Source: Chloroflexota bacterium (GTDB taxonomy: Bacteria > Chloroflexota > Limnocylindria > Limnocylindrales > CSP1-4). Taken from it: DNA of 60,707 nucleotides. Position 1 is the first letter of the stretch. Each line of letters begins with the position of its first letter. The stretch covers positions 1 to 60,707 of the forward strand of contig JADMIG010000016.1 in assembly GCA_015478725.1 (NCBI GenBank), read 5' to 3'. Under the pieces are notes generated by a model. The model made no database searches. It was not told the DNA's origin and was given only the letters and a program-made list of their open reading frames with translations. Both the position numbers and the translations under genes were made by a program. This document shows positions 1-60,707 of the stretch, piece by piece.

Positions 1-55
1 CGGCCCTCCCGCCTCGGCCCTCCCGCCTCGGCCCTCCCGCCTCGGCCCTCCCGCC
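1..55. repeat. 14-bp tandem repeat
   Basis: The unit CGGCCCTCCCGCCT is repeated just under four times without change and is followed by a short T-run. It runs off the left edge, so its full size is unknown. It lies beyond the 3' end of the leftward HTH-nuclease gene and has no coding sense. Confidence 0.9.
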
Positions 56-112
56 ATTTTTCTCATCCGCTCATGACCGGAACGTTGGGTACGCCCGCCG
101 CCCGCGGAGGTC

Positions 113-865
113 TCATCCGCTTACCTCAGGAACGCCCGAGGCGGATCTGGCCCGCGTAACCCGTCGGATGGCGCCGATCGGCTCACCAACGTTCCGCTGG
201 TGAGCGCCTGAGAGAAACGTGAGCCCGGCGATCGGCCCGACCGGGTCGAGGAGCCACCGACTCATCGCGGGCCGAGCCGCCGGAAACGCGGCCCGCAGCA
301 CGGTCGAGTGCTCGGCGAGGCGCCGCCGGTTCGTCATCGTGCCGGCCATGACGACCCAGACTCCCACCGAAGCCGGCACCCACTGGCGGGCCTGCCCGAT
401 CGCTGGGGCCAGCCGTCGCCGCCGGTCCATCGTGGCCATCAGGTCATTGATGTCGACGAGCTCGGTCTTCAGCTCCACGATGAGGAGCGATCGCCGATCC
501 GCATGCCACGCGAGCAGGTCGATCACCCCGCGTTCGCCGAACTGCGAGAAGGACACCTCGGGTTGCACCGTCCAGCCCGCGCGGTCGCGGAACGCGCGGG
601 CGATCGCCTCGTGCATCGCCGCATGGCGCGCATTGACGACGCGTTCGAGGTCGCCGCCCCGCCAGCGCGGTACGAGATCGACCCGGATGTCGAGCGACGC
701 GCAGACCGAGCGGAGCGTGTCAAGCGAGATCGACCCCACGTGCCCTCGTTCGGCCCGCGAGACCGTCGCGCGCGATACGCCGGCGGCCAGCGCCACGTCC
801 TCCTGGCGCATCCGCCGCCGGATGCGGATCACTCGAATACTTGTCCCGACTCGGAGATCGTCCAC
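113..865 (-). CDS. XRE-type HTH protein fused to PD-(D/E)XK nuclease-like domain
   Basis: This 250-residue protein has two parts. Residues about 9-63 form a Cro/C1-type helix-turn-helix (QEDVALAAGVSRATVSRAERG). Residues about 75-180 match the restriction-endonuclease fold: E103 in PEVSFSQFGERG, D116 in IDLLAW, and E131-x-K133 in IVELKTE, the order E...D...ExK expected of PD-(D/E)XK enzymes. It starts at GTG (complement of 863-865). A paralogue lies at 6425-7270 with the same architecture. Intact acidic and lysine residues suggest a metal-dependent nuclease or a DNA-binding derivative. Whether it cuts DNA, regulates, or serves defence cannot be told from sequence. It lies 65 bp downstream of the urate-cluster gene at 931-1299 on the same strand. 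Confidence 0.8.
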   Translation of the reverse strand: MDDLRVGTSIRVIRIRRRMRQEDVALAAGVSRATVSRAERGHVGSISLDTLRSVCASLDIRVDLVPRWRGGDLERVVNARHAAMHEAIARAFRDRAGWTVQPEVSFSQFGERGVIDLLAWHADRRSLLIVELKTELVDINDLMATMDRRRRLAPAIGQARQWVPASVGVWVVMAGTMTNRRRLAEHSTVLRAAFPAARPAMSRWLLDPVGPIAGLTFLSGAHQRNVGEPIGAIRRVTRARSASGVPEVSG

Positions 866-930
866 GCCCTCGAGTCTGGAGCCCGTCGATCACCAGCCAG
901 TCACCGGAGTCGCCCGGCCGGATGCCCGCG

Positions 931-1299
931 TTACCCTCGCGGGAGCGGTCGTTCCTCGAGCGGAACGTCCCAGTGGGCCTCGACCAGCTCGAAGCGCCGG
1001 GTCTCGTCGGCCTCGAAGCGCGCCTGGTCCGGGTAGAGCCGAGCCGCGATCTCGCCATCCGAGTGCTCCTCGATGGCGGCCCAGTCGCGGTACGTGATCG
1101 TGACAAGGAAGTTCCAATCGGCCCGCCCGTCACCGTGGAACCGCGGCCCGTACGCCCGAACGTCCGTGAACCGGCCTCGGGCGAGCTGCTCGCGGAGGAT
1201 CGGCCAATGGTTGCGCTCGAAGAGATCGATGAACTCGTCGACGCGCCCCCAGCGGATCCGGTAGAAGTAGGCGACGGTGATGGGCTGCCCAGCGTTCAT
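931..1299 (-). CDS. small alpha/beta-barrel-like protein of urate cluster
   Basis: A 122-residue soluble protein starting at ATG, with a GAGGAGG ribosome site that overlaps the stop of the preceding allantoinase gene, so the two are probably co-translated. The pattern (VAYFYRIRWGRVDEF, a central WNFLVTITY strand, then an amphipathic helix) resembles dimeric alpha/beta-barrel (NIPSNAP/EthD-like) proteins. I do not recognise a named family. Its position as third gene of the DUF3830-allantoinase operon suggests a minor role in ureide metabolism, which is inference only. Confidence 0.65.
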   Translation of the reverse strand: MNAGQPITVAYFYRIRWGRVDEFIDLFERNHWPILREQLARGRFTDVRAYGPRFHGDGRADWNFLVTITYRDWAAIEEHSDGEIAARLYPDQARFEADETRRFELVEAHWDVPLEERPLPRG

Positions 1300-1315
1300 G
1301 ACGACACGATCCTCC

Positions 1316-2719
1316 TCAGCTCACGATGGCCCGTTCGACGAAATGACCGAACCCGCGCTCACCGACGAAGGTCCCATCCCTGATCACGGCTCGGCCGCGG
1401 ACGAACACCGAGCGGACCGCGCCGGCGACTGCGAGACCCTCGTACGGCGTGTAGTCGCTCGTGTGATGAAGATCCGCGGCGCGGATCGTGCGCCGCGCGG
1501 TCGGATCGAAGAGGACGAGGTCGGCGTCCCGTCCGGGTTCGATCGCGCCCTTCCGCGCGAGTCCGAACCGCCGGGCCGGCGTCGTCGCCAGCAGGTCGAC
1601 CATCCGCTCGCGGGTGATCCTCCCGCGGGCGACGCCTTCGCTGTAGATGACCGTGAGCAGTGTCTCGATCCCGGGGGCGCCATTGCTGATCTCCGGGAAC
1701 GGCGGAGCGGGAGTGCGTTTCTCGACGGCGAGCCGGTCCGGGACGTGGTCCGTCGCCACGATGTCGAGACTTCCGTCGGCGAGGCCGTCCCACAGAGCGT
1801 CGCGATCGGCCGGCGAGCGGAGCGGCGGCGAGATGACGTAGCGGATCGCCTCGGCGTCCGGAAGCTCGTATCGATCGGCGGTGAACGTCAGGTAGTGCGG
1901 GCAGGTCTCGGCCGATGCGCGGACGCCGGACGCCTTCGCGCGCCGGACCTCCTCGAGGGCGGCCGCGGACGAAAGATGAACGATGTGGATGGGCGCATCG
2001 GCCGCGCGGGCGAACTCGAGGGCCCGATGGGTGGCGACCGCTTCGGCCTCTGGTGATCGCGTAGTAGCGTGATAGCGCGATAGCACATCACCACGCTGAA
2101 CCGCGGCTGCCACCGCGGCTTCGATGAGTACGGGATCCTCGCAGTGGACCTCGAGCATGCCGCCGGCCCGGCCGAGAGCGCCGAGGGCCTCGAGCAGGCG
2201 CCGGTCGTCGAGTCGGAAGTCGTAGACCATGAAAGCCTTCGCCGTCGGCACCCCGCCCGCGACGATCGCGGACAGCTCGCCGATCGGGTCCTCCATCCGG
2301 CCGCTCAGCGCGAGGCTCGGAGCAACGTCGATCGCCGCATCGCCTGCGGTCGCGGCTCGCCACTCGTTCATCCCGGCGACGAGCGATCGCTCGGCCGCCT
2401 CGGAGGAGCCGGTCTTCGGGTTGTTGAAGGCAAACATCGTCGTGGTCCCGCCGAACGCGGCCGCCACCGTGTCGCGGAAGAATCGATCGGGCTCGTCGTC
2501 CGAGGCGACCCGCGTGTGGGTGTGGACGTCGACGGTGCCCGGCAGCACGAGAAGACCTTCCGCATCGACAGGCTCGGCTCCGGACGCGCCTTCAGCCACC
2601 CGCGCGCCCTCCTCCGCGGTGAGGATGGCTTCGATCAGACCATCGGCGACGAGGAGATCCGCCCGCCGCGACCCGCTCGCCGTGACGACGGTGCCGCCCC
2701 GGATGAGGAGGTCGCTCAC
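1316..2719 (-). CDS. allB: allantoinase (cyclic amidohydrolase)
   Basis: Predicted zinc-dependent amidohydrolase of 467 residues that opens the ring of allantoin to allantoate. Family landmarks: the metal motif DVHTHTRV near the N-terminus, the lysine in TAKAFMVYDF that is normally carboxylated, histidines in LEVHCED and IHIVHLSS, and the aspartate in DIVATDHVP. The start chosen is GTG at 2719, which overlaps the TGA of the upstream DUF3830 gene (GTGA) and gives the usual N-terminus DLLIRGGTVV. An in-frame ATG at 2755 lies inside the preceding gene and is unlikely. Dihydropyrimidinase or hydantoinase are alternatives by sequence. The divergent uricase operon favours allantoinase. Confidence 0.85.
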   Translation of the reverse strand: MSDLLIRGGTVVTASGSRRADLLVADGLIEAILTAEEGARVAEGASGAEPVDAEGLLVLPGTVDVHTHTRVASDDEPDRFFRDTVAAAFGGTTTMFAFNNPKTGSSEAAERSLVAGMNEWRAATAGDAAIDVAPSLALSGRMEDPIGELSAIVAGGVPTAKAFMVYDFRLDDRRLLEALGALGRAGGMLEVHCEDPVLIEAAVAAAVQRGDVLSRYHATTRSPEAEAVATHRALEFARAADAPIHIVHLSSAAALEEVRRAKASGVRASAETCPHYLTFTADRYELPDAEAIRYVISPPLRSPADRDALWDGLADGSLDIVATDHVPDRLAVEKRTPAPPFPEISNGAPGIETLLTVIYSEGVARGRITRERMVDLLATTPARRFGLARKGAIEPGRDADLVLFDPTARRTIRAADLHHTSDYTPYEGLAVAGAVRSVFVRGRAVIRDGTFVGERGFGHFVERAIVS

Positions 2720-3171
2720 GCCTCGTCGATGACGATCGGTTGGGCCCCTTCCCACAGGCAGCGCCGGCCGACCTCACGGAGCCGCTCCGCCCAGCCATCG
2801 TCCGGAACGATCGTCGCGAAGTGATTCGCCGCGAGCTGGCCAACCTTCGAGCTCGTGGTGCACGCCCCATATGGGAAGAAGATCTCGCACTCGCTGATCC
2901 CGCCGGGGTACATCGCGAGCTGGCCCGGTGCAGGGTGCGACGTGTGGTTCTCGTAGTCGATCCCGGGCCGGAACTCGCCGTACGGGATCCATGTCGACTC
3001 GCCACTCCAGCGGCAGTGGATGAGCGATGTCGAGATCGGGAGCATCCGCCGGACCGCCTCGATCGTTCGGGGAGCCGCCGGCTCCCAGCGGGCCGTGAAC
3101 CGGAGGTCGCCGACGCGGATGGAGAGGTTCGGCGGGTTCGGCGGGTTCGGCGGGTTCGACTGGTCGCCCAT
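2716..3171 (-). CDS. DUF3830 family protein
   Basis: A 151-residue protein that looks like the DUF3830 family, thought to have a cyclophilin-like fold. Visible features are LRFTARWEPAAPRTIEAV, the CRWSGESTWIPYGE segment and the YPGGISECEIFFPYG segment. The N-terminus carries a proline-rich stretch (PNPPNPPNPP) encoded by a 9-bp repeat near 3131-3157. It is the first gene of the leftward operon and overlaps allantoinase by four bases. The biochemical role of the family is not established to my knowledge. Tight linkage to urate and allantoin genes suggests work on a ureide or hydantoin intermediate. Confidence 0.75.
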   Translation of the reverse strand: MGDQSNPPNPPNPPNLSIRVGDLRFTARWEPAAPRTIEAVRRMLPISTSLIHCRWSGESTWIPYGEFRPGIDYENHTSHPAPGQLAMYPGGISECEIFFPYGACTTSSKVGQLAANHFATIVPDDGWAERLREVGRRCLWEGAQPIVIDEA

Positions 3172-3200
3172 CGCCGCAGCATACCCGCTAGAGTGACCGG
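3172..3200. promoter_or_regulatory. divergent promoter spacer, leaderless -10 for uraH
   Basis: Only 29 bp separate the DUF3830 and hydroxyisourate-hydrolase start codons. TAGAGT at 3189-3194 ends six bases before the uraH ATG, the spacing expected for a -10 element of a leaderless transcript. The reverse-strand promoter must lie in the same few bases or inside the start of uraH. Confidence 0.45.
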
Positions 3201-3530
3201 ATGGCCGAGCCGACGATCTCCACCCACGTCCTCGACACCGGCCGTGGCCGACCGGCCGAGGGGATCGCGGTCACGCTCTACCGGCTCGAGCTCGACGGCC
3301 GGCCGGTCCGCCTGAGCCAGGCCCTCACCGATGCGGATGGCCGGGTATCCGACCTTCTCGGTCGGCCGCTCCAGGCGGGTGACTACCGGCTCCGGTTCGA
3401 GATTCCCGACACGGGCGAGACATTCTTCCGGACCATGGCGGTGGATTTCCGCGTCACGGACACGTCCCGGAGCTATCACGTGCCGCTCCTCGTCGCGCCG
3501 TTCTCGCTCGGCACGTATCGCGGCAGTTGA
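3201..3530 (+). CDS. uraH: 5-hydroxyisourate hydrolase (transthyretin-like)
   Basis: A 109-residue transthyretin-related protein that hydrolyses 5-hydroxyisourate, the unstable product of urate oxidase, to OHCU. The N-terminal signature STHVLDTGRGRPAEGI and the C-terminal signature SYHVPLLVAPF...TYRGS are both present. The terminal YRGS tetrapeptide marks the enzyme as against the hormone-carrier transthyretins. Length is normal for the family. The stop codon overlaps the start of the decarboxylase gene (TGATG), so the three enzymes of the pathway are translationally coupled. Confidence 0.93.
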   Translation: MAEPTISTHVLDTGRGRPAEGIAVTLYRLELDGRPVRLSQALTDADGRVSDLLGRPLQAGDYRLRFEIPDTGETFFRTMAVDFRVTDTSRSYHVPLLVAPFSLGTYRGS

Positions 3531-4114
3531 TGGCGGCGACCGTGCGCGAGGCGGGCGGCTGCGCCCTCGACACGGCGAGCGAGGCCGGGTTCCGGGATGC
3601 CGTCGCGCCGCTCTTCGAGGGCGCCCCGCGGTTCCTCGTCCGGCTGGCGCTCGAGCGGCCGTTCGGGAGCAGTGCGGCGATGTTCGAGCGGGCTCGAGCG
3701 ATCGCCCGATCGATGCCGGAGGTCGAGCAGCTCGAGCTCATCGACGCCCATCCGAGGCTCGGCGCGTCGCCGGACTCGGTGTCCGCGTCCTCGTTCGCCG
3801 AGCAGAGGTACGGCGAAGCGACGGTTCGGCCGCACGCCGAGCAGGCGCGGGTCGCGGCCGAGCAGGCCCGGGTCGCGGCCGAGCAGGCCCGGGTCGCGGC
3901 CGAGCTCGATCGCCTCAATGACGCCTACGAGGCGCGGTTCGGGTTCCGATACTGCGTGTTCGTCGCCGGACGACCGCGGGCGGCGCTCCTGCCCTCGATG
4001 GAGGCGGCGCTCGCGGCGGATCGGGCGGCGGAGATCACCCGTGCGCTCGACGCGGTCATCGACATCGCGGCGGATCGGTGGGAGAAACGGCACGGCGGCG
4101 GGAGGCGCTCGTGA
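3530..4114 (+). CDS. uraD: OHCU decarboxylase
   Basis: Predicted 2-oxo-4-hydroxy-4-carboxy-5-ureidoimidazoline decarboxylase, giving S-allantoin. Family signatures are LIDAHPRLG, whose histidine is the presumed catalytic residue, and LNDAYEARFGFRYCVFVAGR. ATG at 3530 overlaps the uraH stop. An in-frame TTG at 3527 would add one residue. Between the two signatures are three perfect copies of a 7-residue unit (EQARVAA) where most relatives have a plain helix, so the protein (194 residues) is a little longer than usual. The stop overlaps the uricase GTG start. Confidence 0.9.
   Translation: MAATVREAGGCALDTASEAGFRDAVAPLFEGAPRFLVRLALERPFGSSAAMFERARAIARSMPEVEQLELIDAHPRLGASPDSVSASSFAEQRYGEATVRPHAEQARVAAEQARVAAEQARVAAELDRLNDAYEARFGFRYCVFVAGRPRAALLPSMEAALAADRAAEITRALDAVIDIAADRWEKRHGGGRRS
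3839..3901 (+). repeat. 21-bp tandem repeat inside uraD
   Basis: Three copies of a 21-bp unit (GAGCAGGCNCGGGTCGCGGCC, broken here as GAGCAGGC / N / CGGGTCGCGGCC) differing at one position in the first copy. The unit length keeps the frame and encodes three heptads EQARVAA, so it extends a helix rather than disrupting the gene. Confidence 0.95.
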
Positions 4115-5010
4115 TCGAGCTCGGCGACAACCAGTACGGCAAGGAGGCGATCCGATTGGTCCGCGTGGTCCGCGGACCCGATCGCCATGTCGTCCGCGAC
4201 GTGTCCGTGTCGATCGCGCTCGAGGGCGACTTCGCGACGTCCTACACCGATGGCGACAACGGCCTCGTCATCGCCACCGACACGATGAAGAACACCGTGT
4301 ACGCGTTCGCCGCGGATGGGCTTGACGGACGAGACGGGTCCGACGGCTCGATCGAGGCGTTCGGGCGACGGCTGGCCGAACACTTCGCTGCGTACGCCCA
4401 GGTCAGGCGAGCGAGCGTCCGGCTGCGCGAGCATCGGTGGCTGCCGATCGGGGCGGGACAGAGACCGATCGAGACGGGCGACGGACCGTCGCCGGATGCG
4501 TTCGCCCGCGAAGGATCGTGGACGCGAGTCGCGACGATCGCGGCGGGCGGCGGCTCGACCGGCTCGACCACCGTCGAGGCCGGCATCGAGGATCTGTCGG
4601 TCATGAAGACCGCGAAGTCGTCGTTCGCCGGCTTCCCGCGCGACCGATACACCACCCTCGCCGAGACCGCCGACCGCATCATGGCGACCCGCGTGAGCGC
4701 CCGCTGGCGGTATTCGTCGGCGACGGTGGGGCGCGGCCTCGACTTCGATGCCGTGTTCGAGGCGGTCAGGGAGACATTCCTCGAGGTCTTCGCGGAGCAC
4801 GACAGTCCGTCGGTCCAGGCGTCGATCTGGATCGTCGGCCGGGCGATCCTCGAGCGCCACCCGGAGCTTGAGGAGATCACGATGTCGATGCCGAACCTCC
4901 ACCACTGGGCGGTCGACCTGCGGCCGTTCGGGCTCGAGAACCGGGGCGAGGTGTTCGTCGCGACGCGCGAGCCGTACGGGCTCATCGAGGCGACCGTCAG
5001 GCGGGGCTGA
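4111..5010 (+). CDS. urate oxidase (uricase)
   Basis: Cofactor-free T-fold enzyme of 299 residues that oxidises urate to 5-hydroxyisourate, the first step of the pathway. Key residues are present: K11 in NQYGKEAIR, T56 in IATDTMKNTVY, and a histidine in NLHHWAVDL, matching the Lys-Thr-His set of known uricases. The conserved block KTAKSSFAGFPRDRYTTL is also present. GTG at 4111 is chosen because it overlaps the uraD stop and begins the family's IELGDNQYGK N-terminus. A further-upstream ATG at 4078 lies inside uraD. A hairpin follows the stop. Confidence 0.94.
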   Translation: MIELGDNQYGKEAIRLVRVVRGPDRHVVRDVSVSIALEGDFATSYTDGDNGLVIATDTMKNTVYAFAADGLDGRDGSDGSIEAFGRRLAEHFAAYAQVRRASVRLREHRWLPIGAGQRPIETGDGPSPDAFAREGSWTRVATIAAGGGSTGSTTVEAGIEDLSVMKTAKSSFAGFPRDRYTTLAETADRIMATRVSARWRYSSATVGRGLDFDAVFEAVRETFLEVFAEHDSPSVQASIWIVGRAILERHPELEEITMSMPNLHHWAVDLRPFGLENRGEVFVATREPYGLIEATVRRG

Positions 5011-5012
5011 GC

Positions 5013-5029
5013 GGCGATCCTGGATCGCC
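5013..5029 (+). terminator. hairpin after uricase
   Basis: GGCGATC and GATCGCC form a perfect 7-bp stem with a 3-base loop, starting three bases after the uricase stop codon. There is no T-run, so it may be a Rho-assisted or mRNA 3'-stabilising hairpin rather than a classic intrinsic terminator. Confidence 0.45.
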
Positions 5030-5079
5030 CGTGCGGCTGTGCCACGCTAGGTGACACGGGCGCGGCCGAGGATCGCGCC

Positions 5080-6345
5080 ATGGAAGCCCGCCTCGTCTCC
5101 CTCCCGACGCCGGCCGCAGCGCCGGCGACGATTGTCCGGCTCGAGGGTGACCGGATCGTCGTCGACCGCCTGACCCTCGTCGACCCCGCCCTCGCCGCGT
5201 TCGTCGCCGAGCGGCCGATGGACGATCGACCGGCACTCGTCGAACGAGCCCTGAAGATCGGGCTCGTGGCGCTGCAGGACGCCGGCGTCACCGTGAACGT
5301 CGACGTCGTCCGGCGTGAGTTCGAGGGCCTCCTCAAGCAGTCGGAGGCGGCGAATGAACGGGCCGCCCTCGCGCTGGAGCAGGCCTTGCGGACGAACTTC
5401 GCCGACGGCGACGGCCGCCTCCCGCGGACGCTCGAGCGGTTCCTCGGCGATCGCGGCCAGCTCCGGGTGTTCGTGAACGACCTCTTCGACGAGACCAAGC
5501 GCGACAGCGCGATCGGCCGGATCGGGACGCTCCTCGGGACCTACTTCGACGGCGATGCCTCGAAGCTGGCCCGGCTCATCGACCCGACCCGGCTCGGCTC
5601 GCCGATGTACCAGTTCCGGGAGGAGATCTCGGACGGGTTCGCCCAGCTCAACGAGCGCCTCACCGCGATCGAGGCGGCGGCGGCCGCGCGGGCGACCGAA
5701 CGGGCGAGATCGGCCGCCAAGGGCGTCGACTTCGAGGATGTCATCGAGGCGATGCTGGGCGATCTCGCCCGGGCGAACGGCGACCTCCTCGATCGGACCG
5801 CGAACGAGGCGGGAGACGTCATCAAGAGCAAGAAGGGCGACTTCGTGCTCACGGTCAATGAAGCGCTCGCGAGGGGCGCGGACCTCCGCGTCGTCATCGA
5901 GGCCAAGGATCGAGCCATCTCGGGGCGGGCGATCCGAGACGAGCTCCGCGAGGCAAAGACGAACCGCTCGGCGGCGGTCGGCCTCGTCGTCTTCACGCCC
6001 GCGCACGCACCGACGGGCATCGCACCGTTCGACATCCGGGCGGGCGACGTCTACTGCGTCATCGACCCGGCGGCGCCCGAGATCACGACGCTCGAAGCCG
6101 CGGTGCGGCTCGCGCGGCTTCTCGCGGTCGCCACGCTCGTCGAGCGCGAAGTCGAGGTCGACGCCGCGGCTGTATCGGCGGCACTCGCGGGGATCCGGGA
6201 ACAGCTCGAGACGATCAAGGCGCTGAAGAGCCAACTCACCTCGATCGGCAACGCGACGAAAGCGGTGTGGACCGGTCTCGACACGCTTCGCTCCGGCGTC
6301 CTCACCCGCGTTTCGGAAGCCGAAGCGGAGCTCCGCCACCGCTGA
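5080..6345 (+). CDS. coiled-coil protein with PD-(D/E)XK nuclease-like domain
   Basis: A 421-residue protein of unknown function. Residues about 75-210 are charged and helical, probably partly coiled coil. Residues about 215-335 look like a restriction-endonuclease fold: E219 in VDFEDVIEAML, D254 in KKGDFVLTVN, E274-x-K276 in RVVIEAKDRA, then a strand GLVVFTP. A second helical stretch closes the protein (about 365-421). No HTH is visible, unlike the two PD-(D/E)XK genes on either side of the urate cluster. It is read in the same direction as the uricase operon but separated by the hairpin, so is probably independently expressed. A DNA-end-processing or defence role is possible but not shown. 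Confidence 0.7.
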   Translation: MEARLVSLPTPAAAPATIVRLEGDRIVVDRLTLVDPALAAFVAERPMDDRPALVERALKIGLVALQDAGVTVNVDVVRREFEGLLKQSEAANERAALALEQALRTNFADGDGRLPRTLERFLGDRGQLRVFVNDLFDETKRDSAIGRIGTLLGTYFDGDASKLARLIDPTRLGSPMYQFREEISDGFAQLNERLTAIEAAAAARATERARSAAKGVDFEDVIEAMLGDLARANGDLLDRTANEAGDVIKSKKGDFVLTVNEALARGADLRVVIEAKDRAISGRAIRDELREAKTNRSAAVGLVVFTPAHAPTGIAPFDIRAGDVYCVIDPAAPEITTLEAAVRLARLLAVATLVEREVEVDAAAVSAALAGIREQLETIKALKSQLTSIGNATKAVWTGLDTLRSGVLTRVSEAEAELRHR

Positions 6346-6424
6346 CGCTTCGAGCGATCGCCGTCGGACGTCCGGCCGAACAGCTGGTGATCTACGGTGA
6401 AGGGCGCGTCGGCATCCTTGCCGC

Positions 6425-7270
6425 ATGAACGATCCACGGTTCGGCGCCGCCCTTCGCGCCCTTCGGCGTCGCCGCCGCTGGCGGCAGGTCGACCTCGCTG
6501 CGGCCGCCGGGTCGAGCCAGCCGGTGATCTCCACGATCGAGGCGGGCCGTCTCGACGAGACGACGGTGGCGACGGTCCGAGCGGTCGCGGCCGCGCTCGA
6601 CGCGACGATCATGATCGAGCTCCGCTGGCGGGGCGCCGCGCTCGATCGCCTCCTCGACGAGCGTCATGCGCAGCTGAACGGCCGGCTCGCGACGATGCTC
6701 GCCCGCAGTGGCTGGCGCGTCGAGCCGGAGGTGTCGTATTCGCGGTTCGGCGAGCGCGGATCGATCGATCTGCTCGCCTGGCATGAGCAGACTGCCGCGC
6801 TCCTCGTGATCGAGGTCAAGTCCGAGCTCGTTTCGGTCGAGGCGACGCTCCGCAAGCTCGACGAGAAGTTCCGGCTGGGACCGTCGATCGTCCGCGAGCG
6901 TGACGAACGGCGAGTCAGGACCGTCGGCCGCCTGCTCGCCCTGCCGTCCACCACGACGAGCCGGCGACATCTCGCCCGACACGCGGCGCTGATGGATCGC
7001 GCCCTGCCGGACCGTGGAACCGCCGTTCGAGCGTGGCTTCGGCGGCCGACCGGGCCGTTCGCCGGGGTCATCTTCGTGCCAGAGACGCCGGACGAGCGGG
7101 ACGAGGAAGACAAGCCGGACCAGCCGGGCCAGCCCGCCAGGCCCCAGGGGGAGCCCGTCAAGCCGGACATGCCGAATATCCGCCCCTCCGATGCTACGCA
7201 TGTCTCGCTCACGCCCCACCGAGTCCGAGTACCCGCGGGGACCCGTCCGCCGCGCCGAGCATCCGCCTGA
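6425..7270 (+). CDS. XRE-type HTH protein fused to PD-(D/E)XK nuclease-like domain (paralogue)
   Basis: Same architecture as the gene at 113-865: an HTH at about residues 7-62 (QVDLAAAAGSSQPVISTIEA) and a nuclease-like domain with E102 (PEVSYSRFGERG), D115 (IDLLAW) and E130-x-K132 (VIEVKSE). The two share long near-identical stretches such as RFGERGSIDLLAWH. Past residue about 225 the protein becomes low-complexity (Asp, Glu, Pro, Gln-rich). From about residue 250 the codons lie inside a dispersed intergenic repeat, so the end of the frame is probably an acquired tail. Function unknown; see the first paralogue. Confidence 0.78.
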   Translation: MNDPRFGAALRALRRRRRWRQVDLAAAAGSSQPVISTIEAGRLDETTVATVRAVAAALDATIMIELRWRGAALDRLLDERHAQLNGRLATMLARSGWRVEPEVSYSRFGERGSIDLLAWHEQTAALLVIEVKSELVSVEATLRKLDEKFRLGPSIVRERDERRVRTVGRLLALPSTTTSRRHLARHAALMDRALPDRGTAVRAWLRRPTGPFAGVIFVPETPDERDEEDKPDQPGQPARPQGEPVKPDMPNIRPSDATHVSLTPHRVRVPAGTRPPRRASA

Positions 7271-7292
7271 CCGATATCCGGATGGCGATCGG
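7176..7292 (+). repeat. dispersed repeat, copy A
   Basis: About 117 bp that align end to end with 14023-14136. Shared blocks include CTCCGATGCTANGC, GTGTCGCTC-like and CGCATCCGCNTGACCG-like segments, and a final GATCGG. Copy A overlaps the 3' end of the second HTH-nuclease gene. Confidence 0.7.
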
Positions 7293-7367
7293 CCCGACGA
7301 CGGCCCATCGCCGCGCCGAGCATCCGCCTGACCGATATCCGGATAGCGATCGGCCCGACGACGGCCC
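7250..7367 (+). repeat. 57-bp direct repeat, two copies
   Basis: Bases 7250-7306 and 7311-7367 are the same 57-bp sequence with a single G/A difference and a 4-base spacer. The first copy coincides with the right half of dispersed repeat copy A and contains the stop of the preceding gene. Confidence 0.93.
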
Positions 7368-7382
7368 GCACCCGTGTCCGCC

Positions 7383-7466
7383 CGAGCCGAGGCCACAACC
7401 GAGCCGAAGCCACAACCGAGCCGAGGCCCAGAACCGAGCCGTCGCCCAGAACCGAGCCGAGGCCCC
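7383..7466 (+). repeat. 17-18-bp degenerate tandem repeat upstream of Ku
   Basis: Nearly five units of CGAGCCGAGGCCACAAC, with later units ending CCCAGAAC. Together with the direct repeat before it, this fills the spacer between the HTH-nuclease gene and ku. No gene is seen in it. Confidence 0.85.
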
Positions 7467-7546
7467 TTGCCACGATCACATTCCGCCGCTATCGTCACCG
7501 CCCCGGCCCCTCCTGGCATGAGGAGCCGAGCAGCAGAGGACGTCGA

Positions 7547-8521
7547 ATGCCGCGCGCGATGTGGAAGGGGGCCATCCAGTTCGGGCTCGTGACCATCCCG
7601 GTCAAGCTCTACCTGGCCACCGAATCGAAGGGCATCAGCTTCAACCTGCTCCACGCGACGGACAAGTCGCGGATCCAGATGAAGACCTACTGTCCGGTCG
7701 ACGACGAAGTCATCTCCCGTGGCGACACGATCCGCGGGTTCGAGTACGCGCCAGGCGAGTACGTCGTCGTGACCGATGAGGACCTCGAGCGCGTCCCGCT
7801 CAAGACGGTCCGCAGCATCGAGATCGAGCTCTTCACTCACGCGAGCCGGGACCAGGCGGCGATCCGCTTCGTCAAGAGCGCCTACTACCTCGAGCCGGAC
7901 AAGATCGGCCAGAAGGCATTCGCACTCCTCCGGACGGTCCTCGCCGAGCTGGGCCTCACCGCGATCTGCAAGGTCGTCATCAAGGATCGGGAGGCCCTCG
8001 CCGCGCTCGATCCCTTCAACGAAACGATGCTGCTCTCGACCCTGCACTGGCCGGACGAGATCCGGGCGACCGGCGAGCTCGACCTCCCCGCCGCCGACGT
8101 CCAGTTCAAGCCGGCGGAGAAGGCGATGGCCGAGCAGCTCGTCGGGGCGATGACCGGCGAATTCCGAGCGGACGACTATCGCGACGAGTACCGCGAGGCG
8201 CTCATGGCGGTCATCGAGGAGAAGGTCGCCGGTCGCGAGGTGTCGGCGCCGACGGCCGCGCCGACGAGCAACCTCGTCGATCTCATGGCCGCACTCGAGG
8301 CAAGCGTCAATGCCGCGAAGGCGGCCCGGGCGACCGAAGCTCCGGTCTCGGTGGATGTCGCTCGCGCGGCCAAGGCCGGGTCGGAGCGGCGAGCCACCAG
8401 GGCGAAGAAGGCGACGGGCACGGTCGAGATCGCCGCGAGCCCGACCGCCGACACGCCCGAAACCGCCGACACGCCCGAAACCGCGGTGCCGGCCCCGGCC
8501 CGTCGCCGGAAGACCGCCTGA
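7547..8521 (+). CDS. ku: DNA end-binding protein Ku
   Basis: Bacterial Ku, the homodimeric ring that binds double-strand ends and recruits LigD for non-homologous end joining. The N-terminus MPRAMWKGAIQFGLVTIPVK and the core segments EYVVVTDEDLE, AYYLEPDK and LLSTLHWPDE are typical. After the core (about residue 255) a low-complexity Ala/Lys/Arg-rich tail follows with a short repeat (ADTPETADTPETA) and a basic end (ARRRKTA), as in other extended Ku tails that contact DNA. AGAGGA at 7535-7540 serves the ATG. LigD lies 2.4 kb downstream on the same strand. Confidence 0.95.
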   Translation: MPRAMWKGAIQFGLVTIPVKLYLATESKGISFNLLHATDKSRIQMKTYCPVDDEVISRGDTIRGFEYAPGEYVVVTDEDLERVPLKTVRSIEIELFTHASRDQAAIRFVKSAYYLEPDKIGQKAFALLRTVLAELGLTAICKVVIKDREALAALDPFNETMLLSTLHWPDEIRATGELDLPAADVQFKPAEKAMAEQLVGAMTGEFRADDYRDEYREALMAVIEEKVAGREVSAPTAAPTSNLVDLMAALEASVNAAKAARATEAPVSVDVARAAKAGSERRATRAKKATGTVEIAASPTADTPETADTPETAVPAPARRRKTA

Positions 8522-8532
8522 CGAACGCCGCA

Positions 8533-8549
8533 CCCGGGTCCGCCCCGGG
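8533..8549 (+). terminator. hairpin after ku
   Basis: Two CCGGG-type palindromic arms (CCCGGG at 8533-8538 and 8544-8549) with a 5-base loop begin 12 bases after the ku stop. No T-run follows, so termination is uncertain. Confidence 0.3.
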
Positions 8550-8604
8550 CCACGACCTCTGTACTGTGTCGCGGGCGGCAGCGGTGCCGTAGCGTCCGGA
8601 GGCG

Positions 8605-10860
8605 ATGGCTCCAGGTATCGTCCCGACTCGCCGCGCGGGCGCCACACGCCGCGCGGAGCCGCGACCGGCCGCCGAGCCGCGTGCCGCCGAGCCGCGACCG
8701 GCCGCCGAGCCCTCCGCCGTCGAAGCCGCCGACACGGCGTTCCTCGCCGCGGTCTTCGACACTGTCGCGGCACTTCTCATCGTCCTGGATCCGGATGGCC
8801 GCATCGTGCGCTTCAATCGCGCCTGCGAGCGGGCGACCGGCTGGTCCGCCGACGAGGTCCGCGGCGTCCCGTTCTGGGAGCTTCTCCTCCCCGCCGACCA
8901 GATCAGTGCGGTCCGCGCGGCGTTCGAGGAGCTGATCCGCGGGACTGAGCTCGGTACGCACGAGAACCACTGGCTCACCCGCACCGGCGGCCGGCGCCTC
9001 ATCTCATGGACGAACACGACGATCGTCCGGGATGGCGCGGTGGCCTACATCATCGGTACCGGGATCGACATCACGGAACGCCGCCGCACGGACGAGGCGA
9101 TGCGAGCGATCGAGGCCGTCGGCGACGTCCTCGCGACGGAGGGTCCGTCGCCGTCTGCCCTTCGCCAGGTGGTCGACCATCTCGCGGACCGCTTCGGCTA
9201 CAAGCTCGTCTCGATCTACCTCGCCGAGGCGGGCCGGCTTCACCTCGCCAGCCAGAAGGGCTATGGCGATCCGATCGTCTGGTACGACGAGGGTCGCGGC
9301 GTCATCGGGCGGGCGCTTCGCGAGCGTGGCGCACAGCTCGTGCAGGATGTGACCGTCGACCCCGACTACATCGCCCTCGACCCGACGACCCGGAGCGAGA
9401 TCTGCGTTCCCCTCATCGCCGGCGACGAGCTCCTCGGCATCGTCAACGTCGAACGGCCCGGCGAGGACGGCCAGCTCGACGAGCGCGACCTGCGCCTGCT
9501 CCAGTCCGTCGCCGACCGGGTGGCGAGCGCCGTCGCCCTCGGTCGCAAACGGATCCTCCTCGAGGTCCAGGCGTTCCACGACAGTCTCACGGGCCTCGCC
9601 AACCGGGCCCTCTTCATCGACAGGACGGATCACGCGATCGCCGTCAGAAGCCGTGCCGGGGGCCAGCCGGTGGCGGTCATCTTCCTCGATCTCGACGATT
9701 TCAAGACGGTCAATGACGGGATGGGTCACGCCGCCGGCGACGAGCTGCTCGTCCAGGTCGCCCGGCGCATGGCCGATGCACTCCGGCCGAGTGACACGAT
9801 CGCCCGGCTCGGCGGCGACGAGTTCGCGATCCTCCTCGAGGATGTCGGCTCGGTCCGTGACGCCCTCGATGCGGCGGACCGCATCACCGCCAGCCTGCGC
9901 GCGCCGTTCAGCGTCGCCGGGCATCTGGTCAGCGTCCTCGCCAGCGCCGGCGTTGCCCTCGGGTCCACCTCGGCGGCAGACCTGCTCCGCGACGCGGACC
10001 TCGCGATGTACTGCGCGAAGCGCGATGGCAAGGATCGATCGGCCGCCTTCGAGCCGGCGATGCGCGAGGCGGCCATCGCCCGCCTCGACCTCGAACGGGA
10101 GCTCCGCCTCTCGATCCCGCACGGCGACTTCCGCCTCCTCTACCAGCCCGTCGTGGATCTGGGGACGGGCCGGACGGTCGCAGTGGAAGCTCTCGTCCGG
10201 TGGGCGCATCCGACTCGAGGCCTCCTCCGTCCGGACGCCTTCATGGCCGCAGCGGAGGAAACGGGGCTCATCGTGCCGCTCGGACGACGGGTCATCCAGG
10301 ACGCCTGCCGTCAGGCGCGATCCTGGTCTGAGCGCGGCTGGGCACCCCTGCCGGTGAGCGTCAACCTGTCGGTCCGCCAGGTCGCCGATCCCGACCTCGT
10401 CGCCGACCTCCGGCGGGCCATCGCGGAGGCCGGGATCGACGCGCGATGGCTTTCCGTGGAGGTGACCGAGAGCATCCTCATGGGCAACGTCCCCCGCGCG
10501 GTCGAGACCCTCGCCGAGATCCGTTCCCTGGGCATGCGCGTCGCCCTCGACGACTTCGGGACCGGATACTCAGCCCTCGCCTACATCAAGGATCTGCCGG
10601 TCGACATCATCAAGGTCGATCGTTCGTTCGTGGCCGGCGTGGACAGGGCGCCGGACCGGGCCGCGATCGTCGAGACGATCCTCCGGCTCGGCCGGCTCCT
10701 CGGGCTCACGACCATCGCCGAGGGCGTGGAAACGGAGGCTGAGCGGAGGACGGTGCGCGAGCTCGGGGCCGACCTTGCCCAGGGATACCTGTTCAGCCGG
10801 CCGCTCTCGGCGGAGGACCTTGAGCGCTATCTCATGCGCGACGAGGCACCGGCGGCCTGA
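8605..10860 (+). CDS. PAS-GAF-GGDEF-EAL cyclic-di-GMP protein
   Basis: A 751-residue cytoplasmic protein with no membrane segment. Order: a repetitive Arg/Pro/Ala/Glu leader (about 1-45), PAS (about 50-165, ending GIDITERR), GAF (about 170-315), GGDEF (about 325-485) and EAL (about 495-745). The cyclase signature GGDEF (403-407) is intact with an RxxD inhibition site (R394-D397) five residues before it. The phosphodiesterase motif EAL (528-530) is intact, with DDFGTGYSAL and TIAEGVET. Both activities are therefore possible, the cyclase under product control. It sits between ku and ligD on the same strand. PAS and GAF suggest sensing of a small ligand, light or redox state. Confidence 0.93.
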   Translation: MAPGIVPTRRAGATRRAEPRPAAEPRAAEPRPAAEPSAVEAADTAFLAAVFDTVAALLIVLDPDGRIVRFNRACERATGWSADEVRGVPFWELLLPADQISAVRAAFEELIRGTELGTHENHWLTRTGGRRLISWTNTTIVRDGAVAYIIGTGIDITERRRTDEAMRAIEAVGDVLATEGPSPSALRQVVDHLADRFGYKLVSIYLAEAGRLHLASQKGYGDPIVWYDEGRGVIGRALRERGAQLVQDVTVDPDYIALDPTTRSEICVPLIAGDELLGIVNVERPGEDGQLDERDLRLLQSVADRVASAVALGRKRILLEVQAFHDSLTGLANRALFIDRTDHAIAVRSRAGGQPVAVIFLDLDDFKTVNDGMGHAAGDELLVQVARRMADALRPSDTIARLGGDEFAILLEDVGSVRDALDAADRITASLRAPFSVAGHLVSVLASAGVALGSTSAADLLRDADLAMYCAKRDGKDRSAAFEPAMREAAIARLDLERELRLSIPHGDFRLLYQPVVDLGTGRTVAVEALVRWAHPTRGLLRPDAFMAAAEETGLIVPLGRRVIQDACRQARSWSERGWAPLPVSVNLSVRQVADPDLVADLRRAIAEAGIDARWLSVEVTESILMGNVPRAVETLAEIRSLGMRVALDDFGTGYSALAYIKDLPVDIIKVDRSFVAGVDRAPDRAAIVETILRLGRLLGLTTIAEGVETEAERRTVRELGADLAQGYLFSRPLSAEDLERYLMRDEAPAA

Positions 10861-10922
10861 CGAGGGCTCCCGGGTGAGCCAGTCGGTTGCGAGCGGCGGC
10901 CAGCCTCCGCAGACTTGATCGC

Positions 10923-13900
10923 ATGCCGCTCGACGCGTATCGCCGGAAACGAGACTTCGGGAAGACTCCCGAGCCGGCCGGGTCGCCTTCGGCGACGTCT
11001 GCGGCACCGTCCCTGCCCTCGGCTCCTGCCACATCCGCGCCGTCGCTGCCGTCTCTGCCGTCCCTGGCGTCTGCCGGGACCGGCGGGCGGTTCGTCGTGC
11101 AGCGCCATCGGGCGACCCGCCTCCACTACGACCTCCGCCTCGAGGTGGTGGGAGTGCTCGTGAGCTGGGCGGTGCCGCGCGGGCCGACGCTCGATCCCGA
11201 CCAGAAGCGGATGGCGATGCGCGTCGAGGACCATCCGATCGAGTACCTCGACTTCGAGGGCGTGATCCCCGCCCGACAGTACGGCGCCGGCGACGTCATC
11301 GTCTGGGACTGGGGGACCTGGGAGCCCGAGGCCCCCAGGCTGGAACCCGCAGCCTCCCTCGAGCAAGGCGAGCTGAAGTTCCGCCTCCGCGGGGAGAAGC
11401 TCCGGGGTCGATTCACGATCGTCAGGACGAAGCCGCGCGACGGTGAGACCGGCGAGCCTTGGCTCCTCATCCACAAGCGTGACGAGGCGGCGGTCCCGGG
11501 ATGGGATGCGGAGGACCACCCACGGAGCGTGAAGGCCGGCCGGACGAACGACGAGGTGAAGGCGGATCGCGACGCCCTCTGGATCTCGGCGGCCCCTTCC
11601 GCCCGCGCCGAGATCGATCTGTCGAGAGCCGTCCCGGCGCCGCTCCCGGCCTTCGTCGAGCCGATGCTCGCGACGCTCGCCGAGCGGGCGTTCGACTCGC
11701 CGGACTGGCTCTTCGAGATCAAGTGGGACGGCTATCGGGTCCAGGCCATCGTCCGGGATGGAACCGTCCGGTCCGTGACGCGTGGCGGCAAGGACGCCGC
11801 GACGTACTTTCCCGGCCTGCTCGAGCCCCCGAGCTGGATCGCGGCGGAGACGGCGATCGTGGATGGAGAGGTCGTCGCGCTCGATGCGGACGGCGCTCCG
11901 TCGTTCGAGCTGCTCCAGCGCCGGATCGCCGGCGATCCGGCCGCAGGGGACGCGCCGCTCGTGTACATGGCGTTCGACCTCCTCCACCTGGACGGACGGT
12001 CGCTCCTCAAGGTCCCGCTCGAGGATCGAAAGCGCCTCCTCCGGGACGTCCTGCGTGATCACCCGCGGGTCCGGTACGCGAGCCATGTCGAGCGTGACGG
12101 ACGGGCGTTCTTCGCCGCCGCGGAAGCCCGCCACCTCGAGGGGATCGTCGCAAAGCGGCGGCAGAGCCCATACGTTCCGGGCCGTCGGTCGCCCGACTGG
12201 CTCAAGCTCAAGATCCGGCCGGAACAGGAGCTCGTGGTGGGTGGCTACGTGCCCGGGGAGGGGAGCCACGCCGACCTCGGCGCTCTCCTCGTCGGCGTGT
12301 TCGAAGGGGAGCGGTTCCGCTACGCCGGGCGGGTCGGCAGCGGGCTGGACGCCCGGACTCGATCGATGCTCAAGGCGCGCCTCGAGGCGCTCGCACAGGC
12401 TGACTCACCGTTCGATCTGGCCCCGCCGCGGACCGGTGCGTTGCGGGAGGCCCGATTCGCCGCCCCCGAGATCGTCATCCGGGCGGAGTTCGTCGCCTGG
12501 ACCCGCGATGGGACCATCCGCCAGAGCGCATTCAAGGGCCTGCTCGAGGGGCGTGATCCGCGATCCGTCGTGCGCGACCGCCCGGTCGAGGTGCCGGATG
12601 CTGTGGACGACGCGCCGGATGCTGTGGGCGGGGCGCCGGATGCTGTGGTCGAGGTGCCGGATGGCGATGGGCCGCCACCTCGGCGCCGCGCTGCGCCGAG
12701 CACGCGGAGCGAGCCGAGCGCCCCGGGCGAGCCGCGCGGGCGGAGCGCGCCGAAAAGCCGTGCGGAGCCGAACACGCCGTGCAGGCCGAGCACGCCGAAA
12801 AGTCGTGCATCGGTGAACCGTTCACCGATGCAGCATTCGGCGGGTCGCGACCTTGCTGCCGCGAGCGAGCCGGTGGACGCGGAACTCGACGCCCTGGCTC
12901 GGCTCGGGCGGGAGGGCATCTGGCGCATCGGTGGCCGCGAGCTCAAGCTGACGAACCTCGACAAGCTGCTGTTCCCGCCGGCGGGGGTGCCGAGCGATGG
13001 ATCCACCGAGCCCGCCTCCGACGCCGTGTCGCCCATCACGAAGCGGGAGCTCATCGCCTACTTCGCCCGCATCGCGCCGGTCATGCTGCCGCACCTCGCC
13101 GAGCGGCCGCTCAACCTCAATCGGTTCCCGAACGGGGTCGGCGGCCCGAGCTTCTGGCAGAAGGACCTGCCCGACACCGCGCCGGCGTGGCTCCGACGCT
13201 GGCACGAGGACTGGGGGGACCGCTGGCACGGCGACCGCGACCTCGGGACCGGCGAGACCGGCGAGACCGGCGAGACCGGCCACGCTGTGGGCCCCGAGCA
13301 CCGTGCGCCGAACACCCACCTCGTCGCCGACGAGGTGGCGACGCTCTGCTGGCTCGGCAACCAGGCCGCCTTCGAGATCCATGCCTGGACGAGCTGCCTC
13401 GACGCGCCGATGCGCCCGACCTACGCGCTCGTCGACATCGACCCGGGGGAGCGCACGACCTGGGATGAGACGCTCGTCCTCGCGCGGCTTTTCCGGACGG
13501 CGCTCGGGCATCTCAGCGTGATCGGCTTTCCGAAGCTGACCGGCAAGCGCGGCATCCAGGTCTGGATCCCGATCGTCACCCGCTACTCGTTCGCCGAGAC
13601 GAGCGCGTGGGTGGAGGGCGTCTCTCGCGCCGTCGGCGCGATGGTGCCGGAACTCGTGTCCTGGGAATGGGCCGTCGCCGACCGTCGAGGTCGTGCCCGG
13701 CTCGACTACACTCAGAACGCGTCGATCAAGACGCTCGTCGCCCCGTACGCCGTGCGTCCGATGGCCGGGGCTCCGGTCTCCGCTCCGATCGCCTGGGACG
13801 AGCTCGACGACCCGGATCTGCGGCCTGACCGCTGGACGATCCGGACGATCCTGGCACGCGTGGCTGCCGCTGGCGACCTCTTCGCCGGTGCGCTCACCTC

Positions 13901-13928
13901 CGCCCAGGAGCTGCCGTCGCTCGGGTGA
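10923..13928 (+). CDS. ligD: multifunctional DNA ligase D
   Basis: ATP-dependent NHEJ ligase of 1001 residues in PE-LIG-POL order, as in Pseudomonas rather than mycobacteria. The phosphoesterase domain has RATRLHYDLRLE (H68). The ligase domain has the adenylation motif KWDG with K267. The primase-polymerase domain starts about residue 680 with LTNLDKLLFPP and has the metal-binding DID pair D838 and D840. ATG at 10923 gives the standard N-terminus LDAYRRKRDFGKTPEP. An unusually long linker (about 555-640) is repetitive (DAPDAVGGAPDAV) and then Pro/Ser/Arg-rich. A GETGETGETG run interrupts the polymerase domain. Confidence 0.94.
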   Translation: MPLDAYRRKRDFGKTPEPAGSPSATSAAPSLPSAPATSAPSLPSLPSLASAGTGGRFVVQRHRATRLHYDLRLEVVGVLVSWAVPRGPTLDPDQKRMAMRVEDHPIEYLDFEGVIPARQYGAGDVIVWDWGTWEPEAPRLEPAASLEQGELKFRLRGEKLRGRFTIVRTKPRDGETGEPWLLIHKRDEAAVPGWDAEDHPRSVKAGRTNDEVKADRDALWISAAPSARAEIDLSRAVPAPLPAFVEPMLATLAERAFDSPDWLFEIKWDGYRVQAIVRDGTVRSVTRGGKDAATYFPGLLEPPSWIAAETAIVDGEVVALDADGAPSFELLQRRIAGDPAAGDAPLVYMAFDLLHLDGRSLLKVPLEDRKRLLRDVLRDHPRVRYASHVERDGRAFFAAAEARHLEGIVAKRRQSPYVPGRRSPDWLKLKIRPEQELVVGGYVPGEGSHADLGALLVGVFEGERFRYAGRVGSGLDARTRSMLKARLEALAQADSPFDLAPPRTGALREARFAAPEIVIRAEFVAWTRDGTIRQSAFKGLLEGRDPRSVVRDRPVEVPDAVDDAPDAVGGAPDAVVEVPDGDGPPPRRRAAPSTRSEPSAPGEPRGRSAPKSRAEPNTPCRPSTPKSRASVNRSPMQHSAGRDLAAASEPVDAELDALARLGREGIWRIGGRELKLTNLDKLLFPPAGVPSDGSTEPASDAVSPITKRELIAYFARIAPVMLPHLAERPLNLNRFPNGVGGPSFWQKDLPDTAPAWLRRWHEDWGDRWHGDRDLGTGETGETGETGHAVGPEHRAPNTHLVADEVATLCWLGNQAAFEIHAWTSCLDAPMRPTYALVDIDPGERTTWDETLVLARLFRTALGHLSVIGFPKLTGKRGIQVWIPIVTRYSFAETSAWVEGVSRAVGAMVPELVSWEWAVADRRGRARLDYTQNASIKTLVAPYAVRPMAGAPVSAPIAWDELDDPDLRPDRWTIRTILARVAAAGDLFAGALTSAQELPSLG
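12591..12660 (+). repeat. 21-bp tandem repeat in ligD linker
   Basis: Three full copies plus a part of a unit beginning GCGCCGGATGCTGTGG. It is in frame and encodes the repeated PDAV-type linker between the ligase and polymerase domains. Confidence 0.9.
12807..12831. repeat. perfect 12-bp inverted repeat inside ligD
   Basis: GCATCGGTGAAC and GTTCACCGATGC are exact reverse complements separated by one base. The right arm GTTCACCGATG recurs at 40126-40136. It lies in the Pro/Ser/Arg-rich linker just before the polymerase domain, where neighbouring bases also repeat CGCCGAAAAG twice. Confidence 0.9.
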
Positions 13929-13955
13929 CGTCCCCGATGGACTGTCCGTCGGGCT

Positions 13956-14007
13956 CCTGCTCGCGCCACCGAGACGCGCCACCTGCTCGCGCCACCGAGA
14001 CGCGCCA
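13956..14007 (+). repeat. 26-bp direct repeat, two copies
   Basis: Two perfect adjacent copies of a 26-bp unit beginning CCTGCTCGCGCCACCG, 28 bases after the ligD stop. Confidence 0.93.
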
Positions 14008-14022
14008 CCGCCGACGCGCCAC

Positions 14023-14136
14023 ATATCGACCTCTCCGATGCTAAGCGTGTGTCGCTCGCTCTCGGCGGTTTCCGGTGCCCGCAGCGGCCCGATGGCGCGC
14101 CGCGCATCCGCGTGACCGTTATCTGCACGTGATCGG
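14023..14136 (+). repeat. dispersed repeat, copy B
   Basis: About 114 bp aligning with 7176-7292 in the same orientation, with small indels in the middle. Both copies sit directly downstream of a gene on the plus strand and start with ATATC. Confidence 0.7.
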
Positions 14137-14301
14137 CGGTGTCGCTGCCGCGGTTCGGTCGCATGCTCCCGCGCGCTGCGGCCGAACATCGCCATGAGCG
14201 ATATCTGCACCGATTGCTGGGCCTCGCTCACCGTCGCGGCCCACGACGCACCCGGCCGGCGCCGACGGCCCGAGCACCGTGGCGACCGCGGCTGCGCACG
14301 A

Positions 14302-15189
14302 TCAGCCGACGAGCGGGATGACCTCGCTCGCGAACCGCTCCGCCTTCGCGACGTAGCGTTCCGGGTTCGTCTCGCGGAGGACGAGCGCGACGTGCGAGAC
14401 CCCGGCCGCCGCGTATGCCCGCATGTCCGCCGCGATCGCCTCCGACGAGCCGATGGCCGCCGCCGTCACCCCGGCCGGCAGTTCCGTCGCGTCGAAGAGG
14501 ACCGTTACCCGGCCCGAGACCGGTGGCATCGGCCGCCCTGCCGCCTCGGCGGCCGCACGGACCGCGGTGAGCGGACCCTCGAGCGCGGTCGGCGGCATCG
14601 AGGAGAAGTGATACCCGTCACCGACTGTGCCGGCTCGTCGATACGCTGCCGCCGAACCACCGCCGACGAGGATCGGGATGCCGCCCGGCTGGACCGGCAA
14701 CGGCTCGAAGACGAAGTCCGGGATGTCGTGGAATCGGCCGGCGATCGGATCGGTCGAACCCGACCAGAGGTGGCGCCACAGTCGGATCGCCTCGTCGAGA
14801 TAGGCGCCCCTGACGTGGTAACGGTCTGACGCCCCGAGGTTGGCGAACTCGCTCTCGCTCCAGCCGGCACCGACGCCGACCGTCAGCCGACCGCGCGACA
14901 GCACGTCGAGCGAGGCGAGCTCCTTGGCGAGCACGACCGCCTGCCGCTGCGGCACGACGAGGACGCTCGTCCCGAGGCGCACCCGCGACGTCCGTCCGGC
15001 GACATAGGCGAGCGTGAGGATCGCGTCGAAGATCCGCCCATATTCGCCGGCCGCCGCCCGATCGACGAGCACGTGATCCGTCGTCCAGACCGTCGTGTAT
15101 CCGAGCCGCTCGGCCACCTCGACCGCTGCCTCGATGCTCTCCGTGGAAGCGCCCGGTCGCAGGTTCGGCAGCGCAAGTCCGTAGTCCAT
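14302..15189 (-). CDS. LLM-class (F420-type) oxidoreductase
   Basis: A 295-residue luciferase-like TIM-barrel oxidoreductase. Typical segments are MDYGLALPNLRPGAS, TTVWTTDHVLV, RVRLGTSVLVVPQR, GRLTVGVGAGWSESEF and PILVGGG. These enzymes use F420 or FMN to reduce or oxidise small substrates. The cofactor is not decided by sequence alone, but the short form and motifs fit the F420 group common in Actinobacteria and Chloroflexota. ATG at 15189 is chosen because homology starts there; the frame remains open upstream without family similarity. The substrate is unknown and the neighbours do not help. Confidence 0.85.
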   Translation of the reverse strand: MDYGLALPNLRPGASTESIEAAVEVAERLGYTTVWTTDHVLVDRAAAGEYGRIFDAILTLAYVAGRTSRVRLGTSVLVVPQRQAVVLAKELASLDVLSRGRLTVGVGAGWSESEFANLGASDRYHVRGAYLDEAIRLWRHLWSGSTDPIAGRFHDIPDFVFEPLPVQPGGIPILVGGGSAAAYRRAGTVGDGYHFSSMPPTALEGPLTAVRAAAEAAGRPMPPVSGRVTVLFDATELPAGVTAAAIGSSEAIAADMRAYAAAGVSHVALVLRETNPERYVAKAERFASEVIPLVG

Positions 15190-15434
15190 GGGCGGATGGT
15201 ACCGAAAGTCGTGGACGCACTGCGACCGCTCGATCTCCCCTGGATCACGTGCGATCATGGGGCAATCGACCGGACCCACGGTCACGCTCGAGAACGAGAC
15301 CGCACGATTGGCCCGGCTGGTGGCCGTCAAGTCACCCGAGAGCGGCTGGTCGACGCTCGAGCTCCGGTCGATGACCATTCACGAGCCGGCGGAGCGATTT
15401 CCCGATGTGGACGTCGGAGTCTGCGAAGGCTCGA

Positions 15435-16172
15435 TCACTCCGTCGCTGGTTTCGGCCGGTAGGGGGCGCGGAAGAAGGCGAGGAGCGGCTCGCCGGTCGA
15501 CTGGGAGATCGATGCCGATCGCCCATCCGGGGTGAGGTCGACGCGGAGCGCGACGCTGTCGTCGAGCGGGTGGTTCGGGTCGTAAACGGCGAGGGCCAGC
15601 CGTGAAGGCTCGAGGTCGTAGCCATAGGCGAGCACCTGGTGGTTCCGGTTGAGGCGGAGCGGGTTGGGCGACGCCACTCGGACGAGCCCGATCGCCACCG
15701 GCCGCCCGGCATCGAGCTCGGCGCGCATCTTCGGCCATTCGTCGCGGACGGTCACGGTGGACCGTGGATCTCGCCGAAGGGCGCGGCTGAGCACCGTCGG
15801 GTGGTCCGGCCGGAACGCCATGAGCGAATAGAACCGAATCGGGAGTCGGCCCCAGGCGAGGCTGTCGATCTGACGGCGGACGATCGCCCGGAAGTGCGGC
15901 GAATCCATGGGCGGTGGCGTTTCGTCCGGCCAGGCGGGGGCCCGCGCGGCCCATCGGTCGGCGGCCACGAAGGTCATCCCGCCGCACAGACCGTCCGCGG
16001 CGTCACCGATGCCGACGATCGTCCGTCCGGCGAAGCGCACGGCGATGTCGGGCTCATGCGGCCACGTATTCGCGAATCGGAGACCGGCGGTGCTCGGCAG
16101 GAATCCCGGGATCCGGACGGTCGTGGCCACGTCGAGATTGTGCGCCGGATCGGGGACGGGTCGTCGCGACAT
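15435..16172 (-). CDS. papain-like cysteine-peptidase-fold protein
   Basis: A 245-residue protein without a clear signal peptide. DGLCGGMTFVAADRW (C63), NHQVLAYGYD (H178) and AVYDPNHP (D198) are in the order and context of the Cys-His-Asp/Asn triad of papain-like folds. I do not recognise a named family with a tested activity. The start at ATG 16172 (SRRPVPDP) is preferred. An in-frame ATG at 16252 would overlap the divergent antitoxin gene. It is read away from the toxin-antitoxin pair, with 76 bp between the starts. Confidence 0.7.
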   Translation of the reverse strand: MSRRPVPDPAHNLDVATTVRIPGFLPSTAGLRFANTWPHEPDIAVRFAGRTIVGIGDAADGLCGGMTFVAADRWAARAPAWPDETPPPMDSPHFRAIVRRQIDSLAWGRLPIRFYSLMAFRPDHPTVLSRALRRDPRSTVTVRDEWPKMRAELDAGRPVAIGLVRVASPNPLRLNRNHQVLAYGYDLEPSRLALAVYDPNHPLDDSVALRVDLTPDGRSASISQSTGEPLLAFFRAPYRPKPATE

Positions 16173-16230
16173 GGCGGGCTCGGCGGGGCGGCTCGGCGTG
16201 CCCGCAGGCTGCCGGTCAGATTGACATGGT

Positions 16231-16249
16231 TGACTATGATAGTGAGTCA
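16231..16249 (+). promoter_or_regulatory. likely operator and leaderless -10 of antitoxin gene
   Basis: TGACT and AGTCA arms (9-base spacer) surround TATGAT at 16235-16240, whose end is eight bases from the antitoxin ATG. This fits a leaderless promoter covered by a small operator, the usual autoregulation of Phd-type antitoxins. A TTGACA at 16221 is too close to TATGAT to act as its -35. Confidence 0.45.
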
Positions 16250-16596
16250 TGAGAACCGTGACCGCGCTCGAGCTCCGCGGAAAGCTCGGCGAGCTGCTCG
16301 ACGCCGCGTCCGCCGGCGAGCGGATCGTGATCGAGCGCGACCGCCGACCGATGGCCGTGCTCGTCTCCGTGGAGGACGCCAATCGCCTCGACGACGATCG
16401 GGACGAACGGCGCCGTCGCTCGCTCGCGGCTCTCGATCGGCTGGATCGGTTCCGCGAGCGCATGGCGCGAGAGCAACCGGGAGAACTCGACGTGCCGGAC
16501 GGAGCCACGGTCATCCGTCAGGAGCGTGAGGCTCGAGCGGCGCACGTCGAGGACGTGATCCGGCTGGCCAACGAGCGCGCGCGAGGCGAGGGATGA
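16249..16596 (+). CDS. Phd/YefM-type antitoxin
   Basis: A 115-residue antitoxin. The N-terminal half (MRTVTALELRGKLGELL, GERIVIERDRRPMAVLVS) is the Phd/YefM DNA-binding fold. The C-terminal half is long, charged and helical and is expected to wrap the toxin. It overlaps the PIN toxin gene by four bases (ATGA), the classic antitoxin-first order. The Phd-PIN pairing is a common mix. Autoregulation through the small inverted repeat upstream is inferred. Confidence 0.87.
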   Translation: MRTVTALELRGKLGELLDAASAGERIVIERDRRPMAVLVSVEDANRLDDDRDERRRRSLAALDRLDRFRERMAREQPGELDVPDGATVIRQEREARAAHVEDVIRLANERARGEG

Positions 16597-17171
16597 CTCT
16601 CTCGATCGTGCTCGATGCCTCCGTCGCGATCCCGCTCGTGTGGCAGGAAGACGTGTCGGCGGTCGTCCGCCGGAGCGTGGATCGATGGGTCGCCCATGGA
16701 CGCTCCCTACTCGTCCCAGGGCCGTTCTGGGCAGAGGTCGTCAACGCCCTGACCAGGCGACACGGGCGCCCGGGGTCGGCGGTGATCGAGGCCCTGTACG
16801 AGCTCGATCAGCTCATGATCGCGACCGTCGAGATCGATCGACCGCTGCTCCTCGCGGGGCTCGATCTCGTCGAACGTTCCGGTTTGACGATCCACGATGC
16901 GATCTATCTGGCGCTCGCCCGCTCCACGAATGCGCGATTGGCGACGTTCGATCGCGAGCTGATCGCGGCCGGAGGCGGGGACGTCGTCGACCTCTGGGCC
17001 GGGGGCGAGCTCGACCCGGGCGGCCACCTCCTCAGGGAAGAGCCGGCGCCGCATGGGATGCATCAAGGCGACGTCACGTGGCCGACATGGCCCGGTGCGG
17101 GATCGTATCTCGCAACCTTGCGCCGACGCGCCATCGCGGATGCGGAGCAGGCGACCAGCCGCCGACCATAA
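16593..17171 (+). CDS. PIN-domain toxin (VapC-like)
   Basis: Predicted Mg-dependent ribonuclease toxin. The four acidic residues of the PIN active site are present: D8 (IVLDASV), E48 (FWAEVVNAL), D102 (TIHDAIYLALA) and D120 (LATFDREL). The domain ends near residue 135, yet the protein has 192 residues. The extra 55 residues (Gly/Pro/Trp-rich, then basic) are unusual for VapC and may be a tail gained by stop-codon loss. It starts within the antitoxin stop codon. Confidence 0.88.
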   Translation: MTLSIVLDASVAIPLVWQEDVSAVVRRSVDRWVAHGRSLLVPGPFWAEVVNALTRRHGRPGSAVIEALYELDQLMIATVEIDRPLLLAGLDLVERSGLTIHDAIYLALARSTNARLATFDRELIAAGGGDVVDLWAGGELDPGGHLLREEPAPHGMHQGDVTWPTWPGAGSYLATLRRRAIADAEQATSRRP

Positions 17172-17172
17172 C

Positions 17173-17203
17173 CTTTACGTCAACGGCAATGTTGTGCTAG
17201 GCT
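17173..17203 (+). promoter_or_regulatory. MerR-type promoter and operator
   Basis: CTTTAC (17173-17178) and TAGGCT (17198-17203) are separated by 19 bases, the long spacer typical of MerR-controlled promoters. The spacer region holds a dyad of the form TTnnCGTnnACGnnAA at 17174-17189. The -10 ends seven bases before the merR ATG. Autoregulation of the three-gene operon is the simplest reading. Confidence 0.55.
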
Positions 17204-17210
17204 ATCGCCC

Positions 17211-17702
17211 ATGCCCGTTGACGCGTCCCCCGCCGCCTCCGCCCCGGCCGTCCCTCCGCGGCTCGTCCGCATCCAGGAAGTCGCCTCCGAGCTCGGCCTG
17301 ACCCCTCGTTCGATCCGCTACTACGAAGAGCTGCGCCTCCTCAGCCCGGCCGCCCGCAGCGACGGGTCGTACCGGCTGTACGACGCGTCGGACGTGGAGC
17401 GCCTGCGGTTCATCAAGGCACTCCGCGACGATGCCGGCTTCTCGCTCGCGGAGATCGGCCAGCTCATGGAGGACGAGGCCGCCCGGGTCCGCAGCCGCGA
17501 GGCGTTCGCCCACACCGTCGATCGTGACGAACGCCGTGCCCTGCTCGGCGACTCGCTCGAGCGGGCCGAACGCCAGGTGGCGCTCCTGCAGGCGAAGATC
17601 GACCGGCTGGCGGCGATGGTGACGACGGCGACGGAACGGCGGGCCAGGGTCCGTGCCAGGCTCGAGGACCTCGACGCCGGCGGCACGGGGGACCGACGAT
17701 GA
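17211..17702 (+). CDS. MerR family transcriptional regulator
   Basis: A 163-residue regulator: Pro/Ala-rich leader (1-17), winged HTH (about 18-85: IQEVASELGLTPRSIRYYEE, GSYRLYDASDVERLRFI), then a long dimerisation helix. It has no cysteines, so metal sensing of the MerR/CueR kind is unlikely. It overlaps the first transporter gene (ATGA). The operon structure suggests a ligand-responsive controller of drug or metabolite efflux. Confidence 0.9.
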   Translation: MPVDASPAASAPAVPPRLVRIQEVASELGLTPRSIRYYEELRLLSPAARSDGSYRLYDASDVERLRFIKALRDDAGFSLAEIGQLMEDEAARVRSREAFAHTVDRDERRALLGDSLERAERQVALLQAKIDRLAAMVTTATERRARVRARLEDLDAGGTGDRR

Positions 17703-19231
17703 ACCTCAACCCTTCCTGGCACCGCGCGCACGATGCCGGCGAGACCGCCGACAGCTACCGCTGGTGGGTTCTCCTTGTCACGAGCATCGGCGCGCTTCTC
17801 GCCTCGCTCACCTCCGGCACCCTCGTCATCGCTCTCCCGGACATCCTCCGCGAGCTCCACACGGATCTGTTCTCGCTCATGTGGATCATCGTCGGCTACA
17901 CCCTCGTCACGACGGTCCTCGTCCTCAATGCCGGCCGCCTCGCCGACACGATCGGACGGAGCCGCGCCTACACAACGGGTTTCGTCATCTTCCTCGTCGC
18001 CTCGATCCTCTGCGCGCTCGCCCCGAGCGCGAACGCCCTCATCGCGGCGCGCGTCATCCAGGGCGTCGGCGGCGCCTTCCTCATGGCCACGTCCGCCGCC
18101 CTCGTCACGGACGCGTTCCCCCGCCGCGAGCTCGGGCGGGCGCTCGGCATCAACGCGATGGTCGTTGGTGCCGGACTCATCCTCGGGCCGATCCTCGGCG
18201 GCTGGCTGACCGGCTTCGGCTGGCGGACCGTCTTCTGGTTCAACGTTCCGATCGCCCTCGTCGGCTCGATCGCCGCCTGGGTCCTGCTCGTCGAACCGGC
18301 CGGGAAGCGGCCGCTCCTGAAGATGGACTGGGCCGGTTCGGGGCTCTACCTCGTCGGCCTCATGGGGCTCATGGTCGCCCTGGCCTTCGGCGGCCTGTAC
18401 GGCTGGACCACCTGGTGGATCGTCGGCGGTGTCATCGCCTTCCTCGTCGCCGCGCCCACGTTCCTGTGGGTCGAGTCGCATCGAGCGGACCCGCTCCTCG
18501 ACCTGTCGCTCTTCCGGATCCGCCTCTTCGCGATGGGCAACCTCACGAGCCTCCTCAACGGCGTGGCGCGGAACGGAGTCCTGTTCCTCCTCGTGTTCTA
18601 CCTCCAGGGCGCGAAGGGCGACGACCCGGTGACCGCCGGCATCCTCCTCGCCCCGCTCGCCGTGGGCCTGCTCGTCCTCTCGCCGATCAGCGGAGCGCTG
18701 GCCGACCGCTACGGTTCGCGACTCCTCGCCACGCTCGGGATGGTCGTCACGGCGATCGGCCTGCTCGGCCTCACGACGCTCCAGGTGGACACGCCGTACT
18801 GGCAGCTCGCCCTCTGGCAGCTCGTCATCGGCGCCGGATCCGGCCTCTTCAACTCACCGAACACGAGCGCGGTCATGGGGGTCGTCCCGCCGGCCCAGCG
18901 CGGGGTCGGCGCCGGAGCCCGGATGATGCTGACGAACAGCGGTTTCGTCATCTCGATCGCCCTCGCCATCGGGCTGGTCACGAGCGCGATGGACCCGAAG
19001 GTGCTGCTCGCGATCTTCAGCGGTTCGCAGGTGGGATCGTCCGGGATCGACCTCGGGCCGTTCATCGGCGCCCTCCACGTCGCGTTCTGGGCGGGTGTCG
19101 CGGCGAGCGCCCTTGGAGCGGTCGTGTCGCTCATGCGAGGTGGTCACACGAGCTGGGAGGCCGATCCCGAGGCCACCCCCCAGCCCCTGGGTGCATCGGC
19201 GGTCGGGCCGTCCGCGGAACCCACCGGATGA
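17699..19231 (+). CDS. DHA2-type MFS exporter (14 TM)
   Basis: A 510-residue inner-membrane proton antiporter resembling the EmrB/QacA group. It opens with SYRWWVLLVTSIGALLASLTSG, has the motif-A region GRLADTIGRSRAY and the motif-C region GPILGGWLTGFGWR of drug exporters, and about 14 hydrophobic spans. It follows MerR with a four-base overlap and is itself overlapped by a second MFS gene. No membrane-fusion partner is encoded nearby, so single-membrane export is likely. Confidence 0.9.
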   Translation: MNLNPSWHRAHDAGETADSYRWWVLLVTSIGALLASLTSGTLVIALPDILRELHTDLFSLMWIIVGYTLVTTVLVLNAGRLADTIGRSRAYTTGFVIFLVASILCALAPSANALIAARVIQGVGGAFLMATSAALVTDAFPRRELGRALGINAMVVGAGLILGPILGGWLTGFGWRTVFWFNVPIALVGSIAAWVLLVEPAGKRPLLKMDWAGSGLYLVGLMGLMVALAFGGLYGWTTWWIVGGVIAFLVAAPTFLWVESHRADPLLDLSLFRIRLFAMGNLTSLLNGVARNGVLFLLVFYLQGAKGDDPVTAGILLAPLAVGLLVLSPISGALADRYGSRLLATLGMVVTAIGLLGLTTLQVDTPYWQLALWQLVIGAGSGLFNSPNTSAVMGVVPPAQRGVGAGARMMLTNSGFVISIALAIGLVTSAMDPKVLLAIFSGSQVGSSGIDLGPFIGALHVAFWAGVAASALGAVVSLMRGGHTSWEADPEATPQPLGASAVGPSAEPTG

Positions 19232-20676
19232 CGATCCTGCGCCCCATGCGACCGACGCGAGGGGCACTCGCCTCGCTCCAGGGTCTCCGCGCCCTGCACC
19301 ATCGGAACTACCGGCTCTTCTTCAGCGGTCAGCTCATCTCGCTCATCGGGACCTGGATGACCGCGGTGGCCCAGAGCTGGCTGATCCTCCAGCTGACCGG
19401 AAATCCGTTCGATCTTGGTCTCATGACCGTGGCCCAGTTCGGCCCGGTCCTCGTCCTCGGCCTGTTCGGCGGCCTCATCGCCGACGGACTCCCGAAGCGT
19501 CGGACGCTCTATGCCACCCAGACAGTCGCGATGGGAGTGAGTCTCGCGCTGTTCGTCCTCGCTGCGACGCACACCGTTACCGTCTGGGAAGTCTGGGCCC
19601 TCGCGGCTGTCATGGGCGTCCGCAACGCCGTGGACATGCCGACTCGGCAGGCGTTCGCGGTCGAGATGGTGGGACGCGAGGACGTCGGCAACGCGGTCGC
19701 CCTCAACTCGGCGATGTTCAACGGCGCGAGGATCCTCGGGCCCGCGATCGCCGGCCTGACGATCGGCGCGTTCGGCGTCTCGATCGCCTTCCTCATCGAT
19801 GCGATCAGCTTCCTCGCCGTCCTCCTCGGTCTCTTCCTCATGCGGGTGGAGGATCTTCATCCGGCTCCTCGGTTCGCCCGCCTCACGACGGTCCACCAGG
19901 TGGGCTCGAACCTCGCCGATGGGCTGCGGTATGTCCGCCGGACGGGGATCGTGTTCCTCGCCATCACGGTCGTCGGCGTGGTCGCCACGTTCGGCATCAA
20001 CTTCACGATCCTCGTCCCGCCGCTGGCCGCGCTGAACCTGCGCGTCGGCGCGTCCGGATACGGGTTCCTCATGGCCGCTTCCGGCGTGGGCTCGCTCCTC
20101 GCCGCCCTCGCGATCGCCTTCGGCGGCACGAGTCCGACGCGGATGCTCGCCGGCGGGCTCGTGCTCGGCGTGGCCGAGCTGTTCATCGGGATCGGGAGCT
20201 ACCCGGCCGACCTGCTCCTCATGTTCATCGCCGGCGCCGGCGCGATCACGATGATGGCGACCGCGAACACGATCCTCCAGCTCGCCGTTCCGGACGAGCT
20301 CCGCGGCAGGGTCATGAGTGTCTACACGACCGTCTTCGCCGGCACGAACCCGATCGGCGGGCTGCTTCTCGGCGCGGTCGCCGCGAACGCCGGTGCGCCG
20401 GCCGCGATCGCGCTCGGCGGGGCGGTCTCGCTCGTGGCCGTCGGCGGCGGCGTCGTCTGGTACCGACGGCTCGGCCGTCCCGACCCGAGCGCGAACCCGA
20501 TCGCGGGCGTGGCCTCGGCGGGTGTGCCGGTCGCGCCGCCGGGCGTGGCGGTCGCGGCGGTCGTGCCGGTCGTGCCCGGCGCCGCCGTGCCGGTCGCGCT
20601 GCCGGGCGTGGACATGGCGGGTGTGCCGCATGTGGCCATGGCGCCGACCGTGGCCCCGGTCGCGCTGCCGCGGTAG
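19228..20676 (+). CDS. MFS transporter (DHA3-like, 12 TM)
   Basis: A 482-residue transporter of the EntS-like group: HHRNYRLFFSGQLISLIGTWM region at the N-terminus, GLIADGLPKRR loop, RNAVDMPTRQAF, and DELRGRVMSVYT late in the protein. The start ATG overlaps the DHA2 stop codon. The last 60 residues are a degenerate Val/Ala/Pro repeat (GVPVAPPGVAVAAVVP...), and the final codons are duplicated past the stop. Substrate unknown. The pairing of two different MFS pumps under one MerR protein is notable. Confidence 0.88.
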   Translation: MTILRPMRPTRGALASLQGLRALHHRNYRLFFSGQLISLIGTWMTAVAQSWLILQLTGNPFDLGLMTVAQFGPVLVLGLFGGLIADGLPKRRTLYATQTVAMGVSLALFVLAATHTVTVWEVWALAAVMGVRNAVDMPTRQAFAVEMVGREDVGNAVALNSAMFNGARILGPAIAGLTIGAFGVSIAFLIDAISFLAVLLGLFLMRVEDLHPAPRFARLTTVHQVGSNLADGLRYVRRTGIVFLAITVVGVVATFGINFTILVPPLAALNLRVGASGYGFLMAASGVGSLLAALAIAFGGTSPTRMLAGGLVLGVAELFIGIGSYPADLLLMFIAGAGAITMMATANTILQLAVPDELRGRVMSVYTTVFAGTNPIGGLLLGAVAANAGAPAAIALGGAVSLVAVGGGVVWYRRLGRPDPSANPIAGVASAGVPVAPPGVAVAAVVPVVPGAAVPVALPGVDMAGVPHVAMAPTVAPVALPR

Positions 20677-20687
20677 CGCTGCCGCGG
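20662..20687 (+). repeat. 12-bp direct repeat across the MFS stop codon
   Basis: GCGCTGCCGCGG at 20662-20673 recurs at 20676-20687. The TAG stop lies at the junction, so the last four codons of the gene are copied beyond its end. Confidence 0.92.
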
Positions 20688-21273
20688 ACACCGGGTCCGC
20701 TGGGCAGCGTGGAAGGCGCCTCTCCGCGCCTTCGTCGAGTCCGAATCCCGGGAACCGGTGAGCGGTTGCCCGGCCACAGGCCTCGACACGGCAGCGGCGA
20801 TCCACCCGGCTATGGCTGATGCGGCGGTCGGCCGTCTCGAACGTCGCCGATCCGGCCAGATGCACGCCCGGCGAACGTTCGGTCGAACGACAGCCCTCGC
20901 CGCCGTGTGCAGGACAGCGCGAGCGCCACGTTCACGATCCGGACGAGCGTGAGTCCAGCGCGATCGTGGCGATGATCGAGTTGCCGCAAGCCAGAGGGCT
21001 GCCGATTCCCGCGACCGATCGACCCAACGCTCATGCCGCGTGCATCTGGCCGCTTTCGGCTTTTTTCCGCCGCCGCAGGCCGCCGCAGGCTGCCGCCGCC
21101 GGCCGCCGCACAGCGCCGCCGCCGCACGCCGCCGCACGCCGCCGCCGGCCGCCGCCGCACGCCGCCGCAGGCCGCACACCGCCGCCGGCGGCCGCCGCCG
21201 CACGCCGCACGCCGCCGCCGGCTGCCGCCGCACGTCGCCCGAGCCCGCCGATCCCCCCTCGCGGGCCCCTGGA
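20688..21273. other. repeat-rich spacer between convergent MFS genes
   Basis: No convincing gene. The left 370 bases are unique sequence without clear signals. The right part (21061-21245) is a low-complexity tract. Frames that stay open through the tract are Arg/Pro/Ala-only and are artefacts of composition. Confidence 0.7.
21061..21245. repeat. CCGCCG-based low-complexity tract
   Basis: About 185 bases built from CCGCCGCACG, CCGCCGCAGG and CCGCCGGC words with few other sequences, preceded by a T6 run at 21061-21066. It lies between two converging genes and could fold strongly in RNA. Confidence 0.9.
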
Positions 21274-22716
21274 CTACCGCTGGCGGCGTGGATCGATGAG
21301 GTCGTCCACGCGGAAGACCGCCGTGCTCGTGGCCCACGTCGCGGACACCTCTGCTCTGGCCGCGACGACGAACCGGGTGAGCCCGGAGACGAGGAACAGG
21401 CCGGCGAACGTCAGATAGGTGAGCGGCGCGAAGGCGAGCACGACGCCGTTCGCCACCTGGCCGGCTGTCATCCCGATGGCATTCGCCGCGACGAAGCGGC
21501 CCTGGGCGCCGAGCAGCCGCGAGCCCGGGGCGAGGCGCATGAGCCGTTCGTTGGAGGCCAGGGTCGCGGCCGACGCGCCCGCTGAAGCGACGACCGCGAC
21601 GATGCAGATGACGAGCCAGGCGAGCGGCTGGCCGGGGAAGGCGAGGAGCCCGAACAGCATCGATCCGCCGCGCATGAGGAACGACACGCGGAGCGTCCGC
21701 GACGCGGAGCCCCGGGCGAGCATGCCGCCGACGATCGTGGACGTGGCGAGCGCCGCCCCGGACGAGAGCGCCGAGAGGAGGATCGCGAACCCGGCCGACA
21801 GGTGCAGGACGGAGATCGAATAGATCGAGAGGTACGGACCGAAGCCCGCCCCGAACGCGGCGAACGCGATCGAGCGGATGAACGGCTCGAGGTCGTTCCT
21901 CGATGCCGCGAATCGCGGCGCGGTCGCCGCCGCTGCGGCACCCGCCGTCGCCTCAGCCCGCGGCATGGCCGATGGCGCGGGGGCGCTCCCAGGAGTCGCC
22001 ACTCCTGGAGTCGCCACCATCGTTCGGGCCGCGGTGACGCGAACGCGTCCCGGGTGCGGCAGGCCCCGGATGATTGCCAGCTCGACGATGGCGGCGATCC
22101 CGGCGAGAGCGAAGACGAACGCGTAGATCCGAACGCCAAGCGCGCCACTTCCGACCTGGACGAGGAGCGCGACCGGAAGGAGGAGGATCGCCCCGAGACC
22201 GAGCGTGAGGCCCATGACGCGGGGCGCGACGAATCGGCGTTCCGGGTCCGGAAGGACCGCCCCGTACCAGGCGAGGAGGTTCGCCCCGCCGATCGTCGTC
22301 GCCGCCCCGCCGAGACTCATGACGATGCCGATCGCGGCGATCGCGACGATGTGCGGGATCACGCCGGCCCAGCCGAGGAGGGTGAATGCCGCGAGAAGGA
22401 AGCCCCGCGTCTCGCCGACTCCGAGGATGACGAGCGTGACCCGCCGGAGGTCGCCGTCCGTCCGCTCGAGGAGCCACGGCACGCGAAGCTGGGCGGCCGA
22501 GCAGGCGACCGGGAGGACGCCGATGATCGTCGCCACCGCCGGGTGCGCGCCGAGGGCGAGGAGAAGCGGGATCGTCAGGCCGTCGCTCACGAGGGCCGCG
22601 ACGACAGCGGAGCTCAGGCCGATGCGGAGGAACGTCGCGTACCGGGGATGGCCGAAAGCGCGCCATTCCCGGGTCGTTCGCCGAGTCTCGTTGTTCAGCT
22701 GGTCGCGCCATCCCAT
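21274..22716 (-). CDS. MFS-like membrane protein
   Basis: A 480-residue integral membrane protein with two halves of about six hydrophobic spans, separated by a variable Ala/Pro-rich loop (about residues 215-260) containing a repeated [12 protein letters not shown] segment. No well-known signature motif is visible beyond the MFS-like layout, and the substrate cannot be inferred. The start at ATG 22716 ([13 protein letters not shown]) is where homologous character begins; the longer open frame upstream lacks membrane or family features and overlaps the divergent gene. Confidence 0.75.
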
Positions 22717-22772
22717 CGCCGCAAGCGTACCGCCGCCCGAGGCGAGTTTCGTGAAGCCTCGCCGGTGGCGCG

Positions 22773-22778
22773 TACCAT
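22773..22778 (+). promoter_or_regulatory. -10 element of YyaL-like gene (leaderless)
   Basis: TACCAT ends seven bases before the ATG at 22786. It lies in a 69-bp spacer between divergent genes, and no ribosome-binding site fits in the gap. Confidence 0.35.
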
Positions 22779-22785
22779 CCGATCG

Positions 22786-24885
<2,100 letters not shown>

Positions 24886-24977
24886 GCGTCCGCATTCACG
24901 ATCAGGTGCGTTGCGACGGCCCGAACCACACGGCCCATCAACACGGCACGAACCAGGACACGGCCCGAACCAGGGCA

Positions 24978-25012
24978 TTGACATCAAGATGTGCTGTACC
25001 TATGCTTTGATG
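24978..25012 (+). promoter_or_regulatory. vapBC promoter and operator
   Basis: TTGACA (24978-24983) and TATGCT (25001-25006) are separated by exactly 17 bases, and the -10 ends seven bases before the vapB ATG (leaderless). The arms CATCAAG and CTTTGATG, near-complementary, flank the region and probably form the operator for the ribbon-helix-helix antitoxin. Confidence 0.6.
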
Positions 25013-25013
25013 C

Positions 25014-25259
25014 ATGAGGACCACGGTCAAGATCGAGGATCGGTTGCTGGTGGAGGCAAAGGCACAGGCCGTTGCCTCCGGCCGGACGCTCAACGCGGTC
25101 GTCGAAGACGCGCTCCGGGAATCGATGGGGCGGCGTGCCGGTGATCGTCGCTCGCAGCCGGTCGCCCTGCCGACATTCCCGGGCGCAACGCTCCGTCCCG
25201 GTGTCGACCTCGACGACACGGCGGGCCTGGTCGATCTGATGGATGGAGCGGACTCCTGA
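25014..25259 (+). CDS. vapB: VapB-type ribbon-helix-helix antitoxin
   Basis: An 81-residue antitoxin. The N-terminus MRTTVKIEDRLLVEAKAQA with RTLNAVVEDALRESM is a ribbon-helix-helix DNA-binding domain. The Pro/Asp-rich C-terminal half ending in an acidic segment is the expected toxin-binding arm. It is followed immediately by the PIN toxin. A strong promoter with an inverted repeat lies directly upstream, pointing to autoregulation. Confidence 0.87.
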   Translation: MRTTVKIEDRLLVEAKAQAVASGRTLNAVVEDALRESMGRRAGDRRSQPVALPTFPGATLRPGVDLDDTAGLVDLMDGADS

Positions 25260-25687
25260 TCCTCATCGACGTCAACATCCTCGTGTACGCCTATCACGAG
25301 GGGGCCCCGGATCACCATCGGTTCCGGGCGTGGTTGACGTCCGTCGTCGAAGGAGACGAGCCCTACGGCCTGTCCGAGCTCGTCCTCAGCGGGTTCCTTC
25401 GCGTCGCGACGCACACGCGCATCTTCTCGCCACCGTCGCCGATCGATCGGGCACTCGGATTCGCCGCCGTCCTCCGAGGTGAGCCGAACGCGGTCATCGT
25501 GTCACCGGGTGCCCGTCACTGGGACATCTTCGAGCGCCTCTGCATCGAGGTGGGCGCCAGGGGCAACATCGTCCCGGACGCTTACCTCGCCGCCCTCGCG
25601 ATCGAATCCGGGAGCGAATTCATCACGACCGACCGCGACTTCAGTCGATTCCCGGGCCTCCGCTGGCGCCACCCCTTCCCCGCCTGA
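25256..25687 (+). CDS. vapC: VapC-type PIN toxin with probable CTG start
   Basis: Predicted PIN ribonuclease. The catalytic set is D5 (LIDVNILVYAYHEG), E41 (LSELVLSGFLR), D108 (VPDAYLAALAIE) and D126/D128 (TTDRDFS). The first ATG, GTG or TTG in frame is GTG at 25283, which would remove D5 and the first strand. Between the in-frame stop at 25142 and that GTG, the only near-cognate start that fits is CTG at 25256, which overlaps the vapB TGA (CTGA). Start by coupled translation at CTG gives a standard 143-residue VapC. Confidence 0.83.
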   Translation: MILIDVNILVYAYHEGAPDHHRFRAWLTSVVEGDEPYGLSELVLSGFLRVATHTRIFSPPSPIDRALGFAAVLRGEPNAVIVSPGARHWDIFERLCIEVGARGNIVPDAYLAALAIESGSEFITTDRDFSRFPGLRWRHPFPA

Positions 25688-25720
25688 CGATCGGACGACG
25701 CGCTTTCGGCCGTCGCCGCA

Positions 25721-26353
25721 TCACGCCGAGTCGCGGGCGACGGCCGCGCCGAGATTGCGGAGGAGATTGAGGCCCGCTTCGACCTCGGACGCCGGCGCGT
25801 ACGGGCCGGGCATGAGGAAGCATGGGCGTCCGGCGACGGCGACACCGTCGAGCGTTCCCCAGCGCTCGGCGAGCCGGCGTCCGGCGACGGCGCTCGCCAC
25901 TCGCTTGTAGACGAAGACCACGGCGCCGGCTCGCCAGATCGCGACCTTCTGCCAGAGCGGTCCGACGCCGGCGGTGAGTTCGCGGTCCGAAGCGACATCC
26001 CGTGGCGTGGGCCGCTTGATGAGGTCCGTGATCCCGTGACCGGCCGCGAGGAGCGCGTCGTCCGCCGTCTCGATCGGCGTCCCGGGCGGGAGGATCCCGG
26101 CGACGATGAGGCGCCGCCAGAACGTCCGGCCGAGGCGACCCTGGTGGTAGTGGCCGGCGACGAAGCTCACCGGTGACGGATTGAGCCCGACGAACAGGAG
26201 GCCGCCGCGCTTCGGTGGCAGATCGGCGAGCGTCTCCACGTCGTCGTCCCCGATCCGGACGGTCGTGCGGTGCGGGCCCGGCGGGGGCCGCTCGAGGAGC
26301 GTGGCCAGGTCGACGATGTCCGGCGGCGTCTCACCCGATCCTGGCGGTGTCAT
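25721..26353 (-). CDS. MUG/TDG-type mismatch uracil-DNA glycosylase
   Basis: A 210-residue protein of uracil-DNA glycosylase family 2. GLLFVGLNPSPVSFVAGHYH matches the active-site region (asparagine of the G-x-NP motif), followed by RLGRTFWRRLIVAGI and a late glycine/proline loop (MPGPYAPASEVEAGL). It removes uracil or thymine from mismatches in base-excision repair. ATG at 26353 overlaps the stop of the nitrilase gene upstream (ATGA). It is the last gene of a three-gene leftward operon. Confidence 0.83.
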   Translation of the reverse strand: MTPPGSGETPPDIVDLATLLERPPPGPHRTTVRIGDDDVETLADLPPKRGGLLFVGLNPSPVSFVAGHYHQGRLGRTFWRRLIVAGILPPGTPIETADDALLAAGHGITDLIKRPTPRDVASDRELTAGVGPLWQKVAIWRAGAVVFVYKRVASAVAGRRLAERWGTLDGVAVAGRPCFLMPGPYAPASEVEAGLNLLRNLGAAVARDSA

Positions 26354-27159
26354 GCTCCGGCTGGCGGGGACGCGAGGAGGTCGGCGTATGTCTCGATCCG
26401 CCGGGACCGGAGGTACGAGCCCGGTCCGCCGGACCGCTCGACCGCCGCCGCGCTCAGGGTCGCGACGACCAGCCGCGGCCGATCGTAGCCGGCGGAGACG
26501 AGCGTCCCGTCCGGCGCGGCGATGCCGCTGCCTCCGAAGAACGTCACCGTCGCGCGGCGTTCGACGGTGTTGGCCAGGGCGACATGGACGTTGTTCTCGA
26601 TCGCCCGACTCATGAGGTTCGCCGCCTGCTGGACACGATACGGCTCCATGTCCGCGGAGGGCACGGCGATGAGGTCCGCGCCGCCGAGGGTGAGCAGCCG
26701 GGCGACCTCGGGATATTCGATGTCGGCGCAGATCGCGACGCCGACGCGGAGGGGCGGCCGGTCCGCACGGAGTGGCACCGGGATCACCGGATATCGGTCG
26801 CCGGGGGCGAACGCGCCGTGCTCGCCGTCGAAGAGGTGGGTCTTCCGGTAGGCCCCGAGCCGGCGGCCGTCGCGGCCCACGACGAGCGCGGTGTTGAACG
26901 GCCGGTCCGGGGGGCTCGGGTTCCGCTCGATGAACCCGACGACGAGCGCGATGTCGGCGTGCCGGGCGATCTCCCCGAGCGCGGTCGCGATGGGCCCGTC
27001 GAGCTCCTCCGCGAGAGCGAGGACCGCCGGTCGCAGCGAGTAGCCCTGGGCGAAGCACTCCGGGAAGACGACGAGCTCGGCCCCTGCCCGGGCCGCCCGG
27101 TCCGCATAGCGGCGGACTGTCGCGAGGTTGCGGGACGGCTCGCCGACGGTCGCGCCCAC
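26350..27159 (-). CDS. nitrilase-superfamily carbon-nitrogen hydrolase
   Basis: An amidase-like hydrolase with the Glu-Lys-Cys triad visible: E in VVFPECFAQGY, K in AYRKTHLFDGEHG, C in GVAICADIEYPE. The only canonical start is GTG at 27159 (269 residues). Upstream in the same frame, however, the bases still encode the usual first strand (RIAVAQ) preceded by no ATG, GTG or TTG. The true start may be non-canonical, or the first strand may have been lost from translation. The substrate is unknown. It overlaps the MUG gene. Confidence 0.83.
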   Translation of the reverse strand: MGATVGEPSRNLATVRRYADRAARAGAELVVFPECFAQGYSLRPAVLALAEELDGPIATALGEIARHADIALVVGFIERNPSPPDRPFNTALVVGRDGRRLGAYRKTHLFDGEHGAFAPGDRYPVIPVPLRADRPPLRVGVAICADIEYPEVARLLTLGGADLIAVPSADMEPYRVQQAANLMSRAIENNVHVALANTVERRATVTFFGGSGIAAPDGTLVSAGYDRPRLVVATLSAAAVERSGGPGSYLRSRRIETYADLLASPPAGA

Positions 27160-27229
27160 CTGGGCGACGGCGATCCGGATCCCGTCGATGTCGCCGCCGG
27201 CCGGCGCTCCGTCCGCGTCGCCCCCGGGC

Positions 27230-28039
27230 TCACTCGCGCCCGTGACCGACCTCCTCCGGCAGCTCGTACCACGACATCCGGTCGCCGACCCGGGACCGGA
27301 GCTTCCAGCGGGTTGACTTCGGCGCCGCGTCGATCGCCGCCCGCAGGTCGCGGATCTGGGCGACCGGGTCGTAGCGGAGCGGTCGGCCGGTCTCGAGCTC
27401 GCCGGGCTGGAGATCCACCTCGTGGAAGAGTCGCAGCTTGTCGAGGTTCTCGGTGAGCGTCCGCCACCAGCCCCAGTCGTTCGCGGCGAGGGCGACGATC
27501 CGCGTCGTGTTGATCGCGGACGACCCCGTCGTCGCGTCCGTCGCGCCGTCCGTCGTCCCGAGCGGGTGCTCGCCGAGGAGGATGAGCGCGTCGAGGACGT
27601 CCTTGCGGTTGATGCGGACCACCTGGAGCTTGGAGAGGAGGAGCTCGGCGAGCGGCAGGGTGGGACTCGTCGTCGCGAGTCGATCGCCGAACTCGAACAT
27701 GTGGCACATCTCGAGGCGATCCACGAGGACGTCCACCGGCCGGGAATGCGGCTCGTCGACGAAGTACAGCTGCTTGTGGCCGTACAGCGCGTTGTACTGC
27801 TTGTCCGGCGTGTAGCCCTCGCCGACGAGGAGCTCGACGACCGCCTTGCGGTCCCTGCTCCGGGTCGCGAAGTCGATGTCGCGGCCGTCGCGATCGACGC
27901 GGGCCGTCCAGGTCGGGGCCTGGGCGTGGAAGGCGAGGCCGCCCATGAGGCGCAGGAGGAGACTGCGCGACTCGGCGATGCCGATGATCCGGACCGCCTC
28001 CGCGAGGGGGTCGTCCAGGGTCCGGGTGGCCGACGTCAT
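27230..28039 (-). CDS. nucleotidyltransferase-fold protein
   Basis: A 269-residue protein whose N-terminal half reads like a minimal or AbiEii-type nucleotidyltransferase: RLMGGLAFHA, RDIDFATRSRDRKAVVELL (Asp-x-Asp metal pair) and PVDVLVD as a third acid. The C-terminal half carries a RINRKDVLDALILL helix and a Trp-rich stretch (NDWGWWRTLTEN). Start at ATG 28039. It leads an operon with the nitrilase and MUG genes. No toxin or antitoxin partner is evident, so the target is unknown. Confidence 0.7.
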   Translation of the reverse strand: MTSATRTLDDPLAEAVRIIGIAESRSLLLRLMGGLAFHAQAPTWTARVDRDGRDIDFATRSRDRKAVVELLVGEGYTPDKQYNALYGHKQLYFVDEPHSRPVDVLVDRLEMCHMFEFGDRLATTSPTLPLAELLLSKLQVVRINRKDVLDALILLGEHPLGTTDGATDATTGSSAINTTRIVALAANDWGWWRTLTENLDKLRLFHEVDLQPGELETGRPLRYDPVAQIRDLRAAIDAAPKSTRWKLRSRVGDRMSWYELPEEVGHGRE

Positions 28040-28102
28040 CGGGGGTCCTCTCGAGTGCGCGGTTCGTGCACGAATCGGCCGTCCGCCGCGAGTGCCGGTC
28101 AG

Positions 28103-28131
28103 TATACTTGCGCCGCCTTCGATGTTCGAAG
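28103..28131. promoter_or_regulatory. -10-like element and small hairpin before permease
   Basis: TATACT at 28103-28108 is a good -10 for the rightward permease, with a 124-base leader. CTTCGA and TCGAAG (28117-28131, 3-base loop) form a small hairpin at the start of that leader. The leftward operon starts 60 bases to the left. Confidence 0.35.
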
Positions 28132-28232
28132 GCTCGATCCGCGCCGGAGGAGGACGCGGAACGACGCCCGGCGACCGCCGGCGCGAGGTGGGCGCCAGAG
28201 CGGTCGGTTGACTGACTGGAGGCGAACGTCTG

Positions 28233-29966
28233 ATGGCCGCGCCACAAAGTGGTCGTGCGCTCTTCACGAGACAGTCGTCGGGGCTCGTCCGTGAGGTCAG
28301 CGTCGTCAACGCGCTGTTCTTCAACACGGCGGCATTCATCGGGGTGGGTCTCGGCTGGTATCCGGTCTTCTACTCGCTCGCCGGGATCAGCGTCGGGACG
28401 TACGCGGGCTTCACCACCTACGGCTGGGCAGCGCTCATCGTGGGTGCTTTCTCCGTCCTCCTCGCGCTCATCTTCGCGTCCCTCACGAGCGTCATGCCGC
28501 GGTCCGGCGGCGACTACGTGTTCACGAGCCGGATCGTCCCCAGGGTCGGGCCGTTCCTCGGCTGGATGGAGAGCTGGACGCTCGCCTTCAGCTCGCTCGC
28601 GATCATCGCCTTCGAAGTTCCCATCGTCGTCCAGAACCTCCAGATCACCGGCCGGATCATCGGCCTCGGGACGGGGAGCAGCTTCTTCGGCGGGGCGAAC
28701 AGCTGGTTCACGGACGACACCGGCCTGATCACCGGCGTGCCGGGGTTCATCGCGGCCCTCATCGTCCTCGCCCTCGTGGCGGTCATCGTCTTCCAGCCGA
28801 CGCGGCGCTTCCACCGCATCGTCACGACGCTCGCCCTGCTCAGCCTCGCGGCCGGCGTCCTCATGTTCGTCCTCGGTCTGACGGCGATCGACCCGGCGAC
28901 ATTCGCCGCGAACCTGCCCGGCGTGGCCGGTGGCGTGACGGTCGACCAGCTGGCGGCGGCCGCCGACAAGGCGAATCTCATCGACCACGGCGCGGGCCTC
29001 AATCTCGACCCGGCGGTCTTCAGCTTCATGGCCGGCATCCTCCTCTTCCAGTACATCGGCTTCCAGTACAGCGCCTACATCGCCGGCGAGGTCCGCGGCA
29101 ATGTCCGGCGGAGCATCCTCATCGCGATGCTCGGCGCGCTGGCGATCGCGGTCTTCATGAACTCGGTGTACACGGACTTCATCGCCGCCCGCCTCGGCAT
29201 CAACGGCCAGGTCGGCTGGGGCGCCGCCTGGTGGGGATTCGTGACGCAGCCCGCCCTCCCGCTCGGCCAGCCGAACTCGATGCCGCTCATGGGCGTCATC
29301 GCGAACCCCGGCCTGTGGCCGATCTGGGCCCTCATCAGCCTCGCCGTGACGGTCTTCCCGTTCCTCCTCTGCCCGGTCTACATCGTGTTCCTCTCGCGGG
29401 TGCAGCTCGCCTGGAGCCTCGATCGCCAGGTGCCGGAGTGGTTCGGGACGGTGTCGGAGCGGCTCCGCGCGCCGGCCAACGCGATCCTCGCCGCCCTGGT
29501 CGTGGCGGTCCTCTTCGCGGCGTTCCAGAACTTCCCGCTCCTCAACTACATCCCCGGAGCGAGCGGCCTCTCGCCGACCGGCAAGCTCAACCTCGTCGCG
29601 ACCGCGTGGTTCGGCATCCTCGCCGGCGGCCTGACGTGGATCATGCCGGGCGTCAACGCCGTGCTCGTGCGGTTCACCCGGCCGGACCTCGTCCGGGACG
29701 CGCCGTACGCGTTCGCCCTGCCGTTCCTCGGCATCGTCTGGCTCGTGTTCGCCGTCGTCCTCTACTGGTACGCCGGGATCCTGCCGATCTGGAACAACAT
29801 CACCGGCCAGGGTTCCGACGCCCTCGCCTACCTGAACAAGCAGGGCGTGACGTTCGTCGTCATCGTCGTCGTCGTCGGCGTCGCGATCTATGTCGTCCAG
29901 TCGCTCCGCAACCGGGCGCACGGCATCGACACGCGCCTCATGTACCGGGAGCTCCCGCCGGACTGA
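28233..29966 (+). CDS. APC-family amino-acid permease
   Basis: A 577-residue inner-membrane transporter with about 12-14 hydrophobic spans. The N-terminal region (VREVSVVNALFFNTAAFIG) and the conserved MPRSGGDYVFTSRIV loop are typical of amino acid-polyamine-organocation permeases. It ends with a short basic cytoplasmic tail. GGAGG at 28218-28222 serves the ATG. The substrate is not evident. The metallophosphoesterase gene follows 28 bases later on the same strand. Confidence 0.88.
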   Translation: MAAPQSGRALFTRQSSGLVREVSVVNALFFNTAAFIGVGLGWYPVFYSLAGISVGTYAGFTTYGWAALIVGAFSVLLALIFASLTSVMPRSGGDYVFTSRIVPRVGPFLGWMESWTLAFSSLAIIAFEVPIVVQNLQITGRIIGLGTGSSFFGGANSWFTDDTGLITGVPGFIAALIVLALVAVIVFQPTRRFHRIVTTLALLSLAAGVLMFVLGLTAIDPATFAANLPGVAGGVTVDQLAAAADKANLIDHGAGLNLDPAVFSFMAGILLFQYIGFQYSAYIAGEVRGNVRRSILIAMLGALAIAVFMNSVYTDFIAARLGINGQVGWGAAWWGFVTQPALPLGQPNSMPLMGVIANPGLWPIWALISLAVTVFPFLLCPVYIVFLSRVQLAWSLDRQVPEWFGTVSERLRAPANAILAALVVAVLFAAFQNFPLLNYIPGASGLSPTGKLNLVATAWFGILAGGLTWIMPGVNAVLVRFTRPDLVRDAPYAFALPFLGIVWLVFAVVLYWYAGILPIWNNITGQGSDALAYLNKQGVTFVVIVVVVGVAIYVVQSLRNRAHGIDTRLMYRELPPD

Positions 29967-29994
29967 CCCCGCGTCCCGATCGAGCAAGGCACCG

Positions 29995-30957
29995 ATGGCG
30001 AAACCGTTCCGGCTCTACATCTGCAGCGATATCCACGCCTCCGAACGGGCGTGGCGGAAGCTCCTCAACGCGACGCGGGCGAACGTCTACAAGGTGGACG
30101 CCGTCCTCATCGCCGGCGACCTCACGGGCAAGGCCCTCGTGCCGATCGTCGAGGACCCGGCCGGGACGTGGACGGCGACCGTCCTCGGATCGCGGCGCGT
30201 CGCCCGCACGGAGCCGGCGCTGGCCGACCTCGAACGCTCCATCGCCGACCTCGGCTACTACGGCACGCGCGTCTCACCCACCGAGCAGGCCGCGATGGAT
30301 TCCGACCCGGCGGTCGTGCGGCGCCATTTCGAGGAGCAGATCTCGCGTCGGGTCCGCGAGTGGATGACGCTCGCGGCCGAGCGCCTCGACGGCTCGAAGA
30401 TCCCGGTCTACCTCATGCCCGGCAACGACGACGACTTCGAGATCGACGCCGTCCTCGCCGACTCCGCGTACGCGAAGAACGTGAACGAGCAGGTCGTCGA
30501 TCTCACCCCTTGGCACCAGCTCGTCAGCATGGGCTGGTCGTCGCCGACGCCGTGGTCGACGCCGCGCGAGCTGCCGGAGGAGGAGTTCCTCGATCGATTG
30601 TCGGGGCTGTTCCGCGGCGTCCGCGATCCGCGGAAGACGGTGATGATGACCCACGTCCCGCCGTACGATTCCGGGCTCGACACGGCGCCGCTCCTCTCGC
30701 CGGACCTCCAGCCGACGATCAGCGCGGGCGACGTCCTCCGCGGCCCCGTGGGCTCGACCGGCGTGCGGCGAGCGATCGAGTCGTTCCGGCCGGTCCTCGG
30801 GGTCCATGGCCACATCCACGAATCGGGCGGCGAACGGCGCATCGGGGACACGGTCTGCGTCAACGCCGGCTCCGAGGCGGCCCACGGCATCCTCCGCGGC
30901 TACCTCATCGACCTCACCGCCGACGGAGTGGAGCGGACACTCCGCGTCGAGGGCTGA
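29995..30957 (+). CDS. calcineurin-like metallophosphoesterase
   Basis: A 320-residue phosphoesterase. Metal-binding motifs in order: CSDIHASE, IAGDLTGKA, MPGNDDDFE (in place of GNHD), MTHVPPYDSG and GVHGHIHESGG. Length is larger than minimal MPEs because of a helical insert (about 60-135). It probably forms an operon with the permease. Its last 44 bases overlap the end of the convergent DUF3052 gene. Confidence 0.9.
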   Translation: MAKPFRLYICSDIHASERAWRKLLNATRANVYKVDAVLIAGDLTGKALVPIVEDPAGTWTATVLGSRRVARTEPALADLERSIADLGYYGTRVSPTEQAAMDSDPAVVRRHFEEQISRRVREWMTLAAERLDGSKIPVYLMPGNDDDFEIDAVLADSAYAKNVNEQVVDLTPWHQLVSMGWSSPTPWSTPRELPEEEFLDRLSGLFRGVRDPRKTVMMTHVPPYDSGLDTAPLLSPDLQPTISAGDVLRGPVGSTGVRRAIESFRPVLGVHGHIHESGGERRIGDTVCVNAGSEAAHGILRGYLIDLTADGVERTLRVEG

Positions 30958-31414
30958 CGGCCGGCCCCGATCCGTCCGGAGTCGCTCGGCGGCCGGACGT
31001 GGCCGGACGCGGCCGAAGGTGGCGCGGGATCACGAGACGGAGCGCCGTGTGGGTCGTCGAGAAGCTCGCGACCTTGTTGTCGATGAGGCCGGCGGCCCGC
31101 GCCGCGTCGATCACGTCGACGTCGCGGAGCGTCGCCGCCCTGCCCTTCCGCGAGACGACCCAGATCGCGCCGTTCGGCACGAGAGAGGCGCGGAGGGCTG
31201 GGAGGCGGGCGAGCGCTCGAGCGTCGTCGGCGGCGAGGAAGATGACGTCCGTGTCCGGCGGTGGCGCCTCGTCCGAGCCGAGCTCGACGACGTCCGCGGT
31301 CCGCTCGGCGAGGAGCCGCCGGAACTCGTCGTCGTCGACGCCGGCGATCGCCACCCGGGCGGCCGGGCGCACGCCGAGCTTGTCGATGAGCGGCGTCGTG
31401 TAGCGACGTTCCAT
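30914..31414 (-). CDS. DUF3052 family protein
   Basis: A 166-residue protein that resembles DUF3052: KLGVRPAARVAIAGVDDDEF, an acidic central part, LVPNGAIWVVSRKG, and DAARAAGLIDNKVASFSTTHTA region. Members are short Rossmann-like proteins without a known activity. The last 35 residues are basic and low-complexity. The ATG at 31414 (complement) shares the CATG palindrome with the ATG of the divergent deacetylase gene. Confidence 0.75.
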   Translation of the reverse strand: MERRYTTPLIDKLGVRPAARVAIAGVDDDEFRRLLAERTADVVELGSDEAPPPDTDVIFLAADDARALARLPALRASLVPNGAIWVVSRKGRAATLRDVDVIDAARAAGLIDNKVASFSTTHTALRLVIPRHLRPRPATSGRRATPDGSGPAVSPRRGVSAPLRRR

Positions 31415-32591
31415 GGCCGCTATCGTGCCACGCGTGGCAGGCGACGATCCGCTCCTGGTCTTCGGGCGGCGCTCGACGACGTACGACTTCGGGCCCGGCC
31501 ACCCGCTGACCCCGGAGCGGTTCGGGCCGGGGATCGACCTGCTGCGGGCTGTGGGCGCAGAGCCCGGGCTCGCGCCCGAACCGGCCACCGACGACGAGCT
31601 CGCCCGCTGTCACGACCGGCGGTACATCGCGACGGTCCGCGCCTTCGCCGACGATCCGGATCGCCCGCTGGCGGCGGGGATCGGCCCGGGCGGTGACGAT
31701 CCGCCGTTCCTCGGGATGCACGACGCGGCGGCCGCGGTCGCCGGCGGCTCGCTGGCGGCGATGGCAGCGATCCTCGACGGCCGCACGGCGCACGCGTTCC
31801 ATCCGGGCGGCGGCCTCCACCACGCGATGCGCGACCGCGCGTCCGGGTTCTGCATCTACGACGATCCGGCCCTCGCCATCGACCTCGCCCGACGGGCGGG
31901 ACAGCGGGTCCTCTACGTCGACCTGGACGTCCATCACGGCGACGGCGTCGAGGCGATCCATGCCGCCGATCCTGGCGTCCTGACCCTCTCGATCCATGAG
32001 TCGGGCCGGACGCTGTTCCCGATGACCGGGTTGGTCGAGCCGCCACCCGGCGCGGCACCCGGATCCGTCGTCAACGTCCCGCTCGAGGCGTTCACCGGCG
32101 CCGACGTCTGGCTCGAGGCCGTCGAGCGGATCGTCCCCCTCGCCGCGGAGCGCTTCCGACCGGACGTCGTCGTGAGCCAGCACGGCGCGGACAGCCACGC
32201 CTGGGACCCGCTTGCGCACCTTCGAGTGACGACGACCGCGATGGGTGCGGCCGCCCGTATCGTCGATGCGATCGCCCACCGGTACGCCGCCGGCCGCTGG
32301 CTTGCGACGGGCGGCGGGGGATACGACATCCATCGGGTCGTGCCGCGGGCATGGGCGCTCGTCTGGCTCGCCGGCGCGCATCGGGTGGTCGCGCCCGGGA
32401 CCGCCACACCCGAGACATGGCGTGCCCGCTGGGCCGCCGAAGCGGAGCGGTTCGGGACCCCGGAGCTGCCGGCGACGCTCGAGGACGATCCCGCGGTCGG
32501 CGCCTCGGTCGATCGCCGGTCGAAGCTGGCCGACGACGCCTCGCGCCGGGTCATCGCCGAGGTCGTCGCGCGCCTCGAGCGGCTCACCTGA
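31413..32591 (+). CDS. AcuC/histone-deacetylase-family amidohydrolase
   Basis: Zinc-dependent deacetylase-fold protein of up to 392 residues. Signature parts: HPGGGLHHAMRDRASGFCIY with the histidine pair, YVDLDVHHGDGVE with metal ligands, VVSQHGADSHAWDPLAHL with the second aspartate, and the late GGGGYD tyrosine. Bacterial members deacetylate acetyl-CoA synthetase or small acetylated amines. ATG 31413 is head-to-head with the DUF3052 start. In-frame GTG codons at 31425 and 31434 are alternatives that leave a few bases between the genes. Confidence 0.88.
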   Translation: MAAIVPRVAGDDPLLVFGRRSTTYDFGPGHPLTPERFGPGIDLLRAVGAEPGLAPEPATDDELARCHDRRYIATVRAFADDPDRPLAAGIGPGGDDPPFLGMHDAAAAVAGGSLAAMAAILDGRTAHAFHPGGGLHHAMRDRASGFCIYDDPALAIDLARRAGQRVLYVDLDVHHGDGVEAIHAADPGVLTLSIHESGRTLFPMTGLVEPPPGAAPGSVVNVPLEAFTGADVWLEAVERIVPLAAERFRPDVVVSQHGADSHAWDPLAHLRVTTTAMGAAARIVDAIAHRYAAGRWLATGGGGYDIHRVVPRAWALVWLAGAHRVVAPGTATPETWRARWAAEAERFGTPELPATLEDDPAVGASVDRRSKLADDASRRVIAEVVARLERLT

Positions 32592-32722
32592 GAAGCGGGC
32601 CATCCGGCCCGGCCGGGTGGCCCATGAACTCGGGCCGTTGGCCCCCTTGGCCGCGGCGCCCCGGTGGGGCATCCTGATCACACGGGACCTGCCCTGCTGC
32701 AGGAACGGGAAGGGAGAGGGAA

Positions 32723-33475
32723 ATGGCAAAGTTTCGCTCGTACGCCGTGCCGCTGGCGCTGCTCGCGGCGGTCGTGCTCGTGTTCATGGAGAATCCGTGG
32801 GTCAGCCCGCCGAAGGAGATCGATCCGGCGCTGACGGTGATCTTCTGGGCACTCTTCATCGTCGTCACACTCCTCCTGTTCGAGGACCGCAAGCAGCCTC
32901 AGGCGGAGGAGGTGGAGGTCGAGGGCCCGGCCTTCACCCGCTATCTCTTCAGCAACACTCGCGCGGGCCTGCTGTGGCTGCCGATCCGGATCTTCGTCGG
33001 CTTCGAGTGGGCCGTCGCTGGCTGGGAGAAGCTCACCGGCAGCGGCTGGGTGGACGGCGGCGCGCCGCTCCTCGGGTACTGGAATCGTGCGGTCGCGATC
33101 CCGGCGACCGGTCGACCGCCGATCACGTTCGACTGGTACCGCACGTTCCTGCAGGTCCTCATCGACAACCACGCGCAGGGGTGGTTCGCATGGCTCATCG
33201 CGGTCGGCGAGCTCGCCGTGGGCGTCGGCCTCCTCGTCGGGGCGCTCGTCGGCGTGGCGGCGTTCTTCGGCATCGTCATGAACATGTCGTACATGCTCGC
33301 CGGCACGACGTCGACGAACCCCGTCATGTTCGCCCTCGCCATCGGGCTCATCCTCGCCTGGCGGGTCGCCGGCCACTACGGCGTGGACCGCTGGCTCCTG
33401 CCGCGGCTCGGCGTTCCATGGCGGGCGAAGGTCGCGACCACGCAGCCGGCTCGAGGTGTCGCCTCCGCGACCTGA
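32723..33475 (+). CDS. DoxX-like membrane protein
   Basis: A 250-residue membrane protein with two N-terminal spans, a hydrophilic acidic stretch (about 54-70), and four further spans. RIFVGFEWAVAGWEKLTG and the run of Gly/Ala-rich helices are like the DoxX/thiosulfate:quinone-type family. Function in the group ranges from redox to unknown. A GGGAGAGGG ribosome site precedes the ATG. Stands alone between the deacetylase and the helicase. Confidence 0.75.
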   Translation: MAKFRSYAVPLALLAAVVLVFMENPWVSPPKEIDPALTVIFWALFIVVTLLLFEDRKQPQAEEVEVEGPAFTRYLFSNTRAGLLWLPIRIFVGFEWAVAGWEKLTGSGWVDGGAPLLGYWNRAVAIPATGRPPITFDWYRTFLQVLIDNHAQGWFAWLIAVGELAVGVGLLVGALVGVAAFFGIVMNMSYMLAGTTSTNPVMFALAIGLILAWRVAGHYGVDRWLLPRLGVPWRAKVATTQPARGVASAT

Positions 33476-33525
33476 CCATCCCGGCCGCCGCCCAGGCCGC
33501 TGCCGACCCCGGCAGCGGCCGACCA

Positions 33526-33531
33526 TATACT
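33526..33531 (+). promoter_or_regulatory. -10 element of the helicase gene (leaderless)
   Basis: TATACT ends eight bases before the GTG start at 33540, and no ribosome-binding sequence lies between. This points to a transcript that begins at or near the start codon. Confidence 0.5.
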
Positions 33532-33539
33532 CGGCGCCC

Positions 33540-36500
33540 GTGGCCACGACCGTCACCCCACCGCCCGACGACCGCCCGGGCCCGCGTCCTGCCGGACGGG
33601 TCGGCGACCCGCTCGCCCCGTTCAGCCCGCCCGTGCGGGCCTGGTTCAGCGGGACGTTCGCGACGCCGACCCGTGCCCAGGTGGACGGCTGGACGGCGAT
33701 CGCCGCCGGCCGTCACACCCTCATCCATGCTCCGACCGGGAGCGGCAAGACGCTCGCCGCGTTCCTCTGGTGCCTTGACCGACTCGTCGTCGATCCGTCG
33801 CCCCCGCCGACCCGGACGCGGCCGGCCACCGTCCGGACGCTCTACGTCTCGCCGCTCAAGGCGCTCACGTATGACATCGAGCGGAACCTCCGCGCCCCGC
33901 TCGCCGGGATCGCCCTCGCCGCCGAGCGTCTCGGCGGGACCGCGCCGCGGATCTCCATCGCCAGCCGGACCGGCGACACCCCGGCGGCCGAACGACGCGA
34001 TCTCGTCCGACACGCCCCGGACATCCTCATCACGACGCCCGAATCGCTGTATCTCATGCTCACGAGCGGCGCCGGCGAGATCCTCCGCGACGTCGAGCAC
34101 GTCATCGTGGACGAGATCCACACGATGGCTGGCACGAAACGGGGAGCGCACCTCGCGCTGAGTCTCGAGCGGCTCGAGGTCCTCCGCCCGGCCGGGCGAC
34201 GTCCCGCCCAGCGGATCGGCCTGTCCGCCACGCAGCGTCCGCTCGAGACGGTCGCCCGCTTCCTCGGCGGGGTGGGGCCGGGTCGCGACGTCGCGATCGT
34301 CGATGCGGGCGCGGCCGCCTCGCTCGAGCTCACCGTGATCGTCCCGGTGGACGACATGACCCGCCTCGGCGATGGGGTCCCGCCCGGCGACGGGCCCGCG
34401 GGTGCGGCCTCGGCCCCCGAGGCGCGATCGAGCATCTGGCCCGCCATCCACCCGCGGATCCTCGAGCTCATCCGGGCCCATCGGAGCACGATCGTCTTCA
34501 CGAACAGCCGCCGGCTCGCCGAGCGGCTCGCGCAGCGCCTCAACGACCTCGCCGGCGAGCAGCTCGTGCGGGCCCATCACGGGAGCGTCGCGCGGGAGCA
34601 GCGGCTCGCGATCGAGGAGGACCTCAAGGCCGGTCGCTCGCCGGCGATCGTCGCCACGTCGAGCCTCGAGCTCGGCATCGACATGGGCGCCGTGGACCTC
34701 GTCATCCAGGTCGAATCGCCGTCATCCGTCGCGAGCGGCCTCCAGCGCGTGGGGCGGGCGGGCCATCACGTCGGCGCCCCGAGCCGCGGCATCTTCTTCC
34801 CCAAGTTCCGCGGCGACCTGCTCGAGACGGCCGTGGTGACCGAGCGGATGCGGGCCGGGGCCATCGAGACGACGACGATGCCGCGCAACCCACTCGACGT
34901 CCTCGCCCAACAGATCGTCGCGATGGCGGTCATGGACTCCTGGACGGCCGAGACGATCGGCGCGGTGGTGCGTCGCGCGGCCCCGTACGAGACGCTGAGC
35001 GAGGAGGCCCTCGAGGGGGTCCTCGCCATGCTCGCCGGAGCCTATCCCTCCGACGAGTTCGCGGAGCTCCGACCGCGCCTCGTGTGGGACCGCACGACCG
35101 GCGAGATCGTCGCGCGCCGTGACGCGCGGGTTGTCGCGGTCACCTCCGGGGGGACGATCCCGGATCGCGGCCTGTTCGGGGTCTTCCTCGTCGGCGAGCC
35201 CGGGACGCCGGGTCGTCGTGTCGGCGAGCTCGATGAGGAGATGGTGTACGAGGCGCGTGCCGGTGAGGTCATCACCCTCGGCGCGACGAGCTGGCGGATC
35301 GAGGAGATCGGCCACGACCGCGTGACGGTCAGCCCGGCGCCCGGCATCCCGGGCCGGCTGCCGTTCTGGCACGGCGACGCCCTCGGGCGGCCGGTCGAGC
35401 TCGGCCGGGCGCTCGGTGCCTTCGTGCGGACCATGGAGACGACGCTCGACGGGACGGCCCGCGGTCGGGGCGCCGCGATCGCCCGGCTCCGGGAGCGCCA
35501 CGACCTCGACGAGCGGGCGGCCGAGAACCTCATCGCCTATCTCGAGGAGGAGACGGAGATCGCCGGCGCCCTGCCGACCGATCGCCGCATCGTCATCGAG
35601 CGGTTCCGCGACGAGCTCGGCGACTGGCGGCTCGTCGTGCTCAGCCCGTTCGGCGGTCGCGTCCATGCCCCCTGGTCGATCGCCATCGAGGCCCGCCTCG
35701 CCGAGCGCCTCGGATCGGAGGTCCGGACGATCTGGTCGGACGACGGGATCGCCATCCGGCTGCCGGAGGGTGCCGCGGAGACGGACGCGGCGGCGGTCGA
35801 GGCGATCGTCTTCCCCGACGCCGATGAGGTGGAGGATCTCGTCGTCGGCGGGATCGCCGCGTCGAGCCTCTTCGCCTCGCGCTTCCGGGAGAACGCGGCG
35901 CGGGCGCTCCTCCTGCCTCGACGCCGGCCCGGCCGCCGCACGCCGCTGTGGCAGCAACGGCAGCGAGCCGCGGACCTCCTCGCCGTCGCGAGTCGCTACG
36001 GGAGCTTTCCGATCCTCGTCGAGACGTATCGCGAGTGCCTCTCGGACGTCTTCGACCTCACCGCCCTGCGCGAGATCCTCGCTGCTGTCGCCCGCCGGGA
36101 GATCGCCGTCCACCGGGTCGAGACGGTCCGGGCCTCCCCGTTCGCGTCGTCGCTCCTCTTCGACTACGTCGCGACGTACATGTACGAGGGAGATGCGCCG
36201 CTCGCGGAGCGCCGGGCGGGCGCGCTGACCCTCGATCGGGACCTCCTTCGCGAGCTGCTCGGCCAGGAGGAGCTGCGCGAGCTGCTCGACCCGGCGGCCC
36301 TCGCCGACCTGGAGCTCGCGCTGCAGGGGCTCGCCGAGGACCACCGCGTCTCGAACGAGGAGCGGCTCCACGATCTCCTCCGCCGGATCGGCGATCTCCG
36401 CCCGGACGAAGTCGCCGCCCGAGCCGAGGGCGGAGCAGCGACGGCTGCCGGCTGGCTGGAGGCGCTCCGGACGAGCCGCCGCGCGGTCGTCGTCCGCGTC

Positions 36501-38186
36501 GCGGGTGAGGATCGCTGGATCGCGATGGAGGACGTCGCCCGGTACCGGGATGCGCTCGGGGTCCAGCCCCCGGCCGGGGTCCCGGAGGCGTTCCTCGTGC
36601 CTGTCGCGAACGCCCTCGACGGGATCCTCGCCCGCTGGGCGCGCAGCCACGGCCCGTTCCTCACGGACGAGCCAGCCCGGCGATGGGGTCTGCCGGCACG
36701 AGCGATCGAGGACGCGCTCGAGCGGCTCCTCGCGGCGGGGACGATCCTCCGCGGCGAGTTCCGTCCCGGCGGCGCCGACCGTGAGTGGTGCGACCCGGAG
36801 GTCCTCCGATCGCTCCGCCGACGCTCGCTCGCCCGGCTCCGGCATGAGGTGGAGCCGGTCGAGCAGACGGCGCTCGGACGGTTCCTGCCCGCCTGGCACG
36901 GCATCGTGCCGCTCGATCCGGGCGGCGGGGCGTCCCGCGCGCCAGGTCCAGTCCGACCGGCTCGATCATCGGCCGCGCTCGAGCGCCTCGCGGAGGTCGT
37001 CGCCCAGCTCGCGGACGTCCCGATCCCGGCGTCCGTGCTCGAACGCGACGTCCTCCCGGCCCGGATCCCGGCCTACGAACCGCGGCTCCTCGACGAGCTC
37101 GGCGCCCTCGGCGAGGTCGCCTGGGAGGGGCGGGGGAGCCTCAACCGCGACGATGGGAGGATCGCCCTCCGTCGCCCCGCCGCGGGCGGGAGGCCGGAAG
37201 CGGGGGACCGCACCGCCGCCATGGGCTCGGACGCCGGCCCGTCGGCGGATCGTCCGAGCGGACCGCTCCATCACGCGATCCGACGTCACCTCGAGGCGCG
37301 CGGCGCGTCGTTCTACCGCGAGCTCTCGGCAGCAGCCCGCGGCGCCCCTGACCGGGAGCTCCTCGACGCGCTGTGGGATCTCGTCTGGGCCGGGGAGGTG
37401 ACGAACGACACGTTCGCGCCGCTGCGGGCGCTCCGGTGGCGTCGCCCGAGCCGCTCCGGCGTCCGGCCGCGGCCCGGCCGGCTCACCGCCCTCGGGCCAC
37501 CGGAGGCGGCTGGCCGCTGGTCCCTCGTCGATCGATCGGCCGCCGGTGCCGGCATTCGGACGGCCGCCCTCCACGCGACGGCGGTCGCCCTCCTCGAGCG
37601 TCACGGGATCGTCACCCGCGAGACCGTCGCCAGTGAGGCGATCGATGGCGGCTTCGCCGGGATCTATCCGGTGTTCCGGGCGATGGAGGAGGCCGGCCGG
37701 ATCCGGCGCGGCTACTTCATCGAGGGACTTGGTGGGGCGCAATTCGCCCTCGCCGGCGCCCTCGATCGTCTCCGCGCCGTCCGCGAGCCGTCCTCGGACC
37801 GGCCGCGCGTCGATCTCCTCGCCGCGACGGATCCCGCGAATCCGTACGGCGTCACGCTTCCGTGGCCGCGACGCGACGACGCCGACCGCCGCCCATATCC
37901 ACGGGCCGCCGGAGCGTACGTCGTCCTCGTCGACGGCGCAGCCGTCCTCTATCTCGAGCGTGGCGGCACATCGCTCCAGCCGCTGCCGGCGGCGGACGCG
38001 CCGGCGACCGCGTCCATCGCCCTGCGGGCACTCGGCGCGCTCGTCGCCGACGGTCGGGTCCGCGACCTCGTCGTGACGAAGGTCGCCGGGGAGCCGGTGA
38101 GCGGCTCGGCCTGGCGCGGCCGGCTCATCGACGCCGGGTTCGTGCCCGGCTATCGCGGCCTGACGCTCGGTCGCCCGAGCCGCTGA
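33540..38186 (+). CDS. Lhr-type ATP-dependent helicase
   Basis: Superfamily 2 DNA/RNA helicase of 1548 residues, the length of full Lhr proteins (Lhr-Core plus large C-terminal region). Seen: Walker A APTGSGKT (64-71), DEIHTMAGTKRG (Walker B), GLSATQRPLETVA, ATSSLELGIDMG and QRVGRAGHHVG. The Core is followed by winged-helix segments and a C-terminal domain with YREL and LWDLVWAGEVTND blocks. GTG 33540 is chosen because of the near-adjacent -10 and normal N-terminus (DPLAPFSPPVRAWF). Expected role: 3'-5' translocation in DNA repair. The last 16 bases are duplicated after the stop codon. Confidence 0.92.
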   Translation: MATTVTPPPDDRPGPRPAGRVGDPLAPFSPPVRAWFSGTFATPTRAQVDGWTAIAAGRHTLIHAPTGSGKTLAAFLWCLDRLVVDPSPPPTRTRPATVRTLYVSPLKALTYDIERNLRAPLAGIALAAERLGGTAPRISIASRTGDTPAAERRDLVRHAPDILITTPESLYLMLTSGAGEILRDVEHVIVDEIHTMAGTKRGAHLALSLERLEVLRPAGRRPAQRIGLSATQRPLETVARFLGGVGPGRDVAIVDAGAAASLELTVIVPVDDMTRLGDGVPPGDGPAGAASAPEARSSIWPAIHPRILELIRAHRSTIVFTNSRRLAERLAQRLNDLAGEQLVRAHHGSVAREQRLAIEEDLKAGRSPAIVATSSLELGIDMGAVDLVIQVESPSSVASGLQRVGRAGHHVGAPSRGIFFPKFRGDLLETAVVTERMRAGAIETTTMPRNPLDVLAQQIVAMAVMDSWTAETIGAVVRRAAPYETLSEEALEGVLAMLAGAYPSDEFAELRPRLVWDRTTGEIVARRDARVVAVTSGGTIPDRGLFGVFLVGEPGTPGRRVGELDEEMVYEARAGEVITLGATSWRIEEIGHDRVTVSPAPGIPGRLPFWHGDALGRPVELGRALGAFVRTMETTLDGTARGRGAAIARLRERHDLDERAAENLIAYLEEETEIAGALPTDRRIVIERFRDELGDWRLVVLSPFGGRVHAPWSIAIEARLAERLGSEVRTIWSDDGIAIRLPEGAAETDAAAVEAIVFPDADEVEDLVVGGIAASSLFASRFRENAARALLLPRRRPGRRTPLWQQRQRAADLLAVASRYGSFPILVETYRECLSDVFDLTALREILAAVARREIAVHRVETVRASPFASSLLFDYVATYMYEGDAPLAERRAGALTLDRDLLRELLGQEELRELLDPAALADLELALQGLAEDHRVSNEERLHDLLRRIGDLRPDEVAARAEGGAATAAGWLEALRTSRRAVVVRVAGEDRWIAMEDVARYRDALGVQPPAGVPEAFLVPVANALDGILARWARSHGPFLTDEPARRWGLPARAIEDALERLLAAGTILRGEFRPGGADREWCDPEVLRSLRRRSLARLRHEVEPVEQTALGRFLPAWHGIVPLDPGGGASRAPGPVRPARSSAALERLAEVVAQLADVPIPASVLERDVLPARIPAYEPRLLDELGALGEVAWEGRGSLNRDDGRIALRRPAAGGRPEAGDRTAAMGSDAGPSADRPSGPLHHAIRRHLEARGASFYRELSAAARGAPDRELLDALWDLVWAGEVTNDTFAPLRALRWRRPSRSGVRPRPGRLTALGPPEAAGRWSLVDRSAAGAGIRTAALHATAVALLERHGIVTRETVASEAIDGGFAGIYPVFRAMEEAGRIRRGYFIEGLGGAQFALAGALDRLRAVREPSSDRPRVDLLAATDPANPYGVTLPWPRRDDADRRPYPRAAGAYVVLVDGAAVLYLERGGTSLQPLPAADAPATASIALRALGALVADGRVRDLVVTKVAGEPVSGSAWRGRLIDAGFVPGYRGLTLGRPSR

Positions 38187-38202
38187 TCGCCCGAGCCGCT
38201 GA
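38171..38202 (+). repeat. 16-bp tandem duplication of helicase gene 3' end
   Basis: TCGCCCGAGCCGCTGA occurs twice in a row. The first copy holds the last codons and the TGA stop of the helicase gene, and the second lies just beyond. Confidence 0.95.
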
Positions 38203-38425
38203 TCGGCCACCAACCGTCCCTGGAACCGTGCGACGTTCGCTGGATCCCACCCGCGGCACCCACGTGACGCTGCCGCTCCCGGTCAGCGAGGTGGGGTTGG
38301 CGCTGACGGCGAGGCCGATCTGGGGGGCGCGGGGCGGATCGCGCACCCAGGTGTGAGAACATCCGGCGCAAGTGTCGCGATATCGGCGCCAGAATCGAGT
38401 CGCCGCCGGAGGGAACGCGGATCAC
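38187..38425. other. helicase-PHP spacer
   Basis: No gene is seen. The right part holds a segment (38372-38398) with a GGCGCCAGAAT core that recurs at 39982-40008, followed by the GGAGGG ribosome site of the PHP gene at 38408-38413. Confidence 0.5.
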
Positions 38426-39166
38426 ATGACGGGCGCGCGCGCAGTCATCGACCTCCATTGCCACACCGCCGCAAGCTTCGATTCGCTCGCCTCGCCCGAG
38501 TCCGTGGTCCGTGCGGCCTCATCCCGCGGTCTCACCCATCTCGCGATCACGGACCACGATCGGATCGATGGCGCGCTCCGGGCCCGGGACGCCGCACCGG
38601 AAGGCCTTACGGTGATCGTGGGTGAGGAGGTTCGAACCCTGGAGGGCGATCTCATCTGCGTCTTCCTCGAGCGCCCGATCCCATCCGGATCGCCCGTCCT
38701 CGAGGCGATCGCCGCCGCGCGGGATCAGGGCGGGCTCGTCGGCATCCCGCACCCGTTCGACCGACATCGCGCGTCGTTGCTCATGAACCCGGATCTGGAA
38801 GAGCTCGCCGGGTTGGTCGACTGGATCGAAACGTGGAACGCTCGACTCGTTGATCGCGGAGGCAACGAGCGGGCGGCGACGTTCGCCCGCGAGCACGGCC
38901 TGCCCGGCATCGCGGTCTCCGACGCCCATTCGATCCTCGAGGTGGGCGTGGCGCATTCGACGCTCATCGGTGATCCCTCGACATCGGCCGGCCTTCGCGA
39001 CGCCCTGCCGTCCGTATCCCACGGCTTTGGCCGCGCGCCGGACGTGGCCCGCAGCACCTCTCCGATCGGTCGGCTCATGGGGCGGGCTCGAGGCGAACAC
39101 AGAGCGCCATCACCGGATCCCACCGCGATCGGATCCACCGCGAACCGCACGGATCGCGAACAGTGA
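38426..39166 (+). CDS. PHP-domain phosphoesterase
   Basis: A 246-residue metal-dependent phosphoesterase of the PHP superfamily. [14 protein letters not shown] carries the HxH pair, [11 protein letters not shown] the third motif, and IPHPFDRHR and [12 protein letters not shown] later ligands. Members cleave small phosphoesters, for example nucleoside 3',5'-bisphosphates. The last 50 residues are Ser/Pro/Arg-rich without domain similarity. GGAGGG 13 bases before the ATG is the ribosome site. The stop overlaps the LysM gene start (GTGA), so the pair is coupled. Confidence 0.87.
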
Positions 39167-39894
39167 ACGAGGGACCGTCGCCAGGAGGCATCGTTGCGGT
39201 AGCCGACCCGATCGTCTGCCCATATCTCGGCCTCGCGGACGATCCCCGATCGCACTTCGCGTTCGCGACGGCCGCCCATCGCTGCCACAGCGCATCGCGG
39301 CCTGAACGGATCGAGGTCACCCATCAGGGCTCGTTCTGCCTAAGCCCGGACTACCCCGCCTGCGGACGCTACGTCGTTCCTGCCGGCCCCGCTCCGGGAT
39401 CGTCGGTCCTCCCCGGTCGTGCCGCGGAAGTGCCGGTCGAGGTCGTCCGCGGCCGTGTCCGATGGCGGGCTGGAGGGGCCAGGCTACGCAGGCTCGCGTT
39501 CGGTGCGGCCTTCCTCCTCGTGGGTCTCATCGCCGTCGCGATCCTCGCGGCAGGGCTCCTCCGTCATCAGGGACCGTTGTCCGCCGGTCCATCCGGCGTT
39601 TCCGGTGCGAGTCCGGCCGTCGGCCAGGCCAGTCCGGCCGTCGGCCAGGCCAGTCCCACCGCGAGCCCGCCACCGACCCCGAGTGCCTCGCTCACGCCCA
39701 CGGTCGGACCGACGACGATCCCGACCAGGACTCATCCTCCGCTGCCGACGACCCACGTCGTCGCCCGCGGCGAGACCCTCATCTCGATCGCCCGGCTGTA
39801 CGGGGTCACCGCGGCCGCCATCGAAAAGGCGAACGGGATCAAGGACCCGAATCTCATCACCGTCGGCCAACGCCTCATCATCCCGGCGCCCTGA
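39163..39894 (+). CDS. membrane LysM protein with N-terminal Cys-rich domain
   Basis: A 243-residue protein with three parts. Residues 15-70 contain four spaced cysteines (C19, C41, C59, C67) in [30 protein letters not shown] and YPACGRY, a pattern I associate with Chloroflexota LysM proteins and which may bind a metal or form disulfides. One membrane span follows (about 109-133), then a Ser/Pro/Thr-rich linker with a repeat ([14 protein letters not shown]), and a single LysM domain (about 197-242: [17 protein letters not shown]...) that binds peptidoglycan or related glycans. The Cys domain is N-terminal to the span and probably cytoplasmic. Confidence 0.85.
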
Positions 39895-40101
39895 AGATTC
39901 GGTCAGGGCGCGAGGGCGCCGATCGGGACGATGCCAACCGCAGCAGGTTTGCCGTCGCGCGATCGAGTTCAGCCGCCAAGTTGTGGCGAGTTAAGGCGCC
40001 AGAATAGGGCCATGTTGGGCCCCGGTTTGAGGACCGCCCCGTCTCCGCCCGCGCCGCCCGGCGTCCGCGGTCCGTCTCCACCGATCTGCGGCCGCCCGCG
40101 C

Positions 40102-40150
40102 GAAAAAATCGTTCACTCGTGAACTGTTCACCGATGAACGAAAAAAATCC
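40102..40150. promoter_or_regulatory. A-rich island with two adjacent palindromes
   Basis: GTTCACTCGTGAAC (40111-40124) is a palindrome with a 2-base centre, and GTTCACCGATGAAC-like arms GTTCA/TGAAC (40126-40139) form a second. CGAAAAAA-type A-runs flank both. The sequence composition differs sharply from its surroundings. Either a twin operator or a terminator cluster would fit. Confidence 0.5.
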
Positions 40151-40173
40151 GCGCGGTCCTGTCCACGATCAGA

Positions 40174-40272
40174 GCCGGCGCGTGGATCGGGGCGGGCGCG
40201 TGGATCAGGGGCGGGCGCGCAGATCCCGGGCCGGCGCGGCGCGCGGATCAGGAGCCGGCGCGCGGATCACGG
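40174..40272 (+). repeat. degenerate GC-rich tandem repeat
   Basis: Five loosely repeated units of about 18-25 bp with the core GGCGCGNGGATCAGG, upstream of the secreted-protein gene. Confidence 0.7.
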
Positions 40273-40379
40273 ATGACAGTGGGTCAATCATGACTTGACG
40301 GCGGCTGTACCATCGCTACGGCAGCCGTGCGCCCGGCATCGGTGGCGCCTGATTCTGTATCAAAGGGTGGGAGCGCCTC

Positions 40380-40958
40380 ATGCGACAGTGGAACCGTTTG
40401 CGCGTCGGCATGGTGGCTGGGGTGGTCCTCTCGCTGGCCGCCGCGATCTCGGTCCTGGGCTACGCAGGCCAAGTGCCCACCACCATCACGGTGACCGGTC
40501 CCGCGGGCAATGTCTCGTGCGGCACCACGTCCAACGTCCAGGCGTTCGTCCAGGACACGGCGGGCAATCCGGACACGGATCAGAACGTCATCTGGTCCTT
40601 CGTGAGCGGCAACATCGTCGGGGACAAGATCTCCCCGACCTCCACCACCACGGACTCGCAGGGCAACACCACGACCCTGGTCACCTTCGCCTGCCCGGGC
40701 AAGGCCGGCCTGCCGGCACTGACGGCGGCCATCGTCCTTGGTCCGCTCCTCGCCGCGAGCGATCGGATCGTGACCATCCAGGCCACCGCCGGTTCGGCCT
40801 CGGGCACGATCAGCGTGACGGTCGCGGCCGGTGGCCTGCCGAGCACCTCGACCGCTCCAGCCGGCGGCACCTCCACGGTGGCGCTCCTCGCGGCCGCGTT
40901 CGCCGTGCTCTTCGGCAGCTGGATCATCCTTCGTCGCATCTCCGCCGCGCGGAGCTGA
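40380..40958 (+). CDS. secreted Ig-like protein with sorting-signal-like tail
   Basis: A 192-residue exported protein. A signal peptide or anchor covers about 1-30 (VGMVAGVVLSLAAAISVLGYAG). The middle, about 33-150, is Thr/Gly/Val-rich with strands like TITVTGPAGNVSC and WSFVSGNIVG, like a Big/invasin-type Ig repeat, with C47 and C105 placed for a disulfide. The C-terminus has LPSTSTAPAGG (153-163), a hydrophobic span (165-184) and a basic end (RRISAARS): the layout of a cell-wall sorting signal, but without the usual LPxTG or LAxTG. The sortase-family gene follows 154 bases later. Attachment to the envelope is inferred. Confidence 0.75.
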   Translation: MRQWNRLRVGMVAGVVLSLAAAISVLGYAGQVPTTITVTGPAGNVSCGTTSNVQAFVQDTAGNPDTDQNVIWSFVSGNIVGDKISPTSTTTDSQGNTTTLVTFACPGKAGLPALTAAIVLGPLLAASDRIVTIQATAGSASGTISVTVAAGGLPSTSTAPAGGTSTVALLAAAFAVLFGSWIILRRISAARS

Positions 40959-41041
40959 AGCCGCATCTCTGCCGCGCGGAGCTGAAGCCGCATCTCTGCC
41001 GCGCGGAGCTGAAGCCGCATCTCTGCCGCGCGGAGCTGACC
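40934..41041 (+). repeat. 27-bp tandem repeat, four copies, each with a stop codon
   Basis: Four copies at 40934, 40961, 40988 and 41015. The last three share CCGCATCTCTGCCGCGCGG. The first copy holds the last nine codons of the secreted protein including TGA. Because 27 is a multiple of three, every copy stays in frame and re-encodes RISAARS followed by TGA. Confidence 0.95.
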
Positions 41042-41100
41042 TTCGCCCGTGATGGCCGTTCCCGGAAGGCGCCGTCGCGGCGCCCAGCCGGGAATCCGGG

Positions 41101-41106
41101 TAGCCT
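41101..41106 (+). promoter_or_regulatory. -10 element of sortase gene (leaderless)
   Basis: TAGCCT ends six bases before the ATG at 41113. No ribosome-binding site is present in the gap. Confidence 0.4.
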
Positions 41107-41112
41107 GCAGCG

Positions 41113-41835
41113 ATGGTGAGCGACGGCCGTCCCGAGTCGCATCGGCGTCGTCGCTCCGGCCGGAATGGCCGCGTTTCGCTCGGGTCGGCGCTCAGGGCCG
41201 GCAGCCCGGCTGGTCGCCGGATCGTCGCGCTCGGTGTGGTCGGCCTCATCGCCGTCTCGGCAATCGGCACCGCGATCGTCCTCTCCGGGGGGTTCGGCGG
41301 CGTGTCGGCCGGAGGGAGCGGATCCGGCGGGCCGTCACTCGGCCTGTCGGGCGGTGGGGGAGCATCGGGGGCGCCCGGCGCCACGGACACCCTCCCGCCG
41401 ATCGCCACCAGCCCTCCGACCCCGCTCCCGAGCCCGACGCCGGCCGGCATCGTCGCCACCCATATCCTCATCGCCCGCCTCGGGATCGACCTGCCGATCG
41501 TCGAAGGCGATGGGCTCGACGCTCCGCTCGGGAAGGCGGCCCACTATCCGGGTTCGGCCTGGCCGGGCGGCGGATCGAACATCTACATCTACGGCCATGC
41601 CCGGGTGGGCATGTTCCTCTCGCTCTGGCAGGCCCAGGTGGGCGACAAGGTGGTTCTCACCCTCGCGGACGGCACGAAGCGGACGTATGTCGTCCGCAAA
41701 GTCCTCCCGGATGTGCCATGGGATGACGTCTCCTACCTCAACCCCACCCCCACGGAGCAGCTGACGCTCCAGACCTCAACGTCGTACTACGCGACGGCGC
41801 CGCGGTTCGTCGTCATCGCCGTTCCCCAGTCGTGA
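41113..41835 (+). CDS. sortase-family protein lacking the catalytic cysteine
   Basis: A 240-residue membrane-anchored sortase fold. One span (about 35-58), a Gly/Ser/Pro-rich linker (59-112), then the sortase barrel: IARLGIDLPIVEGDG, SNIYIYGHARVGMF with the expected histidine H162, LTLADGTKRTYVV, and LTLQTSTSYYATAPRFVVIA. The position normally taken by Cys (in a TLxTC motif) is S222, and R231 follows at the usual distance. The whole protein has no cysteine. It may use serine or be catalytically inactive. It overlaps the DUF4012 gene (GTGA) and lies next to a candidate substrate. Confidence 0.85.
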   Translation: MVSDGRPESHRRRRSGRNGRVSLGSALRAGSPAGRRIVALGVVGLIAVSAIGTAIVLSGGFGGVSAGGSGSGGPSLGLSGGGGASGAPGATDTLPPIATSPPTPLPSPTPAGIVATHILIARLGIDLPIVEGDGLDAPLGKAAHYPGSAWPGGGSNIYIYGHARVGMFLSLWQAQVGDKVVLTLADGTKRTYVVRKVLPDVPWDDVSYLNPTPTEQLTLQTSTSYYATAPRFVVIAVPQS

Positions 41836-43829
41836 TCGACGCCCCCGAGACCTCGCACCGGAGACGTCGACACCGATCCGGCCATCGGCGCCGGAGGATC
41901 GTCGTGGCGGCCCTGGGAGGCGGCGCGGTCCTCGTCATCGTCGGGCTGTGGCTCGCCGCTACGCGCTATCTGCCGGCCCTCGATGAAGCTCGGGCACTCC
42001 GGACGGACCTCGTCGCGATGGCGGACCGCGCTCGCGCCGCGGGCGTGGAGCTGGACCGCCCGACCCTCCTCCAGCTCCAGGCGGAACTGAAGACGGCGGA
42101 TGGGCACCTGGCGGATCTGCGGGACCTGCTCGCGAGCGACCCTCTCGTGGGGCTCGCCCGATCGTTCCCGCCCACCCGGGATGCGGTCCGCGGTGCCGAC
42201 GCCGTGGTGGCGGCCGGGGGCGATCTCACCGCCGCCGCCGCGGACGGGCTCACGATCGCCGACCAGTACGTCACGATCCGCGAGGCCCAGGCGGCCACCC
42301 CCACCACCGGCGGCTCCACGCTCGCCGGCCTCGTCGAGCTCATGGCCACCTCGCAGTCCACCGTCAACGCCGCGATCGCCGCCCTGAACCAGGCCGACCA
42401 GACCCTGGCGGCGGCCCCGGCGAGCCTGCCCGGCCCGATCGCCGACGCGCGCGACGCGATGCGCGCGAAGATCGCCGAATACGGTCCGCCCCTGAAAGCC
42501 TACGCGCACGCGGCCGGGATCCTCCCGGACATGCTCGGCTGGAGCGGCCCGCGTCGCTACCTCGTCCTGACCCAGGATCCTGCCGAGCTCCGGCCCACCG
42601 GCGGGTTCATCGGGAGCTTCGGGATCATCGCCTTTGACAAGGGCAAGATCACAGAGCGCCACTTCCAGGATGTCTTCCTCCTGGACCTGCCCTGGAAGTA
42701 TCCGTTCATCACGGCCCCGGGTCCCCTCTCGCGCTACCTCCTGGGCCCGAAGCAGCCCTGGCAGCTCGCCGACTCGAACTGGTCGCCGGACTTCCCCACC
42801 AGTGCGGCGGACGCCATCCGCCTCTATCGGAACGAAGGGGGGAGCGGCCAGGTGGATGGCGTGTTCGGCCTCACCACCTACACGATCGATCAGCTGCTCA
42901 CCCTCACCGGACCCATCACGGTCCCGGAGTACCGGGTAACGATCGCGTCCGGTGAGACGACCCTCAAGACCCTCCAGCTCACCCGCGCGCCCCGGGCGCC
43001 GGATCAGAACCGCAAGGCCTTCCTCTCCACCTTCGCGGACCGCCTGTTCGGGACCCTCCTCGCCCTCTCGCCCCACAAGTGGGCGGACCTCGCCGGCCAG
43101 GCGGATCTCTTCCGGACACAGCGGCTCTTCAGCACCTGGTTCGCCGATCCAGCCGCCGAGGCGCTCTCGGTGGATGCCGGATTCGACGGTGCCGTCCTCC
43201 AGTCCGCCGGGGACTACCTCTACCCGGTCGACTCCAACGTGGCCCCGGCCTCCAAGCTCAACGCAGTGACGGACCGGGCGCTCGATCTGAGCGTCCAGCT
43301 GGACCACTACGGCAACGCCCACGACAACCTGGACATCGCCTGGACGAACCTAATCCAGACGGATCTCGGAGCACCGTACCGGGCCCTGCCCACCCTCCAG
43401 AACCTCGACGTCCTCGGGCTGTATTTTCGGCTCCTCGTTCCCGATCGGAGCCGAATCGACTCGGTCTCCGGCGGCAGCTACGAGCGCCTCACGGCACCGG
43501 CGGATATCGGGGCGGAGGCGGGCCGGGAGGTCATCGGCAATTACCTTCGCGTTCCGCCGGGCACCACCCACCTCCGCTACGCGTGGGTGAGCCCGTACGC
43601 CGCGGACAGCGCGGCGGATGGGACCGTCACGTACCGCCTCACGATCCAGAAGCAGCCGGGTCTCCGGGCGGGCCCACTTCATCTGTCGATCGCCGTGCCG
43701 CCGGGTGCCGTACTCGTGGACGCCAGCGCCGGGCTCACCGTCCGCGGTGGCACCGTCACCCTCGATGTGACCTTCGACCGCGATCTCGTCCTCGCCATCC
43801 GCTACCGGATGCCCGCCGTGACTCCGTAG
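41832..43829 (+). CDS. DUF4012 domain protein
   Basis: A 665-residue membrane-anchored protein. Basic leader, one span (about 23-44), helical region (about 45-235), then the DUF4012 core with YLVLTQDPAELRPTGGFIG, DGVFGLTTYTIDQLLTLTGP and a late beta-rich region. Such proteins occur with polysaccharide export and tyrosine-kinase genes in Chloroflexota and Actinobacteria and are presumed extracytoplasmic. Biochemical role unknown. The start GTG overlaps the sortase stop, so the two are produced together. Confidence 0.87.
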   Translation: MIDAPETSHRRRRHRSGHRRRRIVVAALGGGAVLVIVGLWLAATRYLPALDEARALRTDLVAMADRARAAGVELDRPTLLQLQAELKTADGHLADLRDLLASDPLVGLARSFPPTRDAVRGADAVVAAGGDLTAAAADGLTIADQYVTIREAQAATPTTGGSTLAGLVELMATSQSTVNAAIAALNQADQTLAAAPASLPGPIADARDAMRAKIAEYGPPLKAYAHAAGILPDMLGWSGPRRYLVLTQDPAELRPTGGFIGSFGIIAFDKGKITERHFQDVFLLDLPWKYPFITAPGPLSRYLLGPKQPWQLADSNWSPDFPTSAADAIRLYRNEGGSGQVDGVFGLTTYTIDQLLTLTGPITVPEYRVTIASGETTLKTLQLTRAPRAPDQNRKAFLSTFADRLFGTLLALSPHKWADLAGQADLFRTQRLFSTWFADPAAEALSVDAGFDGAVLQSAGDYLYPVDSNVAPASKLNAVTDRALDLSVQLDHYGNAHDNLDIAWTNLIQTDLGAPYRALPTLQNLDVLGLYFRLLVPDRSRIDSVSGGSYERLTAPADIGAEAGREVIGNYLRVPPGTTHLRYAWVSPYAADSAADGTVTYRLTIQKQPGLRAGPLHLSIAVPPGAVLVDASAGLTVRGGTVTLDVTFDRDLVLAIRYRMPAVTP

Positions 43830-43847
43830 GACGGCGCGGCAGGACGG

Positions 43848-43894
43848 TACAGTGGCCATATACTCCACCGGACGCGATCCGGATCAGAGAGGGG
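43848..43894 (+). promoter_or_regulatory. promoter and leader hairpin of the BY-kinase gene
   Basis: TACAGT (43848-43853) and TATACT (43859-43864) are possible -10 elements. CCGGA/TCCGG arms (43868-43882, 5-base loop) form a hairpin just before the purine-rich AGAGAGGGG ribosome site, so the hairpin could affect translation. Confidence 0.35.
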
Positions 43895-43906
43895 AATGCA
43901 GGCATC

Positions 43907-45577
43907 GTGGACGCCCGAGGCTACCTCCGAGTCCTCCGCAACTGGGCGTGGGTCCTCATCGCGAGCGTCCTCCTCAGCGGCGGCGCCGCCTACCTCGTGA
44001 GCAGCGCGCTGCCGAAGGCATACCAGAGCACGGCCACTCTCATCGTGGGCCAGTCGCTCCAGTCCACGAACCCGGACATCAACCAGCTCCTCGCGAGCCA
44101 GCGTCTGTCCCAGACGTATGCCAGCCTCGCCACCACGACTTCGCTCCTCGCCCGGGTGGTGGACAAGGCGGGCCTCAACGAGCCTACGGTCGTCCTCCGC
44201 AAGAACGTCAGCGTGACCGCCGCCACGGACAGCACCCTCATCACGATCACGGTGACGGACGGTGACCCGCAGCGGGCCGCGACGATCGCGAACGCCCTGG
44301 CCGGCGAGCTCATCGCCGCATCGCCGGCGATCGCCGGACGCGACGCGAGCGTCCAGAGCTTCATCGACTCGGACCTCAAGGCTACCGCGCAGCAGATTAC
44401 GGATACCCAGACCACACTCCAGCGCCTCCTTGGTCTGCCCAGCCCGACGACGGACCAGCAGAACCAGATCCAGACCCTCCAGGGGCGCCTCGTCAGCCTC
44501 CGCCAGACGTACGCCACCCTCCTTGGATCGAGCTCCAACAGCGGGGCGAATCTCCTCACCGTCGTGGATCCGGCGATTCCGGCGACCCAGCCCTCCAGCC
44601 CGCGGGTCCTCCTCAACGCGATCCTCACGGCGCTCGTCGGGCTCATCCTCGCGATCGGGATCGCCTTCCTCCTCGACTACCTCGACGACACGGTGAAGTC
44701 CGGCGATGACGTGGAGGGCCTGCTCGGCGTGCCCACCCTCGGCGCGATCATCCGGATGAAGGGCGACGGGGATCGGAGCGAGATCTACCATCTCGCCGCC
44801 CTCCTCTACCCGCGCTCACCGGCCGCGGAGGCGTATCGGACGCTCCGGACGAACGTGGAGTTCGCCTCCGTGGACGCGCCGGTCCGGACCCTCCTCGTCA
44901 CCTCGTCCATCCCGGGCGAGGGCAAGACCACGACCGCCGCCAATCTTGCCGTCGTCTTCGCCCAGGCGGGGCGGCGGACCCTCCTCCTCGATGCGGACCT
45001 TCGCAAGCCCGGAGCCCACCAGATCTTCGATCTGCCGAACGCCCAGGGGCTCACGAGCCTCCTCCGCTCCGATGAGGTGGACGTGGCCGCAGTCGCCCAG
45101 ACGACCGAGCAGGAGAACCTCACCGTCATCACCACCGGACCCCTGCCGCCGAACCCGGCAGAGCTCCTCGGATCCCAGCGGATGCGGGTGATCCTCGATC
45201 GTCTCAGCGCGGTGGCGGAGCTCGTCATCATCGACAGTCCGCCGCTCCGGGCCGTCACGGACGCGGCGATCCTCGCCTCCATCACGGACGGGACCATCTT
45301 CGTCATCGACGCCGGGCGAACCCGCCGTGGCGCCGCGGCGAGCGGTCGGGAGGCACTGGCCAAGGTGGGCGCCCGGGTCCTCGGGGTCACCCTCAATCGC
45401 CTCTCCGAGAAGGCGTCCGGCGACTATTACTACTACGACTACTACGGTGGCTACGGCGCCGACAGAGCCGCGAAGGACGGTCGGAACGGCAAGGGCAAGG
45501 GCCGGGACCGTGGCAAGGGACGCGGGAACGTTCCGCCGGTGCCGCCCTCGGTCCCGGCGGGCGTCAAACGGGAGTGA
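43907..45577 (+). CDS. polysaccharide co-polymerase / BY-type tyrosine kinase
   Basis: A 556-residue fusion of a Wzz-like chain-length domain and a cytoplasmic bacterial tyrosine kinase. Two spans (about 14-33 and 244-262) bracket an extracytoplasmic helical part. The kinase has Walker A SSIPGEGKTTTAANLA, Walker A' LLLDADLRKP and Walker B ELVIIDSPP. A C-terminal tyrosine cluster (DYYYYDYYGGYG) is the autophosphorylation site, and a basic tail follows. It controls assembly and export of the polysaccharide made by the genes downstream. Start GTG 43907 gives the usual DARGYLRVLRNWAW N-terminus. Confidence 0.93.
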   Translation: MDARGYLRVLRNWAWVLIASVLLSGGAAYLVSSALPKAYQSTATLIVGQSLQSTNPDINQLLASQRLSQTYASLATTTSLLARVVDKAGLNEPTVVLRKNVSVTAATDSTLITITVTDGDPQRAATIANALAGELIAASPAIAGRDASVQSFIDSDLKATAQQITDTQTTLQRLLGLPSPTTDQQNQIQTLQGRLVSLRQTYATLLGSSSNSGANLLTVVDPAIPATQPSSPRVLLNAILTALVGLILAIGIAFLLDYLDDTVKSGDDVEGLLGVPTLGAIIRMKGDGDRSEIYHLAALLYPRSPAAEAYRTLRTNVEFASVDAPVRTLLVTSSIPGEGKTTTAANLAVVFAQAGRRTLLLDADLRKPGAHQIFDLPNAQGLTSLLRSDEVDVAAVAQTTEQENLTVITTGPLPPNPAELLGSQRMRVILDRLSAVAELVIIDSPPLRAVTDAAILASITDGTIFVIDAGRTRRGAAASGREALAKVGARVLGVTLNRLSEKASGDYYYYDYYGGYGADRAAKDGRNGKGKGRDRGKGRGNVPPVPPSVPAGVKRE

Positions 45578-46821
45578 GCGGCGAGGGGGGTCAGCGGAGG
45601 CCGACACGGGTGCTCATCATCGGGATCAACTACCGACCGGAGCTCACGTCGGTTGGCCCGTACACCGCGGGGCTCGCCGAGCAGCTTGCCGCGCGGGGCG
45701 ACGAGGTCACCGTGCTGACCGGACTGCCGAACTATCCGGCCTGGCGGATCGCAGCAGGCACGCCGCGCGCACTCCTTCGGCGCGAGACGATCCGTGGTGT
45801 CACGGTCATCCGCGCGGCGCACTACGTCCCGGCGACCCAGTCGGCGATCAGGCGGGCGCTCTACGAGGGGACGTTCGGGCTCACCGGGCTCCTCGCGAGC
45901 CTCCGCCTGCCGCGCCCGGATGCGATCCTCGGCGTCGTCCCGAGCCTCTCCGGCGGAGTCCTTGCCCGAGCGGTCGGCGAGGTCCTGCATGTTCGGTACG
46001 GCCTCCTCTTCCAGGATCTTATGGGCCGGGCCGCCGCGCAGTCGGGGATCCCCGGCGGCGGGTCCGTCACCCGGATCACCAGCACGCTCGAGACGTGGGC
46101 CGCCGGCCGCGCCACCGCGATCGGCGTGGTTTCCGAGGCATTCCGGCCGACCCTCGCGGACATGGGCGTGGACCCGAGCCGCGTCCGCAGCGTGCCGAAC
46201 TGGGCGCGCCTCGCCGAGCCGACCCTCTCGACGGATGAGACCCGTCGGCGCTTCGGTTGGACTGACGGTCGGCAGGTGGTGCTTCACGCCGGAAACATGG
46301 GCAACAAACAGGGCCTGGAGCAGGTGGTCGCCGCTGCCCGGTTGGCAGCCGAACGTGGTGAGCCTGTGCGGTTCGTCCTCGCCGGCGGTGGCAACCAGGA
46401 GGAGGCGCTCCGCGCGATGGGCGCGCACCTGTCGACGCTGGAGTTCCTCGGGGTCCAGCCGGAGGGGCTCCACGCCAGCCTGCTGGCGGCTGCCGATGTG
46501 CTCCTGCTCTCCGAACGGCCGACCCAACTGGACATGTCATTCCCTTCGAAGCTCACGAGCTACCTCGCGGCGGGCCGGCCGATTGTGGCTGCCGTCCCGC
46601 CGGGTGGTGCCTCTGCCTGCGAGATGGAGCGCTCCCTGGCCGGACTCCTCATCCCGGCCGGCGAGCCAGAGTCGCTGCTCGCGGCCCTCGCTCGCCTCCG
46701 CTCGGAACCCGTCCTCGCGGCCGAACTCGCGGCTGCGGGCCCCGCCTATGCGGCCGTCCACCTCTCTGCGGCGGCCGGTCTGGCCCGAGCCGTCGCCCTC
46801 GTCGACGAGATCGCGGCGTGA
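45574..46821 (+). CDS. GT4 glycosyltransferase (WcaI-like)
   Basis: A 415-residue GT-B glycosyltransferase. The N-terminal domain (RVLIIGINYRPELTSVGPYTAGLAEQLAARG region) resembles WcaI of colanic acid synthesis. The C-terminal donor-binding domain has LHAGNMGNKQGLEQ and an E-rich loop (FPSKLTSYLAAGRPIVAAVP). Start GTG overlaps the kinase stop. Its own stop overlaps what was the start of a GDP-mannose dehydratase gene, now a relic. Confidence 0.9.
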   Translation: MSGEGGQRRPTRVLIIGINYRPELTSVGPYTAGLAEQLAARGDEVTVLTGLPNYPAWRIAAGTPRALLRRETIRGVTVIRAAHYVPATQSAIRRALYEGTFGLTGLLASLRLPRPDAILGVVPSLSGGVLARAVGEVLHVRYGLLFQDLMGRAAAQSGIPGGGSVTRITSTLETWAAGRATAIGVVSEAFRPTLADMGVDPSRVRSVPNWARLAEPTLSTDETRRRFGWTDGRQVVLHAGNMGNKQGLEQVVAAARLAAERGEPVRFVLAGGGNQEEALRAMGAHLSTLEFLGVQPEGLHASLLAAADVLLLSERPTQLDMSFPSKLTSYLAAGRPIVAAVPPGGASACEMERSLAGLLIPAGEPESLLAALARLRSEPVLAAELAAAGPAYAAVHLSAAAGLARAVALVDEIAA

Positions 46822-46990
46822 CGGAACCGCCGAAGCGCGCCCTCATGACCGACACCACCGGCCAGGACAGCCTCGTACCTCCCCGAGCTCCTGCTAGAGA
46901 GGGGCGCCGAGGTCCGCTGGCTCATTCGCCCCTCCAGCTCGTTCAATGACCCGGCCAGATCGACCACCTCTAACGTGATCCCCATGAGAC
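46818..46990 (+). pseudogene. gmd: remnant of GDP-mannose 4,6-dehydratase N-terminus
   Basis: Frame by frame these bases read as the start of Gmd: PPKRALMTDTTGQDS from the GTG that overlaps the preceding gene, then after a frameshift YLPELLLERGAEVRWLIRPS, then after another shift GQIDHL, a TAA stop at 46971-46973 where a tyrosine codon is expected, and RDPHE. The intact enzyme converts GDP-mannose to GDP-4-keto-6-deoxymannose. Only the first 55 or so codons survive; the NAD-binding glycine motif is also changed (G to D). Confidence 0.82.
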
Positions 46991-47559
46991 AGAGAAGAGG
47001 CTCTGCCGGAGGAGACGAACGCACCATTTGGGCTCGCGAAGAAGACGCTCCTCGTCCCAATCGCAGGCGTGTCGGGAGCAATACGGGCTCTATGCCATCT
47101 ACCTCGTGCCGGTCAACCTCTACGGCCCCGGGGGACAACTTCGACCCGAGGAGTTCCCACGTGATCCCGGCGCTCATCAGGAAGTGTGTCGACGCGCGCC
47201 AAGCCGGCGCGGACCACATCGAGGTCTGGGGCACGGGCAGCGCCTCGCGGGAGTTCCTGTACGTGGATGACGCGGCGGAGGGCATCGTCCTCGCCGCCGA
47301 ACGCCACGACGACGATCCGGTCAACCTCGACGTGGGATGGGAGATCACGATCCGCCAACTCGTCGAGCTGATTGTGGAGGTCACTGGATTCGCGGGCGAA
47401 GTCCACTGGGACGCGAGCGAACCCGACGGCCAGCCGCGACGAGCACTGGATACCACCCGCGCCCACGACCGGTGCGGGTTCATGGCCCGGATGCCGTGGC
47501 AGGACAGACACCGAGCGACGATCGCCTGGAACGAGTCAAGACGCGGAGCTGACTCGTGA
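46991..47559 (+). pseudogene. remnant of NAD-dependent epimerase/GDP-fucose-synthase-like gene
   Basis: The 3' two thirds of a short-chain sugar epimerase remain in three frames. First EEALPEETNAPFGLAKKTLL, with the Tyr of the YxxxK motif replaced by Phe. A frameshift near 47066 gives REQYGLYAIYLVPVNLYGPG. A one-base insertion in the G5 run near 47130 returns to DNFDPRSSHVIPALIRKC and then an intact frame to the stop (VWGTGSASREFLYVDDAAEG). The 5' third is gone, and what remains abuts the gmd relic. The final TGA overlaps the flippase start, so the ancestral coupling is preserved. Confidence 0.82.
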
Positions 47560-48983
47560 CAGATGTGGCTCCGGTTCCACACGTAGATCCGGCGGCTCAT
47601 GGCCCGCGCACCAGCGGTGCGGCCGGACGCATCGCGCGCGGCCTCGCAGCGAACCTCGCCGGCAATGCGGTCACGCTGCTCATCCAGCTCGTCAGCGTGC
47701 CGATATTCCTTGCCGCGTGGGGTGTAACGACCTACGGCGAATGGCTTGTCCTAGGTGCAGTCCCGACGTATGTGGCGCTGAGCGATCTGAGCTTTTCGTC
47801 CGTCGCAGGAAACTCGATGGTCATGCTCGAGGCACAGAGCAGACGCGACGAGGCGACTGCCCTCGGTCGTCGCCTCTGGTCGATCGTGACGTTGATGACT
47901 GGAACCGCGGTGCTGGCCGCGATCGCGATCGCCTACGTGTTTGGCGGGGTCTTTGGCACGGGAGCCGCGATCCCAGCACCAGAGGCACGCGTCGTCCTTG
48001 CGGCGCTGTTCCTGCAGGTCGCTGTCGGCAACCAATACGGCGTGCTGGACGCGTGGTACCGGGCCGGTGGGCGTTATCCCCTGGGAGCGACCATGCGCCA
48101 ACTCGGGCGCCTCCTCGAGTTCGGCGCGCTGATAGGGGCGGTGTTCGCAGGAGGCGGACCAGGGACTGCAGCCATCGCGTTCCTGATCGGTAGCCTCGTT
48201 GGTTTTGGAGTGTCCTGGATCGTCCTTCACCGGGCCGTACCGTGGTCCACCTTCCGGCCGGAGCGCCCACACCGTCAGACGTTCCGCGAACTGTTCGTGC
48301 CCGGACTCGCGTACATGGCATTCCCGATCGGCAACGCGTTGTCGCTGCAGGGGTTCACGATCGTCATCGGAGGCGTCCTTGGCGCAGCGGCCCTCGTGGT
48401 GTTCTCAACCACCCGGACAGCCACACGCGCCGCCTTACAGGTGATGGGCTCATTTGGCTTCTCGATCTGGCCAGAACTGTCCCGATCCGTGGGCGGCGGA
48501 GATATCGGCGAGGCGCGGACGATTGTGCGGCGCGCCGCACAGGCCTCACTCGCGGTCTCCATGCTGCTCGTTGCCGTCCTAGGAATGCTGGGGCCAACAC
48601 TGATTCGATCATGGACCCACGGGATGGTCGATCCGCCGGTCGTGCTCTTGTACCTCCTCCTGCTCGTGATGGTTGTGAACTCCCTCTGGTCCACGCTTTC
48701 GGTGGTACTGGCATCCTCGAACCAACACATCCGGCTTGCGATCGTCTACGTCTGCGGTGCCCTTGCCGCTCTGGCCGCGTCGATTCCACTGACCTCGGCC
48801 TTTGGGTTGGCTGGTGCAGCTCTGGCGTTGCTGATGATTGAGATCGCCATGCTGGCCTATACCGTGCCCGCGTCGCTGCGTCTCATTGGAGAGCCTCCCG
48901 TCAGCTTCCTGCGCTTCGTCTTGGACGTTCCCGAGACCGTGCGCGCGTGTAAGCGTTGGTGGTCCGATCGAGCGGTTCGGTGA
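47556..48983 (+). CDS. Wzx-like oligosaccharide flippase
   Basis: A 475-residue membrane protein with about 12-14 hydrophobic spans, in the MATE/Wzx (polysaccharide biosynthesis protein) fold. Features include ARGLAANLAGNAVTLLIQLV at the start and the long central loops of charged residues. It moves lipid-linked repeat units across the membrane for polymerisation. GTG start overlaps the epimerase relic's stop. Codon use includes more A/T-ending codons than the genes to its left, marking the start of a different composition block. Confidence 0.87.
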   Translation: MTDVAPVPHVDPAAHGPRTSGAAGRIARGLAANLAGNAVTLLIQLVSVPIFLAAWGVTTYGEWLVLGAVPTYVALSDLSFSSVAGNSMVMLEAQSRRDEATALGRRLWSIVTLMTGTAVLAAIAIAYVFGGVFGTGAAIPAPEARVVLAALFLQVAVGNQYGVLDAWYRAGGRYPLGATMRQLGRLLEFGALIGAVFAGGGPGTAAIAFLIGSLVGFGVSWIVLHRAVPWSTFRPERPHRQTFRELFVPGLAYMAFPIGNALSLQGFTIVIGGVLGAAALVVFSTTRTATRAALQVMGSFGFSIWPELSRSVGGGDIGEARTIVRRAAQASLAVSMLLVAVLGMLGPTLIRSWTHGMVDPPVVLLYLLLLVMVVNSLWSTLSVVLASSNQHIRLAIVYVCGALAALAASIPLTSAFGLAGAALALLMIEIAMLAYTVPASLRLIGEPPVSFLRFVLDVPETVRACKRWWSDRAVR

Positions 48984-49287
48984 GAGACACCCCGCGGCGG
49001 CCATGGCGCACCGAGGAGCGGATAGAGGGCCCGACATCAGCGCGATCGCAGCGCCGCTCTTCGTCCAATGAACCCGTCACGACTCGGCCTCGTTCGAACC
49101 GCGACACATGACGGGAGCTGCGCGGTCCGCCCCCTTGCGTACAGCGCTCAGTGCCCAACATTTCCTGCGGTAAGGTCCCGCGAGCAACGCTCGCTACCGC
49201 CGAAAAGGGCCCTGCGGGCCAAGACTTGGTCGCGACGGCCCAGCCAGGCTCGACAACGAAGCTACATTCTGGCGATCTCCGCCACAA
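48984..49287. other. spacer between convergent flippase and RmlD-like genes
   Basis: No gene is seen in 304 bases. A GGCCC-TGC-GGGCC hairpin (49208-49220) is the only candidate terminator and has no T-run. Confidence 0.5.
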
Positions 49288-50085
49288 TCATGGACCGCCT
49301 CGTTCCCATCGACGGAGTGCCGCGAGCTGCTGCGTAATCCGGCCACGTTCGATTGTAGGCACCAGCACACGATTGACGGGTCGCCCACTAGTCACGGGCA
49401 GGACGCGAACTGGAGATCCGAAGATACGCGCTGCCGCATCGAGAAGCTCGAACTTGCTGATCGGTTGCCGCGATGTGAGATGGACGATCCCCGGCGCCTG
49501 TGACCTACGTCGCTCGATCATTTCCGCGCAGACTCGTGCCCACTCGACAGTCGTAACGCCGTTCCAGAAGTGGTCTGTGTATCCGGGTACGTCGCTGCGC
49601 TGCTCTAGGAGCCAGCGGAGCAGGCCTCCCCCAGCACCAACAATCGAAGTCCTGATGACCACGGTGTGCGCAAGGTGAATCACAAGCTCACCGAGGTGCT
49701 TGGACAGTCCGTATGTGTCCGTCGCGTCCGGCCTGTCATCGACACTGTACCGGCCACGCTCCCCGCTGAAGACCCCGTCCGTGCTTGCATGGATGAACAG
49801 CCGTCCTTCGCCGAGACGAGCTCCCAACTGCAGCGGCAGCAAGGCATTGGACACGAGCATCTCGGCCTCGGTCGCCGCATTCGACGAGAGTACCCCTGCA
49901 CAGTTCACGATGACTTCGGCATCACTTCGCTCGACCTGCTCGATGAGCGGGTCTGTAGCACCCCCGGTGAACCGAAGGTCGGTCGTCAGGACCCTATGAC
50001 CTAGTTCGTCGAGGTACCGGCGGACCGCTGTGCCGAGCATCCCTCGGTGGCCGACAACGAAGACCGCGACGCCCATTGGGTTCAT
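49288..50085 (-). CDS. RmlD-like nucleotide-sugar reductase
   Basis: A 265-residue short-chain dehydrogenase resembling dTDP-4-dehydrorhamnose reductase. FVVGHRGMLGTAVRRYL is the NAD(P)-binding glycine motif, STDGVFSGERG and YGLSKHLGE carry the catalytic Ser/Thr and the YxxxK pair. The RmlA-C enzymes are absent from the window, so it may reduce a different 4-keto sugar, possibly the product of the CapE-like enzyme in the same operon. It overlaps the methyltransferase stop by four bases (ATGA). Confidence 0.85.
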   Translation of the reverse strand: MNPMGVAVFVVGHRGMLGTAVRRYLDELGHRVLTTDLRFTGGATDPLIEQVERSDAEVIVNCAGVLSSNAATEAEMLVSNALLPLQLGARLGEGRLFIHASTDGVFSGERGRYSVDDRPDATDTYGLSKHLGELVIHLAHTVVIRTSIVGAGGGLLRWLLEQRSDVPGYTDHFWNGVTTVEWARVCAEMIERRRSQAPGIVHLTSRQPISKFELLDAAARIFGSPVRVLPVTSGRPVNRVLVPTIERGRITQQLAALRRWERGGP

Positions 50086-51317
50086 GGCTCCAGATCGAAC
50101 GTCTGGAGCCAGGTTCCACGAAAGCCGGGGTGCTTGGCCTTTATGTCACGGCTGTAGTTCCATGCGGTGACGAGACACACGTCCGGCGAGTCGCTCTCCA
50201 GCGTCCCCGACGGGTAGATCGGCACGGCTACGCACGGCAACCAGCGTCCGACGCGAAGCGGTGAGTCGTCAAGCACATAGTCGAAGTGGAGTTCCGGCAT
50301 CTGGTTCATCCAGACGTTTGCCCGTCCCGACGCTCCGTACGCCACCACGCGTCGACCGTCGCATCCGGCGGCAGCCACGGCTGAGTACAGCTGCGACTCC
50401 CGGCGACGCAGGTAGCTGTTGACCAGCGGTCGGAAGGGCTGCGGATCCAGAGCGCTCGATCGGGTGATGGGACTCGATCGGTTGACACTCCTGAACCCGC
50501 AGCGAAGCAGGCCTCCATGCAGGGGCAACCGCTGGCTGAACGTGGCCTCGAAGCCCACCTCAGTCACGCACGCTCGGAGTGATCGCTCGGACCATTCCAC
50601 CTTGTGCTCATGGTAGATCGTGTCCCACTGTCCGCCCTCCAGTGTCGCGGACAGATCGTGGACTTCCAAGATCAACTCCCCGCCCGGTCGAAGGAGCACA
50701 TGGGCGGCCTCAATGGCCCCACATAGATCGGTGAAGTGGGCCATCGCATTCGAAGACGTGACTAGATCGACCTTCCCGCGGTCGGGGTGCCTCGTCGCCA
50801 GCTCCAGTGTGAAGGGCACGTTGAGGAGCTCATAGTCTCCGGACCTATGTTCACGGGCCACGTCACTTGGGTCGATACCGACCCGATGCCACGCCTTGGG
50901 CAGACGGGAGAGAAGGATCCCATCGTTCGCGCCGATTTCGATGATGTGTACGCCGAGGGGTCCGAAGCGCTTGATGAGAAACGTCGCGTATTCCTCGAAG
51001 TGGCGGACCAGCCCCGGGACGGTCGAGCTGCCGTACCGATACTGAGCGTAGAGGACATCATCGGGAACGTCTTCCAGGACCTGAACTAGCTCGCACCACT
51101 GGCATTGCACCCAGGTCAATGGAAACCGTGGTGCGGTGGCTGCTTCGATCTCCATGTCACAGAATTGGCCCGCAAGGGGCATCGGATCCATCCGAAGCAA
51201 CGTGAACCACTCGTCTTGAGGCCGACCGCATCCCCGGCACCGGGAGACGAGTCCGTATTGACCGACGTGGGATAGCCGATCCTCGGCATCGGCGCGCGGG
51301 TGATCAGATGTAGACAT
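50082..51317 (-). CDS. sugar C-methyltransferase (SAM-dependent)
   Basis: A 411-residue three-part methyltransferase like those that methylate carbon of deoxysugars (TylC3/NovU type). N-terminal zinc-binding domain (CRGCGRPQDEW and CQWCELVQ cysteine pairs), SAM-binding core (HIIEIGANDGILLSRL; NAMAHFTDL), and a C-terminal domain (VVAYGASGRANVWMNQ; DDSPLRVGRWLP). ATG at 51317 overlaps the end of the upstream dehydratase gene by 14 bases. Its linkage suggests a branched-chain sugar in the exported glycan. Confidence 0.88.
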   Translation of the reverse strand: MSTSDHPRADAEDRLSHVGQYGLVSRCRGCGRPQDEWFTLLRMDPMPLAGQFCDMEIEAATAPRFPLTWVQCQWCELVQVLEDVPDDVLYAQYRYGSSTVPGLVRHFEEYATFLIKRFGPLGVHIIEIGANDGILLSRLPKAWHRVGIDPSDVAREHRSGDYELLNVPFTLELATRHPDRGKVDLVTSSNAMAHFTDLCGAIEAAHVLLRPGGELILEVHDLSATLEGGQWDTIYHEHKVEWSERSLRACVTEVGFEATFSQRLPLHGGLLRCGFRSVNRSSPITRSSALDPQPFRPLVNSYLRRRESQLYSAVAAAGCDGRRVVAYGASGRANVWMNQMPELHFDYVLDDSPLRVGRWLPCVAVPIYPSGTLESDSPDVCLVTAWNYSRDIKAKHPGFRGTWLQTFDLEP

Positions 51318-52290
51318 CGTCATCCCCGGCGGCATCCAGCAATGCGGCCAAGGCACCATAGTCCGTGACCCTCTCGGTGTTCTCAGACGTGTACTCGTAA
51401 CCCTGCTGCCGAGAGACCACGTTCGCGGGTCGGCGGTACTGGGGATGGATCGTGAAGTACGCGTCGTCCTCAGTCGCGTTTTCGATTTCGTACTCGTTGA
51501 CGAGGATCTCGTGGATTTTTTCTCCTGGCCGGATACCCACGATCTGGATGGGGTGTTCGTCGCGCATCGGGCTGTACTTCCTGACCATCGCCCTGGCCAG
51601 GTCCAGCACAGTGCAAGCGGGCGCCTTCCGAACGAAGACCTCACCGCCCAGGGCGGAAGCAAGCGCATGAACCACGAGCTCGACGGACTGGTCGAGCGTT
51701 AGTAGGAATCGCGTCATCTCTGGCACAGTCACTCCGAGGGGCTCTCCGCGTCGGATCAACTGGCGGAACAGCGGGATCACGCTGCCGCGGCTGTTCATCA
51801 CATTGCCATACCGCACGCAGCAGAAGACGGTGTCGGTCGGAAGGAAGTTCTGCGCTGCGACGATCTTCTCCATCATCGCCTTGCTGATCCCCATGGCGTT
51901 GATGGGCTTGACAGCCTTGTCCGTGCTCAGTGCAACAACGCGGCGTACACGGGCGGCACTTGCCGCTTCGCAGACATTCAGTGATCCCACCGAGTTTGTC
52001 ATCATGGCCTCTCCCGGGTACTGCTCGCAGGCCGGGACTTGCTTTAGAGCCGCCGCGTGGAACACGAAGTCGACACCTTGCATGGACACATTGAGCCGAC
52101 GGAGGTCACGCACATCCCCAATGATGTAGCGAAGCTCCGGCAGCGCCCGCTGCATTTCCCACTGTTTCTTCTCGTCGCGGGAGTAGATCCTGATCTCGGC
52201 GACTCCCTGCCCGAGGAGGAAGCGCGCGACACGGTTTCCGAAGGACCCGGTGCCGCCGGTAATCATGACTGTCGCACCTACCAGACTCAC
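51304..52290 (-). CDS. CapE-like UDP-N-acetylglucosamine 4,6-dehydratase
   Basis: A 328-residue SDR of the FlaA1/CapE group (polysaccharide biosynthesis family 2). TGGTGSFGNRVARFL binds NAD, and STDKAVKPINAMGISKAMME carries the active-site region with Met in place of Tyr (MxxxK), the CapE hallmark. CapE removes water and inverts C5 of UDP-GlcNAc. It is the first gene of the leftward three-gene operon. The other CapF and CapG steps are not seen here, so the final sugar differs or they are elsewhere. Confidence 0.88.
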   Translation of the reverse strand: MSLVGATVMITGGTGSFGNRVARFLLGQGVAEIRIYSRDEKKQWEMQRALPELRYIIGDVRDLRRLNVSMQGVDFVFHAAALKQVPACEQYPGEAMMTNSVGSLNVCEAASAARVRRVVALSTDKAVKPINAMGISKAMMEKIVAAQNFLPTDTVFCCVRYGNVMNSRGSVIPLFRQLIRRGEPLGVTVPEMTRFLLTLDQSVELVVHALASALGGEVFVRKAPACTVLDLARAMVRKYSPMRDEHPIQIVGIRPGEKIHEILVNEYEIENATEDDAYFTIHPQYRRPANVVSRQQGYEYTSENTERVTDYGALAALLDAAGDDDVYI

Positions 52291-52493
52291 CCGATATCCC
52301 TCCGCGCCGACGGGTCGACGCCCACCATTGACCAGGCCGTGCAGACTGGCTTCGCGCCCAGGCAGCGCGGCCTTAAGCGCGGGCGCCGAGCTTGGGCGGC
52401 CGGGTTACATGGCGGATCTGAGACAGCCCATTCCGATGCTCGGGAGTTCTCGTGGGACGCGCGCAAGTGGCGTGATCCGAGCGACCGTGTGCT

Positions 52494-52508
52494 CCATAGC
52501 TATTATGG
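52494..52508. promoter_or_regulatory. dyad with -10-like TATTAT between divergent genes
   Basis: CCATA and TATGG arms flank GCTAT, and TATTAT (52501-52506) is a possible -10 for the glycosyltransferase that starts at 52562. The 271-base spacer holds no gene, and promoters for both directions should be here. Confidence 0.3.
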
Positions 52509-52561
52509 CCGAGAGCGTCCGCCGCCCACAATGGTGCCACGGGAACGCTGAGGCCCTCTTG

Positions 52562-53560
52562 ATGACCATCTCAATTGGTGTGCCGACGCACAACCATGGG
52601 CAGTATCTGGCCGCGACTCTCGATTCCCTCCTGGCTCAGACTGTCCCGCCGGACGAAATCGTGGTCTCGGACGACAACAGCACAGACAACACGCCGGAGG
52701 TCCTGGGACGATACGAAGGGCGAGTGAGGATCTTGCGCCCGCCGAAGCGCCTCGCAATGGTCGATCACTTCAATTTTCTGGTGGAGAACCTGAGCGGCGA
52801 TTGGTTTGCGCTACTCGGCTCGGACGATGTCGCCGAGCCGCGGTTCGTCGACATCCTCGGGCGAGCGGCCAGCGGTAGCCGCGAAGCGGTCTTGGTTCGT
52901 GGCGGGTGGCAAGCGATCTCCCTTTCCGGTCGCCCGTTGGGATCTCACCGGCTGTGGTCGACGGCATCCGTGACGAGACCTCCACGCACCTTTATTGAGC
53001 AGCTCTCGGGCCCGAAGCCATCGCTCTCGGCGACCTTGTGCCGCCGCTCCGCTTGGGTGGAAGTCGGCGGGTTTCCTGCTTCTCTCCGACATGCGTTCGA
53101 CTGGGGTTTGTACCTCCGCCTCAGCGCGATGGGGTCGTTTATCACGACGCATCGAATGGTCGCCAAGTTTCGGACTGGCTACGCCCACAGCAAACTAGTC
53201 AGCCGCCTCGTCGACAAAGCCCATGATGAACGGGTGATGGCGTTGGAGATTGCTCCAGCAGTAGCCAAGGTCCTAGGGCTGTCTGCAGAGCCCGCGATGA
53301 GTAGGGCCGCGCAGTCCCGGCTCAAAGCAATGCTCCTCGAGGCTGACATCGCGACCGACGCCGATGTGCGGGCTCGCGTGGTAACTGAACTTCGGCCGCT
53401 GGCCACCGCCCTTGGCCAGGAGCGATTGCTCGATGACTTCACAGCCGGGCAGCTGGTCGCAACCCCGGTCCGCTTCCGTAAGCTTGCCAGCGGTGTATCG
53501 GTCATCGACGCGCAGGTGCGCACGATCCGCGATCGGTTGATCCGAGTGGGCCCAAGTTGA
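52562..53560 (+). CDS. GT2 glycosyltransferase
   Basis: A 332-residue GT-A enzyme. ISIGVPTHNHGQYLAATLDSL, EIVVSDDNSTDN and GSDDVAEPRF (the metal-binding DxD region) are typical of family 2. The C-terminal 100 residues are helical with no span. ATG 52562 is chosen for the family's start; open frame upstream has no similarity. It is the first gene of a rightward cluster and its stop overlaps the next start (TTGA). Confidence 0.88.
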   Translation: MTISIGVPTHNHGQYLAATLDSLLAQTVPPDEIVVSDDNSTDNTPEVLGRYEGRVRILRPPKRLAMVDHFNFLVENLSGDWFALLGSDDVAEPRFVDILGRAASGSREAVLVRGGWQAISLSGRPLGSHRLWSTASVTRPPRTFIEQLSGPKPSLSATLCRRSAWVEVGGFPASLRHAFDWGLYLRLSAMGSFITTHRMVAKFRTGYAHSKLVSRLVDKAHDERVMALEIAPAVAKVLGLSAEPAMSRAAQSRLKAMLLEADIATDADVRARVVTELRPLATALGQERLLDDFTAGQLVATPVRFRKLASGVSVIDAQVRTIRDRLIRVGPS

Positions 53561-54960
53561 GCGGCCTAGCCATCGCCGCGCGTATCTCCGGGTGCGATCC
53601 GCTGATGACGAAGGCCGATGAGGGCAGCGCTGCCGCACTCGAACAGCCGAAGTCAACGCCGGAGCGATCCTGCGCGACGCCACCGGCGCCGGTTCTCCCA
53701 CCCCGGATCTTCGTCTCGAACGGCTTCAGCCGATTCCCCTTGGCACAACTTGCCGCGGGACTCCGGAAGCGCGAATGGGACGTCGAGCTCCTCACGGGTG
53801 CCTACCCCGTTGGCGCTGCAGCCACCATCCTGCGAAACCTTCCACTCCGACGGTCGTATCGGCTGGGCCGCCTGGAGGACCGGCGAGTTGGGATCGAGCC
53901 GGACAGGGTCCACGCCGACTTCGCCTCGGAGCTCGTTCAGAGGACCGGTCAGATCCTAGGGTCGAGAGGGGCCGTGAGACTGGGGACCGCACTCGATGTC
54001 GTGGGGTTTCGTCTCGCAGGCCTCCGAGCGGCGCGAACGGTCCGGAAGGCGCGCCACCTTACCGCCTACCACTTCAGATCTGGCTTTGGTCTCGAGTCCC
54101 TGGATGCGGCGCGCCGTCGCGGCGTTCCAACGATCTGCGACCACTCGATCGTGCATCCGGCGGTGCTGGAGTCGCTTGTGCAGAACGGCGGGCAACTCCC
54201 GGCGGGTTGGAGCCCGGCAGAGCCGCATGGGATCTGGCGCCTGGCGGTGCGCGACATCGAAAAGGCGGACTGGATCGTGGTCAACTCCGACTTCGTCCGG
54301 GAGACTTTCGAGTGGTCCGGCTTCGACACGACCCGAGTGAAGGTCATTTACGCAGGAGTCGAAGCCGAGTTCGCGGCTTCGATCCCGCAGCGGGACGCCG
54401 AGACGGACGGGGGACCTCTGCGCTTGATGTTTGCGGGCGAGATCGGCCAGCGGAAGGGAGCCGACGTTCTCTTCCGCGCACTGTCGACGCTGCATGGCGT
54501 CGACTGGAAGTTGGATCTCATCGGGGCGATAACGCCAGCCATTGCCGCTGGCTGGTCGAAGTTCCTGAGTGACTCCCGCGTGACCTGGCACGACACGGTG
54601 CGCATCCGAGAGCTCGCGGCGCTGATGAGCCGGGCCGAAGTGTTCGTGTTCCCGTCCCTGGCGGAAGGATCGGCGCGCGTGGTTGCCATGGCGATGGCGG
54701 CCGGTTGCTACGTGGTGACGACGCCCAACAGCGGATCGGTCGTACAGGACGGCATCCACGGGCGGGTGGTGCCTCCGGGCGACTATGAGGCCCTGGCGGC
54801 GACGCTGATGGAGGTCGCCGCCCAGCGGCGGATGCTTCCTCTGGTAGGGCGCGCGAACGCCAACCTGATCAGACGCGAATACCTGGTAGAACACTACGTG
54901 GACCGCGTCATCTCCTTCTACCATGAGATCCTCGGCCCGATCCACGGAACCCGGCCATGA
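53557..54960 (+). CDS. GT4-type glycosyltransferase
   Basis: A GT-B glycosyltransferase of up to 467 residues. The donor domain shows LRLMFAGEIGQRKGADVL, VFVFPSLAEGSARVVAMAMA (E-rich loop) and a late VVPPGDYEALA. The start TTG at 53557 overlaps the preceding stop; an ATG at 53605 is an alternative that trims 16 residues and leaves the domain intact. The acceptor is unknown. Confidence 0.85.
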   Translation: MSGLAIAARISGCDPLMTKADEGSAAALEQPKSTPERSCATPPAPVLPPRIFVSNGFSRFPLAQLAAGLRKREWDVELLTGAYPVGAAATILRNLPLRRSYRLGRLEDRRVGIEPDRVHADFASELVQRTGQILGSRGAVRLGTALDVVGFRLAGLRAARTVRKARHLTAYHFRSGFGLESLDAARRRGVPTICDHSIVHPAVLESLVQNGGQLPAGWSPAEPHGIWRLAVRDIEKADWIVVNSDFVRETFEWSGFDTTRVKVIYAGVEAEFAASIPQRDAETDGGPLRLMFAGEIGQRKGADVLFRALSTLHGVDWKLDLIGAITPAIAAGWSKFLSDSRVTWHDTVRIRELAALMSRAEVFVFPSLAEGSARVVAMAMAAGCYVVTTPNSGSVVQDGIHGRVVPPGDYEALAATLMEVAAQRRMLPLVGRANANLIRREYLVEHYVDRVISFYHEILGPIHGTRP

Positions 54961-54971
54961 GAGGCTGAAGC

Positions 54972-55733
54972 GTGCCGTTTGACGTGATCGGAAATGGCCT
55001 GCTCGCTCGGGCATTCGCCTCCGCGTCAGTGACGAGTCCCGATGCCACCATCTGCGCGGCCGGAGTGGCGGATTCGCAGTCCTCCGATGTGGTCGCGTTC
55101 CGGCGAGAACAGTCAATACTGAGGGACCTGGCCCATCGCGCACGCGCAGGAGACTCCGTCCTCGTGTACTTCTCGGGCGCGCCAGTCTATGGAGACGCCA
55201 CCGGTCTCCGTGTCGAGACCTCCCAGGCGACCCCGGAGACGCCGTACGGCCGCCACAAGCTGGAGTGCGAGAGCCTGGTGGCCGACAGTGGCGCTCGGTT
55301 TCTTGTGCTTCGTCTTCCGAATGTCGTGGGCCCGAGCGGGCACCCAAACCAGCTCATTCCGTCGCTGGTTGCCCAGACCCTCAGCGGATCCGTCGTCATC
55401 AGGACCGACGCCACCCGCGATCTGCTCGACGTCGACGATCTCGTGACCATCGTCGCCGCGCTTCTTCGCCGTGGCGTCTGCAACAGCGTCCTGAACGTCG
55501 CTTCGGGAGTTTCGACCCCCGTACCTCGATTGGTCGACGTGATCGCAGAGACTCTCGGCACTTCTCCGTCGGTCGTGTCGGCCGAACGGGGCGATAGTCA
55601 GCAGTTCTCCACGACCAAGGTTCGCGGGCTTCTGCCGGAATATCCCCGCTTCGAGGCTGACTACCCGGTCAACGTCCTGCGCCGACGGGTCCCCGAAATC
55701 GCGCGAACGCTTCGTGATGGAGAGCCGCGGTGA
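54972..55733 (+). CDS. NAD-dependent sugar epimerase/dehydratase family protein
   Basis: A 253-residue SDR that is shorter than typical UDP-sugar epimerases. The N-terminal glycine motif is reduced (IGNGLLARAFA). FSGAPVYGD and YGRHKLECES (YxxxK) are present, as are LRLPNVVGPSG and DLLDVDDLVTIVAALL. GTG start at 54972. The stop overlaps the next gene (GTGA). It probably supplies a nucleotide sugar for the cluster. Confidence 0.8.
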   Translation: MPFDVIGNGLLARAFASASVTSPDATICAAGVADSQSSDVVAFRREQSILRDLAHRARAGDSVLVYFSGAPVYGDATGLRVETSQATPETPYGRHKLECESLVADSGARFLVLRLPNVVGPSGHPNQLIPSLVAQTLSGSVVIRTDATRDLLDVDDLVTIVAALLRRGVCNSVLNVASGVSTPVPRLVDVIAETLGTSPSVVSAERGDSQQFSTTKVRGLLPEYPRFEADYPVNVLRRRVPEIARTLRDGEPR

Positions 55734-57148
55734 ACCGGACTTCCGCGGGCACCGTGAGCGACGATCGCCTTCAGACCTCCAGGCCAGCAACCAGGTCCTC
55801 GCAATCGGACACAACTGCTCTGGACGTCTGGGCGTTCGTGCTGCCGGCAGTCTCGTTCGTGCAGATTACCGTCGTCGGGCAACTGATCGTCAGCGAGGTT
55901 CTCGCGGTCGCATTGCTCCCTTGGCTGTGGGGAGCCAAGGACCGCCTCCACGTGCCCCGCTGGTTCCTGCTGCTGTGGGGCGCTTGGCTGGTGTCGCAGA
56001 TCGCCACCGACCTCGTGATGCGCAGCCCAATCGTGGACTACGCTCGAGGATGGGCGGCCATCCTGTTCACGCTGACCGACTTCGCCGCGATCCTGGTCCT
56101 CGTGTCGACGCCACGCCGAGCCCGCCTGTTCGCCCTCGGGCTGGCCGCCAGCGGTGTCCTGAGCTACTTCATCGCTCCCAACATCTATGCTGCGGGCGAT
56201 CCGTGGAAGTGGGCTTTCGCAATGCCGGTCGGCTTTACCCTGGCTGCCGCTCTGTCGGGATCGATCAGTACTCGAATGCCGCTCGTGCCGATCGGTGCGT
56301 TCGCGGCATTCGGTGCTCTGACCCTGCTCCTTGGATTCCGGAGCCTCGGCGGGGTGGCTGTTATCGCCGCTGGATACCTTCTCCTCAATACCCTCGTCGG
56401 CCGGCGGCAAGCACGTGCGCGCCCTTCGATCCGAACGGTGATTGTGGGCCTGGTCTTCAGTATGGTCGCGGCCTTCAGCGTCTCGCAGGGCTACGATGCT
56501 GCTGCCTCCGGGGGTCTGCTCGGACCTGGCGCCCAGGCGAAATACCTCGCGCAGTCCGGCTCGCTCGGGGTCCTGGTTGGCGGCCGGCCCGAGATACTCG
56601 CGTCCACCCAGGCGATCATCGACTCGCCGATCCTCGGCCACGGATCGTGGGCGAAGGACTTCAAATACGTGGACCTCCTCACGGCGCGCCTCAGCTCTCT
56701 GGGCTACGAGATCGGGGCCGGACCGAGCGACGTGGGCCTGATCCCGGCGCACTCCTACCTGCTGGGTTCATGGGTGTGGGCCGGACTCCTCGGTGGCGTG
56801 TTCTGGCTCGCCATTCTCTTGCTCGCAGGCGGGCTGCTGGTGAACCTCTATGCGGTCCGCCTGAGGCTCGAGCCGCTCCTCGTCTTCTCCGCCGCACTGC
56901 TCATCTGGAACATCGTGTTCTCGCCTTATGGAAGCAGCTCCCGGCCTCTCGCCGCGTACGGCATAGCACTCTGTCTTCTCGGACTCAGCCAGGTGCGCGG
57001 GGAGGAGACCCATCCCGCGCCCGCGCCCCCTCGTCCCACCCGCGACGGCTCGCCGCTCATAGCGTCCCGATCCGGAGGCTCCGCAGATGGCTGGACTGCA
57101 GCGAGGGACCGCCGCTCGGCGCCCGGTCGCGGCGCTGACTCCACATGA
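55730..57148 (+). CDS. Wzy/O-antigen-ligase-like membrane protein
   Basis: A 472-residue membrane protein with about 10-12 spans and a large loop (about 250-340) holding GRPEILASTQAIIDSPILGHG and AHSYLLGSWVWAGLLGG. The latter resembles the region that is conserved in Wzy-C polymerases/ligases. It should join repeat units outside the membrane. The C-terminal 50 residues are Pro/Arg/Ser-rich. It overlaps its neighbours at both ends by four bases. Confidence 0.8.
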   Translation: MNRTSAGTVSDDRLQTSRPATRSSQSDTTALDVWAFVLPAVSFVQITVVGQLIVSEVLAVALLPWLWGAKDRLHVPRWFLLLWGAWLVSQIATDLVMRSPIVDYARGWAAILFTLTDFAAILVLVSTPRRARLFALGLAASGVLSYFIAPNIYAAGDPWKWAFAMPVGFTLAAALSGSISTRMPLVPIGAFAAFGALTLLLGFRSLGGVAVIAAGYLLLNTLVGRRQARARPSIRTVIVGLVFSMVAAFSVSQGYDAAASGGLLGPGAQAKYLAQSGSLGVLVGGRPEILASTQAIIDSPILGHGSWAKDFKYVDLLTARLSSLGYEIGAGPSDVGLIPAHSYLLGSWVWAGLLGGVFWLAILLLAGGLLVNLYAVRLRLEPLLVFSAALLIWNIVFSPYGSSSRPLAAYGIALCLLGLSQVRGEETHPAPAPPRPTRDGSPLIASRSGGSADGWTAARDRRSAPGRGADST

Positions 57149-57981
57149 CTCCCGACACGTCTGCGGCCACGCCGCTCCCGGGCCCACCGTCTCGGATCTC
57201 GGTGATCGTTCCGAGCTACAACTCTGGTGCCTATCTGCGGCAGGCTCTCACGTCGGCGCTGGGACAGGAGCCCCGCCCCCATGAAGTCGTGGTGCAGGAT
57301 GGGGTCTCCACCGACAACACACGTGACATTCTCCGGTCGTTTGGTGACCGGATTGCGTGGGTCTCAGCTCCCGATCGCGGACAGGCGGATGCCCTGAACA
57401 TGGCGCTCGCACGGGTCACTGGGGACATCGTCCTCTGGCTTAACGCCGACGACGTGGTCCTGCCGGGCGCCTTCTCCGCGGCATCAGCTGCTTTCGCCGC
57501 GGACCGCAATCTCACATTCGCATACGGCGACTTCGACATCATCGATGGCGCTGGCACGCTGGTGCGGACATACCGATCGAGCCCGTACTCATGGGATCGA
57601 GTGTTCGCTCGCGGTTGCTACATCTTCTCCGGCTCGCTGTTCGTACGCAGCACCGCCTTGCTTGCCGTTGGCGGCTTCGATCCGTTGCTGCATGCCTGCA
57701 TGGACTTTGACCTCTTGCTTCGGCTGGATGCAGCCGGAGCGTCGCGGCACATTGAGCAGACGGTCGGTCAACTCCGAATGCACGGCCGTAACAAGTCATC
57801 AACGATGTCCGCAGTGTTCTTCCGAGAAGCGTTCAGCATCCGGCGTCGTTACGCTCGAGACTCGCCTCGCCTCTGGCCGATCGCTCTACGTTCTACCGCG
57901 ATGGAAGCCATTGCCCTTGCCACGACGCGACTGAGATACTCGTCCCGATGGCCTCGTCATGGTCGTGGCAAGACCCTGTGA
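57145..57981 (+). CDS. GT2 glycosyltransferase
   Basis: A 278-residue family 2 glycosyltransferase: ISVIVPSYNSGAYLRQAL, EVVVQDGVSTDNTRDIL, WLNADDVVLPG (DxD region) and a later FDPLLHACMDFDLLLRL. It overlaps the polymerase gene by four bases and is followed by a 370-base gap. Confidence 0.9.
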   Translation: MTPDTSAATPLPGPPSRISVIVPSYNSGAYLRQALTSALGQEPRPHEVVVQDGVSTDNTRDILRSFGDRIAWVSAPDRGQADALNMALARVTGDIVLWLNADDVVLPGAFSAASAAFAADRNLTFAYGDFDIIDGAGTLVRTYRSSPYSWDRVFARGCYIFSGSLFVRSTALLAVGGFDPLLHACMDFDLLLRLDAAGASRHIEQTVGQLRMHGRNKSSTMSAVFFREAFSIRRRYARDSPRLWPIALRSTAMEAIALATTRLRYSSRWPRHGRGKTL

Positions 57982-58350
57982 GGCGCGGGCGTGTCCAGAT
58001 GTAGGCACGCGGCTCGAGGCCAGTGCCATACCTTTGGTGAGTCATCAGATCGACGGTTGCCGCAGGAGTCTGATCCACGAAGACTACGCTCGTCGACCAA
58101 TGTCGTTGAGCCTCGTCCAAGGCCTGCGTGCCGCCGGGTCGAGCATGCTTGATCGAGCTGGCATGGCGATGGAGGCCGCTGCCGTTGACCACGGGGAACA
58201 TTCGGGCGCCCCAGACGGTGGCGTGGGCGGCCGAGGCTTACGGTCATCGATTGAGGCTGGAGCCCACCTCCTCCGGGCACGAGGATGCGTCGAGCTCCAC
58301 GCCGATTTGAGCGAGCACGATTCCGTCGGCAAGGAGCACTGAGTCGCGCC
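57982..58350. other. spacer, possibly decayed coding sequence
   Basis: No convincing gene. One rightward frame stays open from within the preceding gene to 58342 but has no recognisable motif and no ribosome site. The gap interrupts an otherwise gapless cluster, so a lost gene is possible. AAGGAG at 58331-58336 is the ribosome site of the next gene. Confidence 0.4.
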
Positions 58351-59535
58351 ATGCGAATCCTCCACGTGATTCCATGGCTGGCGCCGCGATACGGCGGACC
58401 CGCCGCGTTGGTGCCGGACTTGTGCATCGCGCTTGCCAGGCGCGGCCATGAAGTCGAGATCGTGACCACGAACACGGACGGCGACGCGCGGCTTCCCGTC
58501 CCGGTGGGTCGACCCGTCCCATGGGCGGGCGCCATGGTGACGTTTCACGCGCTGTCGGCGCCCACTCAATACCTCACCTCGTGGTCGATGCTCGCTGACC
58601 TGCGCAGGCGGATCGAAGGCTTCGATGTTGTTCATATCCATGCGCTCTATCGTTTCCACGACGTGGTCGCCGCGGCGGTCGCTCGCCACCGGAGCGTTCC
58701 TTACGTTGTGCAGCCCCATGGCAGCCTCGATCCCTGGCACCGCGCACGGAGGCGCCACGCGAAGGACGTGTACCACGCGCTCATCGAAGACCGGGTCATC
58801 CGTGGCGCGGCCGTCGTCCTCTGCACATCGGAACGCGAGGCCAAGGCGATTCGCGATCTCGGGTACAAAGTGCCCGCGCGGATCATCCCGGTCGGAATCG
58901 ATGTGGACGACCTGAGAGCACCTGCACATGCGGGCGCACTCCCGTGCGCCCGCATCGATCGTGGCACCCGCGTGGTCACGTTTCTCGGCCGCATCGCGCC
59001 TAAGAAGGGCCTGCCGCTCCTGATCGATGCGTTCGCCCAAACGGCGGCGACGTTCCCGACCGCACACCTGGTCATCGCGGGGCCGGATGACGAGGGGATC
59101 GGCCGCCAGTTGGGCGCATTGATTGCCCACTCCGGTCTGGGAGATCGGATTTCGTTCGTAGGTACCATCTCCGGTGCAGCGAAGCGGGCGCTGCTTCAGC
59201 GGTCGGATGTCTTCGTTCTCCCATCGGCGGATGAGAGTTTTGGTGTCGCTGTGGCCGAGGCGATGGCCGTAGGGTGCCCAGTCGTCGTGAGCCCTCACGT
59301 GGCAATCGAAGATATCGTCCGGTCGAGCGGGGCGGGCATGGTGGTCGAGAGGAACCCTGCCGCGATCGCCAAGGCTGTGGCGACGATACTGGCGGATCCG
59401 GCCGCCGCGAGCGTCATGGGTGAGGCCGGTAGAAAGACGGTGGATGAACGATTCGCGTGGCCTATGATCGCGGCGCGGATGGAAACGATGTATGCCGGAA
59501 TCGTCGACGCAAGCCGGGCAAGAGTGCAACCGTGA
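58351..59535 (+). CDS. GT4 glycosyltransferase
   Basis: A 394-residue GT-B enzyme: MRILHVIPWLAPRYGGPAAL, a long central VVHIHALYRFHDVV, VVTFLGRIAPKKGLPLLIDA, and VFVLPSADESFGVAVAEAMA with the catalytic E-rich loop. Good match in layout to capsular and colanic-acid glycosyltransferases. The stop overlaps the acetyltransferase start (GTGA). Confidence 0.92.
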   Translation: MRILHVIPWLAPRYGGPAALVPDLCIALARRGHEVEIVTTNTDGDARLPVPVGRPVPWAGAMVTFHALSAPTQYLTSWSMLADLRRRIEGFDVVHIHALYRFHDVVAAAVARHRSVPYVVQPHGSLDPWHRARRRHAKDVYHALIEDRVIRGAAVVLCTSEREAKAIRDLGYKVPARIIPVGIDVDDLRAPAHAGALPCARIDRGTRVVTFLGRIAPKKGLPLLIDAFAQTAATFPTAHLVIAGPDDEGIGRQLGALIAHSGLGDRISFVGTISGAAKRALLQRSDVFVLPSADESFGVAVAEAMAVGCPVVVSPHVAIEDIVRSSGAGMVVERNPAAIAKAVATILADPAAASVMGEAGRKTVDERFAWPMIAARMETMYAGIVDASRARVQP

Positions 59536-60128
59536 GCGTCGACCTGAGCCAAACTTCGCCGCGCGGCTACCACCCCGGACGCTCCTATGCGTATCGGGCG
59601 CTCTGGCTCGTGGTGGAGGCTCTCATCCTGCTCAATCCGATTGTGACGCAGTACTCGCTCAAATGCTGGGTCCTCCGGCGGTTCGGCGCCCGGATTGGGC
59701 GCGGCGTGCTCATCAAACCGAATGTGCACGTCAAGTACCCCTGGCATCTGGAGATCGGCGACAACACCTGGATCGGCGAGCGGGTCTGGATCGACAACTT
59801 CGTCCGGGTCCGGATCGGCGCCAACGCGGTGGTCTCCCAAGGCGCCTACCTGTGCACGGGCAACCACGACTGGTCCGATCCGGGCATGGGCCTCGTCGTC
59901 AAGCCGGTCCTGGTCGAGGACGGGGCCTGGGTCGGCGCGTTCGCCCGGATCGCTCCGGGGATCACGGTGGGTCGCGAGGTGGTCGTGACGCTCGGCTCGG
60001 TCCTACTCGAGGACGCCGAGGCCCGGGGGGTCTACACGGGCAACCCCGCTGTTCGGGTCCGGGATCGAGCCATCCGGGACCGCCCGGGGCCCAAGGAACT
60101 GGTTTCCGCGCCGGCCTCAGGAGCATGA
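59532..60128 (+). CDS. wcaF: WcaF-like O-acetyltransferase
   Basis: A 198-residue left-handed beta-helix acetyltransferase. YPWHLEIGDNTWIGERVWI, GNHDWSDPGM (with the active-site His) and AWVGAFARIAPGITVG are typical of colanic-acid-type WcaF, which acetylates sugars of the exported glycan. Hexapeptide repeats run from about 55 to 175. The GTG start overlaps the preceding stop. Base composition here returns to the high-GC pattern. Confidence 0.88.
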   Translation: MSVDLSQTSPRGYHPGRSYAYRALWLVVEALILLNPIVTQYSLKCWVLRRFGARIGRGVLIKPNVHVKYPWHLEIGDNTWIGERVWIDNFVRVRIGANAVVSQGAYLCTGNHDWSDPGMGLVVKPVLVEDGAWVGAFARIAPGITVGREVVVTLGSVLLEDAEARGVYTGNPAVRVRDRAIRDRPGPKELVSAPASGA

Positions 60129-60152
60129 GGTTCGGCCAGGGCGCGAACAAAC

Positions 60153-60524
60153 GTGCGTTCGTCCGTCACAGTCTGGGCTCCGGTCCTCGGCTGGGCGGGG
60201 CTGATCTTCGTCCTCTCGGCACAGCCGGACCTGCGCTTCGCGTCGGACCCGGGGCTCGACTTCGTCGTGCGCAAACTCGGCCACATGGGGGTGTTCGGGA
60301 TCCTCGCCCTGCTCGCCTGGCGGGCCCTGGCGGGGACGACCGCCTGGCGCCGGGCGGCGATGACAGGACCGGCCGTTCTCTTGGGAGCCTCGATCACGTC
60401 AGACATCTCTGACGATATTGGGGCCCGTCAGCGCACGGTGAGGTTCTGGGTCAGGTTGGCAGCACCGAGGGTGACGGGCGTTGCCGTCGCCAGGCTCGTG
60501 CCGCCGAACCATTGGGCGGCGTAG
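60153..60524 (+). pseudogene. truncated VanZ-like membrane protein
   Basis: The first 80 or so residues look like the start of a VanZ-family protein (WAPVLGWAGLIFVLSAQPDL, VVRKLGHMGVFGILALLAWRAL). The conserved second half with the DE-HQ-F-P-GR pattern is missing: after about base 60400 the frame runs antisense through the end of the leftward gene. A hairpin (60398-60413) lies at the break. Either a truncated gene or the junction of a rearrangement. Confidence 0.55.
60398..60413. terminator. small hairpin between convergent genes
   Basis: GTCAGA and TCTGAC form a 6-bp stem with a 4-base loop just beyond the stop of the leftward gene. No T-run is present in either direction. Confidence 0.3.
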
Positions 60525-60707
60525 GGTCCGGACACGGGCTCGATGTACAGCTTGTAGGAGCCCTGCGGCAGGGTGAAGCTGTACAGGCCGCTCGCGTCCG
60601 TCACGCCGGCGTTCGTCCAGGCGCCGGTCGTCGCGTTCCAGGCCGACACGGTGGCACCCGAGATCGGGGCGGCGCTCGTGGTGCTGACAGTGCCCGACAG
60701 GGTGAAC
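60428..60707 (-). CDS. C-terminal part of secreted protein with carboxypeptidase-regulatory-like domain
   Basis: The last 92 codons of a leftward gene that begins beyond the right edge. LSGTVSTTSAAPISGATV, GVTDASGLYSFTLPQGSY and the closing NLTQNLTVR form one immunoglobulin-like (carboxypeptidase-regulatory or CnaB-like) domain, as found in repeats in large secreted or surface proteins. The frame is open to the window edge. Confidence 0.75.
   Translation of the reverse strand, partial: FTLSGTVSTTSAAPISGATVSAWNATTGAWTNAGVTDASGLYSFTLPQGSYKLYIEPVSGPYAAQWFGGTSLATATPVTLGAANLTQNLTVR

Follow-up and report, generated by a model that had tools for sequence, protein, structure and literature searches.

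Sortases attach proteins to bacterial surfaces, and the literature consistently treats them as cysteine transpeptidases, defined by their catalytic cysteine. The window analysed here (the whole stretch of 60,707 nucleotides, from the draft genome G000, 151 contigs, 96% complete) encodes a sortase-family protein in which that position is a serine. Is this an error or a single decayed gene, a protein that only binds its partner, or a sortase that works through serine?

A sortase with serine at the nucleophile position

The Pfam Sortase profile PF04203 matched residues 119-238 of the protein with an E value of 3.7e-19 and 69.2 bits, above the curated cut-off of 26.6 (table 1). The catalytic histidine and arginine positions are both occupied, while the catalytic cysteine of the TLxTC motif, which marks the transpeptidases of classes A-F, is replaced by Ser222. 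Conservation of TLQT and of the strand after it makes the alignment of the site unambiguous. The canonical triad in SaSrtA is His120-Cys184-Arg197 (PMC5148588); SrtA C184A is inactive yet keeps signal recognition (PMC5578623). The translation contains no cysteine at all, and the open reading frame, codons and Pfam match confirm the original prediction of a cysteine-free, 240-residue sortase with H162, S222 and R231.

Table 1. Features of the sortase locus in the window.
Feature	Coordinates	Strand	Basis
LysM-domain protein, conserved neighbour	39163..39894	+	synteny
Likely substrate, secreted Ig-like (weak Big_1) protein ending in LPSTST, hydrophobic stretch and RR tail	40380..40958	+	same kind of tail in 11/11 orthologue loci
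Serine-type sortase, 240 aa	41113..41835	+	open frame, ATG start; Pfam match
Sortase parts: basic N-terminus; one membrane helix (approx. residues 32-57); low-complexity linker; sortase domain (approx. 112-238)			
His162 codon CAT, conserved catalytic His position	41596..41598	+	His in all aligned copies
Ser222 codon TCA, at the sortase catalytic Cys position (LTLQT-S)	41776..41778	+	Ser in 34/35, two nearest subfamilies
Arg231 codon CGG, conserved catalytic Arg position	41803..41805	+	Arg in 35/35, two nearest subfamilies
DUF4012 protein, translationally coupled	41832..43829	+	Pfam E 7e-30; synteny
Wzz/tyrosine-kinase-type (BY-kinase) exopolysaccharide chain-length protein	43787..45577 (start approximate)	+	synteny
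Glycosyltransferase (GT4-type)	45574..46821	+	synteny

The protein scored far under every cut-off of the NCBIfam sortase classes C-F, which places it outside all named classes. It matched classes E, D and F weakly (NF033747, NF033746 and NF033748; Streptomyces coelicolor SrtE1 belongs to this set), with 33, 34 and 15 bits against cut-offs of 160, 165 and 166. It shares with them the sortase fold, a membrane anchor, histidine and arginine, and a partner with a C-terminal LPxT-type motif, and differs from them in having serine for cysteine.

An AlphaFold model of the sortase domain reached a pTM of 0.67 with a confident beta-barrel, and all 50 of the PDB matches listed by Foldseek for it were sortases, each with probability 1.00. 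The high rmsd of these matches is explained by model loop residues 30-62, which are uncertain. When the geometry of H162-S222-R231 was checked, pLDDT was below 50 around the H162 loop in both AlphaFold models. There were no significant viral fold matches, and viral contigs yielded no further sequences to deepen the alignment.

Serine and cysteine across the class

The class in question belongs to the Chloroflexota and is probably Limnocylindria (family CSP1-4). Orthologues were defined by the shared motif LTLQTSTSY..PRF together with the same gene order, giving 11 loci (the window, L033-L038, L069 and L074-L076). Serine occupies the cysteine position in 10 of the 11 orthologues and cysteine in the remaining one. 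The serine orthologues come from the window, eight other genomes from the same family (G006, G015, G019, G041, G045, G051, G055 and G101) and contig L035; several contigs of related loci are the same records as these family genomes. L035 (JARLIH010000329.1), a short contig binned as planctomycete, carries a serine sortase and its partner at approximately 76-79% domain identity and is probably a misbinned Chloroflexota contig. Serine codons vary among the orthologues (TCA, TCC and TCG). In close pairs, dN/dS was 0.10-0.18 for the sortase domain versus 0.41-0.62 for the N-terminal part, revealing purifying selection on the domain; the pair L074/L076 had too few synonymous changes for this estimate.

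Alignment of Chloroflexota sortases revealed that serine is conserved through the class, in the orthologues and in three further subfamilies, and is never exchanged for alanine, glycine or threonine. These subfamilies are SEGP (61/61, in f1), STGP with LTLQTSTG (24/24, in f4 and f5) and QGF with LTLQTSQG after a long insertion (10/10, in f3), and all four families of the class with clear sortase matches (f1, f3, f4 and f5) carry serine. When the two nearest subfamilies were pooled (35 proteins, in independent genomes), serine was present in 34, and histidine and arginine in all 35; identity was at least 95% in 33 of 127 columns, including H162, T221, S222, T223 and R231. Serine at the sortase nucleophile position is class-wide, a larger finding than first noted, and the window's own subfamily keeps histidine, arginine and sorting-signal partners alongside it.

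Beyond the class, cysteine is present in the 30 best matches of the phylum-wide search and in nearly all other copies that were read. The sole serine exception among them is L263 (754-1473; G133:C508), a sortase of canonical type (LITSYPY) whose genome also holds a close cysteine copy, L135; this looks like an independent change from cysteine to serine. Three Chloroflexota sortases outside the class (L231/L251, L233/L253 and L235/L255) are 35-45% identical to the window protein and likewise adjoin DUF4012, but retain the catalytic cysteine (LLTC, LMTC). Cysteine is the ancestral state, as judged by the outgroup and general knowledge.

A 65-row tree computed with the Ser/Cys column left out required at least three changes between serine and cysteine. 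The cysteine orthologue (L046/L075, of G050) fell inside the serine orthologues in two trees (98/90, and 95/87 in the 65-row tree, where its branch is long). Tests of constrained trees rejected neither a tree in which L046 branches outside the remaining orthologues (p-AU 0.22) nor a single origin of serine for all groups (p-AU 0.28). A one-off loss, which cysteine orthologues would have indicated, does not describe the data, since the single cysteine case among 11 nests within the serine group. Both one-off loss and sequencing error are rejected by the serine orthologues and purifying selection.

We also examined which other sortases these genomes hold. The only other one found in G000, L002 (G000:C2:147008-147379), has serine too (LQTSEGP). 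A hidden cysteine sortase in this 96% complete genome was considered and rejected: PF04203 detected none, and a cysteine-sortase profile found only the window protein again. Among the nine family genomes with a serine orthologue, G000, G019, G045 and G055 have only serine in their detected sortases, a provisional absence in draft assemblies, so that no known cysteine enzyme serves the partner there. In the other five, cysteine copies accompany the serine orthologue, of the LTLQTCLGP type in G015 and G101 and of the SMTLQTC type in G006, G041 and G051; f1 thus contains cysteine sortases of two other kinds. In G015 (L033:1273-1950, L068:6140-6817) and G101, the LTLQTCLGP gene lies approximately 3 kb upstream of the serine gene; the window lacks it.

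In the more distant serine copies, the arginine position is lysine in SEGP and absent in QGF, hinting that this site is relaxed there. Serine codons in SEGP are TCN in 47 copies and AGY in 14, and the tree calls for at least three switches between the two; because such switches cross threonine or cysteine unless two bases change together, either serine is strongly favoured or a cysteine stage was acceptable. L002 and the SEGP copies have an invariant cysteine (61/61) at the L139 column (YPLC[DN]VA), along with an extra, nearly invariant histidine at the D200 column, and their active site is possibly rearranged. Tandem SEGP sortase domains are fused in a single open frame at L011:790-2202 and L126:497-2074. 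The f3 copies L198-L207, which have the long insertion before LTLQTSQG and have lost the arginine position, in several cases adjoin genes resembling NADH-dehydrogenase subunits.

The locus and its sorting-signal partner

The stop codon of the sortase gene (TGA, 41833-41835) overlaps the GTG start of the DUF4012 gene at 41832, and the Wzz/BY-kinase and glycosyltransferase genes come next, which bears out the predicted coupling to DUF4012 and an exopolysaccharide kinase locus. Across the orthologue loci there is little deviation from the gene order PHP, LysM, sorting-signal protein, sortase, DUF4012, Wzz kinase, glycosyltransferase. DUF4012 follows the sortase in all 11, while L074 and L076 have no Wzz kinase within reach and carry PHP and LysM on the opposite strand. 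The cysteine orthologue locus L075 has the same order, with an LPRTD partner. DUF4012 proteins are found in capsular polysaccharide clusters and have been proposed as envelope auxiliaries (PMC6744442). Outside the class, DUF4012 and a cysteine sortase occur together in L255, with an LPNTS protein 100 bp further on in L251 (G285), and with a Wzz kinase and an LPPTG protein in L253. As these loci hold a cysteine enzyme in like company, the neighbours of the sortase are the same with cysteine or serine.

The gene upstream of the sortase encodes an LPxT motif, a hydrophobic stretch and a basic tail in 11/11 orthologue loci, the arrangement expected of a sortase substrate. In the window, where the gene lies directly upstream, this C-terminal sorting signal is the source of the LPSTST peptide named in the original prediction. 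The motifs are LPSTST, LPNTST, LPITST, LPRTD and LPRTS, so that the residue after threonine is serine or aspartate and not glycine. L, P and T are invariant in partners whose mean column identity is 33%. A serine after threonine fits a sortase groove, as in entry 7s4o, by its title a complex of SrtA with an LPATS peptide. A non-exhaustive search of the genome for other LPxT[ST]-type proteins, using a DNA pattern with G/C third positions and excluding the LPxTD type, returned only the window's own. Most f4 and f3 sortase copies have no sorting-signal partner nearby; the f4 copy L196 adjoins an LPSTST protein. A 27-bp tandem repeat (3.9 near-perfect copies, 40935-41039) covers both the 3' end of the partner gene and the spacer between it and the sortase gene.

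Proposed serine catalysis and its alternatives

Among the readings of this protein we favour serine catalysis, since the serine is invariant, histidine and arginine are kept, the LPxT partner is conserved, the domain is under purifying selection and its listed fold matches are all sortases. Judged from sequence, we consider it an even call that the protein works as a sortase and uses serine as its nucleophile. Ser222, in place of cysteine, would be activated by His162, with Arg231 stabilizing the substrate and transition state. The upstream partner would be cut between threonine and serine (LPST|ST), and the acyl-enzyme would be a serine ester rather than a thioester. The partner could then be handed to a cell-envelope acceptor with an amine or hydroxyl group, perhaps one connected with the exopolysaccharide that the adjacent Wzz-kinase and glycosyltransferase genes produce, with DUF4012 as a putative accessory envelope protein. 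Exchange of serine and cysteine with activity kept is known from viral 3C and chymotrypsin-like proteases, a natural swap within one fold, although that fold is another one and there cysteine stands where relatives have serine.

Several observations hint the other way. We found no natural serine sortase in the open-access literature searched. Serine is a weaker nucleophile than cysteine without added activation, and we identified no new conserved acid or base that would activate it. The arginine change in SEGP and QGF and the f4 and f3 copies without partners point in the same direction, as does the precedent of SERA5. This malarial protein has a papain-like peptide-binding domain with serine at the cysteine position and no detectable activity; changing the serine to cysteine made it active, changing it to alanine gave no phenotype, and serine is thus conserved in a non-enzyme (PMC4671257). 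Plasmodium SERA5 resembles the window sortase in having a cysteine-enzyme fold in which a whole subfamily carries serine as the nucleophile residue, but its papain-like fold is unrelated by descent and it has been shown to be non-enzymatic (PMC4671257).

SERA5 is the model for a binding-only pseudo-sortase, which would grip the LPxT tail of the partner and deliver, retain or regulate it with no covalent bond, Ser222 being retained for its hydrogen bond to the peptide in the groove. Binding alone would predict a conserved partner just as well. Against this, the two nearest subfamilies also keep His162 and Arg231 without exception, a cysteine orthologue occupies the same locus with a like partner, and four genomes have no detected cysteine sortase for the covalent step. 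We regard binding alone as the chief alternative, though less likely than not. A predicted serine transpeptidase ranks above it because partner and locus are alike with cysteine or serine and because of those four genomes.

An unlikely variant of serine catalysis is a hydrolase that would trim the LPxT tail and shed the membrane-bound partner into the exopolysaccharide matrix. Acyl-enzymes of the ester type are open to hydrolysis and the locus has Wzz and glycosyltransferase genes, but the partner bears a full three-part anchoring signal. Catalysis by a cysteine elsewhere in the protein, suggested by the invariant SEGP cysteine at the L139 column, is very improbable: it is refuted for the window protein, which has no cysteine, and eight of the 10 serine orthologues listed (window included) have none. 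An artefact or dying pseudogene, conceivable in a single draft genome of 151 contigs, has a negligible chance and is refuted by serine in orthologues of nine other assemblies and in class-wide subfamilies, by the several serine codons, by the open frame and by dN/dS.

The original prediction offered three options: a serine-based variant, a binding-only fold and an altered-chemistry subgroup within the Chloroflexota. The subgroup itself does exist, and its nearest outside relatives have cysteine. The LPxT partner favours serine catalysis but does not prove it, and binding alone keeps the lower standing given above. For the class as a whole, we tentatively propose, at slightly under even confidence, true serine transpeptidases: cysteine would have given way to serine around the time the class arose, with LPxT recognition persisting, G050 would have cysteine again or still, and both chemistries would serve the same locus.

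Thiol-reactive inhibitors and ligation tools rest on the sortase cysteine. The question reduces to an LPSTST peptide and a pair of S222A and S222C mutants, with the natural cysteine orthologue as control. If a natural serine lineage with its partner is confirmed, the sortase fold supports ester chemistry, the cysteine may be dispensable and a redox-insensitive ligase scaffold would be at hand. Should the proteins prove inactive, they would still make up a large and conserved group of pseudo-sortases associated with sorting-signal proteins, likewise without precedent in the literature searched.
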